From Jaminaea rosea (lineage: Eukaryota > Basidiomycota > Exobasidiomycetes > Microstromatales), in the NCBI RefSeq assembly GCF_003144245.1, contig NW_020289976.1, forward strand, positions 1,240,001 through 1,304,000: 64,000 nt of DNA. Reading direction: 5' to 3'. The translations under genes were made by a program, and so were the position numbers. Of this stretch, positions 1-64,000 are shown piece after piece; position 1 is the first letter of the stretch; each line of letters starts with the position of its first letter. Under the pieces are notes generated by a model. That model was given only the letters and a program-made list of their open reading frames with translations. It had not been told where the DNA came from and searched no databases.

Positions 1-10
1 TCTCACCATC

Positions 11-1928
11 ATGTCAGCTCCCGCGCAAGTAGCGTGGGACTCGCTCCCAACAGCAGAATGGACTCTTCAGCAAGTAGACGCCGCTGGCTCGTCTGGCATC
101 CCAGACTCGCGCGAGCTGGTAGGCCGTCCGCCGATGCCTGCCAACCTCGAAGACGAAAAGTCCCTCGATGAGCACCACAAGCGTCGCGCTGACTGGCAGA
201 TGGCGCTTCAGGGACACCTCAAATCCCTTGAGGCTCGTCAAATGATCGAGTTCCAGTCACACGACGAGATCACCTACGCTCTCACGGCCGAAGGGTACGG
301 GATTGCCCACTCTGGCTCGCAAGAGGCACGTCTCTTTGCTGCGCTGCCTCCCGGGGGAGACGAGGCCAAGACCTTGGATGAGCTCAAGAAGGAGCTCGGA
401 GCTGATGTCCTCAAGATTGGCCAAGGCAAGGCCTTCGCCAAGAGGTGGGCGAGGAAGCATCCTGAAAAGCAAGGCGCATTGGCGAGGATGCCCGGCGTCG
501 AGGAGATTGTGGACGATACGGCTGAAGACCTGAGGGAGATCAGGAGGAGTGGCACATTGCAGGATGGACAGAGGGTCAATGACCTCAAGAAGCGCAAGCT
601 AGTGGTGCAGAAGTGCGTGCAAGCCGCGATGATGGAGCCGTTAAACGATTGTTCTCCAGGCTGATCTCCTCGTCCTCTCTTCTTTTCGCTGCGCAGGAAG
701 CTCCTCTGGTTCTCAATCACCAAGGGCCCGCAGTTTAGCCTCAAGATCGAAAAGCTCGCAACAGATCTTTCAGCTGAGATGCTCCAATCAGGCGAATGGA
801 AGACGCGTCCCTTCAAGAAGTACAACTTCGACGCCGAAGGTGTCATGCCCGTCACTGGAGCATTGCACCCGCTGTTGAAAGTGCGAGAGGAGTTCAGGAA
901 CATCTTCTTTGAGATGGGATTCACCGAAATGCCCACGAACCGATTCGTCGACTCAAGCTTCTGGTGGTGAGTAGGCGGGCGAGCGCCAACCCGCAGAGAT
1001 GGCGACTGCAATCTTACGCCCTTTCCCCACTCGCCACGCCAGCTTCGACTCCCTCTTTGTCCCGCAACAGCACGCCGCTCGCGACATGCAGGACACCTTC
1101 TTCATCAAGTCACCCGCCGCAGCGAAGCACATCCCAGAGGACTATCTCTCTCGCGTGACCGCCGCCCACGAGGACGGAGGACCATATGGCTCGACAGGGT
1201 ATGGCTACAAGTTCTCCCGCGACGTTACCGAAAAGCTTGTTCTCCGCACCCATACTACAGCCGTGTCTGCGGCCATGCTGTATGAGCTAGCGAACAGGCC
1301 GGGCGGGTTCAAGCCGGCCAAGATGTTCAGTATTGATAGGGTGTTCAGAAATGAGGCTGTCGATGCGACGCATTTGGCCGAGTTCCACCAGGTTGAGGGA
1401 GTCGTCGCGGACTACAACATTACATTGGGCGATCTCATCGGTTTCATGCAGTGAGTAGCACCGCGAGGCAAGACGTGCGCCCTCGCTCACCTCTGCCTTG
1501 TCTCTCTGAATCCCCTCCACCCAGAATCTTCTTTGCCAAGATGGGCGTCACCAACCTGCGCTTCAAGCCCGCCTATAATCCCTACACAGAGCCATCACTC
1601 GAGATCTTCTCTTACCACTCTGGCCTGGGCAAGTGGGTCGAGATTGGCAACAGTGGCATGTTCCGTCCAGAGATGTTGAGGCCTATGGGCCTACCCGAGG
1701 GCGTGAATGTGCTTGGATGGGGACTCAGTCTGGAGAGGCCGACGATGATTCGTTATGGGATCAACAAGTGAGTGCGGCGGGCGAGAAGAGAGTTATTGAA
1801 AAAAAGGGAGAAGAGTGACTGACTTGATTTGCTGCTTCCTCCCGCACGCTGACAGCATTCGTGACTTGGTGGGACACAAGATCAGCATCACTGACGTAGA
1901 GAGAGCGCCTGCTGTCAGGTTCCCGTAA
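11..1928 (+). CDS. FRS2: Phenylalanine--tRNA ligase alpha subunit, cytosolic
   Basis: This gene encodes the catalytic alpha chain of the cytosolic (alpha-beta)2 phenylalanyl-tRNA synthetase, which charges tRNA-Phe. I see five exons: 11-612, 697-966, 1043-1450, 1525-1767 and 1856-1928, joined by four introns of 74-88 nt with GTGAGT or GTGCGT donors. They give an intact 531-residue protein, close to the family's usual 490-510. The N-terminal part (about 1-200) resembles the winged-helix tRNA-binding region. The class II catalytic core includes the block [19 protein letters not shown] (motif 2 region), a [19 protein letters not shown] block, and a C-terminal [12 protein letters not shown] motif 3 followed by YGINNIRDLVGH. 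The start is the first ATG in the window in a good context; little upstream sequence is visible, so an earlier exon cannot be excluded. Its 3' end converges on the secreted-protein gene at 2031, 102 bp away. Confidence 0.96.
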
Positions 1929-2030
1929 AGAGGAGAGTGACAGAGCAAAGAGAGCGGTAATGAAAAGAGTAACTCCTTGTCAGCGTGCCTCGGTGGATGC
2001 CAAGGCTTGAGCCTACATGAAAGCCTGACA

Positions 2031-2688
2031 TCAGCGCCTGCTGCCACCATCGGACCCCTTCATGCCGCGGCCACCACCGCCTTCTTCGCTTCGGCGCCCC
2101 TCCAACGCCCTTGTCTGCGTCAGATTATGCGAGCTGAGTTTTTGCCAAATGGCAATCGTCCTAGGAGCGTATTTGGAGGTGAACTTGTCCGGCCATTCAC
2201 AGTCGTCACTTTTTGAGGTGAAGTAGCAGTGTTCGGGGTCAATACAGGCGCCCCACGTATCCCAGTCGCAGTCCTGTGCAAGAAAGAGGAGAAGCGGTGA
2301 GGCATGCGGCGAGCGAGAAGCAGGAGGTCATACGCACATCCGCATACCCTCCGGTACCGCAGGCCGTATCTGTCTCGCGCGAGGGAGTCAATGTAATAGG
2401 TCAGCTCCCTGCCCCCCTTTGCCACGCTCGCTCCTCAGGTGACTCACAAATCTCCAAAACCCCTTCCCTCAGGTATCCCAAGTCGGCAACCGTCTTGCCT
2501 TTGCACTCCCACGTAGCCTTGTAGGGGCGATGCTTGTGGATGATCGAGATGCACCATAGCCTATACCCGAATTCCTCGGGTGGCGTGCCTTGGTCTTGCC
2601 ATTCGCAGATGCGATGCTCGGAGAGGCTGGGATAAGGGAGGGCGAGCAGGAGTACGAAGAGGGGGAGGAGGTGCAGGAGAGCACACAT
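2031..2688 (-). CDS. Small secreted eight-cysteine protein, copy A
   Basis: This is the first of three tandem paralogues; I recognise no named family. The exons are 2448-2688, 2338-2369 and 2031-2273, giving 171 residues. Residues 1-23 form a clear signal peptide with a leucine-rich core, so the product is probably exported. The mature part has eight cysteines (28, 46, 62, 84, 93, 101, 107, 116). Shared landmarks are CEW near the N-terminus, VADLGYL before intron 1, a tiny second exon with one Cys, DCDW at the start of exon 3, and CEWPDKF followed by IAIW. Intron 1 is phase 1 and intron 2 is phase 0, as in copies B and C, but the third intron of B and C is absent here. After the IW motif this copy carries a Gly/Arg/Ser-rich tail of about 37 residues that B lacks; the tail could mean a missed 3' intron or a different stop. 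Its role is unknown; secretion and cysteine pattern suggest an effector or surface protein, by inference only. Confidence 0.8.
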
Positions 2689-3206
2689 GACGGAGTGTCG
2701 AGGAGTGGGAAAGGCGTTGGCAAAGTAGAGTGCGCGAGATGTAGTTTATCATTAGGTGGTCATACGACCTCGCGAGATTGCGCAGCTGACCTCCTGCGCC
2801 GCAATGACAACGATGACACTGCAGTGACCCTCGACCCACATTTCATCCGGCTAGAGGAAGTCGATGTCACCTCGCGCTTTCTCAGGCGAAAAGTCAAGGC
2901 GCAACGACATCGGCAGTGCGAGACGGTGAGGCGCCGAACCTCGCCGCATATAGGTGAAGGCGCGGTCGTGAGAAAGGCTTGATGGTTTGCTTGAAGCACC
3001 CCAGTAGGGCGCAAAGAGACTGAAGCAGTCAGCAGCAAACGCAACGTAGCGCGGGCGACATGGGAGAAGATTGCACTAGCATTCTGATTGAGCAGAGACT
3101 CGACAGAGAGAATGCTTGCCAAGAAGATTGAGCAGGGCCGTCCGATTCTCGGCCACGAAAGTCAGTCTCTCGTAGTGGCGCGACACCCTCCCTCAAGACT
3201 CAGACA
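2689..3206. other. Intergenic, promoter of copy A and 3' flank of copy B
   Basis: No credible gene is seen in this 518-bp stretch; the open frames lack plausible starts or homology to the neighbouring family. It must hold the promoter of copy A. An A/T-rich element reading GATAAACTA on the minus strand lies about 60 bp upstream of the copy A start and could serve as a TATA-like site. Confidence 0.5.
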
Positions 3207-3902
3207 CTAAAAGCTCTTCCTCCAGATGTCAACCTTGGCTGGGTACGTTCCCGCGGGAAATCGATCGGGCCATTCGCCTTTGCGTAAACATGTCAAGGTA
3301 GTCAGCGCTCGCTCTAGTCGACAACGGACGAGTTGTGAACCTACAATCGTCTTTCGAACTCATGTAGAGGCATGAGATTTTCGACTCGTCCACTGTTGGG
3401 CCGGCCTCGCCGATGCAGACGCCTATGTACGGCCAGTGGCAGTCCTGCAAGGACAGGGCGAGATATGGAGGTGAAGGTCAGTGGAACCCAGCGCCTCAGA
3501 GAAGCGGCAAGCAAACACATACATGTCGAAACTTGAAGTAGCCATTGAATGAACAAGGGCTTGCTGATGCACCCGAGGAGACAGGCACAGCTCAGTCGGC
3601 AATTCCATGTGCCCAGTCACCTCAGTTCACTCACCAAAATTGATCGTCTCCGCCTTCAAATACCCATAGTCAGCCACGAAGTCCCCATTGCCTTGATTCT
3701 TGGGGCAATAGTACCTTGCATGCGAGTCGTTGCTGACTTGAGGTGTCGCGGTGCAATAGTGTTCATACCAGTACGTCGCTGGAGAATCAGGACCGGCATC
3801 CTTCCAGGTGCAAACGTGGTGGGTGGCCACGACGAGTGAGGTGAGAAGGAGCAGGGGAGCGAGCGTCCAGGGCAATGGCAGGTGCTTGGGAAGAGGACGC
3901 AT
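3207..3902 (-). CDS. Small secreted eight-cysteine protein, copy B
   Basis: This is the second tandem paralogue, 159 residues, from exons 3635-3902, 3523-3563, 3345-3444 and 3207-3277 (intron phases 1, 0, 1). A signal peptide covers about residues 1-26 (leucine-rich core, VVA before the likely cut). The eight cysteines are at 31, 50, 66, 93, 105, 113, 128 and 137. Motifs shared with A and C are CTWKDAG, an N-glycosylation sequon NDSH, VADYGYL, SPC in the tiny 41-nt exon, DCHW, and CEWPDRF then VDIW four residues from the end. The last intron splits the eighth cysteine codon, exactly as in copy C; that position match, together with the restored family motif downstream, is the main support for the splice model. 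I chose the ATG at 3902 because it places the hydrophobic segment near the N-terminus; in-frame upstream sequence would bury it. Function is unknown; a secreted, disulfide-rich protein is likely. Confidence 0.83.
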
Positions 3903-4558
3903 CGTGGGTGCAGTGGCGTAGTCAGAGGTGACTGACGGTTGAGAAGACGAGAGACTGCTGCCTTGAATCAATGCTGTGCTGTTTAAAGCTTTATGGGCGA
4001 GATGGCTGAGGCAAGCTGGCACCGGTATGTCTTTGATGCCATCACAAAGTCGGCCAACCTAAGATCCCAAGCAAATCGGGGCATCGGCCGACTCGCAGAA
4101 GAGGTCACGGCTGTAGCGCTGTCATCGGAGCATCGTCCGGGGCCCCTCTTGCTCGTTGCTTTGCCCCCTTTGCTCCTTGCTACTGCACGTTGCCTGCTCC
4201 TGTCGAGCGCCACCGTCAATGATTGGCCCTGCCCTACGACCCAAAGCACCCGTGCGAGCCAACTGATTGCAGCGAAGGCTCATCTTGGTGGAGGCGAGGG
4301 CTGAGCAGCTTGCTGCCACCACGGCAAGATGATGGTCGTTGACGCCGTCTTATCTCGAGAGATCGCAGCTCACAGTGGTATGAAATGGTATTCAGGACAT
4401 TACCGAGAGAGTTCACCGCCGCCGCCGCCACTACCACGGCAGAAGACCAGACTCTGAACTTTGGTAGACAAGGCAAGGTAGCCTCTCCCTCCCCCCTCTC
4501 GGGCGCTTTTTTTCTGTTCAGTCTGCCGAGTAGCTATGAACAAGTGCACAGCTGGCCT
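3903..4558. other. Intergenic, promoter of copy B
   Basis: This 656-bp stretch separates copy B from the 3' end of copy C. No convincing coding sequence or RNA gene is seen on either strand. On the minus strand a sequence reading CATAAAGCTTTAAACAG lies about 90 bp upstream of the copy B start and is a candidate TATA region. Confidence 0.5.
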
Positions 4559-5303
4559 TCAGTATGAGGGAAGTCGCCTCTTTCCGAGCGTAGCGTTGGT
4601 GCTTCCACTACCAATGCGATGCCAGATCTGCACTGTGGTCGGGCGGGTGGTCGCTGTGAAGCTGAAGGGCCATACGCCTGTTCAATAGTGGAGGGCAGGG
4701 TCAGCTGAAGGCACACAGTGAAAGAAGAAGAAATGCAGGATGTTCAGGACGCACAACTATCGTTTCCGTTGAAGTAGAAGCAGCTGAACGTGTGCTTGTC
4801 GTGATGGGGCGCGGCGTTGCCCAGGCAGGCGGCCCAGAATTTGTAGTCGCAGTCCTGCTAGGGCAATGTGAGAGTCAGCTCCCATGGCACGATTGCGAGC
4901 GAGTTGCTGTGCGCATACGGGGGAGTAGCCAGTTATGGGAGCGCAGGGTGCGGCTTCAATGGCCAGCGTAAGGAGTAAGTCAGCCCCTGGGTCGCTGCTG
5001 CACCCCGTCTCGCAACATTGCCCATGCTGGTCGAGCACTTCACCCACCAATCTCAAGCGTAGACGGTCCAGCGAAACCCCAAGTGGCCACCCTTAGACTG
5101 CTACAGTCGAAGACGACGTGACTGTCGTTGAAAGGCTTGGCCACAGCGTCACAGTAGTACGTGTAATTGGCGTGATGTGGTGAGTTGTGACCTGCCCCTG
5201 AATCAATCCAGCGACAGTAGCCGGCTTGATTTGCCATTGCAGTGGGTACTGTGGTGAGCGGTAGCAGGAAACTCAAGAGAAGGGAGTGAGTGAGAAGCAT
5301 CAT
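4559..5303 (-). CDS. Small secreted eight-cysteine protein, copy C
   Basis: This is the third tandem paralogue, 169 residues, from exons 5048-5303, 4919-4953, 4755-4854 and 4559-4677 (intron phases 1, 0, 1, the same as copy B). The first donor is the less common GTGGGT. A signal peptide spans about residues 1-24, ending TAMA. The eight cysteines fall at 30, 51, 67, 89, 99, 107, 122 and 131. Shared landmarks are CRWIDSG, the sequon NDSH, APC in the 35-nt second exon, DCDYKFWAAC, and CVWPFSF then VQIW. The final intron again interrupts the last cysteine codon. A 20-residue tail with a further possible sequon (NAT) follows the IW motif. An in-frame ATG at 5399 exists but would put about 32 residues before the signal peptide, so I prefer 5303. 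Function is unknown. The copy lies 645 bp from the divergent TrmB-URA4 gene. Confidence 0.82.
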
Positions 5304-5948
5304 GGGAGCCTCAAAGATGAGTGCACTTCTTGGTGCTGTGGGCACGGTGTTACTGGCAGAGGTGTACAATTGCAAGATTGGTTTGATCTCTCTGTTCATT
5401 CCGCAGTGCCACCCCCAGCCTAATTGTCATCATGTGACCGTGAGTAAGTCCCTCAGTCGCCGCCTCTGAGATACGCCGCCATTGACCATCACGAGACGAT
5501 ACATCGCTCCTGGTGATTTGGGCAATGTCGTGTGGGCCGGCGGCGGATACCCGTCGCCTAGGTCACCACGCCGTTCTCTGATTGGGAGGCCATCGGAATT
5601 CTGCTGCGGAGTACACAATGACTGCCTACACTGCTCGCGGCTGAAAGGGCAACTTGGCAATGTTGCTGTTGCTTGCTGGCCGTTGCTGTTGCTTGCTCGC
5701 CGCTGATACGAGAGAAGTGAAAGTGCCGAGGCGTGCTCGCGTGGCAAGTCGCGATCTCAGTCCGACGGTCGAAGTGTGAGTCGCTCGACTTTTCGAAACG
5801 CGGGGCGCTGCCGCTGCTCCCGCTGCTGTCGCCTTGGGATCTTCCTTTGCAACCAGCATCATCGCCGTAGCCGCCAGCTACCGAGGTACCTTGCTACTCA
5901 TCCGGCTTTCAGCTCGCCACCTCAGCACCCACTTGAGGTCTGCCCAAC
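5304..5948. other. Divergent intergenic region between copy C and TrmB-URA4
   Basis: This 645-bp stretch lies between two divergent genes and must contain both promoters. No credible gene is seen. It holds a short tandem repeat (5661-5700, listed separately). Confidence 0.5.
5661..5700 (+). repeat. Two-copy 20-bp tandem repeat
   Basis: Two adjacent 20-bp units share the core GTTGCTGTTGCTTGCT and differ only at a few positions. They lie about 250 bp upstream of the TrmB-URA4 start. Whether they bind a regulator is unknown. Confidence 0.7.
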
Positions 5949-8028
5949 ATGGCTCGCAAAGGCAAGATGAAGCATCGCATGCACACGAATCCCTTCAACT
6001 ATCGTCACGCTCTGCCCCTCATCGACCAAAAGGAGCTCTTTGGCCGTGAAGCGCCTCTCGCACTCGATGTAGGCTGCGGTCCTGGAGCATTTACTGCCGA
6101 CCTGGCCCGCAAGCATCCCGAGTGGAATTGCATAGGCAACGAAATCAGGCGTCACTACGTCGAGCTTACGGAGGAGAAGCGCGAGCAGGGCAACCTGACT
6201 AACCTGCGAGGGCTCTTTGCCAATGCCAACTTGCAGCTCCCAGCTATGCTCCCCGACGACAGCATCGTCTTCTTCTCGCATAACTTCCCGGACCCGTGGT
6301 TCAAAAAGCGACACGAGAAGCGCCGAGTGTTGAACCTTAAGTTCCTCTACGACATGCGCCCGAAGTTCAAGGATGGATGCGAGCTGCACGTCATGACCGA
6401 CTACCAACCCATCGGAGACAGCATGCGCAAGGCCTTGATGAACTGCTCTTTCCTGAAGCCATTGCGAGGCAACCACGACTTTATCGAAGAGAGCACGACG
6501 GGCATCTTTAGTGAGAGGGAGCTGGTTCATCAGGAGAAGCGCGGCGAGAAGATCTGGAGGATGGCGTACGTCTACGATGCCAGTCTGCCGGTGGTGGAGC
6601 CTCCGCCTGAGCTCATGGGAACCAAGAAGTCGGGCGAGGCGGGAGCGGCTGGTGAGGGCGGTGAGGAGTCGGATTCAGAAGACTCGGACGAAGAGATGAG
6701 CGGCGAAGCTGGACCGTCTACCTCCAATGGCAAGAGGAGCCGCGAGGGCGCGGACAATGAGAAAGCCTCATCAAGCAAGAAAGTCCAGCTTGCCGACGGA
6801 TCGAGCGCTGCGGCTTCTTCATCAACTGGCGTCGATAGCATCGAGCTCACGGCGCCAGCCGACTTCCACGTCCACCTTCGGCAAGGCGAGATGTCCGAGC
6901 TCATCGCACCCCACGTCGCTCAGGGAGGCATCTCCCTCGCCTATGTGATGCCTAACCTCGTCCCGCCCATCACAACAGTGGATGCAGCTGTCGCCTACCA
7001 CTCCACCCTCAAAAAGATCGCGCCGGACACCGACTTCTGGATGACACTCTACTTGCACCCGAGCTTGACGCCTGAAGAGATTGAGAAGGCTGCGCAAGGT
7101 GGGGTGGTGAAGGGAGTGAAGAGCTACCCGAGGGGTGTGACGACGAACAGTGAGGGAGGCATCGAAAGCTACGAGGCTTACTATCCGGTCTTCGAGGCTA
7201 TGGAAAAGCACGGACTTGTGCTCAACTTGCATGGAGAGGTGCCATCAGACGCGGAGAAGGTGAGTCAAGATCGCGGCGAGATGACGAGAGAGTCTGGTCG
7301 CGCAGTATCGATTGACAACTGTTCCACACCGCCGCTAGAACATCACCGTCCTCAACGCCGAGGCCATCTTCCTCTCCCACTTGCACAAGATCCACGCTCG
7401 CTTCCCGTCCCTCCGCATCGTCCTCGAGCACGCCACTACCCGCGCAGCCGTCGAGGCGGTTAAAGCCTGCGGCTCAACAGTGGCATGCAGCATCACTCCT
7501 CACCACCTCGAACTCATCGTAGACGACTGGGCAGGCAAGCCATTGCACTACTGCAAGCCCGTGGCCAAATGGCCGGACGACCGCCAAGCACTGCGCGAGG
7601 TGATTAAAGAGGGACATCCCCGCTTCTTCTTGGGAAGCGACTCGGCGCCGCACCCACTCGCTAGCAAGTACCCTTCGGCCGCGACTGTGGAGGGTGGGGC
7701 AAGCGGACTGGCTACCAATTGCGGCTGTGCTGCGGGCGTGTACACATCCGTGTGCCTGGTACCGCTGTGCGCTCATCTGCTGGAGAGCTTTGGCGCGCTC
7801 GACAGGCTGCAGGACTTTGTCTCGAACAATGGGCGCCGCTTCTACCAGGTCGAAGCGGGCGAAGGGGCAAAGAAGGTCAAGCTGGTTCGCACGGCGGGCA
7901 GAACGGGTGGTGAGGTGCCCAAGGTCTGCATACACCCGCGACATATTGGACTGCACGATGCTGATAAGGGCAAGTTGCAGGTGATCCCCTTCTGGGCGGG
8001 AAAGAGGTTGGGATGGAAGATCGAGTAG
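5949..8028 (+). CDS. URA4: Fusion of bacterial-type tRNA (guanine-N7)-methyltransferase and dihydroorotase
   Basis: Two exons (5949-7259 and 7339-8028) encode 666 residues with two enzymes in one chain. Residues 1-220 form a TrmB-type tRNA m7G46 methyltransferase: SAM loop DVGCGPG (40-46), NFPDPWFKKRH from residue 112, TDYQP, and a C-terminal HQEKRGEKIWRM. These motifs resemble bacterial TrmB more than fungal Trm8, which has a FPDPHFK block and needs Trm82. Residues about 221-294 are a Ser/Glu/Gly-rich acidic linker with a KRSR-type basic patch. Residues 295-666 are dihydroorotase of the yeast Ura4 kind, which makes dihydroorotate from carbamoyl aspartate in pyrimidine synthesis: HVH metal ligands at 307 and 309, the carboxylated lysine in GVKSYP (K391), NLHGE, LEHATT, GSDSAPHP, and the family ending IPFWAGKRLGW. 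No stop or splice site separates the two halves, and no Met lies just before the dihydroorotase domain. Separate products by alternative promoters remain possible. Confidence 0.9.
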
Positions 8029-8787
8029 GCGGAGACGGACGGGACGAGGCTGTCGTGTAGCTTGAGCCAGTCATCTTCTTACAATTAGATACTATTGCAT
8101 ATCGTCAAGTCGTGATAGCACTCCGAAACGAAATGGACAGGGGGAGAAAGGCCGGCAGGGCGAGGCTTCCAACGGGCCAAAGACAGCAAGGCGACAACTT
8201 CGTCGTTACAGCCTCGTTCAGCAGCGCAGAGCCCGCACGATTGGTCCCCAGTGACCAGCGTCAAACTCTCGCTCATCTCTGAACCATGCTTTCCGCTCTT
8301 TCGCGTCATGTATCCTGCCCAAACCATCCACCTGCATCAACGAGCCTCGAAGGGCGCTCAAGGCAGTAAAGGCAACAGGGTCTCGAGGCTTTCACCCTTT
8401 TTCAAAGGCTGCCTCGCTGGTCTTGCAAGCAATATAGAGCCGGCGGCCACTGGCACCCTCGCTATGACCTTTCGATCAAGAAAGAGGGGGCCAAGACAGC
8501 GCTGGCTACAATACGTGAGCGTGCGTGATGAGTGAGGAAAAGAAGAAAGGAATTCGGCGGACTGAGGTGCCTTTTTGATGAGCGCAAGAGCCAGGAAGGA
8601 GGCTCGGAACGGATGCAATCTCATCGCCAGTCCGTCGATTGGGCACTCGTCGCGAGTCTGTGCGTTCGTTCGTCGTTGCTTCCTCACCACCACTTTGAGC
8701 GAAGCAAGAGGTCGCCATTCAGCAGCTTAGCATTTCAGACGCCTAGCTCTGGGATTTGACATCGCTTGTTAGCCACAAAGCCTCACC
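8029..8787. other. Intergenic, TAF10 promoter region
   Basis: No gene is supported in this 759-bp stretch; short open frames on both strands have no recognisable motifs or splice partners. It contains the 3' flank of TrmB-URA4 and the upstream region of TAF10. Confidence 0.5.
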
Positions 8788-9710
8788 ATGGCCACATCGC
8801 CTCCTTCTGGCCCTGACGCTGGGCAGCAGCAGCAGCAGCCGTGGTCCCCATCGTCTATGCGCGTCATGAAGGACGAACCAATGGACGAGGCAGTGCCAGC
8901 AGCAGCTCAACCTCAGGCAAGTTCATCCACATCACAATCGCAACACCCGTTCAGGGCACCTACACTGCCTGGTCCTTCCGCATCTTCTTCATCGTCATCA
9001 GCAGCAGCAGCTGCAGCTGCAGCACCGCCGCCGACTTCAGCCTTCCAACCGCCCGAGCCTTCTGCCCCGACCGCCGGTCCCGCTCAGCCACAAGGTTCCA
9101 CCGCCCCTTCGTCAACCAACGATCCCATCCGACCAGCAACAGATCCCTCTCTCGAGGCACACGAGAATCGCCGTCGAGCGTTGCTCAAGCGTCAAGATGA
9201 AGACCAGAGAAAAGATCGCACATTGGCTGAGCTACTGCGCATGCTCGACTCGTACACTCCCGTGATCCCAGATGAGGTGACGGATTACTACTTGCAGCGG
9301 AGCGGATTTGAAAGCGGCGATGCAAGATTGTGAGTCGGCAATGGGGCATGACCAGGCTCTGTATCTTGATTGCCAGTCGTAGCTGACCATGCCTATATGC
9401 GGTCTTCTCGCACAGGAATCGCCTCCTCTCCCTAACGACCGAAAAATTCCTGGCAGACATCGTCTCGGACGCCTATCAGTACTCGCGCATCCGCTCTAGC
9501 TCTTCGACGACGACAGGCGCAGCTGCTGGTGCGGCGGCTGTGGCGGCTCAGCAGCAACAGCAGCAGCAAGGCCCAGGGGCAGGTCAACAGAGCCAGCAGC
9601 AGCGACAAGCTGGGGAAGACCGTAATCGTACGGTGCTCACTATGGATGATCTGTCGGCCGCCCTGGCTGAGTACGGGGTGAATGCGAGGAGGTCAGATAG
9701 TTATCGCTAG
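8788..9710 (+). CDS. TAF10: TFIID/SAGA subunit TAF10
   Basis: TAF10 is a histone-fold subunit shared by TFIID and SAGA and acts in RNA polymerase II transcription in the nucleus. Exons 8788-9329 and 9416-9710 give 278 residues. The first 120 residues are a low-complexity Gln/Ser/Ala/Pro region with a pure CAG tract. The conserved histone-fold begins at LAELLRMLDSYTPVIPDEV and continues YYLQRSGFES. The intron interrupts the fold, and exon 2 resumes RLLSLTTEKFLADIVSDAY, with the end MDDLSAALAEYGVNARR. Between the two halves of the fold sits a Gln/Ala-rich insert (about residues 205-250), which lies where other TAF10 proteins also carry variable loops. The start is the first ATG after an in-frame gap and gives the expected family length. 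Confidence 0.95.
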
Positions 9711-9929
9711 GGAGGAGAAGACTAGAAGGGGGAGCAAGGGAGGCCAATCAGCTCAAGAGAACGATTTTCCAAAGTCTGGTAGGCTGCACTTCTCCGCAAG
9801 GTAGATGCTCACATGAGCTGTATTTGTACTGAATCGAGAAAATGCATTGGAATCATGACAAGCGAAACTTGTGTAGCAGCGAGAGAGGACTACCATACTA
9901 CGTCACATCCTTCTTCCCCTACCCTTCCA

Positions 9930-12900
9930 CTACGCCAACGCATCGTGCACATCGGCTCCCTCCTCGGCACCTACGTCCGCCGTCGTGAAGTTCAAGAACT
10001 GCTGGGGCCTATGCGCCTCATTCCAGAACGAGATGGGCGCATCCAAGACGTACCCAGTCTTGACCGTCGGGCTCCACTGAGCGCTCAAGCTCAGCCCGTA
10101 GTTCCACACCTTGTCCTGCGGGACGAGCGTAGTGCCCAGAATGCGGTCAGAAAGGAGGAGCTGTACCTTGTCCGCCATTGTCGACGGGTTGAACCCTCCT
10201 TGACCCGAGGCAGCATCGCTTTGGTTGGCCTTGCGACCCCACTCGAAGCCCGCGACCGATAGATTGTACGCAGCCAAGCTGACCGAGCCTGGAGTGAAGG
10301 CCGCAGTGATGCAGATGGAGCTTGCGCCCCACTCTGGGTGCGAAGCCATGGTGCGCGCATGCGAGGCCACGTCCATCGACGAGAGGTGGGGCAGATCCAT
10401 CGCCTGCGTCTTGATCCAGCCGAGTGGCTCCAGGTCCTTAAGCATGAAGTCGTGCTGCGGCAGGTCCGAAGGAAGCTCGACGCTGTTATTGCTGCCACGC
10501 TGCGGGACCCAGACGATGACTTTCACCTCGCGCACGCTAGGCGCATCCGGCGGAGCAACACCGTACAGGTAGCCGGCGACCGTCGTGCGCAGATCGGCGT
10601 TCACGATGAAGGTCTTGAGGATGTTCTTAGGCAGGACGTACGTGAGCGACCCAATGTCGTCCTTGACATCGTCGTTGCTGACGTAGAGATGCTGGCACCT
10701 GAGCGGCAAATTCGTCGACGAAAGGCAGCGCACTCTCCAGTCGGACTTGGAGCTGAAGTGCTGCGTCTCGTACTGCGTTGTCGTCACCGTCGTGATTTCG
10801 TCGCCGTGGATGTTCGACGACTTCGTCTGCGTGGCCGTCACCTGCTGGGCCGCCTCTGCGCTCTTTTCGATCTCGGCCATCTGCTGACGCTGCACTGACG
10901 GGGCCTGGATCTCCTGCCCGAGGATAATGTCGCGAATCTCGGAGCTGGTGAGCGAGGCCACGTTGACCGAATTGCGCTTCCCGTAGTCCTGGAGAATGAG
11001 GTCGCGCAAGGCTACTTCAACCTTGACCCACTCGTCGTCGCTCAATGTCGGCCAGATGTGGTGCGCCTCAGTAACGGTCGAAACGTTGGGGCGGAGGATA
11101 ATCTTGGCCTTCTCCTGGTTGACGTGGAGGGCGCGCAGCAAGAGCAGGCAACGAGAGAAGGCAGTGTAGCTCGAGATGGAGGACAGCCAATCATCGTACA
11201 GACTGTACAGGACCATCTGTGGCTGCGTCGCTCGCAGAATGAGGTCACCGAACTTTTCGAGCTTCATGCAGGCCTGGAAGGGAAGCTGCAGCTCTGAGCC
11301 CTTGATGACGATGTTGGGGAAGTCGAGCAAGTGGACCTCGAGCGGGTCAAGCATACCCTTGCGCGTGACAATGACCTGCTTGGGCTGCTCTTCGACGGGC
11401 AATGAGCGGACGAGGGCGGCCACTTCTTCAGCCGTCTTCCACTTGGCCAGCTGGCCCAGACGCTTCTGGCCAGCCCAGACACTAGTGTGAATAATCTTGA
11501 GGAAGAGCTGACCAGTGCGTGGGTTGAGAATGAAGATGGCTCCGTTGATGGGTTTGGTGACCAGATTACCCTCGAAGGTGCGGTGGATCGTGACGCGGTA
11601 CACGTTTGTGTCGTCGACCATCCAAATGACCTGGTTCGAGAACAGCTCGGCGTAGTTGCCCGACGTGAGGTAGGGCTCTGTCGGCTCGGAGCTGTACAGC
11701 TGGAGCGACTTGCGAATGCGCTCACGCAGCACGTACAGGGCAGGGTTGGCCTTGTGAATCTTGCCCATCGCCTGCTGAATGAGCGCCTTGGAGCCGGGGA
11801 ACCAGTTGCCGTACGCCGAGTACTGATTGTAAGCCAGATCGAGGGCAATCAGAACACCAGTGGGCGAAGGGTAGATGGACGTCGAGTCGCTTGTGTAGTC
11901 GAGGAACTTCGCGCGAGCGTAGCGCTCCACGTCGTGTGAGTCAAAGTCACCCCATCGCAGCTGTACGTCCAACCACCATTTGCTCGTACTGGAGCCGTCC
12001 ATGACGTCGCGACCGTCCGTCAACAGCGAAGGGCGCGAGATGGGCCACTTGTGGCTGGCGAATAAGAGCACATCTGCGCAACTCGAGTTCATCTTGTACG
12101 ACTTTCGCGGATGGATCGTCTCCTTCTGCACCGTCTCAATCTGCAGCGCCTCAAGCTCCTGGTCAAAGACCTGACACAGGTCCATGACGACGCTCTCGTG
12201 GATCTTCTGCCACAAGTGAGCACGGAAAAGCTGAATGTACGAAATCTTGAGCGTCGGCAGCTTGCCGTGCATAAAGATGCCCGTCAAGTCGAGCTGCACC
12301 TGGAAACCTACGTAGACGTTGGCTCGGTTGATCGTCGGACTCCACCAGAGCGTGAATCGACGATTGGGCACTTGCGATAGACCAGAGCGCTGAGCGTTGG
12401 TGAGTTTCTTGAACTTCATCTGCTCCTCGAATCCAGACGCCTTCTCCCAGAAGAGACCCTCCCACGTCGTATGCGCCGTACCAGCAAAGAGCGTGTGCGC
12501 AAGGATGCCCTCAATACCGCCGAGCGCCGCAATGACATCAACTCGGTAGGCGTTGAGGTTCCAGAGCTTTCCATCGTGGCGCTGATTGGTCCAGATGAAA
12601 GGATCGTGCTTGAGGATCTGGTATTGCTTGAAGTGTTGACGCATGCGCCACTGCTTGTCGAAGGCTAGCACAGTGCGGTCCTTCTGGAAGAGCGTGTTGA
12701 TACGAGGTAGACCACGATCCCACGAGTCCTCGAGGTCTTCAAGGGTGAGGCGACGATTCTGAGCGTTGGCCTCCTTGCGCTTCTGAGCGTACTCGGACCA
12801 GACTCGAGCACTGTCGGCGAACTCAGACTCCCACGGTACAAGGTATCGGTACAAGGCGGGGATGAGAGCCTCCTCGTCCTCTGCACCTCCTGTCCTCAAT

Positions 12901-15166
12901 CCGGCTCTGAAGTGAGTGATAGAGCCATCGACTTGCTTGGACCATCGCAAGTCGGACGCAGGGATCTGAATGTGGCTCATCGACAGCATGCCGAGGCCAC
13001 CAAGCTCCTTCGGGCAGTAGAAGAGGACGGGAGGGAAACGCGACGGCATCTTGGAGTTGAGCGAGGCTTTGATCCTCGCCATTGTCTTCGACTCGCCCTT
13101 GACAATGACGTCGAGAAGTTCGGGCGTGGAGACAACGGCCTCGCGGTAGTAGGTCATGAGCGAAATGAGAGTCGAGTTCCACTTGTTGATGATCTTGCTG
13201 AATGTCGTCGCACCTGCAGACATGAGGACCTGCCGGACACGATTGTTGAATGCTTGCACTCCCTCGTCGCTGACGCGCAGGAAGGCATTCGCTGTGCGCT
13301 CTCCCGTAGCGCTTTGCACTAGAGACCACACAGCATCTCTCGCCTCGTTCACATCGCCGGCTCTCGCCTTGGGCAGGATCCTTGTCTCGAAGCCGCCCAT
13401 CGAGAAGAGCGTGTTCGGATTGTCCTTGCTGTAGACCGAGGCGAAGGTAGTGTCCCACTCAATCGTTGTGAGGGCTCGCGGCAACCTGTTCTTGATTTCC
13501 CAGAAGACGGCGCGACCAAGGTTGACGTCGTGCTTGATCAGCCTCATCCTGCAATCTCTGGGCCAGCAGCGCTTGTTGTTGTAGCCGAGCAGGTTCTGGT
13601 TATTCGGATCTGGCTCAGCACTGAGGTAGCGTTGAATTAGATCGCGACTCTCGTCGGCCTCGAAGCGGAAGAAGATGTGGATGCGGTCGACATAGCGCGT
13701 GTAGAGACGGATGGGGTGTCGCGTCTCGGTGGCGGTGTCCTTGAATTGCAGGAAGCCATTTGGCGTCGAGGGAGGACCCGCCATGTCGTTGGCTCGCTGC
13801 AGGCCGAGAATGAGCAAGTCGAGCACCAAACCGTAGTACGAGAAGATGAAATGGCTGAAGGCAAGGCCGCGGATGAGACCGTAGCTATTGATGTGCGTCA
13901 TGTCCTTGAATACGACTGGAATGTTGTTCTTGGCTGTCATGTAGTCGGCGATGTTGGCGTCGAGGACAAGACGCAAGAGGCGATTGAGCAAGGTAATGTC
14001 TATCTTCTCATAGACTCTGTCCAGCGAGGTCTCCATCAAGACGTTGCACTCTCCATTCGACGTGTCGTATACATTGTCGAGGTTGTTGATCGCTTGACAC
14101 CACTTGTAGACGAGCAAGGGGGGCGGCTCCTGGTCCGAGGGCTTGATCCATGGCGGGAAGAGCTGACGCTTGTCTGCCTCGTAGCTCAGGTACTGATCCA
14201 AGTAGGCATCAGTAAGCTTCTCGATGGGCTCGATGGCGTATGTCGGAATGAGTTTCTCATAGGTGTCGAAGAACTCAATGCCTGCCTCCTTGAACGATCG
14301 CTGTGTGAGCAACAGTCGCTTGATTCGAGCCAAAGTCTCGTGCGGATTGTCGAAGGCCTGCTCAATGAGAGCAAGCTCTTCTCGCTGGCTCTGGTTGAGA
14401 CGACCCTGCACGCTGTACTGCTGCTTGAGATTCTCCAGCGCCAAGACGAGAAGCTTGGTATCGTTCTTGTTGTTGAGCGACGGGAAGGGGATGGGCGCAA
14501 AGCGGCGTGACTCAAGCCAGTGGACAGTCGAGGTGTAGATGGCGACGGCTGCCTCGCTGGTGATGTACGGTCCGTCCTTGAGGTAGCCATTCTGACGCTC
14601 CTGCTCGGCCTTGAGATAAAGACGCGTGAGTCTGCCCAGGTTCTTACGTGCGACCGTCTTGTCTACCGTAGCTCCTCGACGAATGCGCTCTCGGTTGGTG
14701 TGCGCCACCGACGTCCAGTAGTCCGCCTTCTGCTTGACGTAGCGCAAGATGATATTCTCGATAGGTGCAGGCATACCGGGCACTCGCCACGGTGTGTTGC
14801 TCTTCCAGCATCGCCAGGCCTCCTGCAAGTGAGCCATGATCGTCTTGCTCTTGTTCTGGCGGATGCCCTCTGGCATCTGATCGAGAATGTCGTGGAGCAC
14901 AGCGGCACGCAGCTCGAGATCGAAGTGCGACTCGACGCGCTGCTTCGTGACGGTGCTTGCGCCGCCCTTGCTGTTACGACCCTCAAACTGACGGGCGAGC
15001 AAGTTGCCCAGCCATCTCTCGAGTAGAGGAACGATGCCGCGCAAGAAGAACATCCAGACCCTCCATGATGGAGCCCAAAAGCCCACACCAGGACCCTTAC
15101 CCACTGGCCCCGAGTTGAAGCGATGGTAGATGACGTGCTTCAGGTCCTTGCATGCTCGCACCTGGT

Positions 15167-15206
<40 letters not shown>

Positions 15207-17197
15207 GCCGACGTGATTCAGCGTGTACTGTAGGCCATCGGCAAGCTGGAAGGCGTCGACATTGCCGAGCCTGAACATGATGTGTGAGTCGACGATGAGC
15301 TTAGTGAGGCGGCCGAGTTCTCGAATGAGATGGTATGAGTTACCCATGCGTGACTTCTTGCGCTCCTTGGTCGTCAGGGTCTTGACTGGCTTCAAGTTCA
15401 TGTTGTAGTCGAGGTGAAGATAGTGCAAGCCCTTGCGGTGGATGAGGAGATTGAGGGCATTCCAGGTCTGTCGCACGACCTGCAGGCCAGCCTCAACCCA
15501 GTCGAGCTGCGTCGTTTGGAAGAATTTGGTCGACTTGAGCTGCTTGAGCAAGTATCTCTTCTTTCCAGACTTGGGCGGCTTCGTCGACAGGCAGTTGAGA
15601 ACGTAGCGCTTGAGCAGCTTTTGATAGGAGACCCTCGTCTTGACTGGCTGCCCAGGCGGGCAGTGCTCCATGTACCATCCCTCGATGAGGGGAACGTCTA
15701 GCACGCGTTTAGTGCGACCGCTGTTCCTGTTGTAGGGAGCGGGCGCCCACCAAAGCGCCAAAGCGTCCGAAGTGTATTCTCTCTCGAGCGGTTCATCCTC
15801 CATGAATGGCGCCACGCCCTCTGGCAAGCTAAACGCCTCCTCATCCGGCAGCTCGTCATCGCCTTCAATACCCTCGCCAAACACCGCATCCTCGTGACTC
15901 AGAATACGCTCCCCATCTGCATCGATTTTGTCAAACGCATCTGCGTTTGCTAGACCACGACTTGAGATGGGGTTGAGGGCCGGGTCAAAGAAGAAGGTGG
16001 GCAGATCCGGGTCGTCGGTGCGAACGAAGACGTTCTTGGGTTCGTGGTAGATGCCCAGATGTACGGCTCGCGGGCGGCTGTTGTAGAGGTGCGGGAACGC
16101 CACTTTGTACTCTGTGCGAATCTGCTGGCGAATGATGACCTTGCGAATATCGTTGAACTCGTTCCAGTCATCATCGTAGCTCTCCGCATCCTTGAAGAGT
16201 GGCTCAAACTTCGGACCACCGGGAATGGCCATATTGAGTGCCTTGGCTGTGAAGAAGGCCTTGCGGTCAAAGAGGTAGAAGTAGTTGGAGTCGCCGCTGT
16301 TGAAGTCGGACAAAAGCGTCTTGCCCAGGCGATACAGCGCTGCCATCTTCGGCAGGTCGAGTGTCCAATACTTGTACGACGTGCCATTGACGTGCTCAGG
16401 GTCGTCTGCCAGCGGCTTGTGGTCGTAGAACCAATCGATGATCGCTGAGTCCTCCTCCTCGTCGAGCTCGAGCTGGATTGCTTCCAGCGGCTCGACATCC
16501 AGCAAATTGTCGCCGTAGTCCATCGGTGGCTCCTCATCGTCGAAAGGAGGGAAGCGCATGCGCTTGAAGTGGCGTCGATCGCGCTTTTCTCTCCTCATGG
16601 CTAGCCACATTGCCGCCCACTGAGCGTGGTATATCGGCTCAATGACCTTGGGCACATCATTGACGAAGGTGATGGCTCCTGTGATGTGATAGAGGACAGG
16701 CACTTCTCGTACCTGCTCCCAAGGCATAGGGATGTTCTCCAGAAGCTTCATCATGGCGTGAGGGATGTATTTCAAGGCGCCCAGGTGTACGCGCTTGTCG
16801 TTCCTGAACTTGCGGTTGCTCATGTCGCCATGGTCTCTGAGAGTGCAGCGAACGGTGAAGTGAAGAAGTCAGCACTTTCACTGCTGGATGCTACTGTACC
16901 TGCTTGGACTCACTTGACAATCTTTCGTACATGCTCAGGTGGCATCTCCTGCTTGCCCGTATCGACGAAGCCGCTCTTTCCCCTACGGTCGCCAAATCTT
17001 CTGCTTTGCATCTGCTGCCATTTCCTCCCCTTTGCCTCAATCTGTTCCTGAGTAAGGATGCGCGAGGGGCCTGCGCCATTGCTGTCGTAGGTGGATGGCA
17101 TCCCTGGTGGTGGGCCTCGCATCATCGAAGATGGCGCGGAGGGCGGCGGTGGGCCGCTGAAGCCTGGAGGCGGCGGCAAGGGCGATCCGCCCGACAT
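9930..17197 (-). CDS. PRP8: Pre-mRNA splicing factor Prp8
   Basis: Prp8 is the central U5 snRNP protein that cradles the spliceosome active site. Exon 1 (16914-17197) and a single long exon 2 (9930-16836) give 2396 residues; human PRP8 is 2335. Exon 1 encodes a proline-rich start and the conserved [11 protein letters not shown]; the splice restores [16 protein letters not shown]. The very conserved N-terminal block [23 protein letters not shown] is intact. The order that follows matches the family: N-terminal region, reverse-transcriptase-like core and linker, endonuclease-like and RNase H-like domains, and a C-terminal Jab1/MPN-like domain ending with HRPQQFLNF. No intein interrupts the protein, although many fungal PRP8 genes carry one. 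The intron is 77 nt. The 3' end converges on TAF10, leaving about 219 bp. Confidence 0.98.
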
Positions 17198-19282
17198 GAT
17201 GGTCGAGTGGCGGCAGCTGGCCTTGCGACGATGCTCAAACGATAAGGATAACGCTGAGCGAGGTGAGGATCAGGAATGCTGCGTGAGACGAAGACGTCGC
17301 CCACGACGGACGATGATGCGTCGCCTTCGCCGCCACTCGAGAGCGGATTGGGTAAAAACGTGGCGCGGACAGGGCAAGGTCACTCACTCAACCACGTGGC
17401 TGGCGTGTCGGCCCCTCACTGACACGGCTTCAAGGTCTGCTCCTTTCCCTCCATCGTCAAACGATGATAGCTGGGCCTCAGAGACGTTGCTACGGAAGTC
17501 ATGCATCGAGAAGGCTCGTTCGAAAAGCTCACACACAGTCTGCCGTCTTTTGAATCGCTGATCGTAAGGTACTCCTCAGCTCTCAGTCGCCTCCTCGACG
17601 GCTTAGGGCGATGACTTCCTCACGCTTTGCAGCTCCTTCTCGCGACCTTGACGCCGTAGCTTGATGATCTGATCGCACTCGTCTGGACACTACGCCGAAA
17701 GATGGCGAGCATGCTATCGAGTAATCGCCGTTCGAGCTGCGCCGTTGCGCGGCCTAGATCAAGGCGTGGCTCACACCCCTCAACCAGGACGGAGCACTCG
17801 AGTTGCGACCCTTGCCCCGGCCTGACCGGCCCTTGCTAATCGGAGGATTGGATTCTCGCACGACTCACGACTGTGTCGACCCTGCGATCACTCATGATCT
17901 GGAAGGCGGGACTCGCCTCGCGTGGGAGGGTCCCCATGTGGCTCGTGTGCTCAACCTGGGTGCCATCTCTGTGTTCGCTGACCTTCCCACACTAGCGCTT
18001 TGAGCTCGTAGCCGGGTATTGGAATAGTCAGCTCCCGCCCACTCCCAAACGCCCAACCTCCCGGCCGTGGTGAGAGTCCAGACTGCGTGGAACCCGTACG
18101 CCACGGGAACGATAGGAAGAAACGTTCACGAGGATTACGTGTGTGTCGCCTGCCATGGAAGCTGGCCCATTTGCGCGACTGGGCTTCCATCGATGGCATC
18201 GACGGCATCGGATGGCATAGATTGAGACGTGCACCGGCAAGCCTAGCGTCGACTACGATTCGACAATTTGAAAGCTTTGTCCGCTCCACGGGTTGCTCAG
18301 GCAGGTACCATTGCGCAAGGGGAGATGCTCGCCCGAGAGAGCGGTTCAGGTAGGAGGGCAGCTTCCCTGTTGAAACATCATCTCTAGCGTCCGTGTCCTC
18401 GGGACGCTACGACTGACGAGTGAGCGACGAGCGTCGTTGGTGAGCGTGGGCAATAGAGGGCAAAAGAGCTAGTCAGGCTGCTGCATGAGGCCTCACTTTG
18501 ATTCATTCGCCTGAGGTGCGGAGTCTCGGAGTTGGCTCAGTGCGAAAGGCAGCACACTGCGAGTTGGCGTCAAGAGCCGCTGCCTCCGCGGGCAGTCGAG
18601 TCGGCGTCTTCCAAACAGATCGCTTCGAGAGCGAAATGCCGGCGCTGGGTGTGCTAGCCGCCTTCTGGCTAGCGGCCAGTCAGTCAGACGTCAATCGAGC
18701 AGGCAGCCTAGTTGGACTTCCCACCCGACTTCGACATCGAGACTAGCTCACAAAAGGCGTCTCACCACGGGCGTCTGGCGTCAAGTACGGAGCACGGCGA
18801 TGGCGACCCAATCCGTTCCCAGGCGCCCGCAGGGCGTCGTCCGAGCGCGAGGCTCTTCCACACCACCTATTTGCCATCTCGCTTCGCCGGCGTGGCCCCA
18901 GATCCAGACGTCGTCGGGCGAGGCAGGTCAGGAGTCTTATTGAGGGCCACAGGGTGATGGCCGCGGCGACGGCTGCAGCGATGATGAGAAGCGCGATAGG
19001 CCAGGATGCTCTACTCTAGACCGGGGACGGGGCGAAGAGGGCCGAGATGAGGCTTGATCACAGACACCTCATCCTTGATGACGACGCAGGCGATTGTCCT
19101 TCTTACCATCATTCATCCTCGAAGCATTCCAGCACCGAATCCACCAAGGGGCATCGTACCTCCCCTGATTCATCCGCCTTTGAGCAGCGGTGATAGGTGT
19201 GCCTGACGCAGCCCACGTCTTCGCACCGTTTGCACCCTAGTCGCACGCCGACCTATCTCATCTTCTCAAATCTGCCTGTCAA
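17198..19282. other. Large intergenic region without a recognised gene
   Basis: This 2.1-kb stretch lies between the divergent starts of PRP8 and the 1160-residue gene, and is the longest gene-free stretch in the window. The open frames are short (below about 115 codons on either strand) and show no motif, signal peptide or convincing splice partner. It has no tRNA B-box or rRNA-like sequence that I can find. A short imperfect repeat of ATGGCATCG occurs near 18188-18220. It may be a long regulatory region, a spliced 5' leader or a non-coding RNA locus. Confidence 0.5.
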
Positions 19283-22200
19283 ATGACGGTGATGAGCGGC
19301 CAAGGCACCGCCATCGCCGGAGCGGCATCACATTCAGGGCCTTCCCGCGACGGCAACATGCCGCCGCAACGGCGCCCTCAACATCATTCCCAAGGGTTAA
19401 ACCTCGTCTTCGACTCATCAGATCTCCTCTCGCCAACAGACAGCGCCGGTCCCGGCTTGGATATGCTTCCTATAGCGCCACCATACCACCGTAATGACTC
19501 GATGCCAAGCGACGGCTCCCACTCTTCGACAAACACAGTGCAGGACGACGGACGGCGCTCTCACAAGCCACCTGTTCTGAGCTCCAGAGCACCCTTCGGC
19601 AACGGTGCTCAAGCCTCGTCATCCAAATTTTCACCGGCTCTGCCTTCATCTGGCTCTGTTGCACAGCGCGGTCACGATGAGGTCCCAATGGATGCCGACG
19701 GATACGATCATGCTGAGAAAGACGAAGTTCTCCAAGCCTCAGGCTCATCTCGCTGGGGACCCGCTGGTATTGGTGGATTGTCTGACCATCATTTGAGCAT
19801 GTCCTGGGGCCGAGCGGCTACAAGGAGTCCTCGTGCGCCACCGACCGATGTTCCGAGTACTCCTGTCACAGCCGGCCTCTACTCTTCGCAACTCGAGCAG
19901 GATGCAGCAACAATGCAGCGCTCTCTCGAGAACGAGATCGAGACAGACAGCGGCGATAGCAGCCTCTTCCCTCCTTCACCAGATTGCGAACAAATGGCCA
20001 ATCACGACCTCCTCTCGGCTACATTGCGGCATCTCAAGGGGCGCAAAGAGGGCCGAGCTGTTCTCGACGATTCGCATCTTGAAGACCTGCCTCTTGAGTA
20101 CGAGAATGACAAGCGCAGAGTGAAGCCGGCGTCGCGGTCTCCTTCGTCGTCAGCAGATCGAGGAGCTGATACGCCGACGGCTACCAATCTTCGCGAGCGG
20201 CGCCTTCTTGCTCACCGTCGAGGCTCGTCGGGCGGCTCAGCGCCACCTTCTGACCTTCCAGCCATTCGCACCGACGTCACGCGCGTCCACACTAAGCCAG
20301 TGCGCCCGCCGAGAAGCGAGCGCCGCAGCTCGATCTCGACCTCAGAAGCTCAATCTACTTCAAGGCCGACGAATCGCCCGCGTCTTTCCCACATGGAAAC
20401 GCCAAACGCAAGTGACACGACACTCAGCGCCAGAAATCAAGGAGAGCAGCCAACGTGGGAGGCCAAGGTACGGGCGTGGAAGGTTTCGGGCCATTTTGAA
20501 GAGCCCACGCGTACAGAATCGCCGCCAATTCTCGAGTCTGGCTACTCGGCGCGACAGCCTCTGCAGACTTGCCCTCAGCAGCCTCACCAACCCGTCCGAG
20601 AGTCACCAAAGCCCTACAACACACCTATCAACAACACTACGCTTGCAGGAGGTCGCCGCCCGAGTGCGGCTGGGCCGCAATCCATGAGGCCACCACTGCC
20701 CCGGGCACGTACAAATGACGGACAGGCTAGTGATTATCTCCGACGCCCTTTCATCTGGGCTGGCAACCCCATCTCATCAGCCTCAAAGCTGCATGGAGGC
20801 AAAGGCGGTGATTCAGTGGAGGACCTCGCGGACCCTTCCCTACTCTATGCCTGCCCTCCGTACGCGCAAGGCGGTCGAAAGGGGTCGATCAACTCGTCGA
20901 GCGGCTCGCTTCAACTGCTCTCACCGAATTCACGGTCGCGCTCAGGCTCCATCGCGGGCAGCGAGTCGTCACATGACGGGCGATCGCAGCGCGCTGGAGG
21001 CGGCTGGAGCGAGTACGCGCATAGCAACAACTCGGCCGTATCGCAGCTTCAGATCAAGGGAGGCGCCGGTGGCTATGGCGCACGTCCCTCGACGGCGAAC
21101 TCATCTCAGACTGCTCTCGTCGCTCCGGCTGCACAATATGCCGCCGCCACGTCCTCGCCGAGTGCAACGTCGAGCAGCAACTTTTCCTCTGGCTCAGAGA
21201 GCAGGATGAGAATGCGCCGCATGCACGACGAGTCGGACACGGCATACCTAGTGCGTCAAGGCCTTGCCCTCACAGAGGACGACGTGGAGGTCAGCGAGCT
21301 TCGCAGCGTTGAGCAGCACTCTTCGCTATTTGGAATTCGCCGCCGCCTTGTGTCGACGTACCCTGACCTTGGCGCGGGCGTGCTTCGCTCCGCTCTCCCT
21401 TCTCGACGATCCTCCCGCCGCAGCTCGTCTTTCGCTGATGACGAAGAGAATCGCCCCAGCTGGACGAGAATGGAGTCTGAGAAGTCGCTGCGCAAAGCTG
21501 AAGAGAAGCTTGAGGCCAGGGAGGCCGACCTGACCATCGAGGCAGTCTCAAAGCACGAGGCGACCTCGGTGAGCATCACTGTTTGGACTGAGCAGCGCGA
21601 GGGAAGGTGGACGGTGAGAGGCCCCGCGCCACCCGGCGTAGGTGTCGCCAATCGACTCCCGGATATCGGCGACGTCTGGCTCATCCCGATCGACTCGCGT
21701 GGCATCGTAGAACGCAAGAAGCTACGCTCGAACATCGAGATGGCGAGCAGCCGCACTGTCGTCGTGTGCAGCGAGTGTGTTCCCGCTCGCGCTCGAGGCA
21801 TAGACATGAACAACTGCCGGGTCTGCAAGGGCGCTGGCTGTGTTGAGAAGGTCTTCATCGCTACGGTCACGATCCGCGTTGCGACCTTCTTGCCACTCAA
21901 GCTGCCCTCCATTCACCTCATAGGTGCCCGGCTGCCTCAACTCACCTACATCGAAGCCGAGGATGAACTTTCCAGGACTGAAATGTTGCAAGACCGAGCC
22001 ATCGAGAGCACGCTCCAAGCCTGCCGCAGAGTCGGCCAGCAACACAACCTGCAGCACGATGCTCGCTTGCTGATGACCAAGGCCAAGGTCGAGCGCAAGG
22101 GAGTTATGACCGTCTCCGTGGCCTCATCTCGCTCTGGTCGCAAGCGCGTCTTTGAGGTGGTAGACCACGCAGGCAAGATCACGGAGCAGGCATCAGCCCC

Positions 22201-22765
22201 TCGTAGGCCGTCGACGTCTGCTTCACGCGCATTGACATCTGCCTCTACGACATCGCTGGGCAGCAAGAAGTCCTTCGAGTCTACAAGCGGTAGCTTGTTC
22301 GGACGTCGACCATCAGGGCAGTACGCTTCGCACACGATGCCCCGCATGGGAAGGCAGGGCTCGCACACCTTGGCTGGCAGCCTCTATTCACGAGGTGGAA
22401 ACGCTAGCACTTCGTCGACGTTGTCCACGCCTGCGACGATGACGACGGCACCTCCACCAAGACTCACACGCCCGAAGCTGAAGACGTCCAATTCAGAGAT
22501 TGGACCAAGTAGGCTCCGTCGCTCGCTGTCCTTCTCCAAGGGGCCGGGGTCAGGAGCAGCATCTGGCGACGACGGCGACTCGGACATCTTTGGGAGTGGT
22601 GGAACATTTGGTGAAAGAACTAGGGAGCCATCTCCTACTGAGAGCCCGGCGCTTGATAGCGATACGCCAGCATCTTCCGCCGCCGGCATCGCTGTAGAAA
22701 GTGCCCTCGAGGGCGGAGCTGAGGTGAAGAGGGGCAGACTTCGCTCCCTTTTCCGTAAGAAATGA
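19283..22765 (+). CDS. Large low-complexity protein with a C-terminal cysteine cluster
   Basis: A single exon encodes 1160 residues that I cannot assign to a named gene. About 640 N-terminal residues are Ser/Pro/Arg-rich and probably disordered, with many RS and SP dipeptides that could be phosphorylated. A folded part begins near residue 650 (RMRRMHDESDTAYLVRQG). It is followed by a charged helix-like stretch (EKSLRKAEEKLEAREADL) and a region beginning TSVSITVWTEQREGRW. A cysteine cluster follows: C829-x2-C832, then C845-x2-C848-KGAG-C853, which resembles half of a DnaJ-type or SSUH2-like zinc site. The segment after it (VFIATVTIRVATFLPLKLP) is strand-rich. The C-terminus is again Ser-rich and ends with a basic KRGRLRSLFRKK patch. 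The cluster suggests metal binding or protein folding work, by inference. The start is the first ATG after a long gene-free region. Confidence 0.8.
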   Translation: MTVMSGQGTAIAGAASHSGPSRDGNMPPQRRPQHHSQGLNLVFDSSDLLSPTDSAGPGLDMLPIAPPYHRNDSMPSDGSHSSTNTVQDDGRRSHKPPVLSSRAPFGNGAQASSSKFSPALPSSGSVAQRGHDEVPMDADGYDHAEKDEVLQASGSSRWGPAGIGGLSDHHLSMSWGRAATRSPRAPPTDVPSTPVTAGLYSSQLEQDAATMQRSLENEIETDSGDSSLFPPSPDCEQMANHDLLSATLRHLKGRKEGRAVLDDSHLEDLPLEYENDKRRVKPASRSPSSSADRGADTPTATNLRERRLLAHRRGSSGGSAPPSDLPAIRTDVTRVHTKPVRPPRSERRSSISTSEAQSTSRPTNRPRLSHMETPNASDTTLSARNQGEQPTWEAKVRAWKVSGHFEEPTRTESPPILESGYSARQPLQTCPQQPHQPVRESPKPYNTPINNTTLAGGRRPSAAGPQSMRPPLPRARTNDGQASDYLRRPFIWAGNPISSASKLHGGKGGDSVEDLADPSLLYACPPYAQGGRKGSINSSSGSLQLLSPNSRSRSGSIAGSESSHDGRSQRAGGGWSEYAHSNNSAVSQLQIKGGAGGYGARPSTANSSQTALVAPAAQYAAATSSPSATSSSNFSSGSESRMRMRRMHDESDTAYLVRQGLALTEDDVEVSELRSVEQHSSLFGIRRRLVSTYPDLGAGVLRSALPSRRSSRRSSSFADDEENRPSWTRMESEKSLRKAEEKLEAREADLTIEAVSKHEATSVSITVWTEQREGRWTVRGPAPPGVGVANRLPDIGDVWLIPIDSRGIVERKKLRSNIEMASSRTVVVCSECVPARARGIDMNNCRVCKGAGCVEKVFIATVTIRVATFLPLKLPSIHLIGARLPQLTYIEAEDELSRTEMLQDRAIESTLQACRRVGQQHNLQHDARLLMTKAKVERKGVMTVSVASSRSGRKRVFEVVDHAGKITEQASAPRRPSTSASRALTSASTTSLGSKKSFESTSGSLFGRRPSGQYASHTMPRMGRQGSHTLAGSLYSRGGNASTSSTLSTPATMTTAPPPRLTRPKLKTSNSEIGPSRLRRSLSFSKGPGSGAASGDDGDSDIFGSGGTFGERTREPSPTESPALDSDTPASSAAGIAVESALEGGAEVKRGRLRSLFRKK

Positions 22766-23378
22766 GGGAGGGGGGAAGGGGAAAGAAAGCGACGGCAAGG
22801 AGTCCGGCTTATCACTCTTTTTAGTCAATTCTTCATTGTCAGATCGTGTCAAATTCAATACCACACACTCTTTCCAATCACTGGCCGCCATCGATCAGCG
22901 ATCACATTGCCTTCGCTGCCCGGCCCGACCTGATTCTGCACGCTCGTCGTCCTAGCGTCTGGCGTCTGCGCTCGCGCTGGTGCTTGCTTTTTGCTCTTCT
23001 GCTCGCACTCCGTCTTGGCCTGGGTGTTGGACAGAGCGGGACCGTACGTCATGCGTCGTCGCCTCATCGGTGGGCGTGGGCGCCAAATGCGAGGTTCCCA
23101 CTGCCTCGCAGCAGAAAGGAGAAGCACACTACGAGCGAAGGCAGGTCACCTCTTGATCAGAGAGGGCGGGGCAGGAAGGAGCGAGGGCCCAAGCTGCATG
23201 AACGGCGCTTGCTTTGTATGCCAGCATGAGGGAGCTCTATTTCCACTCTGTATAAAAGAGGACGAAAGCCAGCGAGATAAAGGGAAAGTCTTCACTACCA
23301 TTGCGTATCATCTTTGAGCTCCTACACGTCTTCTGCACTCTCCCCCTTCGGTCAATCTTCATTTTCACACTCTCAAGC
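22766..23378. other. Intergenic, GMC oxidoreductase promoter region
   Basis: No gene is supported in this 613-bp stretch. It holds the 3' flank of the upstream gene and, at its right end, a TATA box and a pyrimidine-rich leader for the GMC oxidoreductase gene. Confidence 0.5.
23251..23258 (+). promoter_or_regulatory. TATA box of the GMC oxidoreductase gene
   Basis: The sequence TATAAAAG matches the TATA consensus exactly and lies 128 bp upstream of the start codon, with a pyrimidine-rich stretch between. This suggests a regulated, strongly inducible promoter. Confidence 0.7.
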
Positions 23379-25396
23379 ATGTCAGCTACCTCGAGCGATA
23401 CCGGCGTCAAGCCTGCTGACTTCAAGGAATTCGATGTGTGAGATTTGACGTCAGCTGCGAGGTCGCGAGCTTGTCCGCGAAGCTCACCAACCTACCTTTG
23501 TTGTGGTTTAGCGTCGTCATTGGAGGAGGCACAGCTGGTTTGACTGTCGCTGGCCGTCTTGCAACGTCCTCGAAGCTCAACGTCGGTGTTCTCGAAGCTG
23601 GTCAATGGTGAGTGTCGACTGCTGATTTGATCGCTTTGTCGCGAGCAAGATGCGAGACGTGCTCCGCAATCTGAGACAGCAATGACATCTGACACCTGAC
23701 ACTGTGTTTGTTGATCTTTCCATGTCTCAGGCGACCTGACGACCCGAAGATTGCCTACCCGGCCTACATCGGTCAGTCGCTGATGGACCCCAACTACGAC
23801 TGGTGCTACCAGACGAAAGAGCAGGAGCATGCCAATGGCCGCAAATGGATCCATCCACGGGGCAAGGTTATGGGTGGGTCGAGCGCCCTGAACTTCCTAG
23901 TCTGGCAGCGTGGCCACGAAAAAGAGTTCGACGCCTTGGACAAGGAGCTGGGATGCCCAGGATGGAGCTGGAAGGATATGCTTCCCTTCTTCCGAAAGTC
24001 GGCCACCATGCTGCCGCCTTCATCGGAACTGCAGAAGGCCAATCTGGCCGGTATCGACGAGACGGCTCATGGGAGTGATGGTCCTGTGCACGTTTCGTAC
24101 AGCAGCTGGTACCACACCTGCCAAAAGCACTTCATGGACAGCCTCGAGAGCATTGGTCTGACCAAGAATGTCGATGGGCTGAGGGGCTCCAACTCGGGCC
24201 TGTGGGCCAGCCCGGCTACTGTGGACCAAAGAACGTGGACACGCTCGTCGAGCGCAGCCGCCCACTACACGCCCAACAAGGACCTGCCGAACCTCAAGGT
24301 CCTCTGCGGCGCTCACGTCACGCAGGTCGTGCTGGAAAATGGCCGAGCTACCGGCGTCAAGTACGTCCATGACGGGCATTCGTACGAGGTCAAGGCCCGT
24401 CGCGAGGTTGTCCTGTCTGGCGGCTCGATCAACTCGCCAGCCATCCTCGAGCACTCCGGCATCGGCTCGCCGGCTGTCCTCAAGAAGGTGTCTGTCGACG
24501 TCAAAGTGCCCCTGGAGGGAGTCGGCGCCAACCTGGTCGAGCACTGCTACACTGCTTCGGCCTACGAGCTCAACGAAGACTCTGGGGTCGAGACCTGGGA
24601 TCAGCTGCGCGAAGCGGACTTTGCTGCCAATGCTCTTAAGCAGTATCAGAGCCAGGATGTAGACCGAGGCATCATCGCCTCTGCCTTTAGCGGCTTTGCA
24701 TACCTTCCCCTGCAGCAGTACATGAGCAAGAGTGAGGTCGACGAAGTCAAGTCTGGCGTACAGAAGCTCCTCGCCTCAGACTACTACGTCAACGAGGTGG
24801 AGAAGGAGGGAACCAAAGTCTACCTGCAGCAGCTCGACGACCTGGACGTCCCAGCAATGGAGCTCGTCTTTGCACCAGGCTGGTTCCACGGCGCTGCTCC
24901 ACCCAAGCCGAACTCGCGCTACTTCACTATCTTGGCAGCTCTTCAACACCCCTTCTCTCGTGGTACGGTTCACATCACGTCCAATGACCCCCTCGCACCT
25001 CCGGAGCTCGACCCACGTTACTTCAGTGCCAAGGCCGATCTAGACGTGCTGGCCAAGGCCGTTAAGTGGGTTGACCAGGTAGTTGACACTCCTGCATTCA
25101 AGAAGATCACCAAGGGGCGTCAACAGCCTGCACCGGAGAAGACAAGCGATGCAGATGTGGAGAACTGGGTCAAGGACACGACTTCGACCACGTACCACCC
25201 GGTCGGGACGTGCTCGATGGGCGCAAAGGAGAAGGGAGGCGTTGTGGACGAGAAATTGCGCGTGCATGGCGTGCAGGGTTTGAGGGTCGTCGATGCGTCG
25301 GTTCTGCCTATTGTGCCTTCGAGCCACATCCAGAGCGTCGTGTACGGGATTGCGGAGAAGGCTGCGAGCATGATCCTCGAGGACCTGGCTGCGTGA
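23379..25396 (+). CDS. GMC-family FAD-dependent oxidoreductase
   Basis: Three exons (23379-23437, 23512-23607, 23731-25396) encode 606 residues of the glucose-methanol-choline oxidoreductase family, which oxidise alcohols with FAD. The FAD-binding motif VVIGGGTAGLTVAGRL follows the first splice, and its acidic end is VLEAG. Both family signatures are present: GKVMGGSSALNFLVW and GGSINSPAILEHSGIG. The two active-site histidines appear at H541 (TYHPVGTCSMG) and H584 (SSHIQSVVYG). The protein has no signal peptide and no clear peroxisomal ending (it ends EDLAA), so it is probably cytosolic, unlike the secreted aryl-alcohol oxidases. The substrate cannot be read from sequence; choline, aryl alcohol or other primary alcohols are possible. 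A clean TATA box lies upstream. Confidence 0.93.
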
Positions 25397-25818
25397 GGGG
25401 CGCCGGCATCGGCGGGCTGCGTGAGCCCGGTGTTGGACCCGGCGTACTTGTCATAGAGACGATGTAGATGCGATGGGCGTGAACATATGGAATCAGCAGC
25501 ATGAAATTGCCTCGTGACCACGTGTCTGAGATGACCATCTTGATAGATTGATGGCGATGCGCGATTAGATTGGTCCCCAGGTCCCGAGGGCTTGTCAGAT
25601 GGAGCGGATCAGGGCACGACGCTTGCCGCCGGTCGGAGAAGCGCTCTTTTTGGAGCGTGCAGCTCAGCGCTCAGCTTAGCTTCTTCCTTTTCTTCCCCGT
25701 AATTGCAAAGCATCTTACAGCATATAAGAGCAAGTCACATCGGACAATCGAAGGCGCTTTCCCTCCAAAACCTCCGAGCAATTCATCCTTAGGACACAGG
25801 CAGTCAGGCAAGGGCAAG
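25397..25818. other. Intergenic, promoter of the Apd1-like gene
   Basis: No gene is seen in this 422-bp stretch. It contains a TATA-like element, listed separately, and the 3' flank of the GMC gene. Confidence 0.5.
25723..25729 (+). promoter_or_regulatory. TATA-like element of the Apd1-like gene
   Basis: TATAAGA within an A-rich context lies 96 bp upstream of the start codon, a usual distance for a fungal TATA element. Confidence 0.5.
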
Positions 25819-27433
25819 ATGTTCTCAGCGATCAAGTCGCGTCTAGCGGGCAACGGCGAGGCTAAGGAGCCAGCCAAGGAGGCTGTCGAAGCGCAGGCTG
25901 GTCAGGCGGATGACTCAGAAGCGCAGCCCGTTGGGGGCGGAGCAGTGGAATTGAAGGCCTTGGATCCTGCAGCAGAGCAGCAGCTCACAGCAGCAGGCGT
26001 AGATCTGATAAGCTGCTCAGCCTGGTGAGTAACATCGCCGGTCATAGCCATGAGTCCTCACTGTCCCCTGGTCACTGATTGCGTCCATCTCTCACCTCCT
26101 CAGTCCCTCTATCTGTGACCCTCTTGATACGTCCTTAGATCCCAACACCATCCACCCAGACAAGACTCTCCGCGCGTGGTCCAAGCAGACGATCGACATG
26201 GACTCGCCCATGCTGGCTTCCACCACGCCTTTCTATCGACATGCATTGATCAGCACGGGCAAGAAAGACTGGGTGCACGATGTGGCCACAGTAGACGGAA
26301 GTCTGGCGCAGTGGTTCCAAGAGTGGGCGGGCGAGATCGAGGAGGAGAAGAAGAAGGGAAAGGAGACACTTCAGCAGGATGCTTCCATGGCGAGGCACCG
26401 GCAGCCGATACTGCCTGAAGGTGTCTGGCAATCCACTCTCCCGCCGTCCTCAGCAATGTCATCGTCGTCATCAAAGCCCATCATGTCGTGTCAGGCCCGA
26501 ACAGCGCAAGACCACCTTCGCCCTCTCCCCGGCGGACCCAGTCGCGTCCTCATAAGCAACGCCTCACACATCTCCTCCTCTCGGCATCATCACGGCCAGA
26601 ATGTCATGCTCTTCCCCGACTGGGTGATGCTCTCTGATGTCTGCGATGGACAGCCAGGGGAGAAAGTCGCGACTGCTGTCGCTGAGGACAAGGAGAGAAC
26701 GAGGGAGCTCTACCGCGAGCACATTGCTGCTGCACCCTCATCGTCATCATCAAAGGAAGAGCGGCCGCGCTCCAGGCCACGACGCACCGTTCTCCCCTAC
26801 CGAGCGGTCGTGGTTCTCTGCAGCCACAACAAGCGCGACGCCCGCTGCGGAATCGCTGCGCCTATGCTCGCAGAAGTGCTCAAGCGCCATGCAGAGGCGG
26901 CTGGTTGGGAGGTCGACGAGCGAGCGGATCATGTCGATCACCACCACGACGGCGAGGCAGACGAGGAGGGTTCGTGCGAGTTTCATGACTTGCTACGCGT
27001 GCCCGCCGGTAGAGGATGGGGGCATGTGCACGAGACAAGCACGGCAGACGACAGCAACAAGGCACCTTCTCCAGAAGAGCAGATCCTCAATTGGCGCAAA
27101 GAGCTCTGCGACCCGTCCTCTTCGTACGCCCCTTCCCCCAGCCTCGGCATCTTTTACTGCTCCCATATCGGCAAGCACGCTTGGGCAGGGAATGTAATTG
27201 TCTACTTCCCCTCTGGCTCTGGAGTCTGGTACGGCCGAGTGGATCCGAAAGAGGGTGCAGGGAGAGTATTTCAGGAGACGATTTTGAAAGGGAAAGTAAT
27301 TGGAGAGTTGCTGAGGGCGGGAATCAATCTTTACCGGGGCGAGGGAGCCGATGAGCTGGAGGACGTTGTATCGGGGACGAAAGAGCAGCTTGTCGGTGGC
27401 AAAGGCCGGACGAAGAGTCTACTGGCCTGGTAA
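25819..27433 (+). CDS. APD1: Apd1/sucrase-ferredoxin-like [2Fe-2S] protein
   Basis: Exons 25819-26024 and 26104-27433 encode 511 residues of the Suc_Fer-like family, which has a thioredoxin-like ferredoxin domain. Yeast Apd1 binds a [2Fe-2S] cluster with two Cys and two His. The same pattern is present here: C308-x8-C317 (in LCSHNKRDARCG) and H423-x3-H427 (in CSHIGKHAWAGN), followed by GVWYGRV. The N-terminal domain carries SCSACPSICDPLD, formed across the splice, and the conserved HPDKTL and HALISTGKKDW blocks. A Ser-rich insert separates the two halves. In yeast the protein is linked to actin patch organisation and to tolerance of redox-active compounds; the same role here is an inference. 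The gene is longer than yeast APD1 (316 residues) owing to inserts. It converges on UTP5 with 110 bp between stops. Confidence 0.88.
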
Positions 27434-27543
27434 GAGACGAGACGAATTTCGCTAGAAGAGATGCCAATGAACCAAGTCGTTTTGCAATATGCTCAATTAG
27501 GTCTACTTGTGCTCGTACAGAGGATGCAGCGTGGTGACACCTC

Positions 27544-30276
27544 TCAATCGCTCTCCTCGTCGCTCTCTTCCTCACCATCGCTTTCTTCTGCCATGTCATC
27601 GATGAGCCCCCCTCCTCCTTCCTCATCATCATCGTCGTCTTCCTCATCTTCCTCTTCGTCATCGTCCTCCAACTCGCTCTCGTCCTCCTCGTCCTCATCT
27701 TCCTCATCGTCTTCCTCATCGTCATCGTCATCCATCTCCTCATCCTCCTCACCCGACTCATCTGACGTAGCTGCGCCGGAGAGAGCGCTCGTGTCCGCTT
27801 TGCTGGCGGCAGCCTTGGCAGCCCTGCGTCTCGCAGCTGGACGGATGACCTCCTCTTCTGAGTCGTCGTCATCGTCCTCAGCGCCAGCACCGGCGCCGTT
27901 GATGTGAGAGTCGAGGCCAATCTCGTCGATGTCGCCTTCCTCGTCCGCTGCAGCTACTTCGTCATCTTCGTCGTCATCGTCGTCGTCATCGTCGTCCGAG
28001 TCTGACTCGTCGTCGTCTTCGTCTTCATCCTCGTCGACGGACATGCCGTCCTCCTCATCTTCATCCTCATCATCATCCTCCTTCCACACCGTGCCCCCAG
28101 CCTTGCCCTTTGGTGCAGTCGCAGCCTTGTCCTTCTTAGTCGAGACGCCCTGCAGACCCCTCCCTTGCGCGTCATACTGACCTCTCATCTCAACCTGCGC
28201 CAGCACCAGCTCCAGCCTACCCTGAAGAGCGACGAGCCTCTGATGAGAGGCAAGACGATGTGTCAAGCTCCCATGCAGTGCAGCCAGCCTGCTCGTCAGT
28301 CCCGGAAGGCTCATCAGATAGCCCGCATGCAAGCGCAGAGTCCACTTGACCCACTCCACCAACCCGCGGGCGCGATTGCTCCCCACCGTCCCTCTCGATG
28401 CGGCAGAGGATCCGTGCGCCCCACCACGACTGTGGAGTCGTTCGACGCAGGCTTCGAGAAGCTTGACCGCGTTCGGCCCGGAGAGACGGATGACTGTTGA
28501 CTTGATGAGCTGCGGGTTGGCAGAGCGCAGCAGCGAGGAGATAAGGGCGCTGTCCGAGGAGTGGAGGGCTTGAGAGAGGGAGGTGGAGAGGGAGAGGGAG
28601 GTGGTAGGCGCTGAGCCCGCGCCATTGCGGGGAGAGTCTTCGTCGTCATCGTCCTCCGAGTCGGACGAAGACGCTTCTGCGTCATCGTCGCCTGCAGTTC
28701 CGTTGAGCTTGGCTGCGCTTCGCCCGCCCTTCTTCATCATGCGCATACCACGCAGCCTGTCCTCAAGGGTCTGTTCATCCTCCAGTCCACCAGCTTCCTG
28801 GTCGAGCGCGCCTTCATCACCCACCGGTCCGTCCGCAGAAGCATCAACGACCTTGCCGTCTTCACCAACGAAGCCACCCGCGGCAGTAGTAGCCCCGCTT
28901 TGTTTGCCCTTTGCTGTAGTCGGGTTTGCATAGCGCTGCAGACCGGCATTGCCCTGCGCAAGAGCTTCCTCGTCATGGCCTGAAGCAAGGACGTTGCCAC
29001 TCGCGCCGCCAGCTTTGGAAGAGAGGGGCGCGAGGGACTTGACTAGGGCGTTGGTGGCCACGTCCCGGATGGAAAGGGAGGGGACCTCAAGCTTGAGGCC
29101 CTTGATCAGGCGAGCGAGTTGCAAGCGGTCGGAGGAGAAGCAGCAATCGACGCTGTATGATGCTGTGGTGCTTGCGGCGGGCTGGAGGAGCTGCGTGCTG
29201 GACGGAGCTTTGCTGCTTCCCGCTGCGCTACTAGAGAGGATCTTAGTCACGTCGTACAACCCCACGAATCCCTGCGAGGCTACGACGGCCAGTGCGGTCA
29301 CGTTGTCCTCCGCCGAGGTAGATGAGGCAAGGCGTAGTACGTCCTGACCCTGTTCGAGCTCAATAGTTGCCAAAGCAGCCTTTGTCCCCACTTTCCACAC
29401 GTACAGCACAGGGTCCTCGCTTGCTGCCGAGACAAAATGCGAGTCATTGAGCCAATGGAGGTGGGTGAGCGGGGTGGCATGTGATGAGTAGGTTGCTGTC
29501 GCCTTGCCATCGTCGCCCGAAGAAAGCTGAGAGATTGAGTGATGAGCAACGAGGGTGTTGGATGATGAAGGGGAGATGGACACGAGAGTGTTCGCGGTAG
29601 ATGACGATGAGGAGGAAGGGGCCACGCGCTTCGCCGGCGCTACGGGGGCATCTACGTCCGCCGACGGGCTGGCAGAGATGGCTGCGAGGTCCCATTGCCT
29701 GAGTATACCGTCTGTCGCAATAGCATACAGTGTCGTTGAGGTGTTGGGCCAAGAAAGAGAGGTGATGGCGTTGCCAACCGCGCTCGTGGCCCCGCTGACC
29801 GAATCTGCGAGGACTCGGATGACCTTTGCTTGCGCAACATCGAAGAGGCGGATCTGTCCTGACTGGAAGCCGAGAGCTATGATGGGCCTGAAGGGCAAAG
29901 ATGAAGAGGAAGATGCTTCGGCGTCGGTAGCATCGGTAGATTTCCTCGACTTCTTGTGCTTCTTTGATTGAGGCGTGCTGCGAGCGTCTGCTGGCGGCAA
30001 TGAGGTCCATGCAATGGCACTGCATGGTGCGTTTGCTGCATTGGGGATGACATAGTGGACCAGTAGCCTCGATGCAGACGATGAAGGTGACGTTTCGTAG
30101 ACGGACAGCCTCTGTCGATCCAGCGTGTTGGAGAGGATGGCCAGATGATTAGATCGAGGCGAGAAGGCCGTCTTGGGTGGGATGGCAGGTGTTGACGACC
30201 CAGGCTGAGAGGTGGCCTGAGGCCTCGACTTGGAAGCTGCTTTAGCCTGCGCTCTGGACTGTGTCTTCTTTGCCAT
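27544..30276 (-). CDS. UTP5: SSU processome subunit Utp5 (WDR43-like)
   Basis: A single exon encodes 910 residues. Utp5 belongs to the t-UTP/UtpA complex, which starts 18S rRNA processing and supports rDNA transcription in the nucleolus. The N-terminal half has WD40-type repeats (for example GFQSGQIRLFDVAQAKVIRV, TDGILRQWDL and ASEDPVLYVWKVG). A Utp12-type C-terminal domain spans about residues 590-720 (SLSQALHSSDSALISSLL onward, with LVEWVKWTLRLHAGYL). The last 160 residues are an extremely acidic Asp/Glu tail, encoded by a GA-rich repetitive tract. I start at 30276 (MAKKTQSRAQAK, a typical basic nucleolar start); an in-frame ATG at 30426 would add 50 residues that look like leader. The gene is divergent from ARO2, 333 bp away. 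Confidence 0.9.
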   Translation of the reverse strand: MAKKTQSRAQAKAASKSRPQATSQPGSSTPAIPPKTAFSPRSNHLAILSNTLDRQRLSVYETSPSSSASRLLVHYVIPNAANAPCSAIAWTSLPPADARSTPQSKKHKKSRKSTDATDAEASSSSSLPFRPIIALGFQSGQIRLFDVAQAKVIRVLADSVSGATSAVGNAITSLSWPNTSTTLYAIATDGILRQWDLAAISASPSADVDAPVAPAKRVAPSSSSSSTANTLVSISPSSSNTLVAHHSISQLSSGDDGKATATYSSHATPLTHLHWLNDSHFVSAASEDPVLYVWKVGTKAALATIELEQGQDVLRLASSTSAEDNVTALAVVASQGFVGLYDVTKILSSSAAGSSKAPSSTQLLQPAASTTASYSVDCCFSSDRLQLARLIKGLKLEVPSLSIRDVATNALVKSLAPLSSKAGGASGNVLASGHDEEALAQGNAGLQRYANPTTAKGKQSGATTAAGGFVGEDGKVVDASADGPVGDEGALDQEAGGLEDEQTLEDRLRGMRMMKKGGRSAAKLNGTAGDDDAEASSSDSEDDDDEDSPRNGAGSAPTTSLSLSTSLSQALHSSDSALISSLLRSANPQLIKSTVIRLSGPNAVKLLEACVERLHSRGGAHGSSAASRGTVGSNRARGLVEWVKWTLRLHAGYLMSLPGLTSRLAALHGSLTHRLASHQRLVALQGRLELVLAQVEMRGQYDAQGRGLQGVSTKKDKAATAPKGKAGGTVWKEDDDEDEDEEDGMSVDEDEDEDDDESDSDDDDDDDDDEDDEVAAADEEGDIDEIGLDSHINGAGAGAEDDDDDSEEEVIRPAARRRAAKAAASKADTSALSGAATSDESGEEDEEMDDDDDEEDDEEDEDEEDESELEDDDEEEDEEDDDDDEEGGGGLIDDMAEESDGEEESDEESD
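27560..28080 (-). repeat. GA-rich microsatellite-like tract coding the acidic tail of Utp5
   Basis: On the coding strand, GAT/GAC/GAG/GAA codons occur in long runs broken by short ordinary segments, for example around 27611-27760 and 27959-28080. Such tracts are prone to length change by slippage. Confidence 0.75.
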
Positions 30277-30609
30277 TGCAATCGGCGGTGTGAAGAAGAG
30301 AAGAGGGTGATGTCGAGAAGGAGGTCGTGAGAGCGAGGCGTTGACTGCTTGCTTGACGGCGCCTTCGCAGCTTCCATCTTGGAAAATTACTCGAGGTCCT
30401 CCTCCTCCCGCTTCTCGCGTGGCCATTGCACTCGACAGTCGATGTCGATGCTGCCGAGGCCTTTTTCCTCGTCGGAAGAAGCAGTCAGTCGGTCAGCTTG
30501 GTCAGGGCGGGCGGGAGTGAGCAGCTTGTGACTCTCAATCAAGGGCCTCCATTCTAGAGATCCTAGCATCCTCCCTCCCTACAAACACCACGCTCTCACG
30601 CCCCTCACC

Positions 30610-31950
30610 ATGTCATCCTTTGGCTCTTCCTTCCGCGTCACTACCTATGGCGAGTCACACTGCTCCTCTGTAGGCTGCATAGTCGATGGTGTGCCTCCAG
30701 GAATGGCCCTCAAGCCAGAGGACATTCAGGTTCAGCTCACACGACGCAGGCCAGGCCAGTCAGACCTCACCACCCCTCGCGACGAGAAGGATCGGGTAGA
30801 GATTCAATCAGGCGTAGAGAATGGCGTCACCCTCGGTACGCCAATCGCGATGTTGGTGCGCAACCAGGACCAACGCCCGAAAGACTACACCGATGTGACA
30901 CTCGATGAGTACCCGCGCCCCTCGCACGCCGACTTTACCTACCTTGAAAAGTACGGCATCAAGGCCTCTTCTGGAGGTGGTCGCTCCTCCGCCCGTGAGA
31001 CCATCGGGCGTGTAGCGGCTGGAGCGCTGGCGGAGAAGTACCTCAAGGAGACGTACGGCGTTGAGATTGTTGCCTTCGTCAGCTCGGTAGGCAAGGTGCA
31101 CATCCCGCGCTTCCCCGGCGAGAAGCTCGCAGGTTCCTCAGATGCAAATGGGGCAGTTAAAGAGGCAGAAGCCAGCACATCGACCAGCGCTGTCCCCTCG
31201 TCTGCGGTCGACAACCAGATCGACACCTCGTCAATGAACGAGGACGAAGCCGAAGAGCCCCTCTCCGCCGAGTTCCGTCAGCTCCTTAGCACCGTCACCC
31301 GCGCACAAGTAGACAAGAACGAGATGCGCTGCCCTCACCCTGAAGCGATGGAGCGAATGAGACAACGCATCTTGCTCGCAAAGTCGAAGCACGATTCCAT
31401 TGGCGGGACGGTCACCTGCGTCATCCGCAACCTTCCCTCGGGTCTCGGGGAGCCTTGCTTCGACAAGTTCGAGGCTAAATTGGCACACGCTATGCTTTCC
31501 ATCCCGGCAACAAAGGCCTTTGAGATTGGCAGCGGGTTCCGTGGTACGGAGGTGCCCGGTAGCAAGCACAATGATGCGTTCGAGATCAAGCCTGACGGTA
31601 GGCTGGGAACGAAGACGAACTGGAGTGGAGGAGTACAAGGTGGCATCACCAACGGCGAGGACGTCTACTTCCGCTTGGGCTTCAAGAGCCCGGCAACGAT
31701 CAGCCAGGCACAGGCTACCGCTACGTACGGGGGCACTGCGGGTACGCTCGAGACGAGGGGGCGACACGACCCGTGTGTCACGCCGAGGGCGATTCCCATC
31801 GTAGAGGCGATGGCTGCGCTGGTCTGCATGGATATGTTGCTGCAGCAGAAGGGGAGGATGGGCATGGCGAGAATGCTCCCCACGGAAACGGTCGAGGCGT
31901 TGCCTACCAGCATGAAGGGGGGAAAGAAGCTGCCTAAGCAGGGCGAGTAG
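30610..31950 (+). CDS. ARO2: Chorismate synthase
   Basis: A single exon encodes 446 residues of chorismate synthase, which converts 5-enolpyruvylshikimate 3-phosphate to chorismate, the last shared step of aromatic amino acid synthesis. The start matches the family: [20 protein letters not shown], with GVPPG and RRRPGQS. The signature blocks [44 protein letters not shown] and [16 protein letters not shown] are all intact. A variable acidic/Ser-rich loop of about 45 residues (roughly 178-222) is inserted where other fungal enzymes have shorter loops. Fungal enzymes are often bifunctional with an NADPH:FMN reductase activity; that cannot be confirmed here. The gene starts 333 bp from divergent UTP5. 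Confidence 0.98.
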
Positions 31951-32143
31951 GCGTGCGCGAAGTATCCAGTGACGACGACGATGACCAATAGATGCTACGT
32001 ATTTGAGATGAACCGAGGCGGCGTGCGCACATGATACTCTATGTCCTCGAATGCTCCTCTCCGACTCGATTGAAATGATCGTGACCCGACTCCTTCCCCT
32101 TTCGCACTTCGCGGCCTCGCTGCGCCTCTCTCTCTCTCCCCAC

Positions 32144-33706
32144 TTAGAAGCCCATCAAATTGTCCGTAAACAGCACAGCGATACTCTCACCATGGTGCGC
32201 CCTCCTGATACTCTCGGCAATGACCGGGCTCACATCCATGACCTCCAGTCTACCGCCAGTCTCCTCAACCTTCTCCCCGTTCGGGATCGTGTTGGTGACA
32301 ACGAGACGCTCCATCTCCAGCTTGCGTATAAGGTCCACCGCACGCCCAGAAAGGATACCGTGAGAGATGTGGGCGTACACTCGTGAGGCGCCGGCGTCAC
32401 GTAGAGTCTTGGCGGCCAGGGCCAGTGTACGACCCGTGTCTGCCATGTCGTCTACGAGGATGGCGGTACGACCTTGAACGTCGCCTACCAGAATTTCCCT
32501 GCAAAGTGAGAGGGGTGATGGCGTTGCTAGGTCAGTCACCCAAAATCCATCTCGCTCGGCACACTCCCGCACTCACATCTTATCCGCAACAGCCATAGCC
32601 GCTGCGCTCCCGCTCAGCTCAGTGCCATCATCCGCCTGTGCTCCACCCGCAGCTCCACTCGCCGGTCCACCCACACCACTGCCGCCCAAGAGTGAGTCTC
32701 CGCTCGCCTCACCGCTCACACGCGGATGGTTGCCATGACCCCCGCTGTACACCTGTCGTCCATCCTCATCGGTGATGAAGAAGTCGCCAGACTCGTTTGC
32801 TTGCACCCCGTTGCCAATGAGCGAGTAGAAGGGTTGGCGTCGCTGCGTCGGCGCTGAGCCTGATGGTGCTGTTGACGAGGAGGCGTGTGGGTCGAGGCTG
32901 AGTCGGGTGTGCAGCTGATCCGGCAAGTGCTGTGCGGCATGGCCGTTATGGGCATGCTCACCGCCCGCCGCTGGGGTCATGAGCCCGCTCTTGGTCAAGT
33001 CGTCTGCACTGCTCATCGCGGTAGCAGAGGTGAAGGGCATGCCCGCTTGTCGAGCCTCCTCCGCTTTCGCCTCCCTGATCCTTCTGTTTTGTGCTCGTTT
33101 CCTGTTGCGATTGATGAGCGCAAAGTCCACGCCCAACAGGTCTGCCAGAGCTGTGGCTCTCTTGGCACCACCAGCGTCCGGCGAGACAATGATGCAGTTC
33201 CTCCAGTCCTCTACCTTTGTCCTGATCCAGCGTGCGACGGAGGGCTCAGAGGAGAGATTGTCCACAGGGATGTCAAAGAATCCCTGGATTTGCGAGGCGT
33301 GTAGATCCATGGTGATGACATGGTCTGCCCCTGCTACGGTGATCATGTTCGCTACTAGCTTGGCTGTGATGGGCGCGCGAGACTTGTCCTTCTTGTCATG
33401 TCGCGAGTAGGGGAAGGCTGGAATTACAGCCGTGATGCGGCGGGCGCTGGCAGTCTTGCAGGCAGAAAGGATAATGCAGAGCTCAAGTAGGGCGTCATTG
33501 GGCTCTACGTGAGACGAGTAGCCCGTCTGAAGGACAAAAACGTCTTCGTCTCGCACAGAGGAGCCGATGCGGACGTCGATGGATTGGTCTGCGAACTTCT
33601 TGACGATGCAGGGGGTGAGCTCGATGCCTAGTCTTTGGGCGACGAGCTGGGCCAGCTCCGGGTGGGAGTTGCCCGTGAGAAGTTTGATGCTGTTGACGCC
33701 AGGCAT
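32144..33706 (-). CDS. PRS: Ribose-phosphate pyrophosphokinase (PRPP synthetase) with a long insert
   Basis: Exons 32577-33706 and 32144-32498 encode 494 residues. The enzyme makes PRPP from ribose 5-phosphate and ATP, feeding purine, pyrimidine, His and Trp synthesis. The N-terminus ([13 protein letters not shown]), the catalytic region ([20 protein letters not shown]), [18 protein letters not shown] and [11 protein letters not shown] are conserved. After NRNRKR (about residue 205) lies an insert of roughly 165 residues rich in Ser/Gly/Ala/His. The core then resumes with [18 protein letters not shown] and the PRPP-binding ADTGRTL. Yeast Prs1 and Prs5 also carry non-homologous inserts, so this is a Prs1/Prs5-like subunit; which one cannot be told. 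The intron falls close to the right edge of the insert. Confidence 0.95.
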
Positions 33707-34677
33707 GGCGTGGAGCGAGGATGTGGAGTGACGAGATGGGGGCGGTACTGAATTGAAATCGAGAAGGAGTCACCCGTCGACGTGCGAATCCATCTCTGTC
33801 CTGTCGACGCCCGACCGAGGAGCGCCCAAATCTGCCGCGCCAGTCCGCCCGCGCGTGGCTAGCCACACAGGCCCGTCGTTTCAGAGCCGTGACGTCGGCG
33901 GGCTGAGGGGGCTGATGAGCAAGTCAGAGCCGCAAGAAGAGTGCTTGGAGTAGACGCCTATGTCAGAACATGGTTACAAGCAACGTTGACGCACTCGAGG
34001 CTGATGCGTGGCTGGAATTGACGCTCTAGGCATGCTGGACTGCTGAGACCCGCTGACAGAGCTCGTTGTCGCGAATTCTTCTTGTCAAGGCGAGCTTTCT
34101 GCTATCAGCTGTCGTCTTAGGCATTGAAAGCTCGGTGCAGCGACCCGCTAAAAGCAAGAGCTCCCCTGGTAACGAGCTCACCGCCATCGACCCATCCTCC
34201 GCCCGACGACGAGTTGTCGATGGATGGCCTCGGCCTCCGCTCTGCTTGGTTGCTCTCCTCGCCTCTGGGTGCTGCCGCGCCGCATCGCGCTTGAGTGCCT
34301 GCCAAACCCCGCTTCCCAACTGACTGCGACTCTCTGCCGCCGCTGCTTGTGTGCCCTACCCCGCTTCTCCTCTGCCCTGCCCTGTCCCACTGAGCGTCGA
34401 TCGTCTGCTGCTTTCAACTCCTCTCTTTCCTCTTGATCCTCACTTCTCGATACTATCCACTCACTCGACTTCTCTTCCTTGACCGTGCCCAAGCTTCCCC
34501 ATCGCAACCAAGCTGATATTCTGAGCGTTGTCTCTTCTGCACCACCGTCGCACTTATTTCTGCGGGCTCTTTAGGATACCATCTAGCTTCTACGCCACCG
34601 CCTTCGTCCCGTCGAGCCTTTCATCCAACTAGCCTCGAGACTCCCTCATCCACGCCACAACACCTAATTTGAGCAAA
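33707..34677. other. Intergenic, divergent promoters of PRS and the GPI-type protein
   Basis: No gene is supported in this 971-bp stretch. Its right part is a long pyrimidine-rich leader, listed separately. Confidence 0.5.
34320..34660 (+). promoter_or_regulatory. CT-rich leader tract upstream of the small surface-protein gene
   Basis: The plus strand is strongly enriched in C and T (runs such as CTCTCTTTCCTC). Pyrimidine-rich leaders before the start are common in strongly expressed fungal genes. Confidence 0.45.
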
Positions 34678-35227
34678 ATGAGGACATCAACATCACTCAT
34701 CGCAGCCGCGATCCTCGTCTTGGCCTCCCTCGCACAAGGTGAGCACCTCAGCCGCATGATAACTCAGTCCCGTCATCCCTCTCTAACCATCCGCATCCCC
34801 TTTCCATCTTGCAGCACAACTCCCCACCCCGACAGAAGGGGCCGGTTTCCTACCCCAACCCCCCTCTCAACCCTCAATCGCAGGCGGAGCAGGCCCCTTT
34901 GGCGTCTCCTCCCTCTCCCGTTCCTCCTCCTTCAATTTCGACCAGGCAGGCCAAGTAGCCCAGACCACAACCTACCAGCCTCCTGGCCCCTCCTACGCTG
35001 CGACGAATGTGGCGGACGGTAACTACAACACGAACACGGATACGACGACTATTGCCAATGGCCAGGACACGGCAAGGACTACCCTGCCTAGCCTGACCAG
35101 CAGCTCCACCGCGACGGCGAGCGCCGTCACCCCGAATGGGGCGAGGGGACAGTGGAGCGCCGCAGCAGTCGGGCCTGTCGTGGCGGCAGGTATTGCCGCT
35201 GTCATCGGCGCCGGGCTGGTCATGTGA
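34678..35227 (+). CDS. Small Ser/Thr-rich GPI-anchor-type surface protein
   Basis: Exons 34678-34738 and 34815-35227 encode 157 residues. Residues 1-21 form a signal peptide (SLIAAAILVLASLAQA) split by the intron after codon 20. The mature part is rich in Ser, Thr, Ala, Gly and Pro with no cysteine. The C-terminus is a hydrophobic stretch from about residue 137 (AAAVGPVVAAGIAAVIGAGL) preceded by small residues, the usual layout of a GPI-anchor signal. The many Ser/Thr residues suggest O-glycosylation. The product is probably a cell-wall or plasma-membrane protein. No homologous family is recognised. A CT-rich leader suggests strong expression. Confidence 0.8.
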
Positions 35228-35699
35228 GATGGTGGACTTTGATATGGACGTTTGATGTGCGTGGGCCTTGATACGGCCGAGAGGGAAAGGGATGCACGAG
35301 AAGGATGCTGCATGGCCATGGGCGTCATGACACGACATGACGCTCATTCGGTCTCGACCTTGGCTTGGACTTCCCTAACTTGATCTTCTCTCACGGTGGA
35401 CTTGCAACATTTCGACTCTCGTTCGCAGCTTCTCGGCGTCTACTTCGCCACCCTCTCGCCGACCGCCTCCCCTCTTCTTGGTGGCAATCTGGCTTGGTTT
35501 TTCTTTCGACTTCTACTTGTATGCCTAGCTTTCGTCGCTCTTCCTTCATTGTTGGACTCGTATCTTTGCTGCTCTGCTACTTGATATCATTACGACGGGA
35601 ATGCAATCGCACATTCACCTCGCTCCTCGCTCCTCGCCCCTGGCTCCTCACCTCTCGTACCGACCTCCTGTCTGCCTCACCCTCCTGCGTTCATGTCCC
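35228..35699. other. Convergent intergenic region, 3' flanks
   Basis: This 472-bp stretch between two convergent genes is pyrimidine-rich on the plus strand. It contains no supported gene. Confidence 0.5.
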
Positions 35700-36636
35700 T
35701 CACGCAACGGGCTCCCAACTGACACCACAGCCACACCCTGCTCCCTTGGCCTGCGGATTATCTTTGATCGCGAATTGGCTGCCGATGAGCTCCGTCACGT
35801 AGTCGATTGTGCTGCCCTTGAGCAGATTGAGGGAGATGGAGTCGATGGCTACCGGAATTGGGGTGACTTCTGCGTTAGGCGCCGAAGTGGGGAGAGTTGG
35901 TTGAAACAGGCTGTGCGAGGTACGAGGGATGCCCATTTGGTCAATCGAGGGAACTTCTCGAGGCTATCATGCTCGCCTGTTAAAGGGCGGCCCATACTCA
36001 CAAATCATCCCCCTCCTCCTCCTTCTTCCCCTCTTGGCCTCGTCTGCTCAACTCCATCTTGTACTGATAGCCATGACATCCTCCCGGCTCCACTCCAATC
36101 CTGAAGCATAGTTTGGCCCTCTTCTCCTCATCCTTCTCCTTTACAGCGATCTTGTGTAGCTGAGCAACGGCGCGATCTGTCAAGAGGACGCTTGGATCTG
36201 GCCCGGAGGAGAAGATGTCGGGATCTTCGGGCTCAGAGGGGGAGGTGAGAAGGGTTGGAGTGTTGGTGTGGGGTTGGGCTGCTGCGTGGATTGATGAGGT
36301 TGAGGAGAAGTGGCGTGGTTGCGCTGCGGTGAGGGCTAGACGTGGAGGTGCAAGATGCGCACGCTGCGATTGGCCGGGCGACGTGGTGATGCCGGAGACG
36401 AAGGTCCTGCCATGAACGCCATCTTGACTTCTTGATGGCACTTGCAGACCGAGAATTGCTCGTCTTGAAGAGCTCTCACCCGCTCTCGAGTACGATCGTG
36501 CAGCAACCTGACGTCGTGAGGTGGTGGCGAGACTGGGACGATGCGAGCGGGGAGGCATCCTCACACCAATGATGCCTGTTTCAGGAGCAGAGTTTGACGC
36601 TATCCTGAAAGCTGAGGAAGAGCGTGAGAGGGACAT
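35700..36636 (-). CDS. ISA2: Mitochondrial Fe-S cluster assembly protein Isa2
   Basis: Exons 36002-36636 and 35700-35910 encode 281 residues of the A-type (HesB/IscA) scaffold family. Isa2 works with Isa1 and Iba57 in making [4Fe-4S] clusters in mitochondria. The three conserved cysteines are present: C187 in GGCHGYQY, and C271 and C273 in the C-terminal GCGCGVSW. The core block VAIDSISLNLLKGSTIDYV is the family signature. The first 120 residues are rich in Ser, Arg and Ala with almost no acidic residues, as expected for a mitochondrial targeting sequence, though unusually long. The intron lies between the first cysteine and the VAIDS block. Confidence 0.95.
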
Positions 36637-37334
36637 CGTGTGCAGTGATGATATGGGAAAGAGAGGAGAAGAGGGAAGATGCGTTGGAGCCGGGTAGTGA
36701 GGCCACGACGGAACAGGCGGACGGACTTGGACGGCTCAGTCCGAGTGGAGCCTGAGGGTGAGTGCTTTCATTTCTCAGCGACCCCAGCATCCAGTCAAAA
36801 GAGATTTTGAGTGATATGGTTTCTCATTCAGAACGGAGCTGGGCACATTGCGTTCTACACCACGAGTCTGCTGCTCGAGTTTCACAGCATGGTAACGCGC
36901 TTCAGGGAGTACCCGGCGAGAGGCAGCGCTCTTGCCTACGGCCTGGCCATCGGCTGCCAGCAATCTCCTGCTTGGTGAGGGCCCTTGATCGCCAATCACG
37001 ATGGGCGACGAGATCGCAGCTTTGGTCCCTCATCATCAAGCTGGCTGAACAAGCGTTCAGGCGTCCTTGCGTAGGGTGAACGCCCGCGTGCGCCACGTCG
37101 GAAGAGCGGTTGCTTGGATGAGTTGCTGGACGTAGGTAAGACGGATTGATGTTGTCGAGTGTACTTTGTGCCCGAACATATGCAGAACATGCTTCCTACC
37201 ATCGCTTTACGAAGCTGAGGTTCTATGGGTATCTTGTTTAGGATCTTGCCAGCTCGTGAGTCTATCGCGAGCCGCTGGGCGGCATTGGCCAAAAGAGGCG
37301 GCGCCTGAAGTGGCGTCCAGCCCTTCGATCCGAC
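36637..37334. other. Intergenic, ISA2 promoter side
   Basis: Nothing beyond short unsupported open frames is seen in this 698-bp stretch. Confidence 0.45.
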
Positions 37335-37944
37335 TTATTGTTGACTGGCCCCCTCGATCTTCATCTCGCCCTCACCGCTTCTCTGCATCTCCTCCCTCAA
37401 AGCATTAGCCAACCTTGCAACAGGCGCCCCAACAGCGTCGCCCTCCGCACCAGCCCCTGTACCAGCGGTAGCCCCATCAGCCTGCTGAGCGAGTCGCTCT
37501 GATCGCTGTGCGAGGAAGGCGGTGATGTTCCCCTGAGCCTCGGAGAGGGTGAGAGTCCGGCCAGGATGGAGGAAGGTCATTCGGAGAGGGGGATCGAGGG
37601 GAGGGTCCATTTTGCGGCTGGCGACGAAGGGAGGAGAAGAGGTGGGGCAGAAGGGATTGTTGCGTGAGCTTTCAACGTGGGGATGAGCTTCTTTGGCGAG
37701 GGTTGAGAGGGGCGTGGAGGATTTGAGGTTTGAAGATGAGGAGCAGTTGGAAGGGAAGAAGGACCAGTACCGGCGCGACAGTCCAAAGCCCAAATTTCTC
37801 CCAGTCCGCGACTTCTCGCTCGCAGCTTCGGCCACGCTTCTCCGTGCCTGCGCCACGACCGAAGGCCTCGAGAGCCGTGCGACCGTCTACTCACCGTTTT
37901 CTTGACCTGCTCATCGTCGTCGCTCTTGAAATAGAGCCCACTGG
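37335..37944 (-). CDS. Small protein of unknown function, 5' end unresolved
   Basis: A 3' exon (37335-37847) encodes about 170 residues in one open frame but has no ATG at its beginning. A 47-nt intron with a GTGAGT donor and CAG acceptor (37848-37894) joins it in frame to a short exon, 37895-37944, reading GLYFKSDDDEQVKKT. That exon is itself preceded by a CTTGAC branch-like site and a TTCCAG acceptor. The starting exon further right is not resolved; an ATG at 38041 is the nearest candidate, but its donor is poor. The protein has a basic, Arg/Ser-rich N-terminal part, a block reading MTFLHPGRTLTLSEAQGNI, and an Ala/Gly-rich end with helix-like charged residues (ANALREEMQRSGEGEM). It is not recognised. 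A small nuclear or mitochondrial protein is possible. Confidence 0.45.
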
Positions 37945-38212
37945 CTGGAAGACGCCGTCAAGCTGAGGTGTCGCTGCCTGGCTCGAGGTTGCGGAACGCT
38001 CCGTGCGGACCAACGCCCACCGATCGATCGACGGAACTCATGGTCCACCAGGAACGGCGTCACGGTTGCTCTCAGCTGGTCATGGTCATGAATGTGATCG
38101 ATTGTGTGCTAGATGGTACAGGGTGCAGATGCGGATCTGCCAATGCTGAGCGGTCTCACACTCATTCCGTTGCGGATGCGAGCCCCAGACTCGGCCTCGC
38201 TGCCTCGTCACT

Positions 38213-39188
38213 CTACTCATCCTCCTCCGCCTCTGCCTCGCCATCGTCATCCTTTGCCTTCTTCCTCTTCTTGCTGGTTGCTGACGATGCTTTTGATGAC
38301 GAGTCCTCGATGGCGTATCCTAATCTCAATCGCTCTTCGAGTCGTCGGATCTCTGTCATGCGTGCGTGCGGTCAAGAGTGCCGTGGTCAGCAGTTGCTCC
38401 TCCCAGTCCCTACCAGACTCGCTCGATGCTACTCACCTTCCAGACTCTCGCTCTTGTCAATCGCTGCCTCGAGCTTCTTTCTCTCTGCCGCCGTCATCAA
38501 CCTGCCCGCGGCCCCTTTTGCCGGTCCTCCTCTCGCGCTCGTATCCACGCCCATGGATATCGGCTCCCCCTCTGCTCCCTTTGGCGCCGACAATTGTACG
38601 CAGAGAGCTGATGGTCTGCCGTCTGATGTCTCCATGAGTGACTTTGCCAGCTCGCGTTCCTGCAGAGTGAAGACATGAAATGGCCATGTCAGTCTACGAG
38701 CCCTCATTGGCATCCTCGCCGCGGGCACGCACCTTATCCTTGACTCTTCTGTAATCCAACACCCTGACCGTCTTGCACCTGCTCACGATCCACTCTCTAT
38801 AGTACTTCTCCCTCGCCACCGGGTTGCCGATTAAAGTCAGATACTGCAGCATAGGGAACTTGCCCAACCCCTTGAGCTGCGCAAATGACGCAATCTGGTT
38901 GTTGGTCAACACCAAGCTCGTCAGGCGCGGCAAGCTCCATGCTAGCCTAGCATCTATGCGGGAGATGAGGTTGTTGCTGAGGAGGAGGTGAGCAAGTCGG
39001 TCGAGATGCGGAAAGTTGGCTAGCGTGAGGACATCGTTGTCCGTCAAGTCGAGGGTATCGATTTGGTCGCGGGTCACGCCCAGATTCTCGATCGTAGGGA
39101 TCTTCCTGCCTCGTAGAGATAGTTCGCGATCGCCCAGAGGATTGAGGTAGGTGGGTGTTGAGGCGATGAGCTCGGGGGTGAGCTTCAT
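38213..39188 (-). CDS. LEA1: U2 snRNP protein A' (Lea1)
   Basis: Three exons (38733-39188, 38437-38659, 38213-38352) encode 272 residues; human U2A' is 255. The protein binds U2B'' and U2 snRNA and helps branch-site recognition in the nucleus. The N-terminal 150 residues are a leucine-rich repeat domain starting MKLTPELIASTPTYLNPL with repeats LDLTDNDVLTLANFPHLDRL, LLLSNNLISRID and LVLTNNQI, then the cap IGNPVAREKYYREWIV and VLDYRRVKDK. Exon 2 continues ERELAKSL and ends with MTAAERKKLEAAID. Exon 3 encodes EIRRLEERLRLGY and a Lys-rich then acidic tail. Both introns are small, with GTGCGT and GTGAGT donors. I use the ATG at 39188 because it begins the conserved family N-terminus. Confidence 0.96.
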
Positions 39189-40034
39189 TGCGCTGCGCTG
39201 TGGTGAGACAAGATGTCTCTTTGCGAAGTGGAAATTGGGAGGTGGTGTGAGCGAGAAGATGTCGAGTGGTCGAGGAGCGGAAGGGGCAAGCAATCGGTGG
39301 CTGCAGCCGCCAATCATCTCGAGACGAGGCGAGCGAGTCGGGCGGCGGACAGAGAGGCGCACCAAGGCGGCGCACCAAGGCGGGAGGCAGAGACTGGCTG
39401 ACGCCGGCAAGCGCTCGCGTTGCTTGCTTGCTTGATGACTTCGCTCAACGCACACCGCTCAACGCTTCGCAGCGCAAGACAAGAATGGCAGCCACGCACG
39501 AGAATCTGGCATCGAAATGGACCATACCCGTGGGGCTGAGGCTGCTCGCGCCTGGATGATGACGTATCTGGCTAGCAGCGCCCTATGGCTTCCTGAGGTT
39601 TGAAACAACCGCGACACACCGCGACACAAACCGCTCAAGCTCGCGAGCGTTGAGCGTAGCAAGCCTGCTAGCTGCTGCCTCTCTCGCGAACAACAGCCAG
39701 CGTTGGCTGTCTTGCTCACTTGCTCGGCTGCTGAGCTCAGCGATCATCTACTCAGCGAGCGTTAAAGGCGACGTCAACACGGCCTCCCCCCACTCGCTCG
39801 CTCCTTCCCTCCTCACCACCTTCTCATCGCATCGCATCTTCGTACTATCGTAGACTACCATCGCATCCGCTGCCTCTGCTTTGCTGCTTGACGTACGCAA
39901 AGGAAGCATTTCCGCCCCTCGTCTACTCTACACGCACGCTACGCACCTCACCTCACCTCTCCCGCACATCGCACGGCTCCACCGTTGCTCGTACTCCTTC
40001 CTCACTACTCTCAGCACCCACTCCCTCACTCACT
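39189..40034. other. Divergent promoter region of LEA1 and the repeat-rich membrane protein
   Basis: No gene is supported in this 846-bp stretch. Its right half (39780-40034) is CT-rich on the plus strand, consistent with the leader of the gene starting at 40035. Confidence 0.5.
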
Positions 40035-42893
40035 ATGGCTCCTACCAGTCCCAAGCACGTCGTCGCTTCGCGCCAGTCTGTCGGCGACAATTGGCCGTCG
40101 TGGATCATCAAGGGCCCTATTTACGACAAGCCGGGCAGTGACCCCATCTCTCAGCAGATCCAGGCAGACCAGGAGGCTCAAGCTCAGCAGAATCAACAGA
40201 GCCAGCAGGGCGAGACGGCTCCTCCCACGGCTCAGCACCAGCAGGTTCGCTGTCGCGCAAAGGGCAACAAGGTGAAGCCTTCAGCCGACGAGACCAAGGC
40301 CAGCATGGCAGGCCACAATGCCGCACCCAGCCACGCAACCGGTAAGAGCCATGTTGCCGTCGTCAAGGAGGACCATTATCAAGCCGTCGCTATGGAGCAG
40401 GAACCCGGTCAAGCTCAAGGCCAGGACCAGTCGCAGACTCCCCCTGCGCCTGAGCGCTCGCGTCCCTTCGGTCTCGATGACCTCGACATCCCCTCGAACG
40501 TGCCTGTCGGTCCCATCTACAACGAGGCGGGTGACGACGTCACGGGGCAAGCACCGAGCCTACAATCCATCAAGGACACGATTCTCAACTGGCTGCACAA
40601 CCAGCGCCGCTCCACGGGTCAGCACCATGAGCAGCAACACCACTTCGTCGACGCCTCAATGGCTAAGGCCAAGGCTTCGCTCCGATCTGATTCTCACCAT
40701 GGTCAGCATCTTCACCGTCGCAACGCACCCCCGGCCGACCTACAGCTTGACCACCCTGGTCAGCGAAGGCCGCCAATGAGCTTGGACTACCCTGCAACGT
40801 CGCCCAAGGAGCTGCCCCACGAGGACCTGCGTCAACCTCAACCTCACTCTAGGGCTGAGCATCCCGCTGAGGACCAATCCGAGGGGCATCCTGAGGAGCA
40901 CCCGGATGAACACCACCCCTCGTCCGACAAAGACCAGTCTGCCGTCAACACGGACTCCCCTTCTGAGTCGCCCAAGGAGGAGCCTCACGCGGACCTTCGT
41001 CATCCTGAAGCTCATTCAGAGTTGGATGCAGACGCTCACAAGCAGCCCCATCCTCCTCACCCTGATGACGACCATCACAGAGACCATCGCTCAGATGACG
41101 AGTCGTTCGCCTCAAGCGACTACCAGGAGCGTTCTCGCGACCTCTCTGACCTCCTGGACGACGTCAATGACGAGATTCGCCATCTTGGCCACGACATCAA
41201 GCCGCGCGCCGACTCAGGGAGCCAAACCCAAGCCGACTTCATCAAGAGTCTTGAGAAGATTCAACATCAGCTCGACGACCTCGAGCAAAAGCTCCATAAG
41301 CAGCAGCACAAAGGTAAGGACAGCAAGGATAAGAGCCCGCTCGGCACATTCGATGATGACGAGGATGAGGACCGAGACGATCGCCAAGATGAGGAAGAGG
41401 AAGGCCACCACCACCATCATCATCGTGACCGTGACATCGAGAATCTGCGCAAGCGATTGCCTCACGCCTTCCTCACCAAAGTCAAGCGTCAACAGACGAT
41501 CCAGATTCCGCCCATCCCGCCCATCCCGTCTATGCCGCCCATTCCAAGCATCCCGCCCATCCCTGGCTCATCGCCTGTCTCGTCACCGGGGGCGTCACCA
41601 GCTCAGCAGACTCAGGATGGTGGCAACCAGCGTGGACGCAACCAGCAGCATGCAGGACAAGGGCAGCATCCTGACGCCAAGCGAGTGGCAGCCATTCCCG
41701 CTGAGGACATCCACGAGTCGTCGCCTGAGTCAGTCAAGACCAACAATGCGCGCGATGAGAGTATCGAGGCGCCCACTGCGCCAGCAGTACCACCTGTCCC
41801 TCCCTACTCGAAGCCCGCCGTACCTGCCGTGCCTGCTATCCCTAGTCAACAGCAGCAGACTCGCCGCGAGGTTCTCGACAAGAGGCAGCAAGCTCCCGCC
41901 GCGCCGACCGTTCCTACCGCTCCTCAGGCTCCCGCCCTGCCTAACGCATCCGCCGCCCCGGCTGCCCCGGCTGCTCCAACCTCGCCCGAAAGGCCCTCGA
42001 ACGGTAGCCTCGCTCGCCGTGAGATTTCACCCTCGTCACCCTCCTCAGCAGGCAAGAAGCGTCTCTACGGCATCCACCGCAAACAGAAGGCTGAGGCTGA
42101 GGCTAAGATCAGGTGCTCGCATGGTGCGGCTGCTCAGAGCCATCACGGCAAGCGCCTCTTCGGTGAACATCACCGTGAGGAGGCAGAGGCCAAGTCAAAG
42201 TGTCCGCCATCAGGCGAGGAGAAGGACGACGATAAGGACGACGATGAGGACGCCGACGATGACCGTGATGGAGAGGATCGTCATCACCACCACGCCCGCG
42301 ACAGCAAGGCAGCCATGTCTCCTGACATTGAGCGCCTGCATCAAGCGTACCGCGCACCTCCTCTCGTACGTCGTCAAGACCACACGCACCTCGTCGAAGA
42401 TGCCACTATCTCTACCTCTGCCTCACTCTCGGCAACGGCTTCAGCAGCGGCAGCGAGCAATTACAACGCCACCCTCGGTACGAACCTCTCTTGCCTCGAG
42501 TCCCTCGGCCTCATGGTGGTCATCTTCGCCGTGCTGATGAGCATCGTCACCTGGCTGGGGGCGAAGCGCGCTTACCACGCCCGCAGGAGGATGCAGCGTC
42601 GCCACCAAGCTACGGTCGTCGAGCATGCCAAGGTCTTTTCAAACGGGATTGACATCGACGTTCATTCGCACGGGCCCAGCGGGGATGACACGCTGGTGAA
42701 CAGCTCGCCTGTCGATCGTGCTGATCAAATTGGCAAGGGCAAGAAGGAACTCGATCAGCACGCTGCTCAACACCTGGATCGCAGCGATGCGGACTCGCGC
42801 GCACCTGAGGATGGGGAAAGGCAGAGCCTCCTGCTCTCGCGTAGGGATGAGGAGGGCATCTTTGTGCTCGAGCCGACCCAGCCTCGCCACTGA
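40035..42893 (+). CDS. Repeat-rich His/Asp/Pro protein with one membrane segment
   Basis: A single exon encodes 952 residues; no named family is recognised. The sequence is built from repeated modules. GPIYDKPGSD and GPIYNEAGDD occur near the N-terminus. SPKELPHEDLRQPQPHS and SPKEEPHADLRHPEAHS recur about 56 residues apart. KKRLYGIHRKQKAEAEAK and GKRLFGEHHREEAEAK lie near residue 690. There are His runs (HHHHHH near 41409-41424 and HHHH near 42283), Asp-rich stretches, and a Pro/Ile series (IPPIPPIP) followed by Pro/Ala repeats. Many dibasic sites (KR, RR) punctuate it. A single hydrophobic helix (LMVVIFAVLMSIVTWLGA, about residues 825-842) is followed by a strongly basic RAYHARRRMQRRH stretch, placing the 110-residue C-terminal tail in the cytosol if inserted. 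No N-terminal signal peptide is visible; an upstream exon is possible. It may be a plasma-membrane or metal-binding protein. Confidence 0.78.
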   Translation: MAPTSPKHVVASRQSVGDNWPSWIIKGPIYDKPGSDPISQQIQADQEAQAQQNQQSQQGETAPPTAQHQQVRCRAKGNKVKPSADETKASMAGHNAAPSHATGKSHVAVVKEDHYQAVAMEQEPGQAQGQDQSQTPPAPERSRPFGLDDLDIPSNVPVGPIYNEAGDDVTGQAPSLQSIKDTILNWLHNQRRSTGQHHEQQHHFVDASMAKAKASLRSDSHHGQHLHRRNAPPADLQLDHPGQRRPPMSLDYPATSPKELPHEDLRQPQPHSRAEHPAEDQSEGHPEEHPDEHHPSSDKDQSAVNTDSPSESPKEEPHADLRHPEAHSELDADAHKQPHPPHPDDDHHRDHRSDDESFASSDYQERSRDLSDLLDDVNDEIRHLGHDIKPRADSGSQTQADFIKSLEKIQHQLDDLEQKLHKQQHKGKDSKDKSPLGTFDDDEDEDRDDRQDEEEEGHHHHHHRDRDIENLRKRLPHAFLTKVKRQQTIQIPPIPPIPSMPPIPSIPPIPGSSPVSSPGASPAQQTQDGGNQRGRNQQHAGQGQHPDAKRVAAIPAEDIHESSPESVKTNNARDESIEAPTAPAVPPVPPYSKPAVPAVPAIPSQQQQTRREVLDKRQQAPAAPTVPTAPQAPALPNASAAPAAPAAPTSPERPSNGSLARREISPSSPSSAGKKRLYGIHRKQKAEAEAKIRCSHGAAAQSHHGKRLFGEHHREEAEAKSKCPPSGEEKDDDKDDDEDADDDRDGEDRHHHHARDSKAAMSPDIERLHQAYRAPPLVRRQDHTHLVEDATISTSASLSATASAAAASNYNATLGTNLSCLESLGLMVVIFAVLMSIVTWLGAKRAYHARRRMQRRHQATVVEHAKVFSNGIDIDVHSHGPSGDDTLVNSSPVDRADQIGKGKKELDQHAAQHLDRSDADSRAPEDGERQSLLLSRRDEEGIFVLEPTQPRH

Positions 42894-43263
42894 TCCCTTC
42901 GTCTTCTCGTTGCTCGGACTTGGCTTGTTCTCATCTATCTCGTCTTGGGTCTCTGATCTCGTACGCGCCTGTACTCTGCTTCTCTCTCTACGCGTTCACG
43001 GACTCGCTTTTGTCTAGACTTGTTTTCGTACTCTCTAGCTCCAAATACATCCATATTCCCTGCCCTTGACATCATCGTGATCGCCGCTTTTTTCCCGTGG
43101 TCTGGCTGTGCGTCAGGTGGGCAGCGCAAAGCCGTGCCTGCTAGGTGCTGGATCGTAGGCGCGCTTCTCCCAGTGTCACACTGCGAAGTCGTCATCTCGT
43201 GAAGCTTATCGTATTCCATTGAACACTCCCCTACGCCTTCCCACTCACAAGCTCTTCCCCAGC
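42894..43263. other. Convergent intergenic region
   Basis: This 370-bp stretch contains the 3' flanks of the membrane protein gene and ARPC1. No gene is seen. Confidence 0.5.
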
Positions 43264-44628
43264 TTAGACCCTCATACTCTCCACTCCCTTGACTACGCTC
43301 CCTAGCGCGGCCCCCTTCCCCACATCGAACACGCACAGTCGCCCATCGACGCCCGAAGTGCTCACCGCTGTAACCGGTCCACCGCTCGCTGCTCCCCCGC
43401 TGTAAGCCCTGACGGAGGTAATGGTATTCTGGTGGGTGGTGTGCAGTTCTCCATCTGCCCCAACAGAGGCACCTGCAATCCCACCGAGATGGTTGAGAAC
43501 GGACGAACCCGACCCGCCAGAGGGAGTGGAGGCTCCATCGCTGTTGGAGGGGAGACCAGCGGAGGCCGACTGACCACGCACATCTGCCGCCTTGAATCGA
43601 TTGAAAGCTTCGCCGCTCAATCTGCCTGGTCCACCTGCCAGCCCAGCAGGCTTGGCCCCAACGGGCGGAGGCGGGGGAGGTGCCTTGCCCGCAATCCCGC
43701 TCCCACCACCACCACCACCATTGGCAGCCGCAGCCGAGTCGAGGGTCTTGTCCACTTTCCAGCCTTGCTCTGCCGAACCGCTGAACAAGATGGGCTGGCA
43801 GTCGTGCCCTGCCGCTACTAGGCTCTCCTCCGAGACCCACTGCAGTGCGACGTGCGGCAAGGTTGGGGAGCGCAGTACGTGTGTGGCGTGAGGAGGCGCT
43901 TCGGGTCCAGAGGGGTAGACAATTGTGAGGCTCGAATCGTGCCCCGCAAAGGCGAGGGAGTCACCGCTGGGGCTGAATCCCACTGCATGGACCCATCCAC
44001 CTGCGGGAGATGCGAACTCGCCACAGAGAGTGCCAAAGGGGAGTCGCTCACCCCAGACGGAGGGGGCAGGTCGGGCATCGACGCCTTTGATGAAGGCGGA
44101 GAAGACTCTCGCTCGCATGTCGGCGCAACCTGCTGCGAGGAGGACATTGTTCGGGTGCCAGTCGACGGAGAGGACAGTAGAGCGGAGAGGCTTCTTGATG
44201 TGCTTGGCCACCCACCAATCATTGTCGCTCTCGAAGGAGCAGATGGAGATGATGCGTGCGCCTGAGGCGACAGCGAACTTGTCCTCGTTGGGGGACCAGC
44301 GCACAAATGTTGCACCTCTGTTCAGGCGGAGCAGAACGAGGGTAGGCTTCCAGATGGACTTGCCCGTCTCATCGGCCTGGAGCGTCCAGACGTAGGCATT
44401 TCGGTCCTGCGAGCAGGTGACGAGGCGATTGGACTGAGGAGCCCAGTCGATGCCAGTGACGAGCTTGTCGTGCTCGTTGAGGACGTGCTCAAGTGTCCAG
44501 CCGTTGGCAGAGGAGGCGTAGATGTGGACTTCGTTGCTGTTCGGGGAGACGGCCACTTTGGAGCGATCCGCGTTGAAGGCGTGAGCCGTCAGAGGCGAGA
44601 TGGAGAGGTGATGGACTTGCGTGGCCAT
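43264..44628 (-). CDS. ARPC1: Arp2/3 complex subunit 1 (ARPC1/Arc40)
   Basis: A single exon encodes 454 residues of the WD40 subunit of the Arp2/3 complex, which nucleates branched actin filaments at endocytic patches. The N-terminus (ISPLTAHAFNADRSKVAVSP) and WD repeats such as EHDKLVTGIDWAPQSNRLVT with SQDRNAYVW, RGATFVRWSPNEDKFAVASG, VLSVDWHPNNVLLAAGCADM and HAVGFSPSGDSLAFAGHDS are typical of ARPC1. Between the last two blades lies an insert of about 100 residues rich in Gly, Pro and Ser, including a run of seven prolines, ahead of the family's GEAFNRFKAADVRG segment. Human ARPC1 is 372 residues, so the excess comes from this insert. The last repeat (HQNTITSVRAYSG) and GVDGRLCVFDV close the propeller. 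Confidence 0.96.
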   Translation of the reverse strand: MATQVHHLSISPLTAHAFNADRSKVAVSPNSNEVHIYASSANGWTLEHVLNEHDKLVTGIDWAPQSNRLVTCSQDRNAYVWTLQADETGKSIWKPTLVLLRLNRGATFVRWSPNEDKFAVASGARIISICSFESDNDWWVAKHIKKPLRSTVLSVDWHPNNVLLAAGCADMRARVFSAFIKGVDARPAPSVWGERLPFGTLCGEFASPAGGWVHAVGFSPSGDSLAFAGHDSSLTIVYPSGPEAPPHATHVLRSPTLPHVALQWVSEESLVAAGHDCQPILFSGSAEQGWKVDKTLDSAAAANGGGGGGSGIAGKAPPPPPPVGAKPAGLAGGPGRLSGEAFNRFKAADVRGQSASAGLPSNSDGASTPSGGSGSSVLNHLGGIAGASVGADGELHTTHQNTITSVRAYSGGAASGGPVTAVSTSGVDGRLCVFDVGKGAALGSVVKGVESMRV

Positions 44629-44902
44629 TGCAGCGAGATGAGGGTGAGGCAGTGGCGTGATATGATGTGATGCGCTATGAGGGCAAGATGGCCTTGAGGA
44701 CTGGGCAGTCTACTCTTGGCAATTAGGGTTGATGGTAAGAAGCGAAGGAACGGATGCGATGCTGTGCGCCGCTGGCCGGCCGCGACTCCACTCTCCGCCG
44801 CTCAGGCCAACGCCCGTGCCGGGCGCCACGCGAGCATCAACAACGTTCACCCTGACTTTTCTCGATCGATTGCCTAATGCTACAAATATGATATGCTCTG
44901 CT

Positions 44903-47533
44903 CTACCACTTGCTCATCTCTTTCAATGCCTCGATACAGAGTCGTGTGACCTCCCCACGCATCGCGCGTGCCTCCTGTTCAGCCGCTCCCTCCTTGACAC
45001 CCTGCCCCGCAGCGCCTTGCTGCATTTCCCTCGCCCCCTCTAATGCTGCGCCCTTCAACGCTTCCAGCATTCCACAGCCCTCGAGCTCCGCTTTGAATAC
45101 CCCCACATCGCCCTTCTTCTGCTCGCGCCTCCAAGCGACGTACTGCACAAGACAGCTCGCAATAGTGACGCCCCGCAAGGCCAGGCTTGCACGGGCATGC
45201 GAGGCGCCTTGTGCCCAAGAGACGGCGTCTTGTTGCTCTAGGCCGGATTCCTCTTCCTCGTCTACTACATCGTCGTCGCTTTCACCCCCATTGGAGTCAG
45301 GCAAGACTTCGTGATCGCCCTCCGTCAGCTCGACAATCTTCGCCTCCTGCTGCCCTCCAGCTCCAGCTTTGACGGCGACCCCCGGTCGTATGAGGCGCGC
45401 TACGATATTGAGCGTCCGAGCGCGCAAAGAGAGGAGATGCTCGCAAGCTATAGCGCTGGAGCACAGAGTAGCTACTGCACCTGCTGAGGCCATACGAGTA
45501 GGTAATGACGTCTCACCGCTCATGGCATTGGCAGCCGCAGGAGCGCAGAGGGCTACCAGGAGGTGAAGACGGTGGCGGGCCCGACTCCCCTCGCTGCTCC
45601 TCTCTTCGCCTCCTTCTGCTGAGGTAATCTGCTGCGGCTTTCTTTGGGCCTTGGAGCTGGCCTCATTCTCTTCCTCACCGCTCCATCGCGCGAACGCCGT
45701 CTCATCCTGCACCAAGTTGCACAGCAGCTCGACTGCTGCACGGCGAATCATGTCGTTTCCCTCCAGCAGAATGGAGCTCTCCAAGCCATCAAGAATCGTT
45801 GTCGGTCCTTCTCCTCCTGCCAGCCCTCCCTTCTGCCCTTTCAATTCATCTCGAAGCTTCGCGCTCGCAACCGCCCGCCCGGCCTCAGGTGAGAGGCTAG
45901 CCACGTTCGTGAGCGCTAGCAAGGCTTCGAAGCGTTGCAAAGGGTTGGAGGTGAGATGGAGGTACAAGGCGGTGAGGAAGGGGAGTGTGGCGCTTACTGC
46001 GGTTGAGGATGCTGAACTCCCGGAGGAGCCTCCGCCAAAGAGGAGAGCCGGGGAGTGGGTGACGCACAGACGGGCCAGAGCTTGTAGCGAGGAGAGGGGC
46101 GGGGGTACTCCTGCCGACGCTGATGCTGGCTGAGGTGTGGAGCCCGTCTTGCTCTGGTTCTCTTGCTTTCGCTCTCGTTGCTGCTTCAGTCTGGCAATAA
46201 CATCGCTGCTCAGCGCTACGAGAGCCTTCGCCCCTCCCGCTTGAGCGAGCCGGCCGCGTTGTTGCTTGTCTTGCTTGACTGTCAGGTTCAGCAGAGCGTT
46301 GGAGACGGTATCGCGTACAGCTGTGGATGGGTTGAGTGCCGTCGAGTTGCTTGCGTCCACACCGCCAGAAAGAACGAGGGATACAAGCGTATCCGCTACG
46401 CCAGCCTGCATTGCCTTGTTGACCCTCGCATCAATCTTCGCACTGGGCTCTGCCTCCTCCTGCGGCGCTGATTGGCCGCCTTGCCCCTTCTCCTGCTGCT
46501 TCGCATTTGCCATCGCTTTCAGCTTCTGCATCTGCTTCTCCTCACCAGTCAGAGCGGGCGGATAGGCCACGAGGTTCAGGATGATTGTTGACAGGGCGTA
46601 CTGCACGGACGTGTCTGCTGGTGCAAGCCCGTCCGCCTTTGAGAGGGTAGAGTCCATTTGATAGCTGCTGCTCGCCTTTCCCTCGTCACCTCCTCGGGAC
46701 GGGAAGACTGCTCTTCTATTTTTCTGCTGGCCTAGCTTACCAGGCATTGCGCATAGAGCTTGCAAGAAGGGTGCATCGTTGGCAATGAGGTCCTTCCTTG
46801 ATGGTGGGCCGGAAGAAAGGTAGCTCAGCGCTTCGAGGGCGGCGAGTAGGGAGATGCGCGACGACTCGTCGGCGAGAGCTTGAGCGTTGGCGGTGAGTAC
46901 CTGGCTTCTTGAGAGGAGAAGCAGAGTATCATCGTCTGAGCTTGATCTCTGGAGTTCCTCCCCTGCATCGGCAGGGAGCTGACTGCTCGAAGGTCGTTGG
47001 TGCAGCTTGTAGAGGGCCAGGTGAGCGACTAGAGCAACGCGTTCGTCCTCAGTCTCGCTATGTTGTGGGCCTGCAGCTCGCAGCCAGGCCACAAGCTCCT
47101 TGGCCTTGAGCACATCGGTCTTCATTGCTGCATCGCTGACGAGCGCAGCTAGAAGGTCGGCACGAAGGAGGTCAAGCAGCGGATCTGGGCTGGTGACCTT
47201 GGGGAAGGCGCTGGTCCAAAGCGGGCGGACAGCAGCATTTGCAAACAGGATACCTTGCACGGCTGGTGGAGAGATGCTAGATAGAGTTGAGAGAAGTCTG
47301 AGCGCTGCAGCGTATCCTTTTGCCTCTGCCACATCCTCCAGTCGTGAAGCCAAAGGCGCATACAAGGACGCCAGACTCGCCTGATCCGAGGCAGCTCGCG
47401 AAAGGCTCAGAGTGGCCAAGGCCCTGCTCCTCTGATCGGCATCAGCTTCGAATGCTGCGATCAGCTGGTCCGGATTGGAAGACAGGCTAAGCTTGTCCAG
47501 CTCCTGCTCTATTGAAGCTGCTGCGCCTGGCAT
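44903..47533 (-). CDS. UNC45: UNC-45/Cro1/She4-type myosin chaperone
   Basis: A single exon encodes 876 residues made mostly of helical armadillo-like repeats. UCS-domain proteins fold and stabilise myosin motors and are needed for cytokinesis and actin organisation. The C-terminal UCS region contains the conserved blocks RFEALLALTNVASLSPEAG and LEGNDMIRRAAVELLCNLV. The central region has stretches such as VRDTVSNALLNLT. As in other fungal members, there is no N-terminal TPR domain. Low-complexity linkers (Gln/Lys-rich near 46460-46530; Ser/Gly-rich) interrupt the repeats. I start at 47533 (MPGAAASIEQELDKLSL); an in-frame codon upstream would add residues overlapping the promoter shared with cactin. 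Only 156 bp separate the two start codons. Confidence 0.9.
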   Translation of the reverse strand: MPGAAASIEQELDKLSLSSNPDQLIAAFEADADQRSRALATLSLSRAASDQASLASLYAPLASRLEDVAEAKGYAAALRLLSTLSSISPPAVQGILFANAAVRPLWTSAFPKVTSPDPLLDLLRADLLAALVSDAAMKTDVLKAKELVAWLRAAGPQHSETEDERVALVAHLALYKLHQRPSSSQLPADAGEELQRSSSDDDTLLLLSRSQVLTANAQALADESSRISLLAALEALSYLSSGPPSRKDLIANDAPFLQALCAMPGKLGQQKNRRAVFPSRGGDEGKASSSYQMDSTLSKADGLAPADTSVQYALSTIILNLVAYPPALTGEEKQMQKLKAMANAKQQEKGQGGQSAPQEEAEPSAKIDARVNKAMQAGVADTLVSLVLSGGVDASNSTALNPSTAVRDTVSNALLNLTVKQDKQQRGRLAQAGGAKALVALSSDVIARLKQQRERKQENQSKTGSTPQPASASAGVPPPLSSLQALARLCVTHSPALLFGGGSSGSSASSTAVSATLPFLTALYLHLTSNPLQRFEALLALTNVASLSPEAGRAVASAKLRDELKGQKGGLAGGEGPTTILDGLESSILLEGNDMIRRAAVELLCNLVQDETAFARWSGEEENEASSKAQRKPQQITSAEGGEERSSEGSRARHRLHLLVALCAPAAANAMSGETSLPTRMASAGAVATLCSSAIACEHLLSLRARTLNIVARLIRPGVAVKAGAGGQQEAKIVELTEGDHEVLPDSNGGESDDDVVDEEEESGLEQQDAVSWAQGASHARASLALRGVTIASCLVQYVAWRREQKKGDVGVFKAELEGCGMLEALKGAALEGAREMQQGAAGQGVKEGAAEQEARAMRGEVTRLCIEALKEMSKW

Positions 47534-47689
47534 TGTGGAGGAGTTGGTTGGAAGAAGGAAAGGAAAGTCGGACTGGCGCTCCGGGGCTCGGCTGACGGAC
47601 GGACGGATCGACGACTCCACGCAAAGGCTCAGCCACACTTTCTGTCCGTCCATCTTTCTCCATCTCACGATTTGCCCATCTCGACCAGG
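47534..47689. promoter_or_regulatory. Short bidirectional promoter between UNC45 and cactin
   Basis: Only 156 bp lie between the divergent start codons, so both genes must share this promoter or have promoters overlapping the other gene. The right part is CT-rich on the plus strand. No TATA box is evident. Confidence 0.6.
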
Positions 47690-50007
47690 ATGCCACGGTC
47701 AGCATCCCCTCCTCGCCGGAGCAGGCATGAGGACGAGGATCGTCACTCTAGACACCGATCAAGCCGACACTACGATGACGACGCAGATCGGGCTCGCTCA
47801 TCCAAGAGCTCGAGACGTCATGACGACTACGACGACGACGACCGACACGCCAGCAGCTGGAAAAGACATAGAGATGATGACCGCCGAGAGCGATCATCGC
47901 GACGAGACAGGGATGACGATCGGGGTGATAGAAAGAGCAGCAGCCATCGTCATCATCACCGCGACCGTGACCGCAAACGCAGCTACGACTCCGACGAGGA
48001 GGAGGAGAGGCGCAGGAGGAGGAAGGATAGAAAGTGAGTGCGCAACTTCGCGTGTAGAGCAGGGGCACATCTTTTCTTGCTGACCATGATTCTTTCTCGC
48101 TCGTTGACAGGAGCAGACATCGCGACGAGACCTCACAAGAGCGACGCGACCGCAAAGCTGCCAAGCGCAGCGCCCACGACCAATCGGAGGCCCTCGAACG
48201 TGCCAACGTAGCAGACATGCTCATGTACTCAACAGGCGGGGGCGACAACGACTTCAATGACTCTGACCTCTCTCGCGAGTTCAAATGGGGCAAGAAGCAA
48301 GAAAAGGAAAAGAAGATGGGCCTCACCCCCGAAGAGGCTGCGCGAAGAGATGCAGAGAGGAGGAGGGAGGCGCAAGAAGAGATTGCAAGGTTGAACGCTT
48401 CGCGCAAACAGAGGGAGGCGGAGCAGAAGATTCGGGAGGAGGAGGAACAGCAGATGGCTCGATTGGCGGAGAGCGCTGCGATGAGCGAGTGGGTGGCCAA
48501 GGAGGACGATTTCCACCTCGAGCAGTCCCGTCGTCGTGCTGCGATCCGCATCCGAGAAAATCGCGCAAAGCCTATCGACCTCCTGGCCATGAACTTGCGT
48601 TGGGCAGACGGCGACCGCATCAAGGCCAAGCGACTCGACGGACTCGGTGTTGCGGCCGAAGAAGACGAAGACGATGACGAGGCAGGACTGGAGATTGACC
48701 TCGAGGAGCCCTACGAGATCTTCGAGAGTCTCACGCTGCAGGATACCGAGGAGCTCTACGGAGACATTCAAATGTACCTCGAGCTGGACAAAGACGAGCG
48801 CAACCTCGATTTCTGGCGGTCCATGATCATTGTATGTGACGACAAGTTGGCAGACCTGCGCGAGGCCGAGCAGCAAGGAGAGGACGGAGATGCTGGACGT
48901 CCGCGCATGGATCCGACGATCAAGGCAAACATGAATCGCATGCTCGCGGAGAAGAGCTACGAGGATCTCAAGGCGCTGCAGGGGCAAGTCAGGGCAAAGC
49001 TGCGCAGCGATGAGGCGATTGATGTCGAGTACTGGGAGGGATTGCTTCGCCAGATTGTAGTGTGGAGGGCCAAAGCCAAGCTGAGGGACTTGCACGAGGT
49101 AGTGCTTGAGAACCGATTGGAGTACCTCAGGCGCAAGCAACGACATGAGGCGGAGCGTCAGCAAGAGGAGCTGGTTGCGCAGCTTGGCGAAGAGGGTCGC
49201 GACTACATCGAAGAAGCCGATGAGGCAATGCAAGAGGAGGTCGCGGCTGCTGGGCCATCTTCAGCTACGGCCGTCGCCTCGTCCTCTGCATGGGACCCGG
49301 AGGAGATGGAGCCGCGCGCCCTCGACGAATCTCGCCTCAACTACGACGATCGCCACCTCCCCGTGCAGACCTGGGACACCCTTCGTGCAGACCTCATCGC
49401 AGCACGTCGCAAGGTCTTGGGCGCCAGCTTCGTCCCGCGTGCTCGTCCCACCAACGCCAGCGGAGCCACAAGTGCAGAGGATGCTGCGGAAGCCCTCTTT
49501 GCACAAGAAGCGGCAAAGGGCATCGACGTCAACGAGTCCGCTTTCGACGATGAAGCAGGCCTCGCTCCTGGTCAAACCATGCGTGGCGGTGGAGGTCGCT
49601 CGGCCGCAGACGAGCAGACGTACGACTGGGAAGACAAGTATCGACCGCGCAAGCCACGCTACTTTAATCGTGTTCACACCGGCTTCGAGTGGAACAAGTA
49701 CAACCAGACGCACTACGATTCAGACAATCCGCCGCCTAAGGTGGTTCAGGGGTACAAGTTCAACATCTTCTATCCTGACCTCATCGATAAGAGCAAGGCG
49801 CCCACCTACAGGATCATCAAGGAAGAGGGAGGGGGAGATGAGACTGTGATCCTGAAGTTTGAGGCAGGAGCACCGTACGAGGATATTGCGTTCAGGATCG
49901 TCAATCGACCCTGGCAGTACAGCCATAAGAGAGGATTTAAGAGTAGCTTCGATCGCGGGGTATTGCAGCTCTACTTTAACTTCCAGCGCAACTTCTACCG
50001 CAAGTGA
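47690..50007 (+). CDS. CACTN: Cactin, spliceosome-associated protein
   Basis: Exons 47690-48033 and 48111-50007 encode 746 residues. Cactin joins late spliceosomes (C complex) and promotes faithful splicing; the S. pombe orthologue is Cay1. The first 150 residues are an Arg/Ser/Asp/His-rich region like those of splicing factors. The middle cactin domain includes ALERANVADMLMYSTGG, FKWGKKQEKEKK and LDFWRSMIIVCDDKL. The conserved C-terminus is intact: TYDWEDKYRPRKPRYFNRVH, TGFEWNKYNQTHYDSDNPPP, VVQGYKFNIFYPDLIDK and YSHKRGFKSSFDRGVLQLYF, ending FNFQRNFYRK. The start at 47690 is the first ATG in frame. The intron is 77 nt. Confidence 0.96.
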
Positions 50008-50244
50008 GCGGCAGACGACATCGCGGAGCATTTTCGACTCAATTTCAATCCACGGTCATGTTATCTTACAAAGCTCTGCAGAATGCGAGTTGTGTGTGAC
50101 GGTTGCGCATCTGGATAGCTCTCATTGACGAATGTTGGAAGAGACAGAGGTGCGAAGCATTCAGAGGCATGATACAAGTACAGAGGAGGGCAGAAAGGTG
50201 AAGAGGGCGCAAAGCCCGGAGGTATGTATCAAGTGCCAGGCCGG

Positions 50245-50268
50245 CGAAGACGAAGACGAAGACGAAGA
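50245..50268 (+). repeat. Hexanucleotide microsatellite (CGAAGA)4
   Basis: Four perfect copies of CGAAGA lie between the convergent 3' ends of cactin and ASE1. They are non-coding in this annotation. Confidence 0.75.
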
Positions 50269-50286
50269 CTCGAGGCAGCCGCGCTC

Positions 50287-53017
50287 TTAGAAGACCTCCA
50301 TTTCCTCCCCTCCTCCTCTTACTGCATCCCCTTCATCATCCTCCTCAAGCACAGCCCAGTTCCCTCCTGCCCCACCATCACCCTCAGCAGCCTCCTGCGC
50401 CTCGTATGCCTCTCTGACCTCGCTGCTCACGCTCCTGATCGTTGAGCTCAGCCTCGGCTGAAAGCCGTTGGCCAGCGCTCCCTCCAATGACATGCTTGGT
50501 CCCCGCCTGCTCTTGCCTCCACCGTGGTTCACGCTACGTCGGGGCGCAGTGCTAGCGGACGTCCCTCGGGAAAGGGGAGGACGAGAAGGGATAGCCTGCG
50601 CATAAGCGGCGCCGCCTTGCGCGTGTGGGTAGCAGAGCGTCGTAGCGTCCGAGGCGATACTCGTCCCAGACATGTTGCGTGGCAGCGGTTGACGTCCAGC
50701 GCCAGAGCCTGCTGGGGGAGGGAAGGGTGCGAGCTGAGAGGGACGCGGACGGAAGGTGTGGCCCGCTGCGTACCCTGAGTGAGAGGCGGTGGCCAGGGCT
50801 GCTGCTGCTTGTGATGATGACGTGGTGGAGGAGGAGGGGACCTTTGCTCGGCCAGAAAATTGCGAAGCGTGGCTCTTCGGCGGGCTCGAAGGAGGGTGGT
50901 TGGCTCCGACGCCTGGCATTGGGATGCGAGACGAGCTAGGTAGCCTGCTAGTTGTGCCTGGCGTAGGCGCGACGCGAGCGCGCAAGTTACCTACGTTGGC
51001 GGCAGAAGGAACGTGCGCTGGTGTGCCCTTGCTCGCGCTTGCTGTTACGAGGCGGGGCTTCTTGCCTGCCAGGCCGCCTGTGCTTGCTGGTACACCGCCT
51101 CGAGCGCCGTTGAGAGCAGTTGATGGGGTGCGCATTGGCGTCGGCGCCATGCGATTGCCTTGCGCCGATTGTTGCAGGACACCAGTACCGTTGTGAGCTG
51201 AGGGAGTAGCGACCGAAGCGACACGGCTGCGCTTCTTGCCATTGGCAGCGTCCGTCCCCCCGCCTGACGAGCCAGCAGAGAGGGCCAAAATCTTCTCATA
51301 GTACGCCTCTCCATCGATGGTGAAGGTTTGCCCGCACTCTGCCTCCCACCCGGGGATAGCCTTCAGCAGCTCTGCCTCCAACTTGGGTTTCTGTACCTTG
51401 ACCCTCTTCCTCATCTTCTCCTCCCTCAGCAGCCTACCGGGATCGCCGCGCACTCCCTTCATCAGACGCGAGGTGTCCTTCGCGCTCTCCTCCAATTGAC
51501 GCTCCTCTTGACAGAGGTCGAGATACTTGGCCACCAGCTTGAGCAAGGGGGCTTTGCGCTCTACTTCGCCTTCGAGCTCCGCCACACGCTCCTCGTGGCG
51601 CTGCAGCAGGTGGTCCAGCTCAGCGGAAGCAACATCGTCGAGCCTTGCAAAGAATTCCGGGAAAGTGATTTCCCGCTGCTCCGCGCTCAGCCTCAGCTCA
51701 GACCAGAGCTCATCGATCCTCTCTCTGACCTTGCCAATGAACAAGGCCATATGCTGCTGCTTGAGCTCGACCATCTTCTCCAGCTCGCCCTCATAGGTCT
51801 GAATGACCGCCATGGTCGACCCGGAGTTGCTCATGACAAAGCGATCCATGTCTTCTTCTGGGACCTCAAATTTGACCCAAAGCTGGAATAGGTCATCGTA
51901 GAGCTCCTGGATGCGCATCTCTCTTCGCGCCTTTTCCTCCTCGAGGTCCTGACGCTTGGCGTTGGCTTTTGCAATATTGTCTGGTGTAGGCTGGAGGACA
52001 TGAGGAGGGAAATGAGTCTCTGCTGAGCGCATGGATTGGAGGGTGCCAGAGCCTGATCCTCCAGAGCGAGAAGGCGTGTCTGGTGTAGCCATAGCTTCGT
52101 CATGCTCGCCGCCTTCGATGGGAAGGAAAGTGCCCTGGAACTCCAGCGTTGTGTCGCCTTCATCGAGCTCGACCGTCTCCCACACGGTCTGAAGGCGAAG
52201 ATGGCGAAGCACGAGAGCGTCAAAGGTAGCTTCGGCGGCATTCTCCTCACCCATGTCCGGGGGCAGGCACAGCTCTGACCACAAGCCGAGTATCTCGTAG
52301 AGGTGCGTCTGAAGCTCCTCACTCCTACGGGTAAGCTCGTGTCCACATTTGTCGATCGCACTGCTGAGGGACGTGAGGTATGTGAGGGGCATGGCGGACA
52401 TGGGTACTTCGCCCTCTGCGAAGCTAGCATCCGCGGCCGCGAGGTCGGCCTCGTCTAAGGCGGGAGGTCGGATTTGCGGTACGTAGTCGCCGAGGATGGG
52501 CTCAAAGCTGCGAAGCTCGGCTGTGAGCTTGTCTGCTTGGTGGGTGCGCGAGTCGTAAATGTTCTGCAGTCGATTGATCTCGCTCGTTGTGGCTGCGACG
52601 CGTGGGAGGAGGGCCTGGGCGTATAAGGGCGAGGGATGGAAATGGTCAGACCTGGCGATGGGATGGAAGTTGATTTGAGCCTCTGCGTCGACTCACCTCC
52701 CTGTCATTGCTATTAGCTGTGCGCGTTCTGGATGATCTCCTTCCCTGCCCGGCTCCCTTTGTGCTGCTTGCCTCGTTCTCCCCCAGCGCCAATTTCATCC
52801 TCTCGATGCGCTTTTGGCCATGCTCGAGGGTGTATTTGGCATCATCGACCTCCTTCTGAACGCGGTCCAGCTGCGTCTTGACGGCGGTCTGAAGAGTCTC
52901 TTGAAGCGCTGCGATGGCCTCTTCAAGTCTTTGAGGTGGATGGCCGAGCTCCGAGTATGAAGACGAGAGCGTCGATGTCGAGTCGGACAGGAGCTTGAGG
53001 AGCCCAGGCCCGTCCAT
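50287..53017 (-). CDS. ASE1: Ase1/PRC1/MAP65 microtubule bundler
   Basis: Exons 52697-53017 and 50287-52614 encode 882 residues. Ase1 crosslinks antiparallel microtubules at the spindle midzone and helps position the division site. The N-terminal half is long helix/coiled coil, including YLTSLSSAIDKCGHELTRR, ELYDDLFQLWVKFEVPEEDM and RIDELWSELRLS with ITFPEFF. The spectrin-like microtubule-binding domain contains KYLDLCQEERQLEESAKD, the conserved RGDPGRLLREEKMRKRV, and KPKLEAELLKAIPGWE. The C-terminal 300 residues are Ser/Pro/Ala/Gly-rich and basic, probably disordered and phosphoregulated. The start at 53017 (MDGPGLLKLL) is the first ATG, and exon 1 continues in phase 0 into exon 2 through ALLPRVAATTSEINRL. 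Confidence 0.94.
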
Positions 53018-53639
53018 CGTGGCTGATCAGGCGCTATACGTGATACTTTCTAGGTAGTTGATGGACGATGTGTCCCTGCCTCGTCAGGCCGATATGATGG
53101 ATGTGCGGGCTTTGATAGGATGATGGTCAGATTGAGCAGGAGAAGGCTGGGAATGATGGTGACGAGGAGGAGCAATGTTGAATGCAGCCCGCTTTGCTCC
53201 TCCCGCCTACCGACATCTGCCTCCGCCCTGCGACGACGCCAACCAACTTGTGGCGTCGCGTCGGGAATCAACACGTGACTTGGCCGTCCAACACCCAAGA
53301 AGCTCACGCACTGCCACCGCTCCTTGTTTACTGCCAATCTGGTAGCATTCAAGTGGTCGACAACATCGAGAATCTACTCCCTTTGATCTTCTGCATCGAA
53401 AAGCTCATGAATTATGACCATGCTGTTGTTGACCCTTTGTGCGCCTCTGTCCGCCGCCTGCAATGTGCAGTGGATTGAGCTGCTGCCGCCCGGCCGCCTG
53501 CCGCGTTCCGTACCCTCATGTCGGGCCAAGCAAGTCGAGAGGCGTTCGTGTTGGTTGCCCGCCTTCGTGCACCTCATCCTTACCCTACATAACTACTCTC
53601 ATCATCCCAATCTAAACGCCGCGGGCATCTACGCACGCA
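53018..53639. other. Divergent promoter region of ASE1 and the NUD1/Cdc11-like gene
   Basis: This 622-bp stretch lies between two divergent genes that both act in late mitosis. No gene is seen. The part near 53570-53639 is pyrimidine-rich on the plus strand. Shared cell-cycle control is possible but not shown by any motif I can name. Confidence 0.5.
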
Positions 53640-56600
53640 ATGGCAGAGGTCGCTGTGCCTCCCGCTGCTGCTGCTGCTGCCAGCCCTATACCGGTCATTG
53701 CATTGCCAGAAGGCGATGAGCTCTCGATGGACGGCCAGCCTCGAGCTTCAACGCCCAATGGCCCCAATCCCCTCTCGCCCAAGAAGCGCGAGCCTAGCCC
53801 ACTCGTCTTTGATGACCCTGCGCCAGCTTCAGGACCAGATGGCGAGGGCAGCGACGACAAAGATGAGGACGCTGCGCAGCCAGCAGCAGCTCCGCCGGCC
53901 AGATTACCAGCCTGGAAGAGCATGCCTGGGTTCGAGGACCTCGATGAGAGCTGGGCGCAAGGAGCCAGTACAGACGAAGCGCCGGTCGCATCCGCGAAGC
54001 CTGTCATCCAGCATGAAGCAGCATCAGAGGCAACAGTCTCAGCACCCCTGCCGCCTTTGGGCGATTCAATGGCTCGCTCGAACCGCATAGTCTCAAGCGC
54101 GACAGAGGGAACCTTCTTCGATGCTCGAGCAAGCCTCGCCGCGTCCAATCACCAAGCACCAAATGGCCAGGACGGCAAGCCCAGGCGAACATGGAACGAG
54201 ACCAAAGGTGGGCTGCGCTCCTCCCACCTTCGTCCTCATGCTCGACCGATCCTACCCTCTCTCACCGATTCGGAGCTCGTCCTTCAGCCAGGGCCGAGCA
54301 GCGCCATACTGCGCAAGCGTAGCCAGGACGTCAAGAAGAGTTCTACGCGGCGAGGAGCGTACAATGATGGAGTGGATGACGGCAATGCAGAGGCTGGGCC
54401 CAGCTCCGCGCCAGAGACTCTGGAGCGCAGTAGAAGGGAGGAAGAGGGCGGCAGCCACTCTCGCTCATCGAGCCAGTCGAGCAGCTCGTCTCGCTCTGAG
54501 CTCAAGAGGGGAGGAAGAGCAGAGCAGTCACGCCTTGATGTGCCGCAGGCTGCCGGATCAGGCGCAGATCACGGCGATGACGTCGCAGAAGAAGACGACA
54601 ACACTCCGAGCTTTGCTGGCGTCACAGCCTCAGAAGGCGGAGGTGCCGGCGCAACCTTCATCCACTACTCGGACGCCTCTTCTCTTCCTCCGATTCTCAG
54701 ACCAGCATGGCAGGGAGGGCAAGCGAACGCCATAGATCCGCGCACGCCGGGGAAGAGAGGCAAGGGAGCCATCATAGGCGGGGACATGTTCACACCGCTG
54801 AAGCTGCAGACTATGTTCAAGACACCAACGCCGCCTGATGGTGCGCCAGTGAAGGAAATCGATGCCAAGCCAGCAGAGGTGGAGCATACGCCTTCGAGAC
54901 TACCTGTACCGCCGGCGGCGAAGGAGGAAGAGGACACTGCTGCAGCGGCTGCGGCCGCAAGTGTCCCTGCCGAGCCTTCTCGTCCCACCACTCCTCCAGC
55001 CGTGAAACCCACATCTCACGGCGCCTTCACCTTTCGCTCCCCCTATGCCATGCCAGGAAGCGGGGTGACCGATTCTCCCTTTGCTCACCTGGCCACTCCA
55101 CGCACGCAGCAAAAGAAGCGCGGCCTCTCAGCAGAAGCATATGCTCACATTGGGAGAGCGACAAGTAGTGCCGGTGGATCAACCGCTCCTGGTACTGCAA
55201 ATGGGACTGGAGCAAAAAGCCTGCCGATACGGCTGTTCGTCTTTGAGAGTGCGAAGAAGATGCAGAACTCACCTGGTCGCGTAGGAGAAGGCGAGAATGA
55301 TCGGCAGGGCCAGGGCCAGGGTGGTGCGCACATGGCCGCACTGCAGGATGCAGTGAGGTTATACGATGAGAAGCTGAAAGAAGCTGAAAAGAGGCTGGAG
55401 GCCAAGAAAAGGCAAACCCCTGGATATCAACACCGGGCGAGACGACAGCGCGACTTCGACGACGACGGAGAAGAGGCGCGCGGGGACGCGGAGCCAGAGA
55501 TGAAGCGATTGAGGCTGCATCTGCCTGATCGTAGGGATAGAGCTGCGATATCAGCTAGTGCGGAGAAGGCTGCTGGAGAGGTGGACGCATCGACGTCAGT
55601 GGTCGTCGTCGCTCCACCGCTCAGTCCGATGCGCATCTCAGTGCGACGTCAGCCTCCTCCGAGCTCTCCAATCTGGGAGAAGCGACCTAAACCCGCAACC
55701 CGCCACTCGAGTCCTGCAATCCACCACATGCGGGACGATGAGTCTCCGCGCAAGCTCTTCCGCAAGTTCTCTGCCGCAGGTCAGGTGGAGCGCGAGATCG
55801 AGGCTGCAGAGCGAGCAACTGCCTTGACGCCTGGTGGAGCGGGCACGGCCAGCGGCACGGATCTGGGGGCTTCGCAAGGGTGGAGTGATGATGAGCGACG
55901 AAGGGATGAGGAGCTTGCTGCCATTGAGGAGAGGATCAGGAGGCGCAAGGAGGGGAAGCTGGCCGGATTGGCCACACCGGCCGCTTCGAGGAAAGCTGCG
56001 CCTGGGCCTGCCGTTGTGCCTACTCCTCAGCCGCCGACGCGGATGGTTCTTGTAGACGAGAATGGGCAGAGCGAGACGATTCCGGGGGCAGTGGGCGTGT
56101 CGAGGACTTACTCGGCCAGCAGCGTGGCATTGCCCGCTGCTGCCGCCGCTGCTGCTGCTTCAGCTGTTGCTCAGCCATCACTTCCCTCGCCGGCGCCTGC
56201 AAGGTCGTTCGCCCTCGTTGAGACGATCCCCGAAGTCTCGAGGGAAACACTCTCCTCAACTCCTCCTGCGACCTCGGTTCCAGAGGCCTCAACAGCCCCT
56301 TCCGCATCGCTTACACAAGCAGCAGCTCCATCGAAAGCCTTCCCAACGCCAGGCTCGGCATTGCACCATCGCCTTCAGCAGCGGCGCACCGTCAGTCTCG
56401 AGGCAGCCAACGGGAGCGTCGACCAGCCCTCGTCTACTCCGGCAGTAGCAGAGAGTGATCCTTTCAACGCCCCGAATGCGAGCTCGAACAGCAACGTCAG
56501 CGCGAGTGCTTCTGCAAGCGCGAGCAACAGGGCCGAGTTCCCACCACGTCGCGAGGCCACGCCGAAGGCTTCTTCGCCAATCACTCTCACCACGCCTGCG

Positions 56601-59342
56601 CGCCGAGCGACGTCCTCAAATACCTCCACGCCCACCTCGAGGGGTACGACGCCCATCCTCAAGCCTACGTATGCTCTGCATCAGCAGCGTGCACAGGGCA
56701 GCCCGCACGTCCACTCGCTGCCGAAGAGCGGTTCAGCGCTGAGGAATGAGGTGGTCATGTCCGATGGAGATTCCACCCAATCTTCGTCAATCACGCTTGG
56801 AGACGAGTCTATGAGGCCGCGAATGACTGCGACAGCAGCAGCTGCCCAATCTGCGGCCGCAGCGCTTCCGCCGTCCTCCGCCATCTTGACCCCAGCGCGG
56901 CGCCCAGCCCCTCCATCTATCCCGCGCTCCATCCTGAAAGGCAGCAATGCATCGAATGCATCGACGCCCGCCGGCACCCCACTTCGCCCATCTCGCCTCG
57001 GCGGCAGCGCTGCTATGGAGCCACCGCGCTCCATTAGCTTCGCGGATGGCAAGACTTCGGGTAAGATGTTCTCGCAGAGTCCTTTGCGCGGGATTGGAAC
57101 GAGGCGGGGCAACGAACGGGAAGACTCGTTTGAGAGCGGAGCGCAGGATGATGATGACGAAGACAGCCAGGTCATGGGGAAAGGCGAGGAAGCGACCCCG
57201 AAGCCTGCACGAAGCAAAGGCGCCAGTGGTCAGGACAGGCCATCATCCGTAAGGGCAGCGAGAATCCAGGAATTGCTCGAGCAGGTCAAGGCCCTCGCCC
57301 TCGAGGAAGAGCAGGCCGGTCGCAAGGACATTGAGCAGCAAGAGTGGGCAGCCTCGGCTCACGGCGACGACTCATGGCAAGCTCCTTCCCCGACCTCGCG
57401 ATTCAGCGCTCGGCTGACTCCCTTCGACTCGCCCGCGGCGACTCCACTTGCTGCAAGTCGACGATCCATCGCTTCCACGCGTCGCAGCGCCGGCGGCCGC
57501 TCCATTTGGAATTTTGGCGAATCGCAAGCGGACAAGACTTTCCTCACGCAAGCCTCGTTCGAGGTCGCGCACGACCGTATCGTGGAGGTGTTGACGGATG
57601 TGGCGCCTTGGGTCGACTCGTGGGAGGAGTTGACTGAGCTTGACCTCAGTGGACGAAAACTGGAGAGCGTGGTCAGGCTCAAGGAGTTCGCTCCACGACT
57701 GGAGAAGGTCAGGTTGGATCGAAACGCATTGAGCTACTTGACGGGGCTGCCCGCTGGGCTGCGGCTCCTCACCTTGAGCGGGAATCGGGTACCGAGTATC
57801 GTGAGCTTCGGGCACCTCAGAAGCCTCGAGACGCTCGACCTCAGCGGGAACGAGGTGGATGACTTGTCTTCGCTGGACTGCCTGATGCACCTTCGCCACC
57901 TACGCGCGGATGCTAATGGCATCAGCGACGTAAGGGGGATCGAGCGCTTGGAGCACTTGCACAGTCTTTCGCTGCGGGGCAACAAGCTTGTGTCGCTTGA
58001 CCTCTCCAAGACCTCCTGGCGCCGTCTCTCACACCTGGATGTGGCGCACAATGCTCTCACCTCCATAAAGGGGCTATGGCACTGCAAGCATCTCAAGACG
58101 CTCGACGTGGGTTCCAACGATCTCTCCCTTCTCGACCTAGGCACCGGTCTGATGCCCAGATTGCGCTCACTGCGGGTAAGCAACAACTCCCGTCTGGAGC
58201 GCCTCGATGTCCTCCCTGCGGCGCGATCATTGCGCACTCTCTTCGCAGACTTCTGTGCGCTCGAAAAAATCGACCACCTCGGTGCTCTAGACAAGCTCGA
58301 AGAGCTCAGCGTGCGCCAGCAGCTCACCAAACCGAGCAAGGCGCCCGGTGGTTTCCGTTGGCCCGGAGCGCAGGTCAAGGATGTCAAGAGATTGTTCCTC
58401 TCCGGCAATGCCTTCAGCGAGGAGTTCAACGCAGAGGCAAAGAACGTGTACGTGCCGCAAGCAGGCTTGCACAACGTCTTCGGTGCCACGCCACGTCTGC
58501 CCAACACGAGCTTGTCGGCCTGCTCCTTCAACAATGTTGCCTACCTGGAGCTTTCTGCTTGCCAGCTTACAGCCATTCCGCCCAATCTGGCGGTGTTGTT
58601 CCCCAATCTGCATCAGCTGGTGCTCGACCACAACTTGTTCACCAGGCTGCCACCTAGCCGCAGTAATGGAAAGAGCAACGGCGGAGGCTTGGCAGCTCTC
58701 TCTCGTCTGAAACGCGTCAGCCTCGTCGGCTGCAGGATCAAGAGCACGCGCAACCTGATCGAAGCGTTCGAAGGGTGCGATCAACTGGCCGTTCTGGACG
58801 CGAGGATGAATCCTGCCACTCTTGGCCTGTATCCACCCGTACTTGCTTCCCCGCTCATCTCTGCCTCTATATCGCCATCTCCAGCCTTCCTCGCGCCAAT
58901 GCCCAACGCAGAAACTCTGCGTCCGGATACGATTGAAGGAGAGATGGCGCAAAAGCAGAAGGAGAGGGCTGAGGAAGAGCGCGGCAGGTGGGAGAAGAGC
59001 TTCTGGCATAAGGTCCATCCGAGGCCTGAAGAGGATGGGGATGACAGTCGTGGGACGGAGCAACATGACGATGAAGACGCGGACGAGACCATCAAGCCGG
59101 CCAAGCAGCAGTCAGCCGGCCTTAACGCCGCCTCGTCGACATCGTGGTACGCCATCAGCGATGCCCGCTTCTCGCGCACCCTACCAGCGCAGCTAGCTAT
59201 GCGACGTCTCCTACATCGCGGGACGCTGGGAATGGTTTGCCCTGCTTTGCAGTGGTTGGATGGGTTGCAAATTACGGACGCGGAGGTCAACGAGGCGGAG
59301 AGAGTTCTGCTTGCGGAGGAGGACGAGATGGGGCCGAAGTGA
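53640..59342 (+). CDS. NUD1: NUD1/Cdc11-like leucine-rich-repeat scaffold of the spindle pole body
   Basis: A single exon encodes 1900 residues. Nud1 (S. cerevisiae) and Cdc11 (S. pombe) anchor the mitotic-exit or septation network at the spindle pole body. The first 1290 residues are Ser/Pro/Ala-rich and probably disordered, with many SP/TP sites and short conserved-looking islands (for example AFTFRSPYAMPGSGVTDSPF and RSISFADGKTSGKMFSQSPL). The folded part starts at about residue 1290 with SIWNFGESQADKTFLTQASF and VAPWVDSWEELTELDLSGR. At least ten leucine-rich repeats follow, such as LRLLTLSGNRV, LETLDLSGNEVDDLSSLDCL, LHSLSLRGNKLVSLDLS and LKTLDVGSNDLSLLDLG, to about residue 1740. A charged region and a capping segment (ALQWLDGLQITDAEVNEAER) end the protein. 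The length exceeds Cdc11 (1045) and Nud1 (851), mainly through the disordered part. Confidence 0.88.
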   Translation: MAEVAVPPAAAAAASPIPVIALPEGDELSMDGQPRASTPNGPNPLSPKKREPSPLVFDDPAPASGPDGEGSDDKDEDAAQPAAAPPARLPAWKSMPGFEDLDESWAQGASTDEAPVASAKPVIQHEAASEATVSAPLPPLGDSMARSNRIVSSATEGTFFDARASLAASNHQAPNGQDGKPRRTWNETKGGLRSSHLRPHARPILPSLTDSELVLQPGPSSAILRKRSQDVKKSSTRRGAYNDGVDDGNAEAGPSSAPETLERSRREEEGGSHSRSSSQSSSSSRSELKRGGRAEQSRLDVPQAAGSGADHGDDVAEEDDNTPSFAGVTASEGGGAGATFIHYSDASSLPPILRPAWQGGQANAIDPRTPGKRGKGAIIGGDMFTPLKLQTMFKTPTPPDGAPVKEIDAKPAEVEHTPSRLPVPPAAKEEEDTAAAAAAASVPAEPSRPTTPPAVKPTSHGAFTFRSPYAMPGSGVTDSPFAHLATPRTQQKKRGLSAEAYAHIGRATSSAGGSTAPGTANGTGAKSLPIRLFVFESAKKMQNSPGRVGEGENDRQGQGQGGAHMAALQDAVRLYDEKLKEAEKRLEAKKRQTPGYQHRARRQRDFDDDGEEARGDAEPEMKRLRLHLPDRRDRAAISASAEKAAGEVDASTSVVVVAPPLSPMRISVRRQPPPSSPIWEKRPKPATRHSSPAIHHMRDDESPRKLFRKFSAAGQVEREIEAAERATALTPGGAGTASGTDLGASQGWSDDERRRDEELAAIEERIRRRKEGKLAGLATPAASRKAAPGPAVVPTPQPPTRMVLVDENGQSETIPGAVGVSRTYSASSVALPAAAAAAAASAVAQPSLPSPAPARSFALVETIPEVSRETLSSTPPATSVPEASTAPSASLTQAAAPSKAFPTPGSALHHRLQQRRTVSLEAANGSVDQPSSTPAVAESDPFNAPNASSNSNVSASASASASNRAEFPPRREATPKASSPITLTTPARRATSSNTSTPTSRGTTPILKPTYALHQQRAQGSPHVHSLPKSGSALRNEVVMSDGDSTQSSSITLGDESMRPRMTATAAAAQSAAAALPPSSAILTPARRPAPPSIPRSILKGSNASNASTPAGTPLRPSRLGGSAAMEPPRSISFADGKTSGKMFSQSPLRGIGTRRGNEREDSFESGAQDDDDEDSQVMGKGEEATPKPARSKGASGQDRPSSVRAARIQELLEQVKALALEEEQAGRKDIEQQEWAASAHGDDSWQAPSPTSRFSARLTPFDSPAATPLAASRRSIASTRRSAGGRSIWNFGESQADKTFLTQASFEVAHDRIVEVLTDVAPWVDSWEELTELDLSGRKLESVVRLKEFAPRLEKVRLDRNALSYLTGLPAGLRLLTLSGNRVPSIVSFGHLRSLETLDLSGNEVDDLSSLDCLMHLRHLRADANGISDVRGIERLEHLHSLSLRGNKLVSLDLSKTSWRRLSHLDVAHNALTSIKGLWHCKHLKTLDVGSNDLSLLDLGTGLMPRLRSLRVSNNSRLERLDVLPAARSLRTLFADFCALEKIDHLGALDKLEELSVRQQLTKPSKAPGGFRWPGAQVKDVKRLFLSGNAFSEEFNAEAKNVYVPQAGLHNVFGATPRLPNTSLSACSFNNVAYLELSACQLTAIPPNLAVLFPNLHQLVLDHNLFTRLPPSRSNGKSNGGGLAALSRLKRVSLVGCRIKSTRNLIEAFEGCDQLAVLDARMNPATLGLYPPVLASPLISASISPSPAFLAPMPNAETLRPDTIEGEMAQKQKERAEEERGRWEKSFWHKVHPRPEEDGDDSRGTEQHDDEDADETIKPAKQQSAGLNAASSTSWYAISDARFSRTLPAQLAMRRLLHRGTLGMVCPALQWLDGLQITDAEVNEAERVLLAEEDEMGPK

Positions 59343-59711
59343 GGGGTGGAGGAGAGGGAGGGAGAAGAAAAGGAGTGATGTGAGATGCGTGCCCGTTGCT
59401 CTTTTACGCTTGTTCACGATCCGTCCCTTGTTGTACTGAATACGCATTATGTTGCCCGCCCCTCCTCAGCTCGTCGTGCTTCTCGTCACCGCTCTGTTCA
59501 GACGACGCGAAATTGTAAGAAGTTGGTATTACGATCGAATGAGGTGAGGTGCTTGCAAATCGCCGCTCGACCTGTGCCGCGCTTGCCAGCAAGAGGGCTC
59601 GGGGAGCGTAGCGCCGTTTCTTCGGGCTTTATTTGCCCCTACTTGATTATCATCATAGTCGTCATTGAGGCCTGCCGCAAGGCCCGCAGGCTATCTAGCA
59701 ACGCTCTATCT
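59343..59711. other. Convergent intergenic region
   Basis: This 369-bp stretch holds the 3' flanks of the NUD1-like gene and RIC8. No gene is seen. Confidence 0.5.
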
Positions 59712-62111
59712 CTAGGAGTCCTCGGCTACCTTACCCTTCCTCTCCTTGTACTTTGCAAATTCTCGCATCGTCTGCTCCTCTTCCTTATCCTCCTCGTCCT
59801 TAGACCTAAGTTCCTCAAACTTGGTAGCCGCCTCCGCATCCCCCTCCAACCCTTCGATCGCATCTCGCACAGGATGCGCGACCTTCATTACTCCCGTCTT
59901 GTTCAGTCGATCGAAGAGCGTGAAGAGCCGCTCAGCTTCTGCCTCTTTTTCCTCCTCGGTCATCTCGTCAAGACCGTCTGCTTGACCAGGGGCGTTTCCG
60001 CTGGAGGAGAAGGGAGCGCCCGTAATGGGATCCTTCTGCTGTTCACCTGAAGGCCCCTCTTCGCCAGCCAAGTCGGCTAGCCCGTCCCCACCTCTTCCGC
60101 TTCGCTGCAACCAACCAGCACAAGGCCCGTACCCTACTTCTTTGACTAGTGCACGCACATCTCCGCCGCAAGCGGCGAGGAGGAGCTCGCCGCTGAGGGC
60201 TTCCAGGCGGGGGAAGCGGAGCGAGGAAAGGAGGCGCACCAGGTGGCCTACGGTTGTAGGCTGACGATAGGGTGGGAGCGAGGATGCTGGGCTGCTACTG
60301 GGTGAGAAAAGGTTTGAATGGACAGCTCTCCTCATCGGCGGTGTTGAAGGCGTAACTGCGCTCGAGGCCTCGTTTGTCGTACCAGCGGGCACGTCAGCAG
60401 CCGCAAGCTTCCGCAACAGCAGGAAGAGAGGGGAGAGCAGCTCCTCCAAATTGACCCCATCCTTTGCTGCTTTTGCCCGTACTTCAGCCGAGTCTGGGTC
60501 GAGCTTGGCTTGCTCGGCCTCTTCACGCATGCTACTCGCGATGTCTTTTCGTGAGTGTGCGCTGGCCATGCCAAAGTAGTAATCGAGCGTCGCATCGAGC
60601 AAGGAGAGGAGTTGCTCGATGAGCGTCCCTGCGCTTGCGCTGGCGGTAGCCGTGGATGAAGGAAGAGGAGGAGTCTGCGACGAGCTGCTGCTACCTTCCT
60701 GTTGCTCTGCTCCAGTACTGCCGCTAGAAAAGAGTGCATTCGCGACCCTGCGAGCGGCCGAAGTACTCGACTTTGTGAAGCTGGACGACGAAGACGGGGT
60801 CGGAGATGGTGGAGGAGCGCTGCCTCTTCTCGTTGGAAAGAAGTCCCTGGTCCAAATGCTGTAATACGGCTGCGTGAGCGGAAAGTTGAGAAGCACGCCG
60901 ATGGCGCCGGAGACTGGCGCGGCTAGAGGTGGTGATGCGGGATAGCTGATGATGAGACGGATCACGGGCTCGAGGAGGCTGGGCGGGCAGTGGAGAAGGT
61001 GTCAGATTTGCTGCGCTCATTCTCAACTTTTCTCGCCGACTCACTCGATGAGAGCTTCGTGAGCAGCGGCAGCTTTCGAGCCTGACGCTTCACCGTCTTG
61101 CGAGGTTGAGTAGTACAGGCTGACATTGAAGATGACCTTGAGCAGCTCGCTCTGTGCCGCCTTCATCTGGTCTTGCGTAGGCGCTGTCCCGATGCCATTC
61201 ACTAATTGCGGCGCCGTCAGAACGGCCAATGCCTCGCAAAGATCCTGCACGATCCCTTCCTCATCGACAACGATCTTGTTGAACTTGGGCTCGAATAAGG
61301 TGGCGTAGAACAGTAGCCTCCCTGCCAAGAAGAGCACGTCTGTGGGCGTCTGAGCCGGATTCTTGAGCAAGCCAACTAGCCTGCGGGCTCCGCCGCCCAC
61401 GCTGTCGTCGGTGAATGTTCTCCTGCTGCTCTCGTGGAGAAAGAGGGCATTGTTCAGGCAGCGAAGGGCGATATCCGTTGCTTCCCATTCTTCTGCAGAT
61501 GGCGGACGAGGCGGCTGATATTGCTGTGAGTGTGAGGTTGAGAATGGTCCGCCATTCGGAGCGATGGGCGACGGTGTAGCGGTCTCTCGCGACGTACGTG
61601 ACCCTTCGTTCTCGGACGAAGGCTGCCTGCCAGATATACCCGGCTTGGCGCCAGATTCGGTGGACGGTCTGCGGACGGTGGTGCCATTGGACTTCTTACT
61701 GTGCCAGGCGCGGGAGAGTACGCCAGTGATGGAGGTGGGCGAGGAAGTGACGCCTCCGTGTGAGGCACTGCTCGACGACGATGGTCCTGCCGAAGCGCTG
61801 TGTCTTCTGTACACCGAGGGCGCTGGCAGGCGCACCTGCTCAAGCAAGGTCCGCAGCCCCTGCACCTCTGCCTGTGCATTGCTTCCTCCAGGTAAGCGCG
61901 AGAGCTCTTTGAGGGCTTTGAGGTACGTCAGCCTATTTTCTGGCTTACTGGAGATGTCGGCGAGCAGCTTGCGAGTGAGCGTCGACCGAGACTGCTGGTC
62001 GAGCGCGGGGATGCCAGCCATGCCTAGATCGAGGAGCGATTGGACGCTAGCTGGAGAGGCGGGAATATCCCCGCTAGTCATGGTAGTCCAGAGGTCTTTT
62101 GCCGAAGCCAT
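59712..62111 (-). CDS. RIC8: Ric8/synembryn, chaperone and exchange factor for G-alpha
   Basis: Exons 61045-62111 and 59712-60978 encode 777 residues. Ric8 folds G-alpha subunits and acts as a non-receptor exchange factor; it controls growth and mating signalling in filamentous and basidiomycete fungi and is absent from S. cerevisiae. The armadillo-type fold shows the family blocks ALRCLNNALFLHESSRRTF, DVLFLAGRLLFYATLFEPKF and ELLKVIFNVSLYYST. The second exon resumes LLEPVIRLIISYPASPPL and continues with VGHLVRLLSSLRFPRLEALS. The C-terminal block NKTGVMKVAHPVRDAIEGLE corresponds to the family's conserved end region. Two long Ser-rich inserts (about residues 130-220 and 390-460) lengthen it beyond the usual 550 residues. 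I start at 62111 (MASAKDLWTTM). The intron is 66 nt. Confidence 0.93.
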
Positions 62112-62827
62112 GATGGTGACGAAGAGAAGGTGACCAGGGTTGCCAGCGCTGCATATACGCTGGTCCTCTACGGTGAAGGACAAAGAGCGTGAGCTGCTGA
62201 ACAATGCAGCTTTGATTGTGCTGCGTCCGCGCGCGGATGAGGCGATGATAGACTGGCTTGTTTCTGACGCCCCGGTAGCAGTGTGACGCAACAAGAGTGG
62301 GAATATGGTGCGAAGGAAAGGCGGACAAAGCGAGGGATCCTGCTGCACAGAGAGTGAGACACGACGATGCGATGCGGGGGACGATGGAGGAGCGGACCAA
62401 CGGAACTAAGGCAACCAACCAACGACGCGCTAGCAACTGCAGTCCCGCCGCCCGCCTGTTCACTCGGACTCAGACACACGACTCGGCCGGCAACCAGGCG
62501 GCGAGAAGCGCGACGAGTGGTGGCCCACAAAGTAACATAGTCTTGCAGACAGAGCTGCCACGCACACTGAGGTAGCAATTGAAAGAGGTAGGACGGGTCT
62601 GAGGAAAGAGCACACGAAGAATTTAGAGGGCCAACCGATGGTGCTCGGGCCTCCCGCGCGCGGCGTCATCTACCCGCATCGAACACGGGGACGTACACCC
62701 GCCATCCCCAACCTTCAGATCGACGTAGCACCGTCGAAACAGCTCAGAGCGATGTGATATTCGCACCAAACGGAAGCTACGGGTCGTAGCTACCTCCTGG
62801 TGGTCTCAAAAAGGAGAAAAAATAAGT
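62112..62827. other. Intergenic, RIC8 promoter and tRNA 3' flank
   Basis: No protein gene is supported in this 716-bp stretch. Its right end holds the pol III terminator of the tRNA gene. Confidence 0.5.
62817..62822 (-). terminator. RNA polymerase III terminator of tRNA-Thr
   Basis: Six consecutive T residues on the minus strand lie six bases beyond the end of the tRNA gene, a standard pol III stop. Confidence 0.8.
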
Positions 62828-62930
62828 TGCCTACTGCCCGGGTCGAACGGGCGATCTCTTCGTTTTGCAAAAGCCACGCTTCGCGTGTCGGTGTACAAGC
62901 GAAGCGCCTTAGCCACTTGGCCAAGCAGGC
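62828..62930 (-). tRNA. tRNA-Thr(UGU) with a 30-nt intron
   Basis: Read on the minus strand, positions 62930 to 62828 fold as a type I tRNA. The acceptor stem GCCTGCT pairs with AGTAGGC (one G-T pair), and the discriminator is A. The A box TGGCCAAGTGGCTAAGG and the B box within GCCCGTTCGACCCGGGC are clear; the T stem is five perfect pairs. The anticodon stem CTTCG/CGAAG is perfect, with loop CTTGTA then, after a 30-nt intron, a final A, giving anticodon TGT (UGU). The intron sits one base 3' of the anticodon, the canonical position, and contains GCAA, which can pair with the anticodon region. The mature length is 73 nt before CCA. The five-base variable loop AGATC matches fungal tRNA-Thr and rules out Leu/Ser. 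Confidence 0.92.
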
Positions 62931-63139
62931 AATAGTCGACGGCGCGAAAGTATGCCACATATATACTAACAGAGCTTCCCGACGACGTCCGTCTGTTCGC
63001 CTCGACCCCGGCTTAGGCTGAACAGACAAAGCGCGGGCCCGTTCGCACAAGGACGCAACGTAGCAGGCCTTGGTACCTTCCTCCTACCCCAACCTCGTCA
63101 ACGCAGCGCTGCGCTACGAGGTCGAACATCACCAGCAGG

Positions 63140-64000
63140 ATGGCAGAGTCGTTCAGGGGCGCACACGCGGTGCTACAGCGCAGCCTAGCATCAGCGAGGT
63201 ACTCACCGCAATGCCGCTTCCTCAACACCTCCTCAGCATCTCGTTCAATAGCTCGGCCAACTTCCCTCCTCATCCTCTCTGCCTCTCCTCGCTTCTCAGC
63301 AGCATGTACGCAGCAAGCAGGCGTACGCTCATTCTACGCCTCTGCTGTGGCGCATAGAGTACCCCCGCGCGACCCATTGGAGGCAGAGCGCGAAGCAGGC
63401 ACCGTCGCAGGTAATCGTCACGCACGAGCGAAGGCAGATGCCTTGGCCGCCGAGGCAGCGGCAAAGCAGCAATCAGGGAGTGGAGGTAGCAACAGTGGTG
63501 GCAAAAATGGTGGAAGTGACGGAGGTCGCCCCTCTCTGACCGCACGCATGGCAGACTCATGGCGCCGAACTCCAGTCACATGGTACCCGATCCCGATCCT
63601 GCTCGGCGCCATTGTCCTCGTAGGGGTACAGGCGAGGCGCAACTATGTGGCAGATATGGAGGCTAGTGGTGGTGCTGGTGGGAAGCGTGGGAAGATCGTG
63701 GACGAGAACGGGCAGGTTGTCACCATGAGTGGGCCATGGACTGTGAGCCACAGAGCGCGAGACGCGACTGCACGTCCTTCATTCACGCTGACATCGGCTG
63801 TACCGCTAAACCACAGGTCTACGTCCTTGGCGCCCTCCCGCTGAATGCCATCTCACGGCTCTGGGGCTGGGCGAATAACCTTACCCTCCCCGTCTGGTTC
63901 AGACCCATGGGCTTCCGCCTCTACGCCCGCATCTTCGGCTGCAACCTTGACGAGATGAAGGACAAGGACCTCACGCACTACTCCTCGCTCGGCGAATTCT
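63140..64000 (+). CDS. PSD1: Mitochondrial phosphatidylserine decarboxylase, 5' part
   Basis: Exon 1 (63140-63742) and the start of exon 2 (63817 to the window end) encode the first 262 residues; the rest lies outside. Psd1 turns phosphatidylserine into phosphatidylethanolamine in the inner mitochondrial membrane. Residues 1-75 are rich in Arg, Ser and Ala without acidic clusters, fitting a mitochondrial presequence. One membrane segment (WYPIPILLGAIVLVGVQA, about residues 151-168) follows SLTARMADSWRRTPVTW. Exon 2 begins the catalytic domain: VYVLGALPLNAISRLWGWAN, LTLPVWFRPMGFRLY and IFGCNLDEM, all typical of Psd1. The self-cleavage LGST-type site and the His/Asp charge relay would be downstream and are not visible. 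The gene starts 209 bp from the tRNA 5' end on the opposite strand. Confidence 0.93.

What the first reader, a model, noticed from the sequence alone, without database searches (positions are those of the whole stretch)
2031..5303. Tandem family of three small secreted proteins with an invariant eight-cysteine frame
Seen: three adjacent genes on one strand, each with a signal peptide and eight cysteines after it. The spacing C2-C3 is 16, C5-C6 is 8 and C7-C8 is 9 residues in all three, and all share a C-terminal C-x-W-P-x2-F ... IW motif, yet overall identity is low. Intron positions and phases also match. Inference: an old tandem duplication under strong structural constraint but fast sequence change, as in secreted effectors, toxins against competitors or surface proteins. 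I recognise no described family with this pattern.
Basis: partly seen in the sequence, partly recalled or inferred. Interest (0 to 1): 0.8.

Follow-up and report, generated by a model that had tools for sequence, protein, structure and literature searches.

The report
Large leaf-yeast family of secreted proteins
Three neighbouring fungal genes turn out to belong to an undescribed family of at least 87 small secreted proteins, probably held together by up to four sulphur bridges each, in the leaf-surface yeast Jaminaea rosea; what they do is not known, but they look like tools for dealing with other organisms.

The parts
5048..5303 (-). gene C exon 1: start codon, signal peptide, C1-C3; intron 1 follows, phase 1
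   Evidence: same splice in deposited P0004
4919..4953 (-). gene C exon 2: C4; intron 2 follows, phase 0
   Evidence: the deposited P0004 reads on through intron 2
4755..4854 (-). gene C exon 3: C5-C7; intron 3 follows, phase 1 (scripts start it at 4857; the cag-cag acceptor is ambiguous)
4559..4677 (-). gene C exon 4: C8, WPFSF..IW end, stop
3635..3902 (-). gene B exon 1: start codon, signal peptide, C1-C3
3523..3563 (-). gene B exon 2: C4
3345..3444 (-). gene B exon 3: C5-C7
3207..3277 (-). gene B exon 4: C8, EWPDRF..IW end, stop
2448..2688 (-). gene A exon 1: start codon, signal peptide, C1-C3
2338..2369 (-). gene A exon 2: C4
2031..2273 (-). gene A exon 3: C5-C8 in one exon (third intron absent), EWPDKF..IW, then a Gly/Arg-rich tail, stop

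Best explanation
The three genes belong to one family of at least 87 genes in Jaminaea rosea that encodes secreted proteins, mostly of about 120-160 residues after the signal peptide (mean 135, range 116-206, counted from five residues before C1). Shown: common descent, N-terminal hydrophobic signals, the eight-cysteine frame, tandem arrays, old divergence and paired loss of C2+C3 and of C4+C5. Predicted: eight beta strands, probably a sandwich, tied by four disulfides, two of them peripheral (C2-C3, C4-C5) and two core ones among C1, C6, C7 and C8. Inferred: the sandwich is a stable frame whose variable loops bind partners outside the cell. Old duplication followed by divergence built a set of binders aimed at other organisms on the leaf (plant apoplast molecules or microbial neighbours), as effector families do.
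Confidence: 0.55

Rival explanations
1. Toxins against competing microbes: the proteins act on other fungi or bacteria on the leaf, as killer toxins do.
For: Many divergent paralogs in tandem arrays, secretion signals and cysteines fit interference competition; leaf-surface life.
Against: Mean net charge is -4.3 (K+R-D-E), unlike typical cationic antimicrobial peptides (recalled). No Pfam killer-toxin match in the members scanned. No immunity or processing partner was looked for.
Confidence: 0.2
2. Surface, adhesion or self-recognition proteins of the fungus itself, for example wall-bound lectins used in contact with leaf, insect or mating partner.
For: About 1.3 N-glycosylation sequons per protein; Foldseek's weak top rows include carbohydrate-binding modules (2wdb, E 0.19; 1wcu, E 0.96).
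Against: By eye, no repeats or Ser/Thr-rich stalk in the 83 models listed (not computed); the carbohydrate-binding matches are at chance level.
Confidence: 0.16
3. Secreted enzymes, for example copper oxygenases of the LPMO kind: a beta sandwich with a conserved N-terminal histidine.
For: His three residues before C1 in 77 of 87 members.
Against: By the usual Ala-x-Ala rule (recalled) the His would be residue 2, not 1, of the mature protein. It is absent in 10 of 87, and no second His is among the 30 most conserved columns listed.
Confidence: 0.06
4. Open frames without a product: chance or decaying sequence.
For: A few copies are decayed: a fragment with stops at about C20:177499-177854 and a 3-prime piece at C20:211174-211260.
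Against: pN well below pS between paralogs; the frame is kept across introns in most models; relatives in other assemblies (P0001, P0003, P0007, P0008).
Confidence: 0.02

Closest known systems
Mig1 family of Ustilago maydis and other smuts (passages in PMC12503489, and PMC4081819)
   Same: Same subphylum (recalled); secreted, clustered in the genome, sequences highly diverged with conserved cysteines said to form disulfides.
   Different: Mig1: 13 members in the cited structural cluster, four conserved cysteines. Here 87 models and eight cysteines. Sequences and folds were not compared here.
ToxA-like effectors (ToxA, Avr2/SIX3, SIX7, SIX8)
   Same: Small secreted all-beta proteins. Avr2 is the only fungal effector that I recognise among the 50 VIA rows shown for each model. 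[quoted passage not shown]
TRAF/MATH domains
   Different: Recalled as cytoplasmic adaptor domains; these proteins bear secretion signals and many cysteines; no sequence match.
Hydrophobins and CFEM proteins (fungal eight-cysteine families, recalled)
   Same: Eight cysteines, secreted, often multigene (recalled).
   Different: No Pfam match in the members scanned, and no adjacent frame cysteines in the listed spacings.

Membership tests
the 87-member Jaminaea family | match to the family profile over the eight-cysteine frame | tested here: met
   E <= 1e-23 for 87 of 87; subfamily profiles A1 (28 rows) and A6 (24 rows) match each other at E 2.7e-56 over 140 columns
the 87-member Jaminaea family | N-terminal signal peptide | tested here: met
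   hydrophobic core in 86 of 87 by a hydropathy rule; no dedicated predictor was available
ToxA-like effectors | beta sandwich that superposes on ToxA/Avr2 | tested here: inconclusive
[quoted passage not shown]
   no coordinates returned; C1 is present in 87 of 87 but its partner is unknown
Mig1 family | shared fold and four-cysteine pattern | not tested
   no Mig1 letters or structure were used; only the description in PMC12503489
CFEM, hydrophobin, KP4, cerato-platanin, Hce2 | match to the Pfam model | tested here: not met
   no such family among Pfam matches at E <= 1 for 52 members scanned as alignments (28, 24); 35 of 87 members were not scanned. The family names are recalled
hydrophobins | adjacent-cysteine pairs in the frame (recalled) | tested here: not met
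   smallest listed spacing between neighbouring frame cysteines is 7 (the listing shows the 8 commonest values per gap, so 21 of 581 values are not shown)
LPMO | histidine as first mature residue | tested here: inconclusive
   conserved His in 77 of 87, expected at mature position 2; cleavage was neither predicted by a tool nor measured

The most novel reading that the evidence does not exclude
An undescribed superfamily of four-disulfide secreted beta-sandwich proteins, possibly a basidiomycete branch of the ToxA/TRAF-like effector fold, forms an interaction arsenal in a leaf-surface yeast that the texts I read do not call a pathogen. If so, Jaminaea has an unrecorded stage in which it manipulates a plant, an insect or its microbial neighbours, and part of that arsenal has escaped annotation.
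Probability: 0.3. Interest if true: 0.75.

Novelty: new member of a known kind. Interest (0 to 1): 0.55.

Why it matters
Large families of divergent secreted cysteine-rich proteins are mostly discussed in parasites (recalled). At least 87 members in the 16.6 Mb genome of a phylloplane yeast would make the question of what such families do outside known disease directly testable: delete an array, then test on leaves and in co-culture. Natural paired loss of cysteines gives disulfide predictions that one mass-spectrometry run can check. One intact member used as a full-length query was itself absent from the answer of the protein database, and the deposited model of gene C is cut short, so secretome counts for such fungi may be too low.

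Tried and rejected
Sequence families: Pfam hits were sporadic and weak: PF09240 IL6Ra-bind in 2 of 28 members (best E 0.003) and 1 of 24 (E 0.00056), the others above 0.006. Ten chosen members did not show it, so I did not learn which ones do. That domain and fn3 (1 member, E 0.068) are both sandwich folds (recalled), which would agree with the models; with 52 members scanned I treat it as chance until shown otherwise. NCBIfam: none for 28 members at E <= 0.1. BFVD: none at E <= 0.001.

A single retroposition that made all intronless copies (36 of 87): not supported. The least number of changes between intronless and intron-bearing on the quick tree is 8, but the backbone is poorly resolved (49 of 88 inner branches open), so neither one event nor many is shown.

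Cationic antimicrobial peptide: mean charge -4.3. LPMO: see rivals. Positive selection at single sites: not tested; only gene-wide Nei-Gojobori counts were made, without the first 22 residues (85 of 87 models, the two re-spliced ones left out).

Limits: the search for homologous proteins works by shared 5-residue words. The 28-row alignment search missed P0006, which is one of its own rows, so absence from other fungi is not shown. Three searches gave 10 proteins: 4 named J. rosea (P0002, P0004, P0006, P0009) and 6 without a name. Splice is unsure in C10_571550, C10_362125 and C1_271802 (in the last, the aligned C5-C8 may be shifted, which also touches its counts), and C7 is unsure in C20_202960. 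For five models the script set no start codon; in three of them a Met lies within the first five residues. The Fisher tests left out C10_571550 and C10_362125 and counted C5 as present in C1_271802 and C14_86958; paralogs are not independent samples. Alignments A2 and A4 were not folded; from A4 I dropped P0010 and three window exon pieces, the pieces because they were misaligned (A5).

Full report
What is there. The window is G000:C2:1240001-1304000 of a 16.6 Mb, 21-contig genome. Deposited proteins tie it to Jaminaea rosea: P0004 (BDZ90DRAFT_230623) opens with gene C; P0002 lies on a contig of 363,841 bases, the length of C20, P0006 on one of 1,116,370, the length of C4, and P0009 on one of 634,040, the length of C10. 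Taxonomy: Ustilaginomycotina, Exobasidiomycetes, Microstromatales. A review counts J. rosea (strain MCA5214) among phylloplane fungi, a term it also uses for Ustilago maydis (PMC7766764, passages).

The three genes. Exons were read by hand, then recovered by HMM-scored splice enumeration and by a splice-aware profile aligner. Introns 1 (phase 1) and 2 (phase 0) are in all three; intron 3 (phase 1) is missing in gene A. A scan of the whole window with an exon-1 profile found these three and no other (E <= 1).

The family. Protein searches of the same genome led to 17 places on contigs C1, C2, C4, C7, C10, C14 and C20. The aligner gave 83 models, 3 neighbours were recovered and 1 more was found: 87. 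83 of them stand in 13 groups of two or more with gaps under 6 kb; 4 stand alone. The largest group has 17 genes on one strand at C20:168-183 kb. C10 holds 39 and C20 33. The last four searches added one new place, so the count is near closed, but it is a lower bound. Remnants exist at C20:177.5-177.9 kb (with stops) and C20:211.2 kb.

Cysteine frame (with two models re-spliced). All eight columns hold cysteine in 77 of 87 rows. C1, C6 and C8: 87 of 87; C7: 86. C7-C8 is 9 in 86 of 86 rows; C5-C6 is 8 in 64 of 83; C2-C3 is 16 in 53 of 82. Other near-invariant residues: P36 (86), D123 (86), W127 (85), P137 (85), A70 (83).

Disulfide inference. C2 and C3 are both gone in C20_212467, C10_420408 and C10_353953 (the last without a start codon); C10_571550 shows the same but its splice is unsure. 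C4 and C5 are both gone in C20_201547 and C20_202960. C3 alone is gone in C4_1015345. Association tests give p = 4.0e-5 and 2.8e-4, and 8.6e-4 for C2/C3 without C10_353953. On the FastTree tree C20_201547 is sister (support 0.99) to C20_200889, which has both cysteines, so its loss looks separate. Both pairs fit the predicted strands: in P0001, C2 (44) and C3 (60) lie in successive strands 41-52 and 55-60, and C4 (84) and C5 (95) in the loop between strands 77-80 and 99-106. The pairing among C1, C6, C7 and C8 is open.

Introns. 51 of 87 have introns, 36 have none. Position 83/phase 1 occurs in 43 of the 51 and 125/phase 1 in 45 of the 51. Position 94/95 phase 0 occurs only in the window trio, which supports their tandem origin. 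A tree with the trio as one clade is not rejected (p-AU 0.786), but the free trees do not join them, and by identity each is closest to a C20 member (41-47%).

Age and selection. 3,570 pairs from 85 models: median identity 36%, best 72%. In the 25 closest pairs pS is 0.62-0.82 (near saturation) and pN 0.16-0.31. This is an old family under purifying selection on average; the genome shows no recent burst, and fast change is not shown.

Distribution. Three searches of about 5.8 billion proteins returned 10 relatives: 4 named J. rosea and 6 without a name. P0001 lies beside C4_1011534 with almost no branch length between them, P0003 beside C20_197968 (support 0.985), and P0007 and P0008 pair with each other (0.993), so part of the diversity probably predates the split from those organisms. 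The word-based search has low recall; the family may be wider. The query, an intact intronless gene, was not itself in the answer. One protein, P0006, had no close relative among genomes of 84,980 prokaryote species.

Mechanism. Shown: common descent, export signals by a simple rule, frame, arrays, old divergence. Predicted: strands, sandwich, four disulfides. Inferred: extracellular binding with variable loops as the binding faces, aimed at other organisms. A rival of similar kind (microbial competition) cannot be separated without experiments.

Literature. Searches for Jaminaea, Jaminaea rosea, BDZ90DRAFT, and combinations with effector, secretome, cysteine-rich, eight cysteines and Microstromatales listed no title or abstract opening that speaks of this family. 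Most subscription papers are not held, and the genome paper that I know of (10.1093/molbev/msy072, recalled) is not held. Only passages of PMC7766764, PMC8405466 (on J. angkorensis), PMC12503489, PMC4081819, PMC5659127 and PMC10942635 were seen; the rest were seen as search listings with the openings of their abstracts.

Noticed in passing
window 5949-7260, continuing from 7339 to 8028, + strand (second part by eye): One open frame joins a tRNA (guanine-N7) methyltransferase-type domain (PF02390, E 3.5e-34) by a Ser/Glu-rich linker to a dihydroorotase-like part (name by eye; Pfam amidohydrolase matches are weak and under their cut-offs), with no stop and no obvious second start between them: a likely Trm8-Ura4 type fusion.
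   Followed up: partly
L034 (C10:526222-526976) and L023 (C10:544616-545341): Two family members appear to use GC-AG introns at the 44/phase 0 position; with GT-AG only, cysteine 2 would be lost.
   Followed up: partly
window 4755-4953, - strand: The deposited protein P0004 for gene C reads through intron 2 and loses the last four cysteines; intron retention and annotation error cannot be told apart here.
   Followed up: no
family profile position 23: A histidine at about the second residue after the likely signal cleavage site is kept in 77 of 87 members with no evident role.
   Followed up: no
C20:177499-177854 and C20:211174-211260 (G000): Decayed or partial copies between intact members, as expected of birth-and-death turnover.
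   Followed up: no
window 1-1928, + strand: The upstream neighbour looks like the phenylalanyl-tRNA synthetase alpha chain, spliced (by eye; not tested).
   Followed up: no
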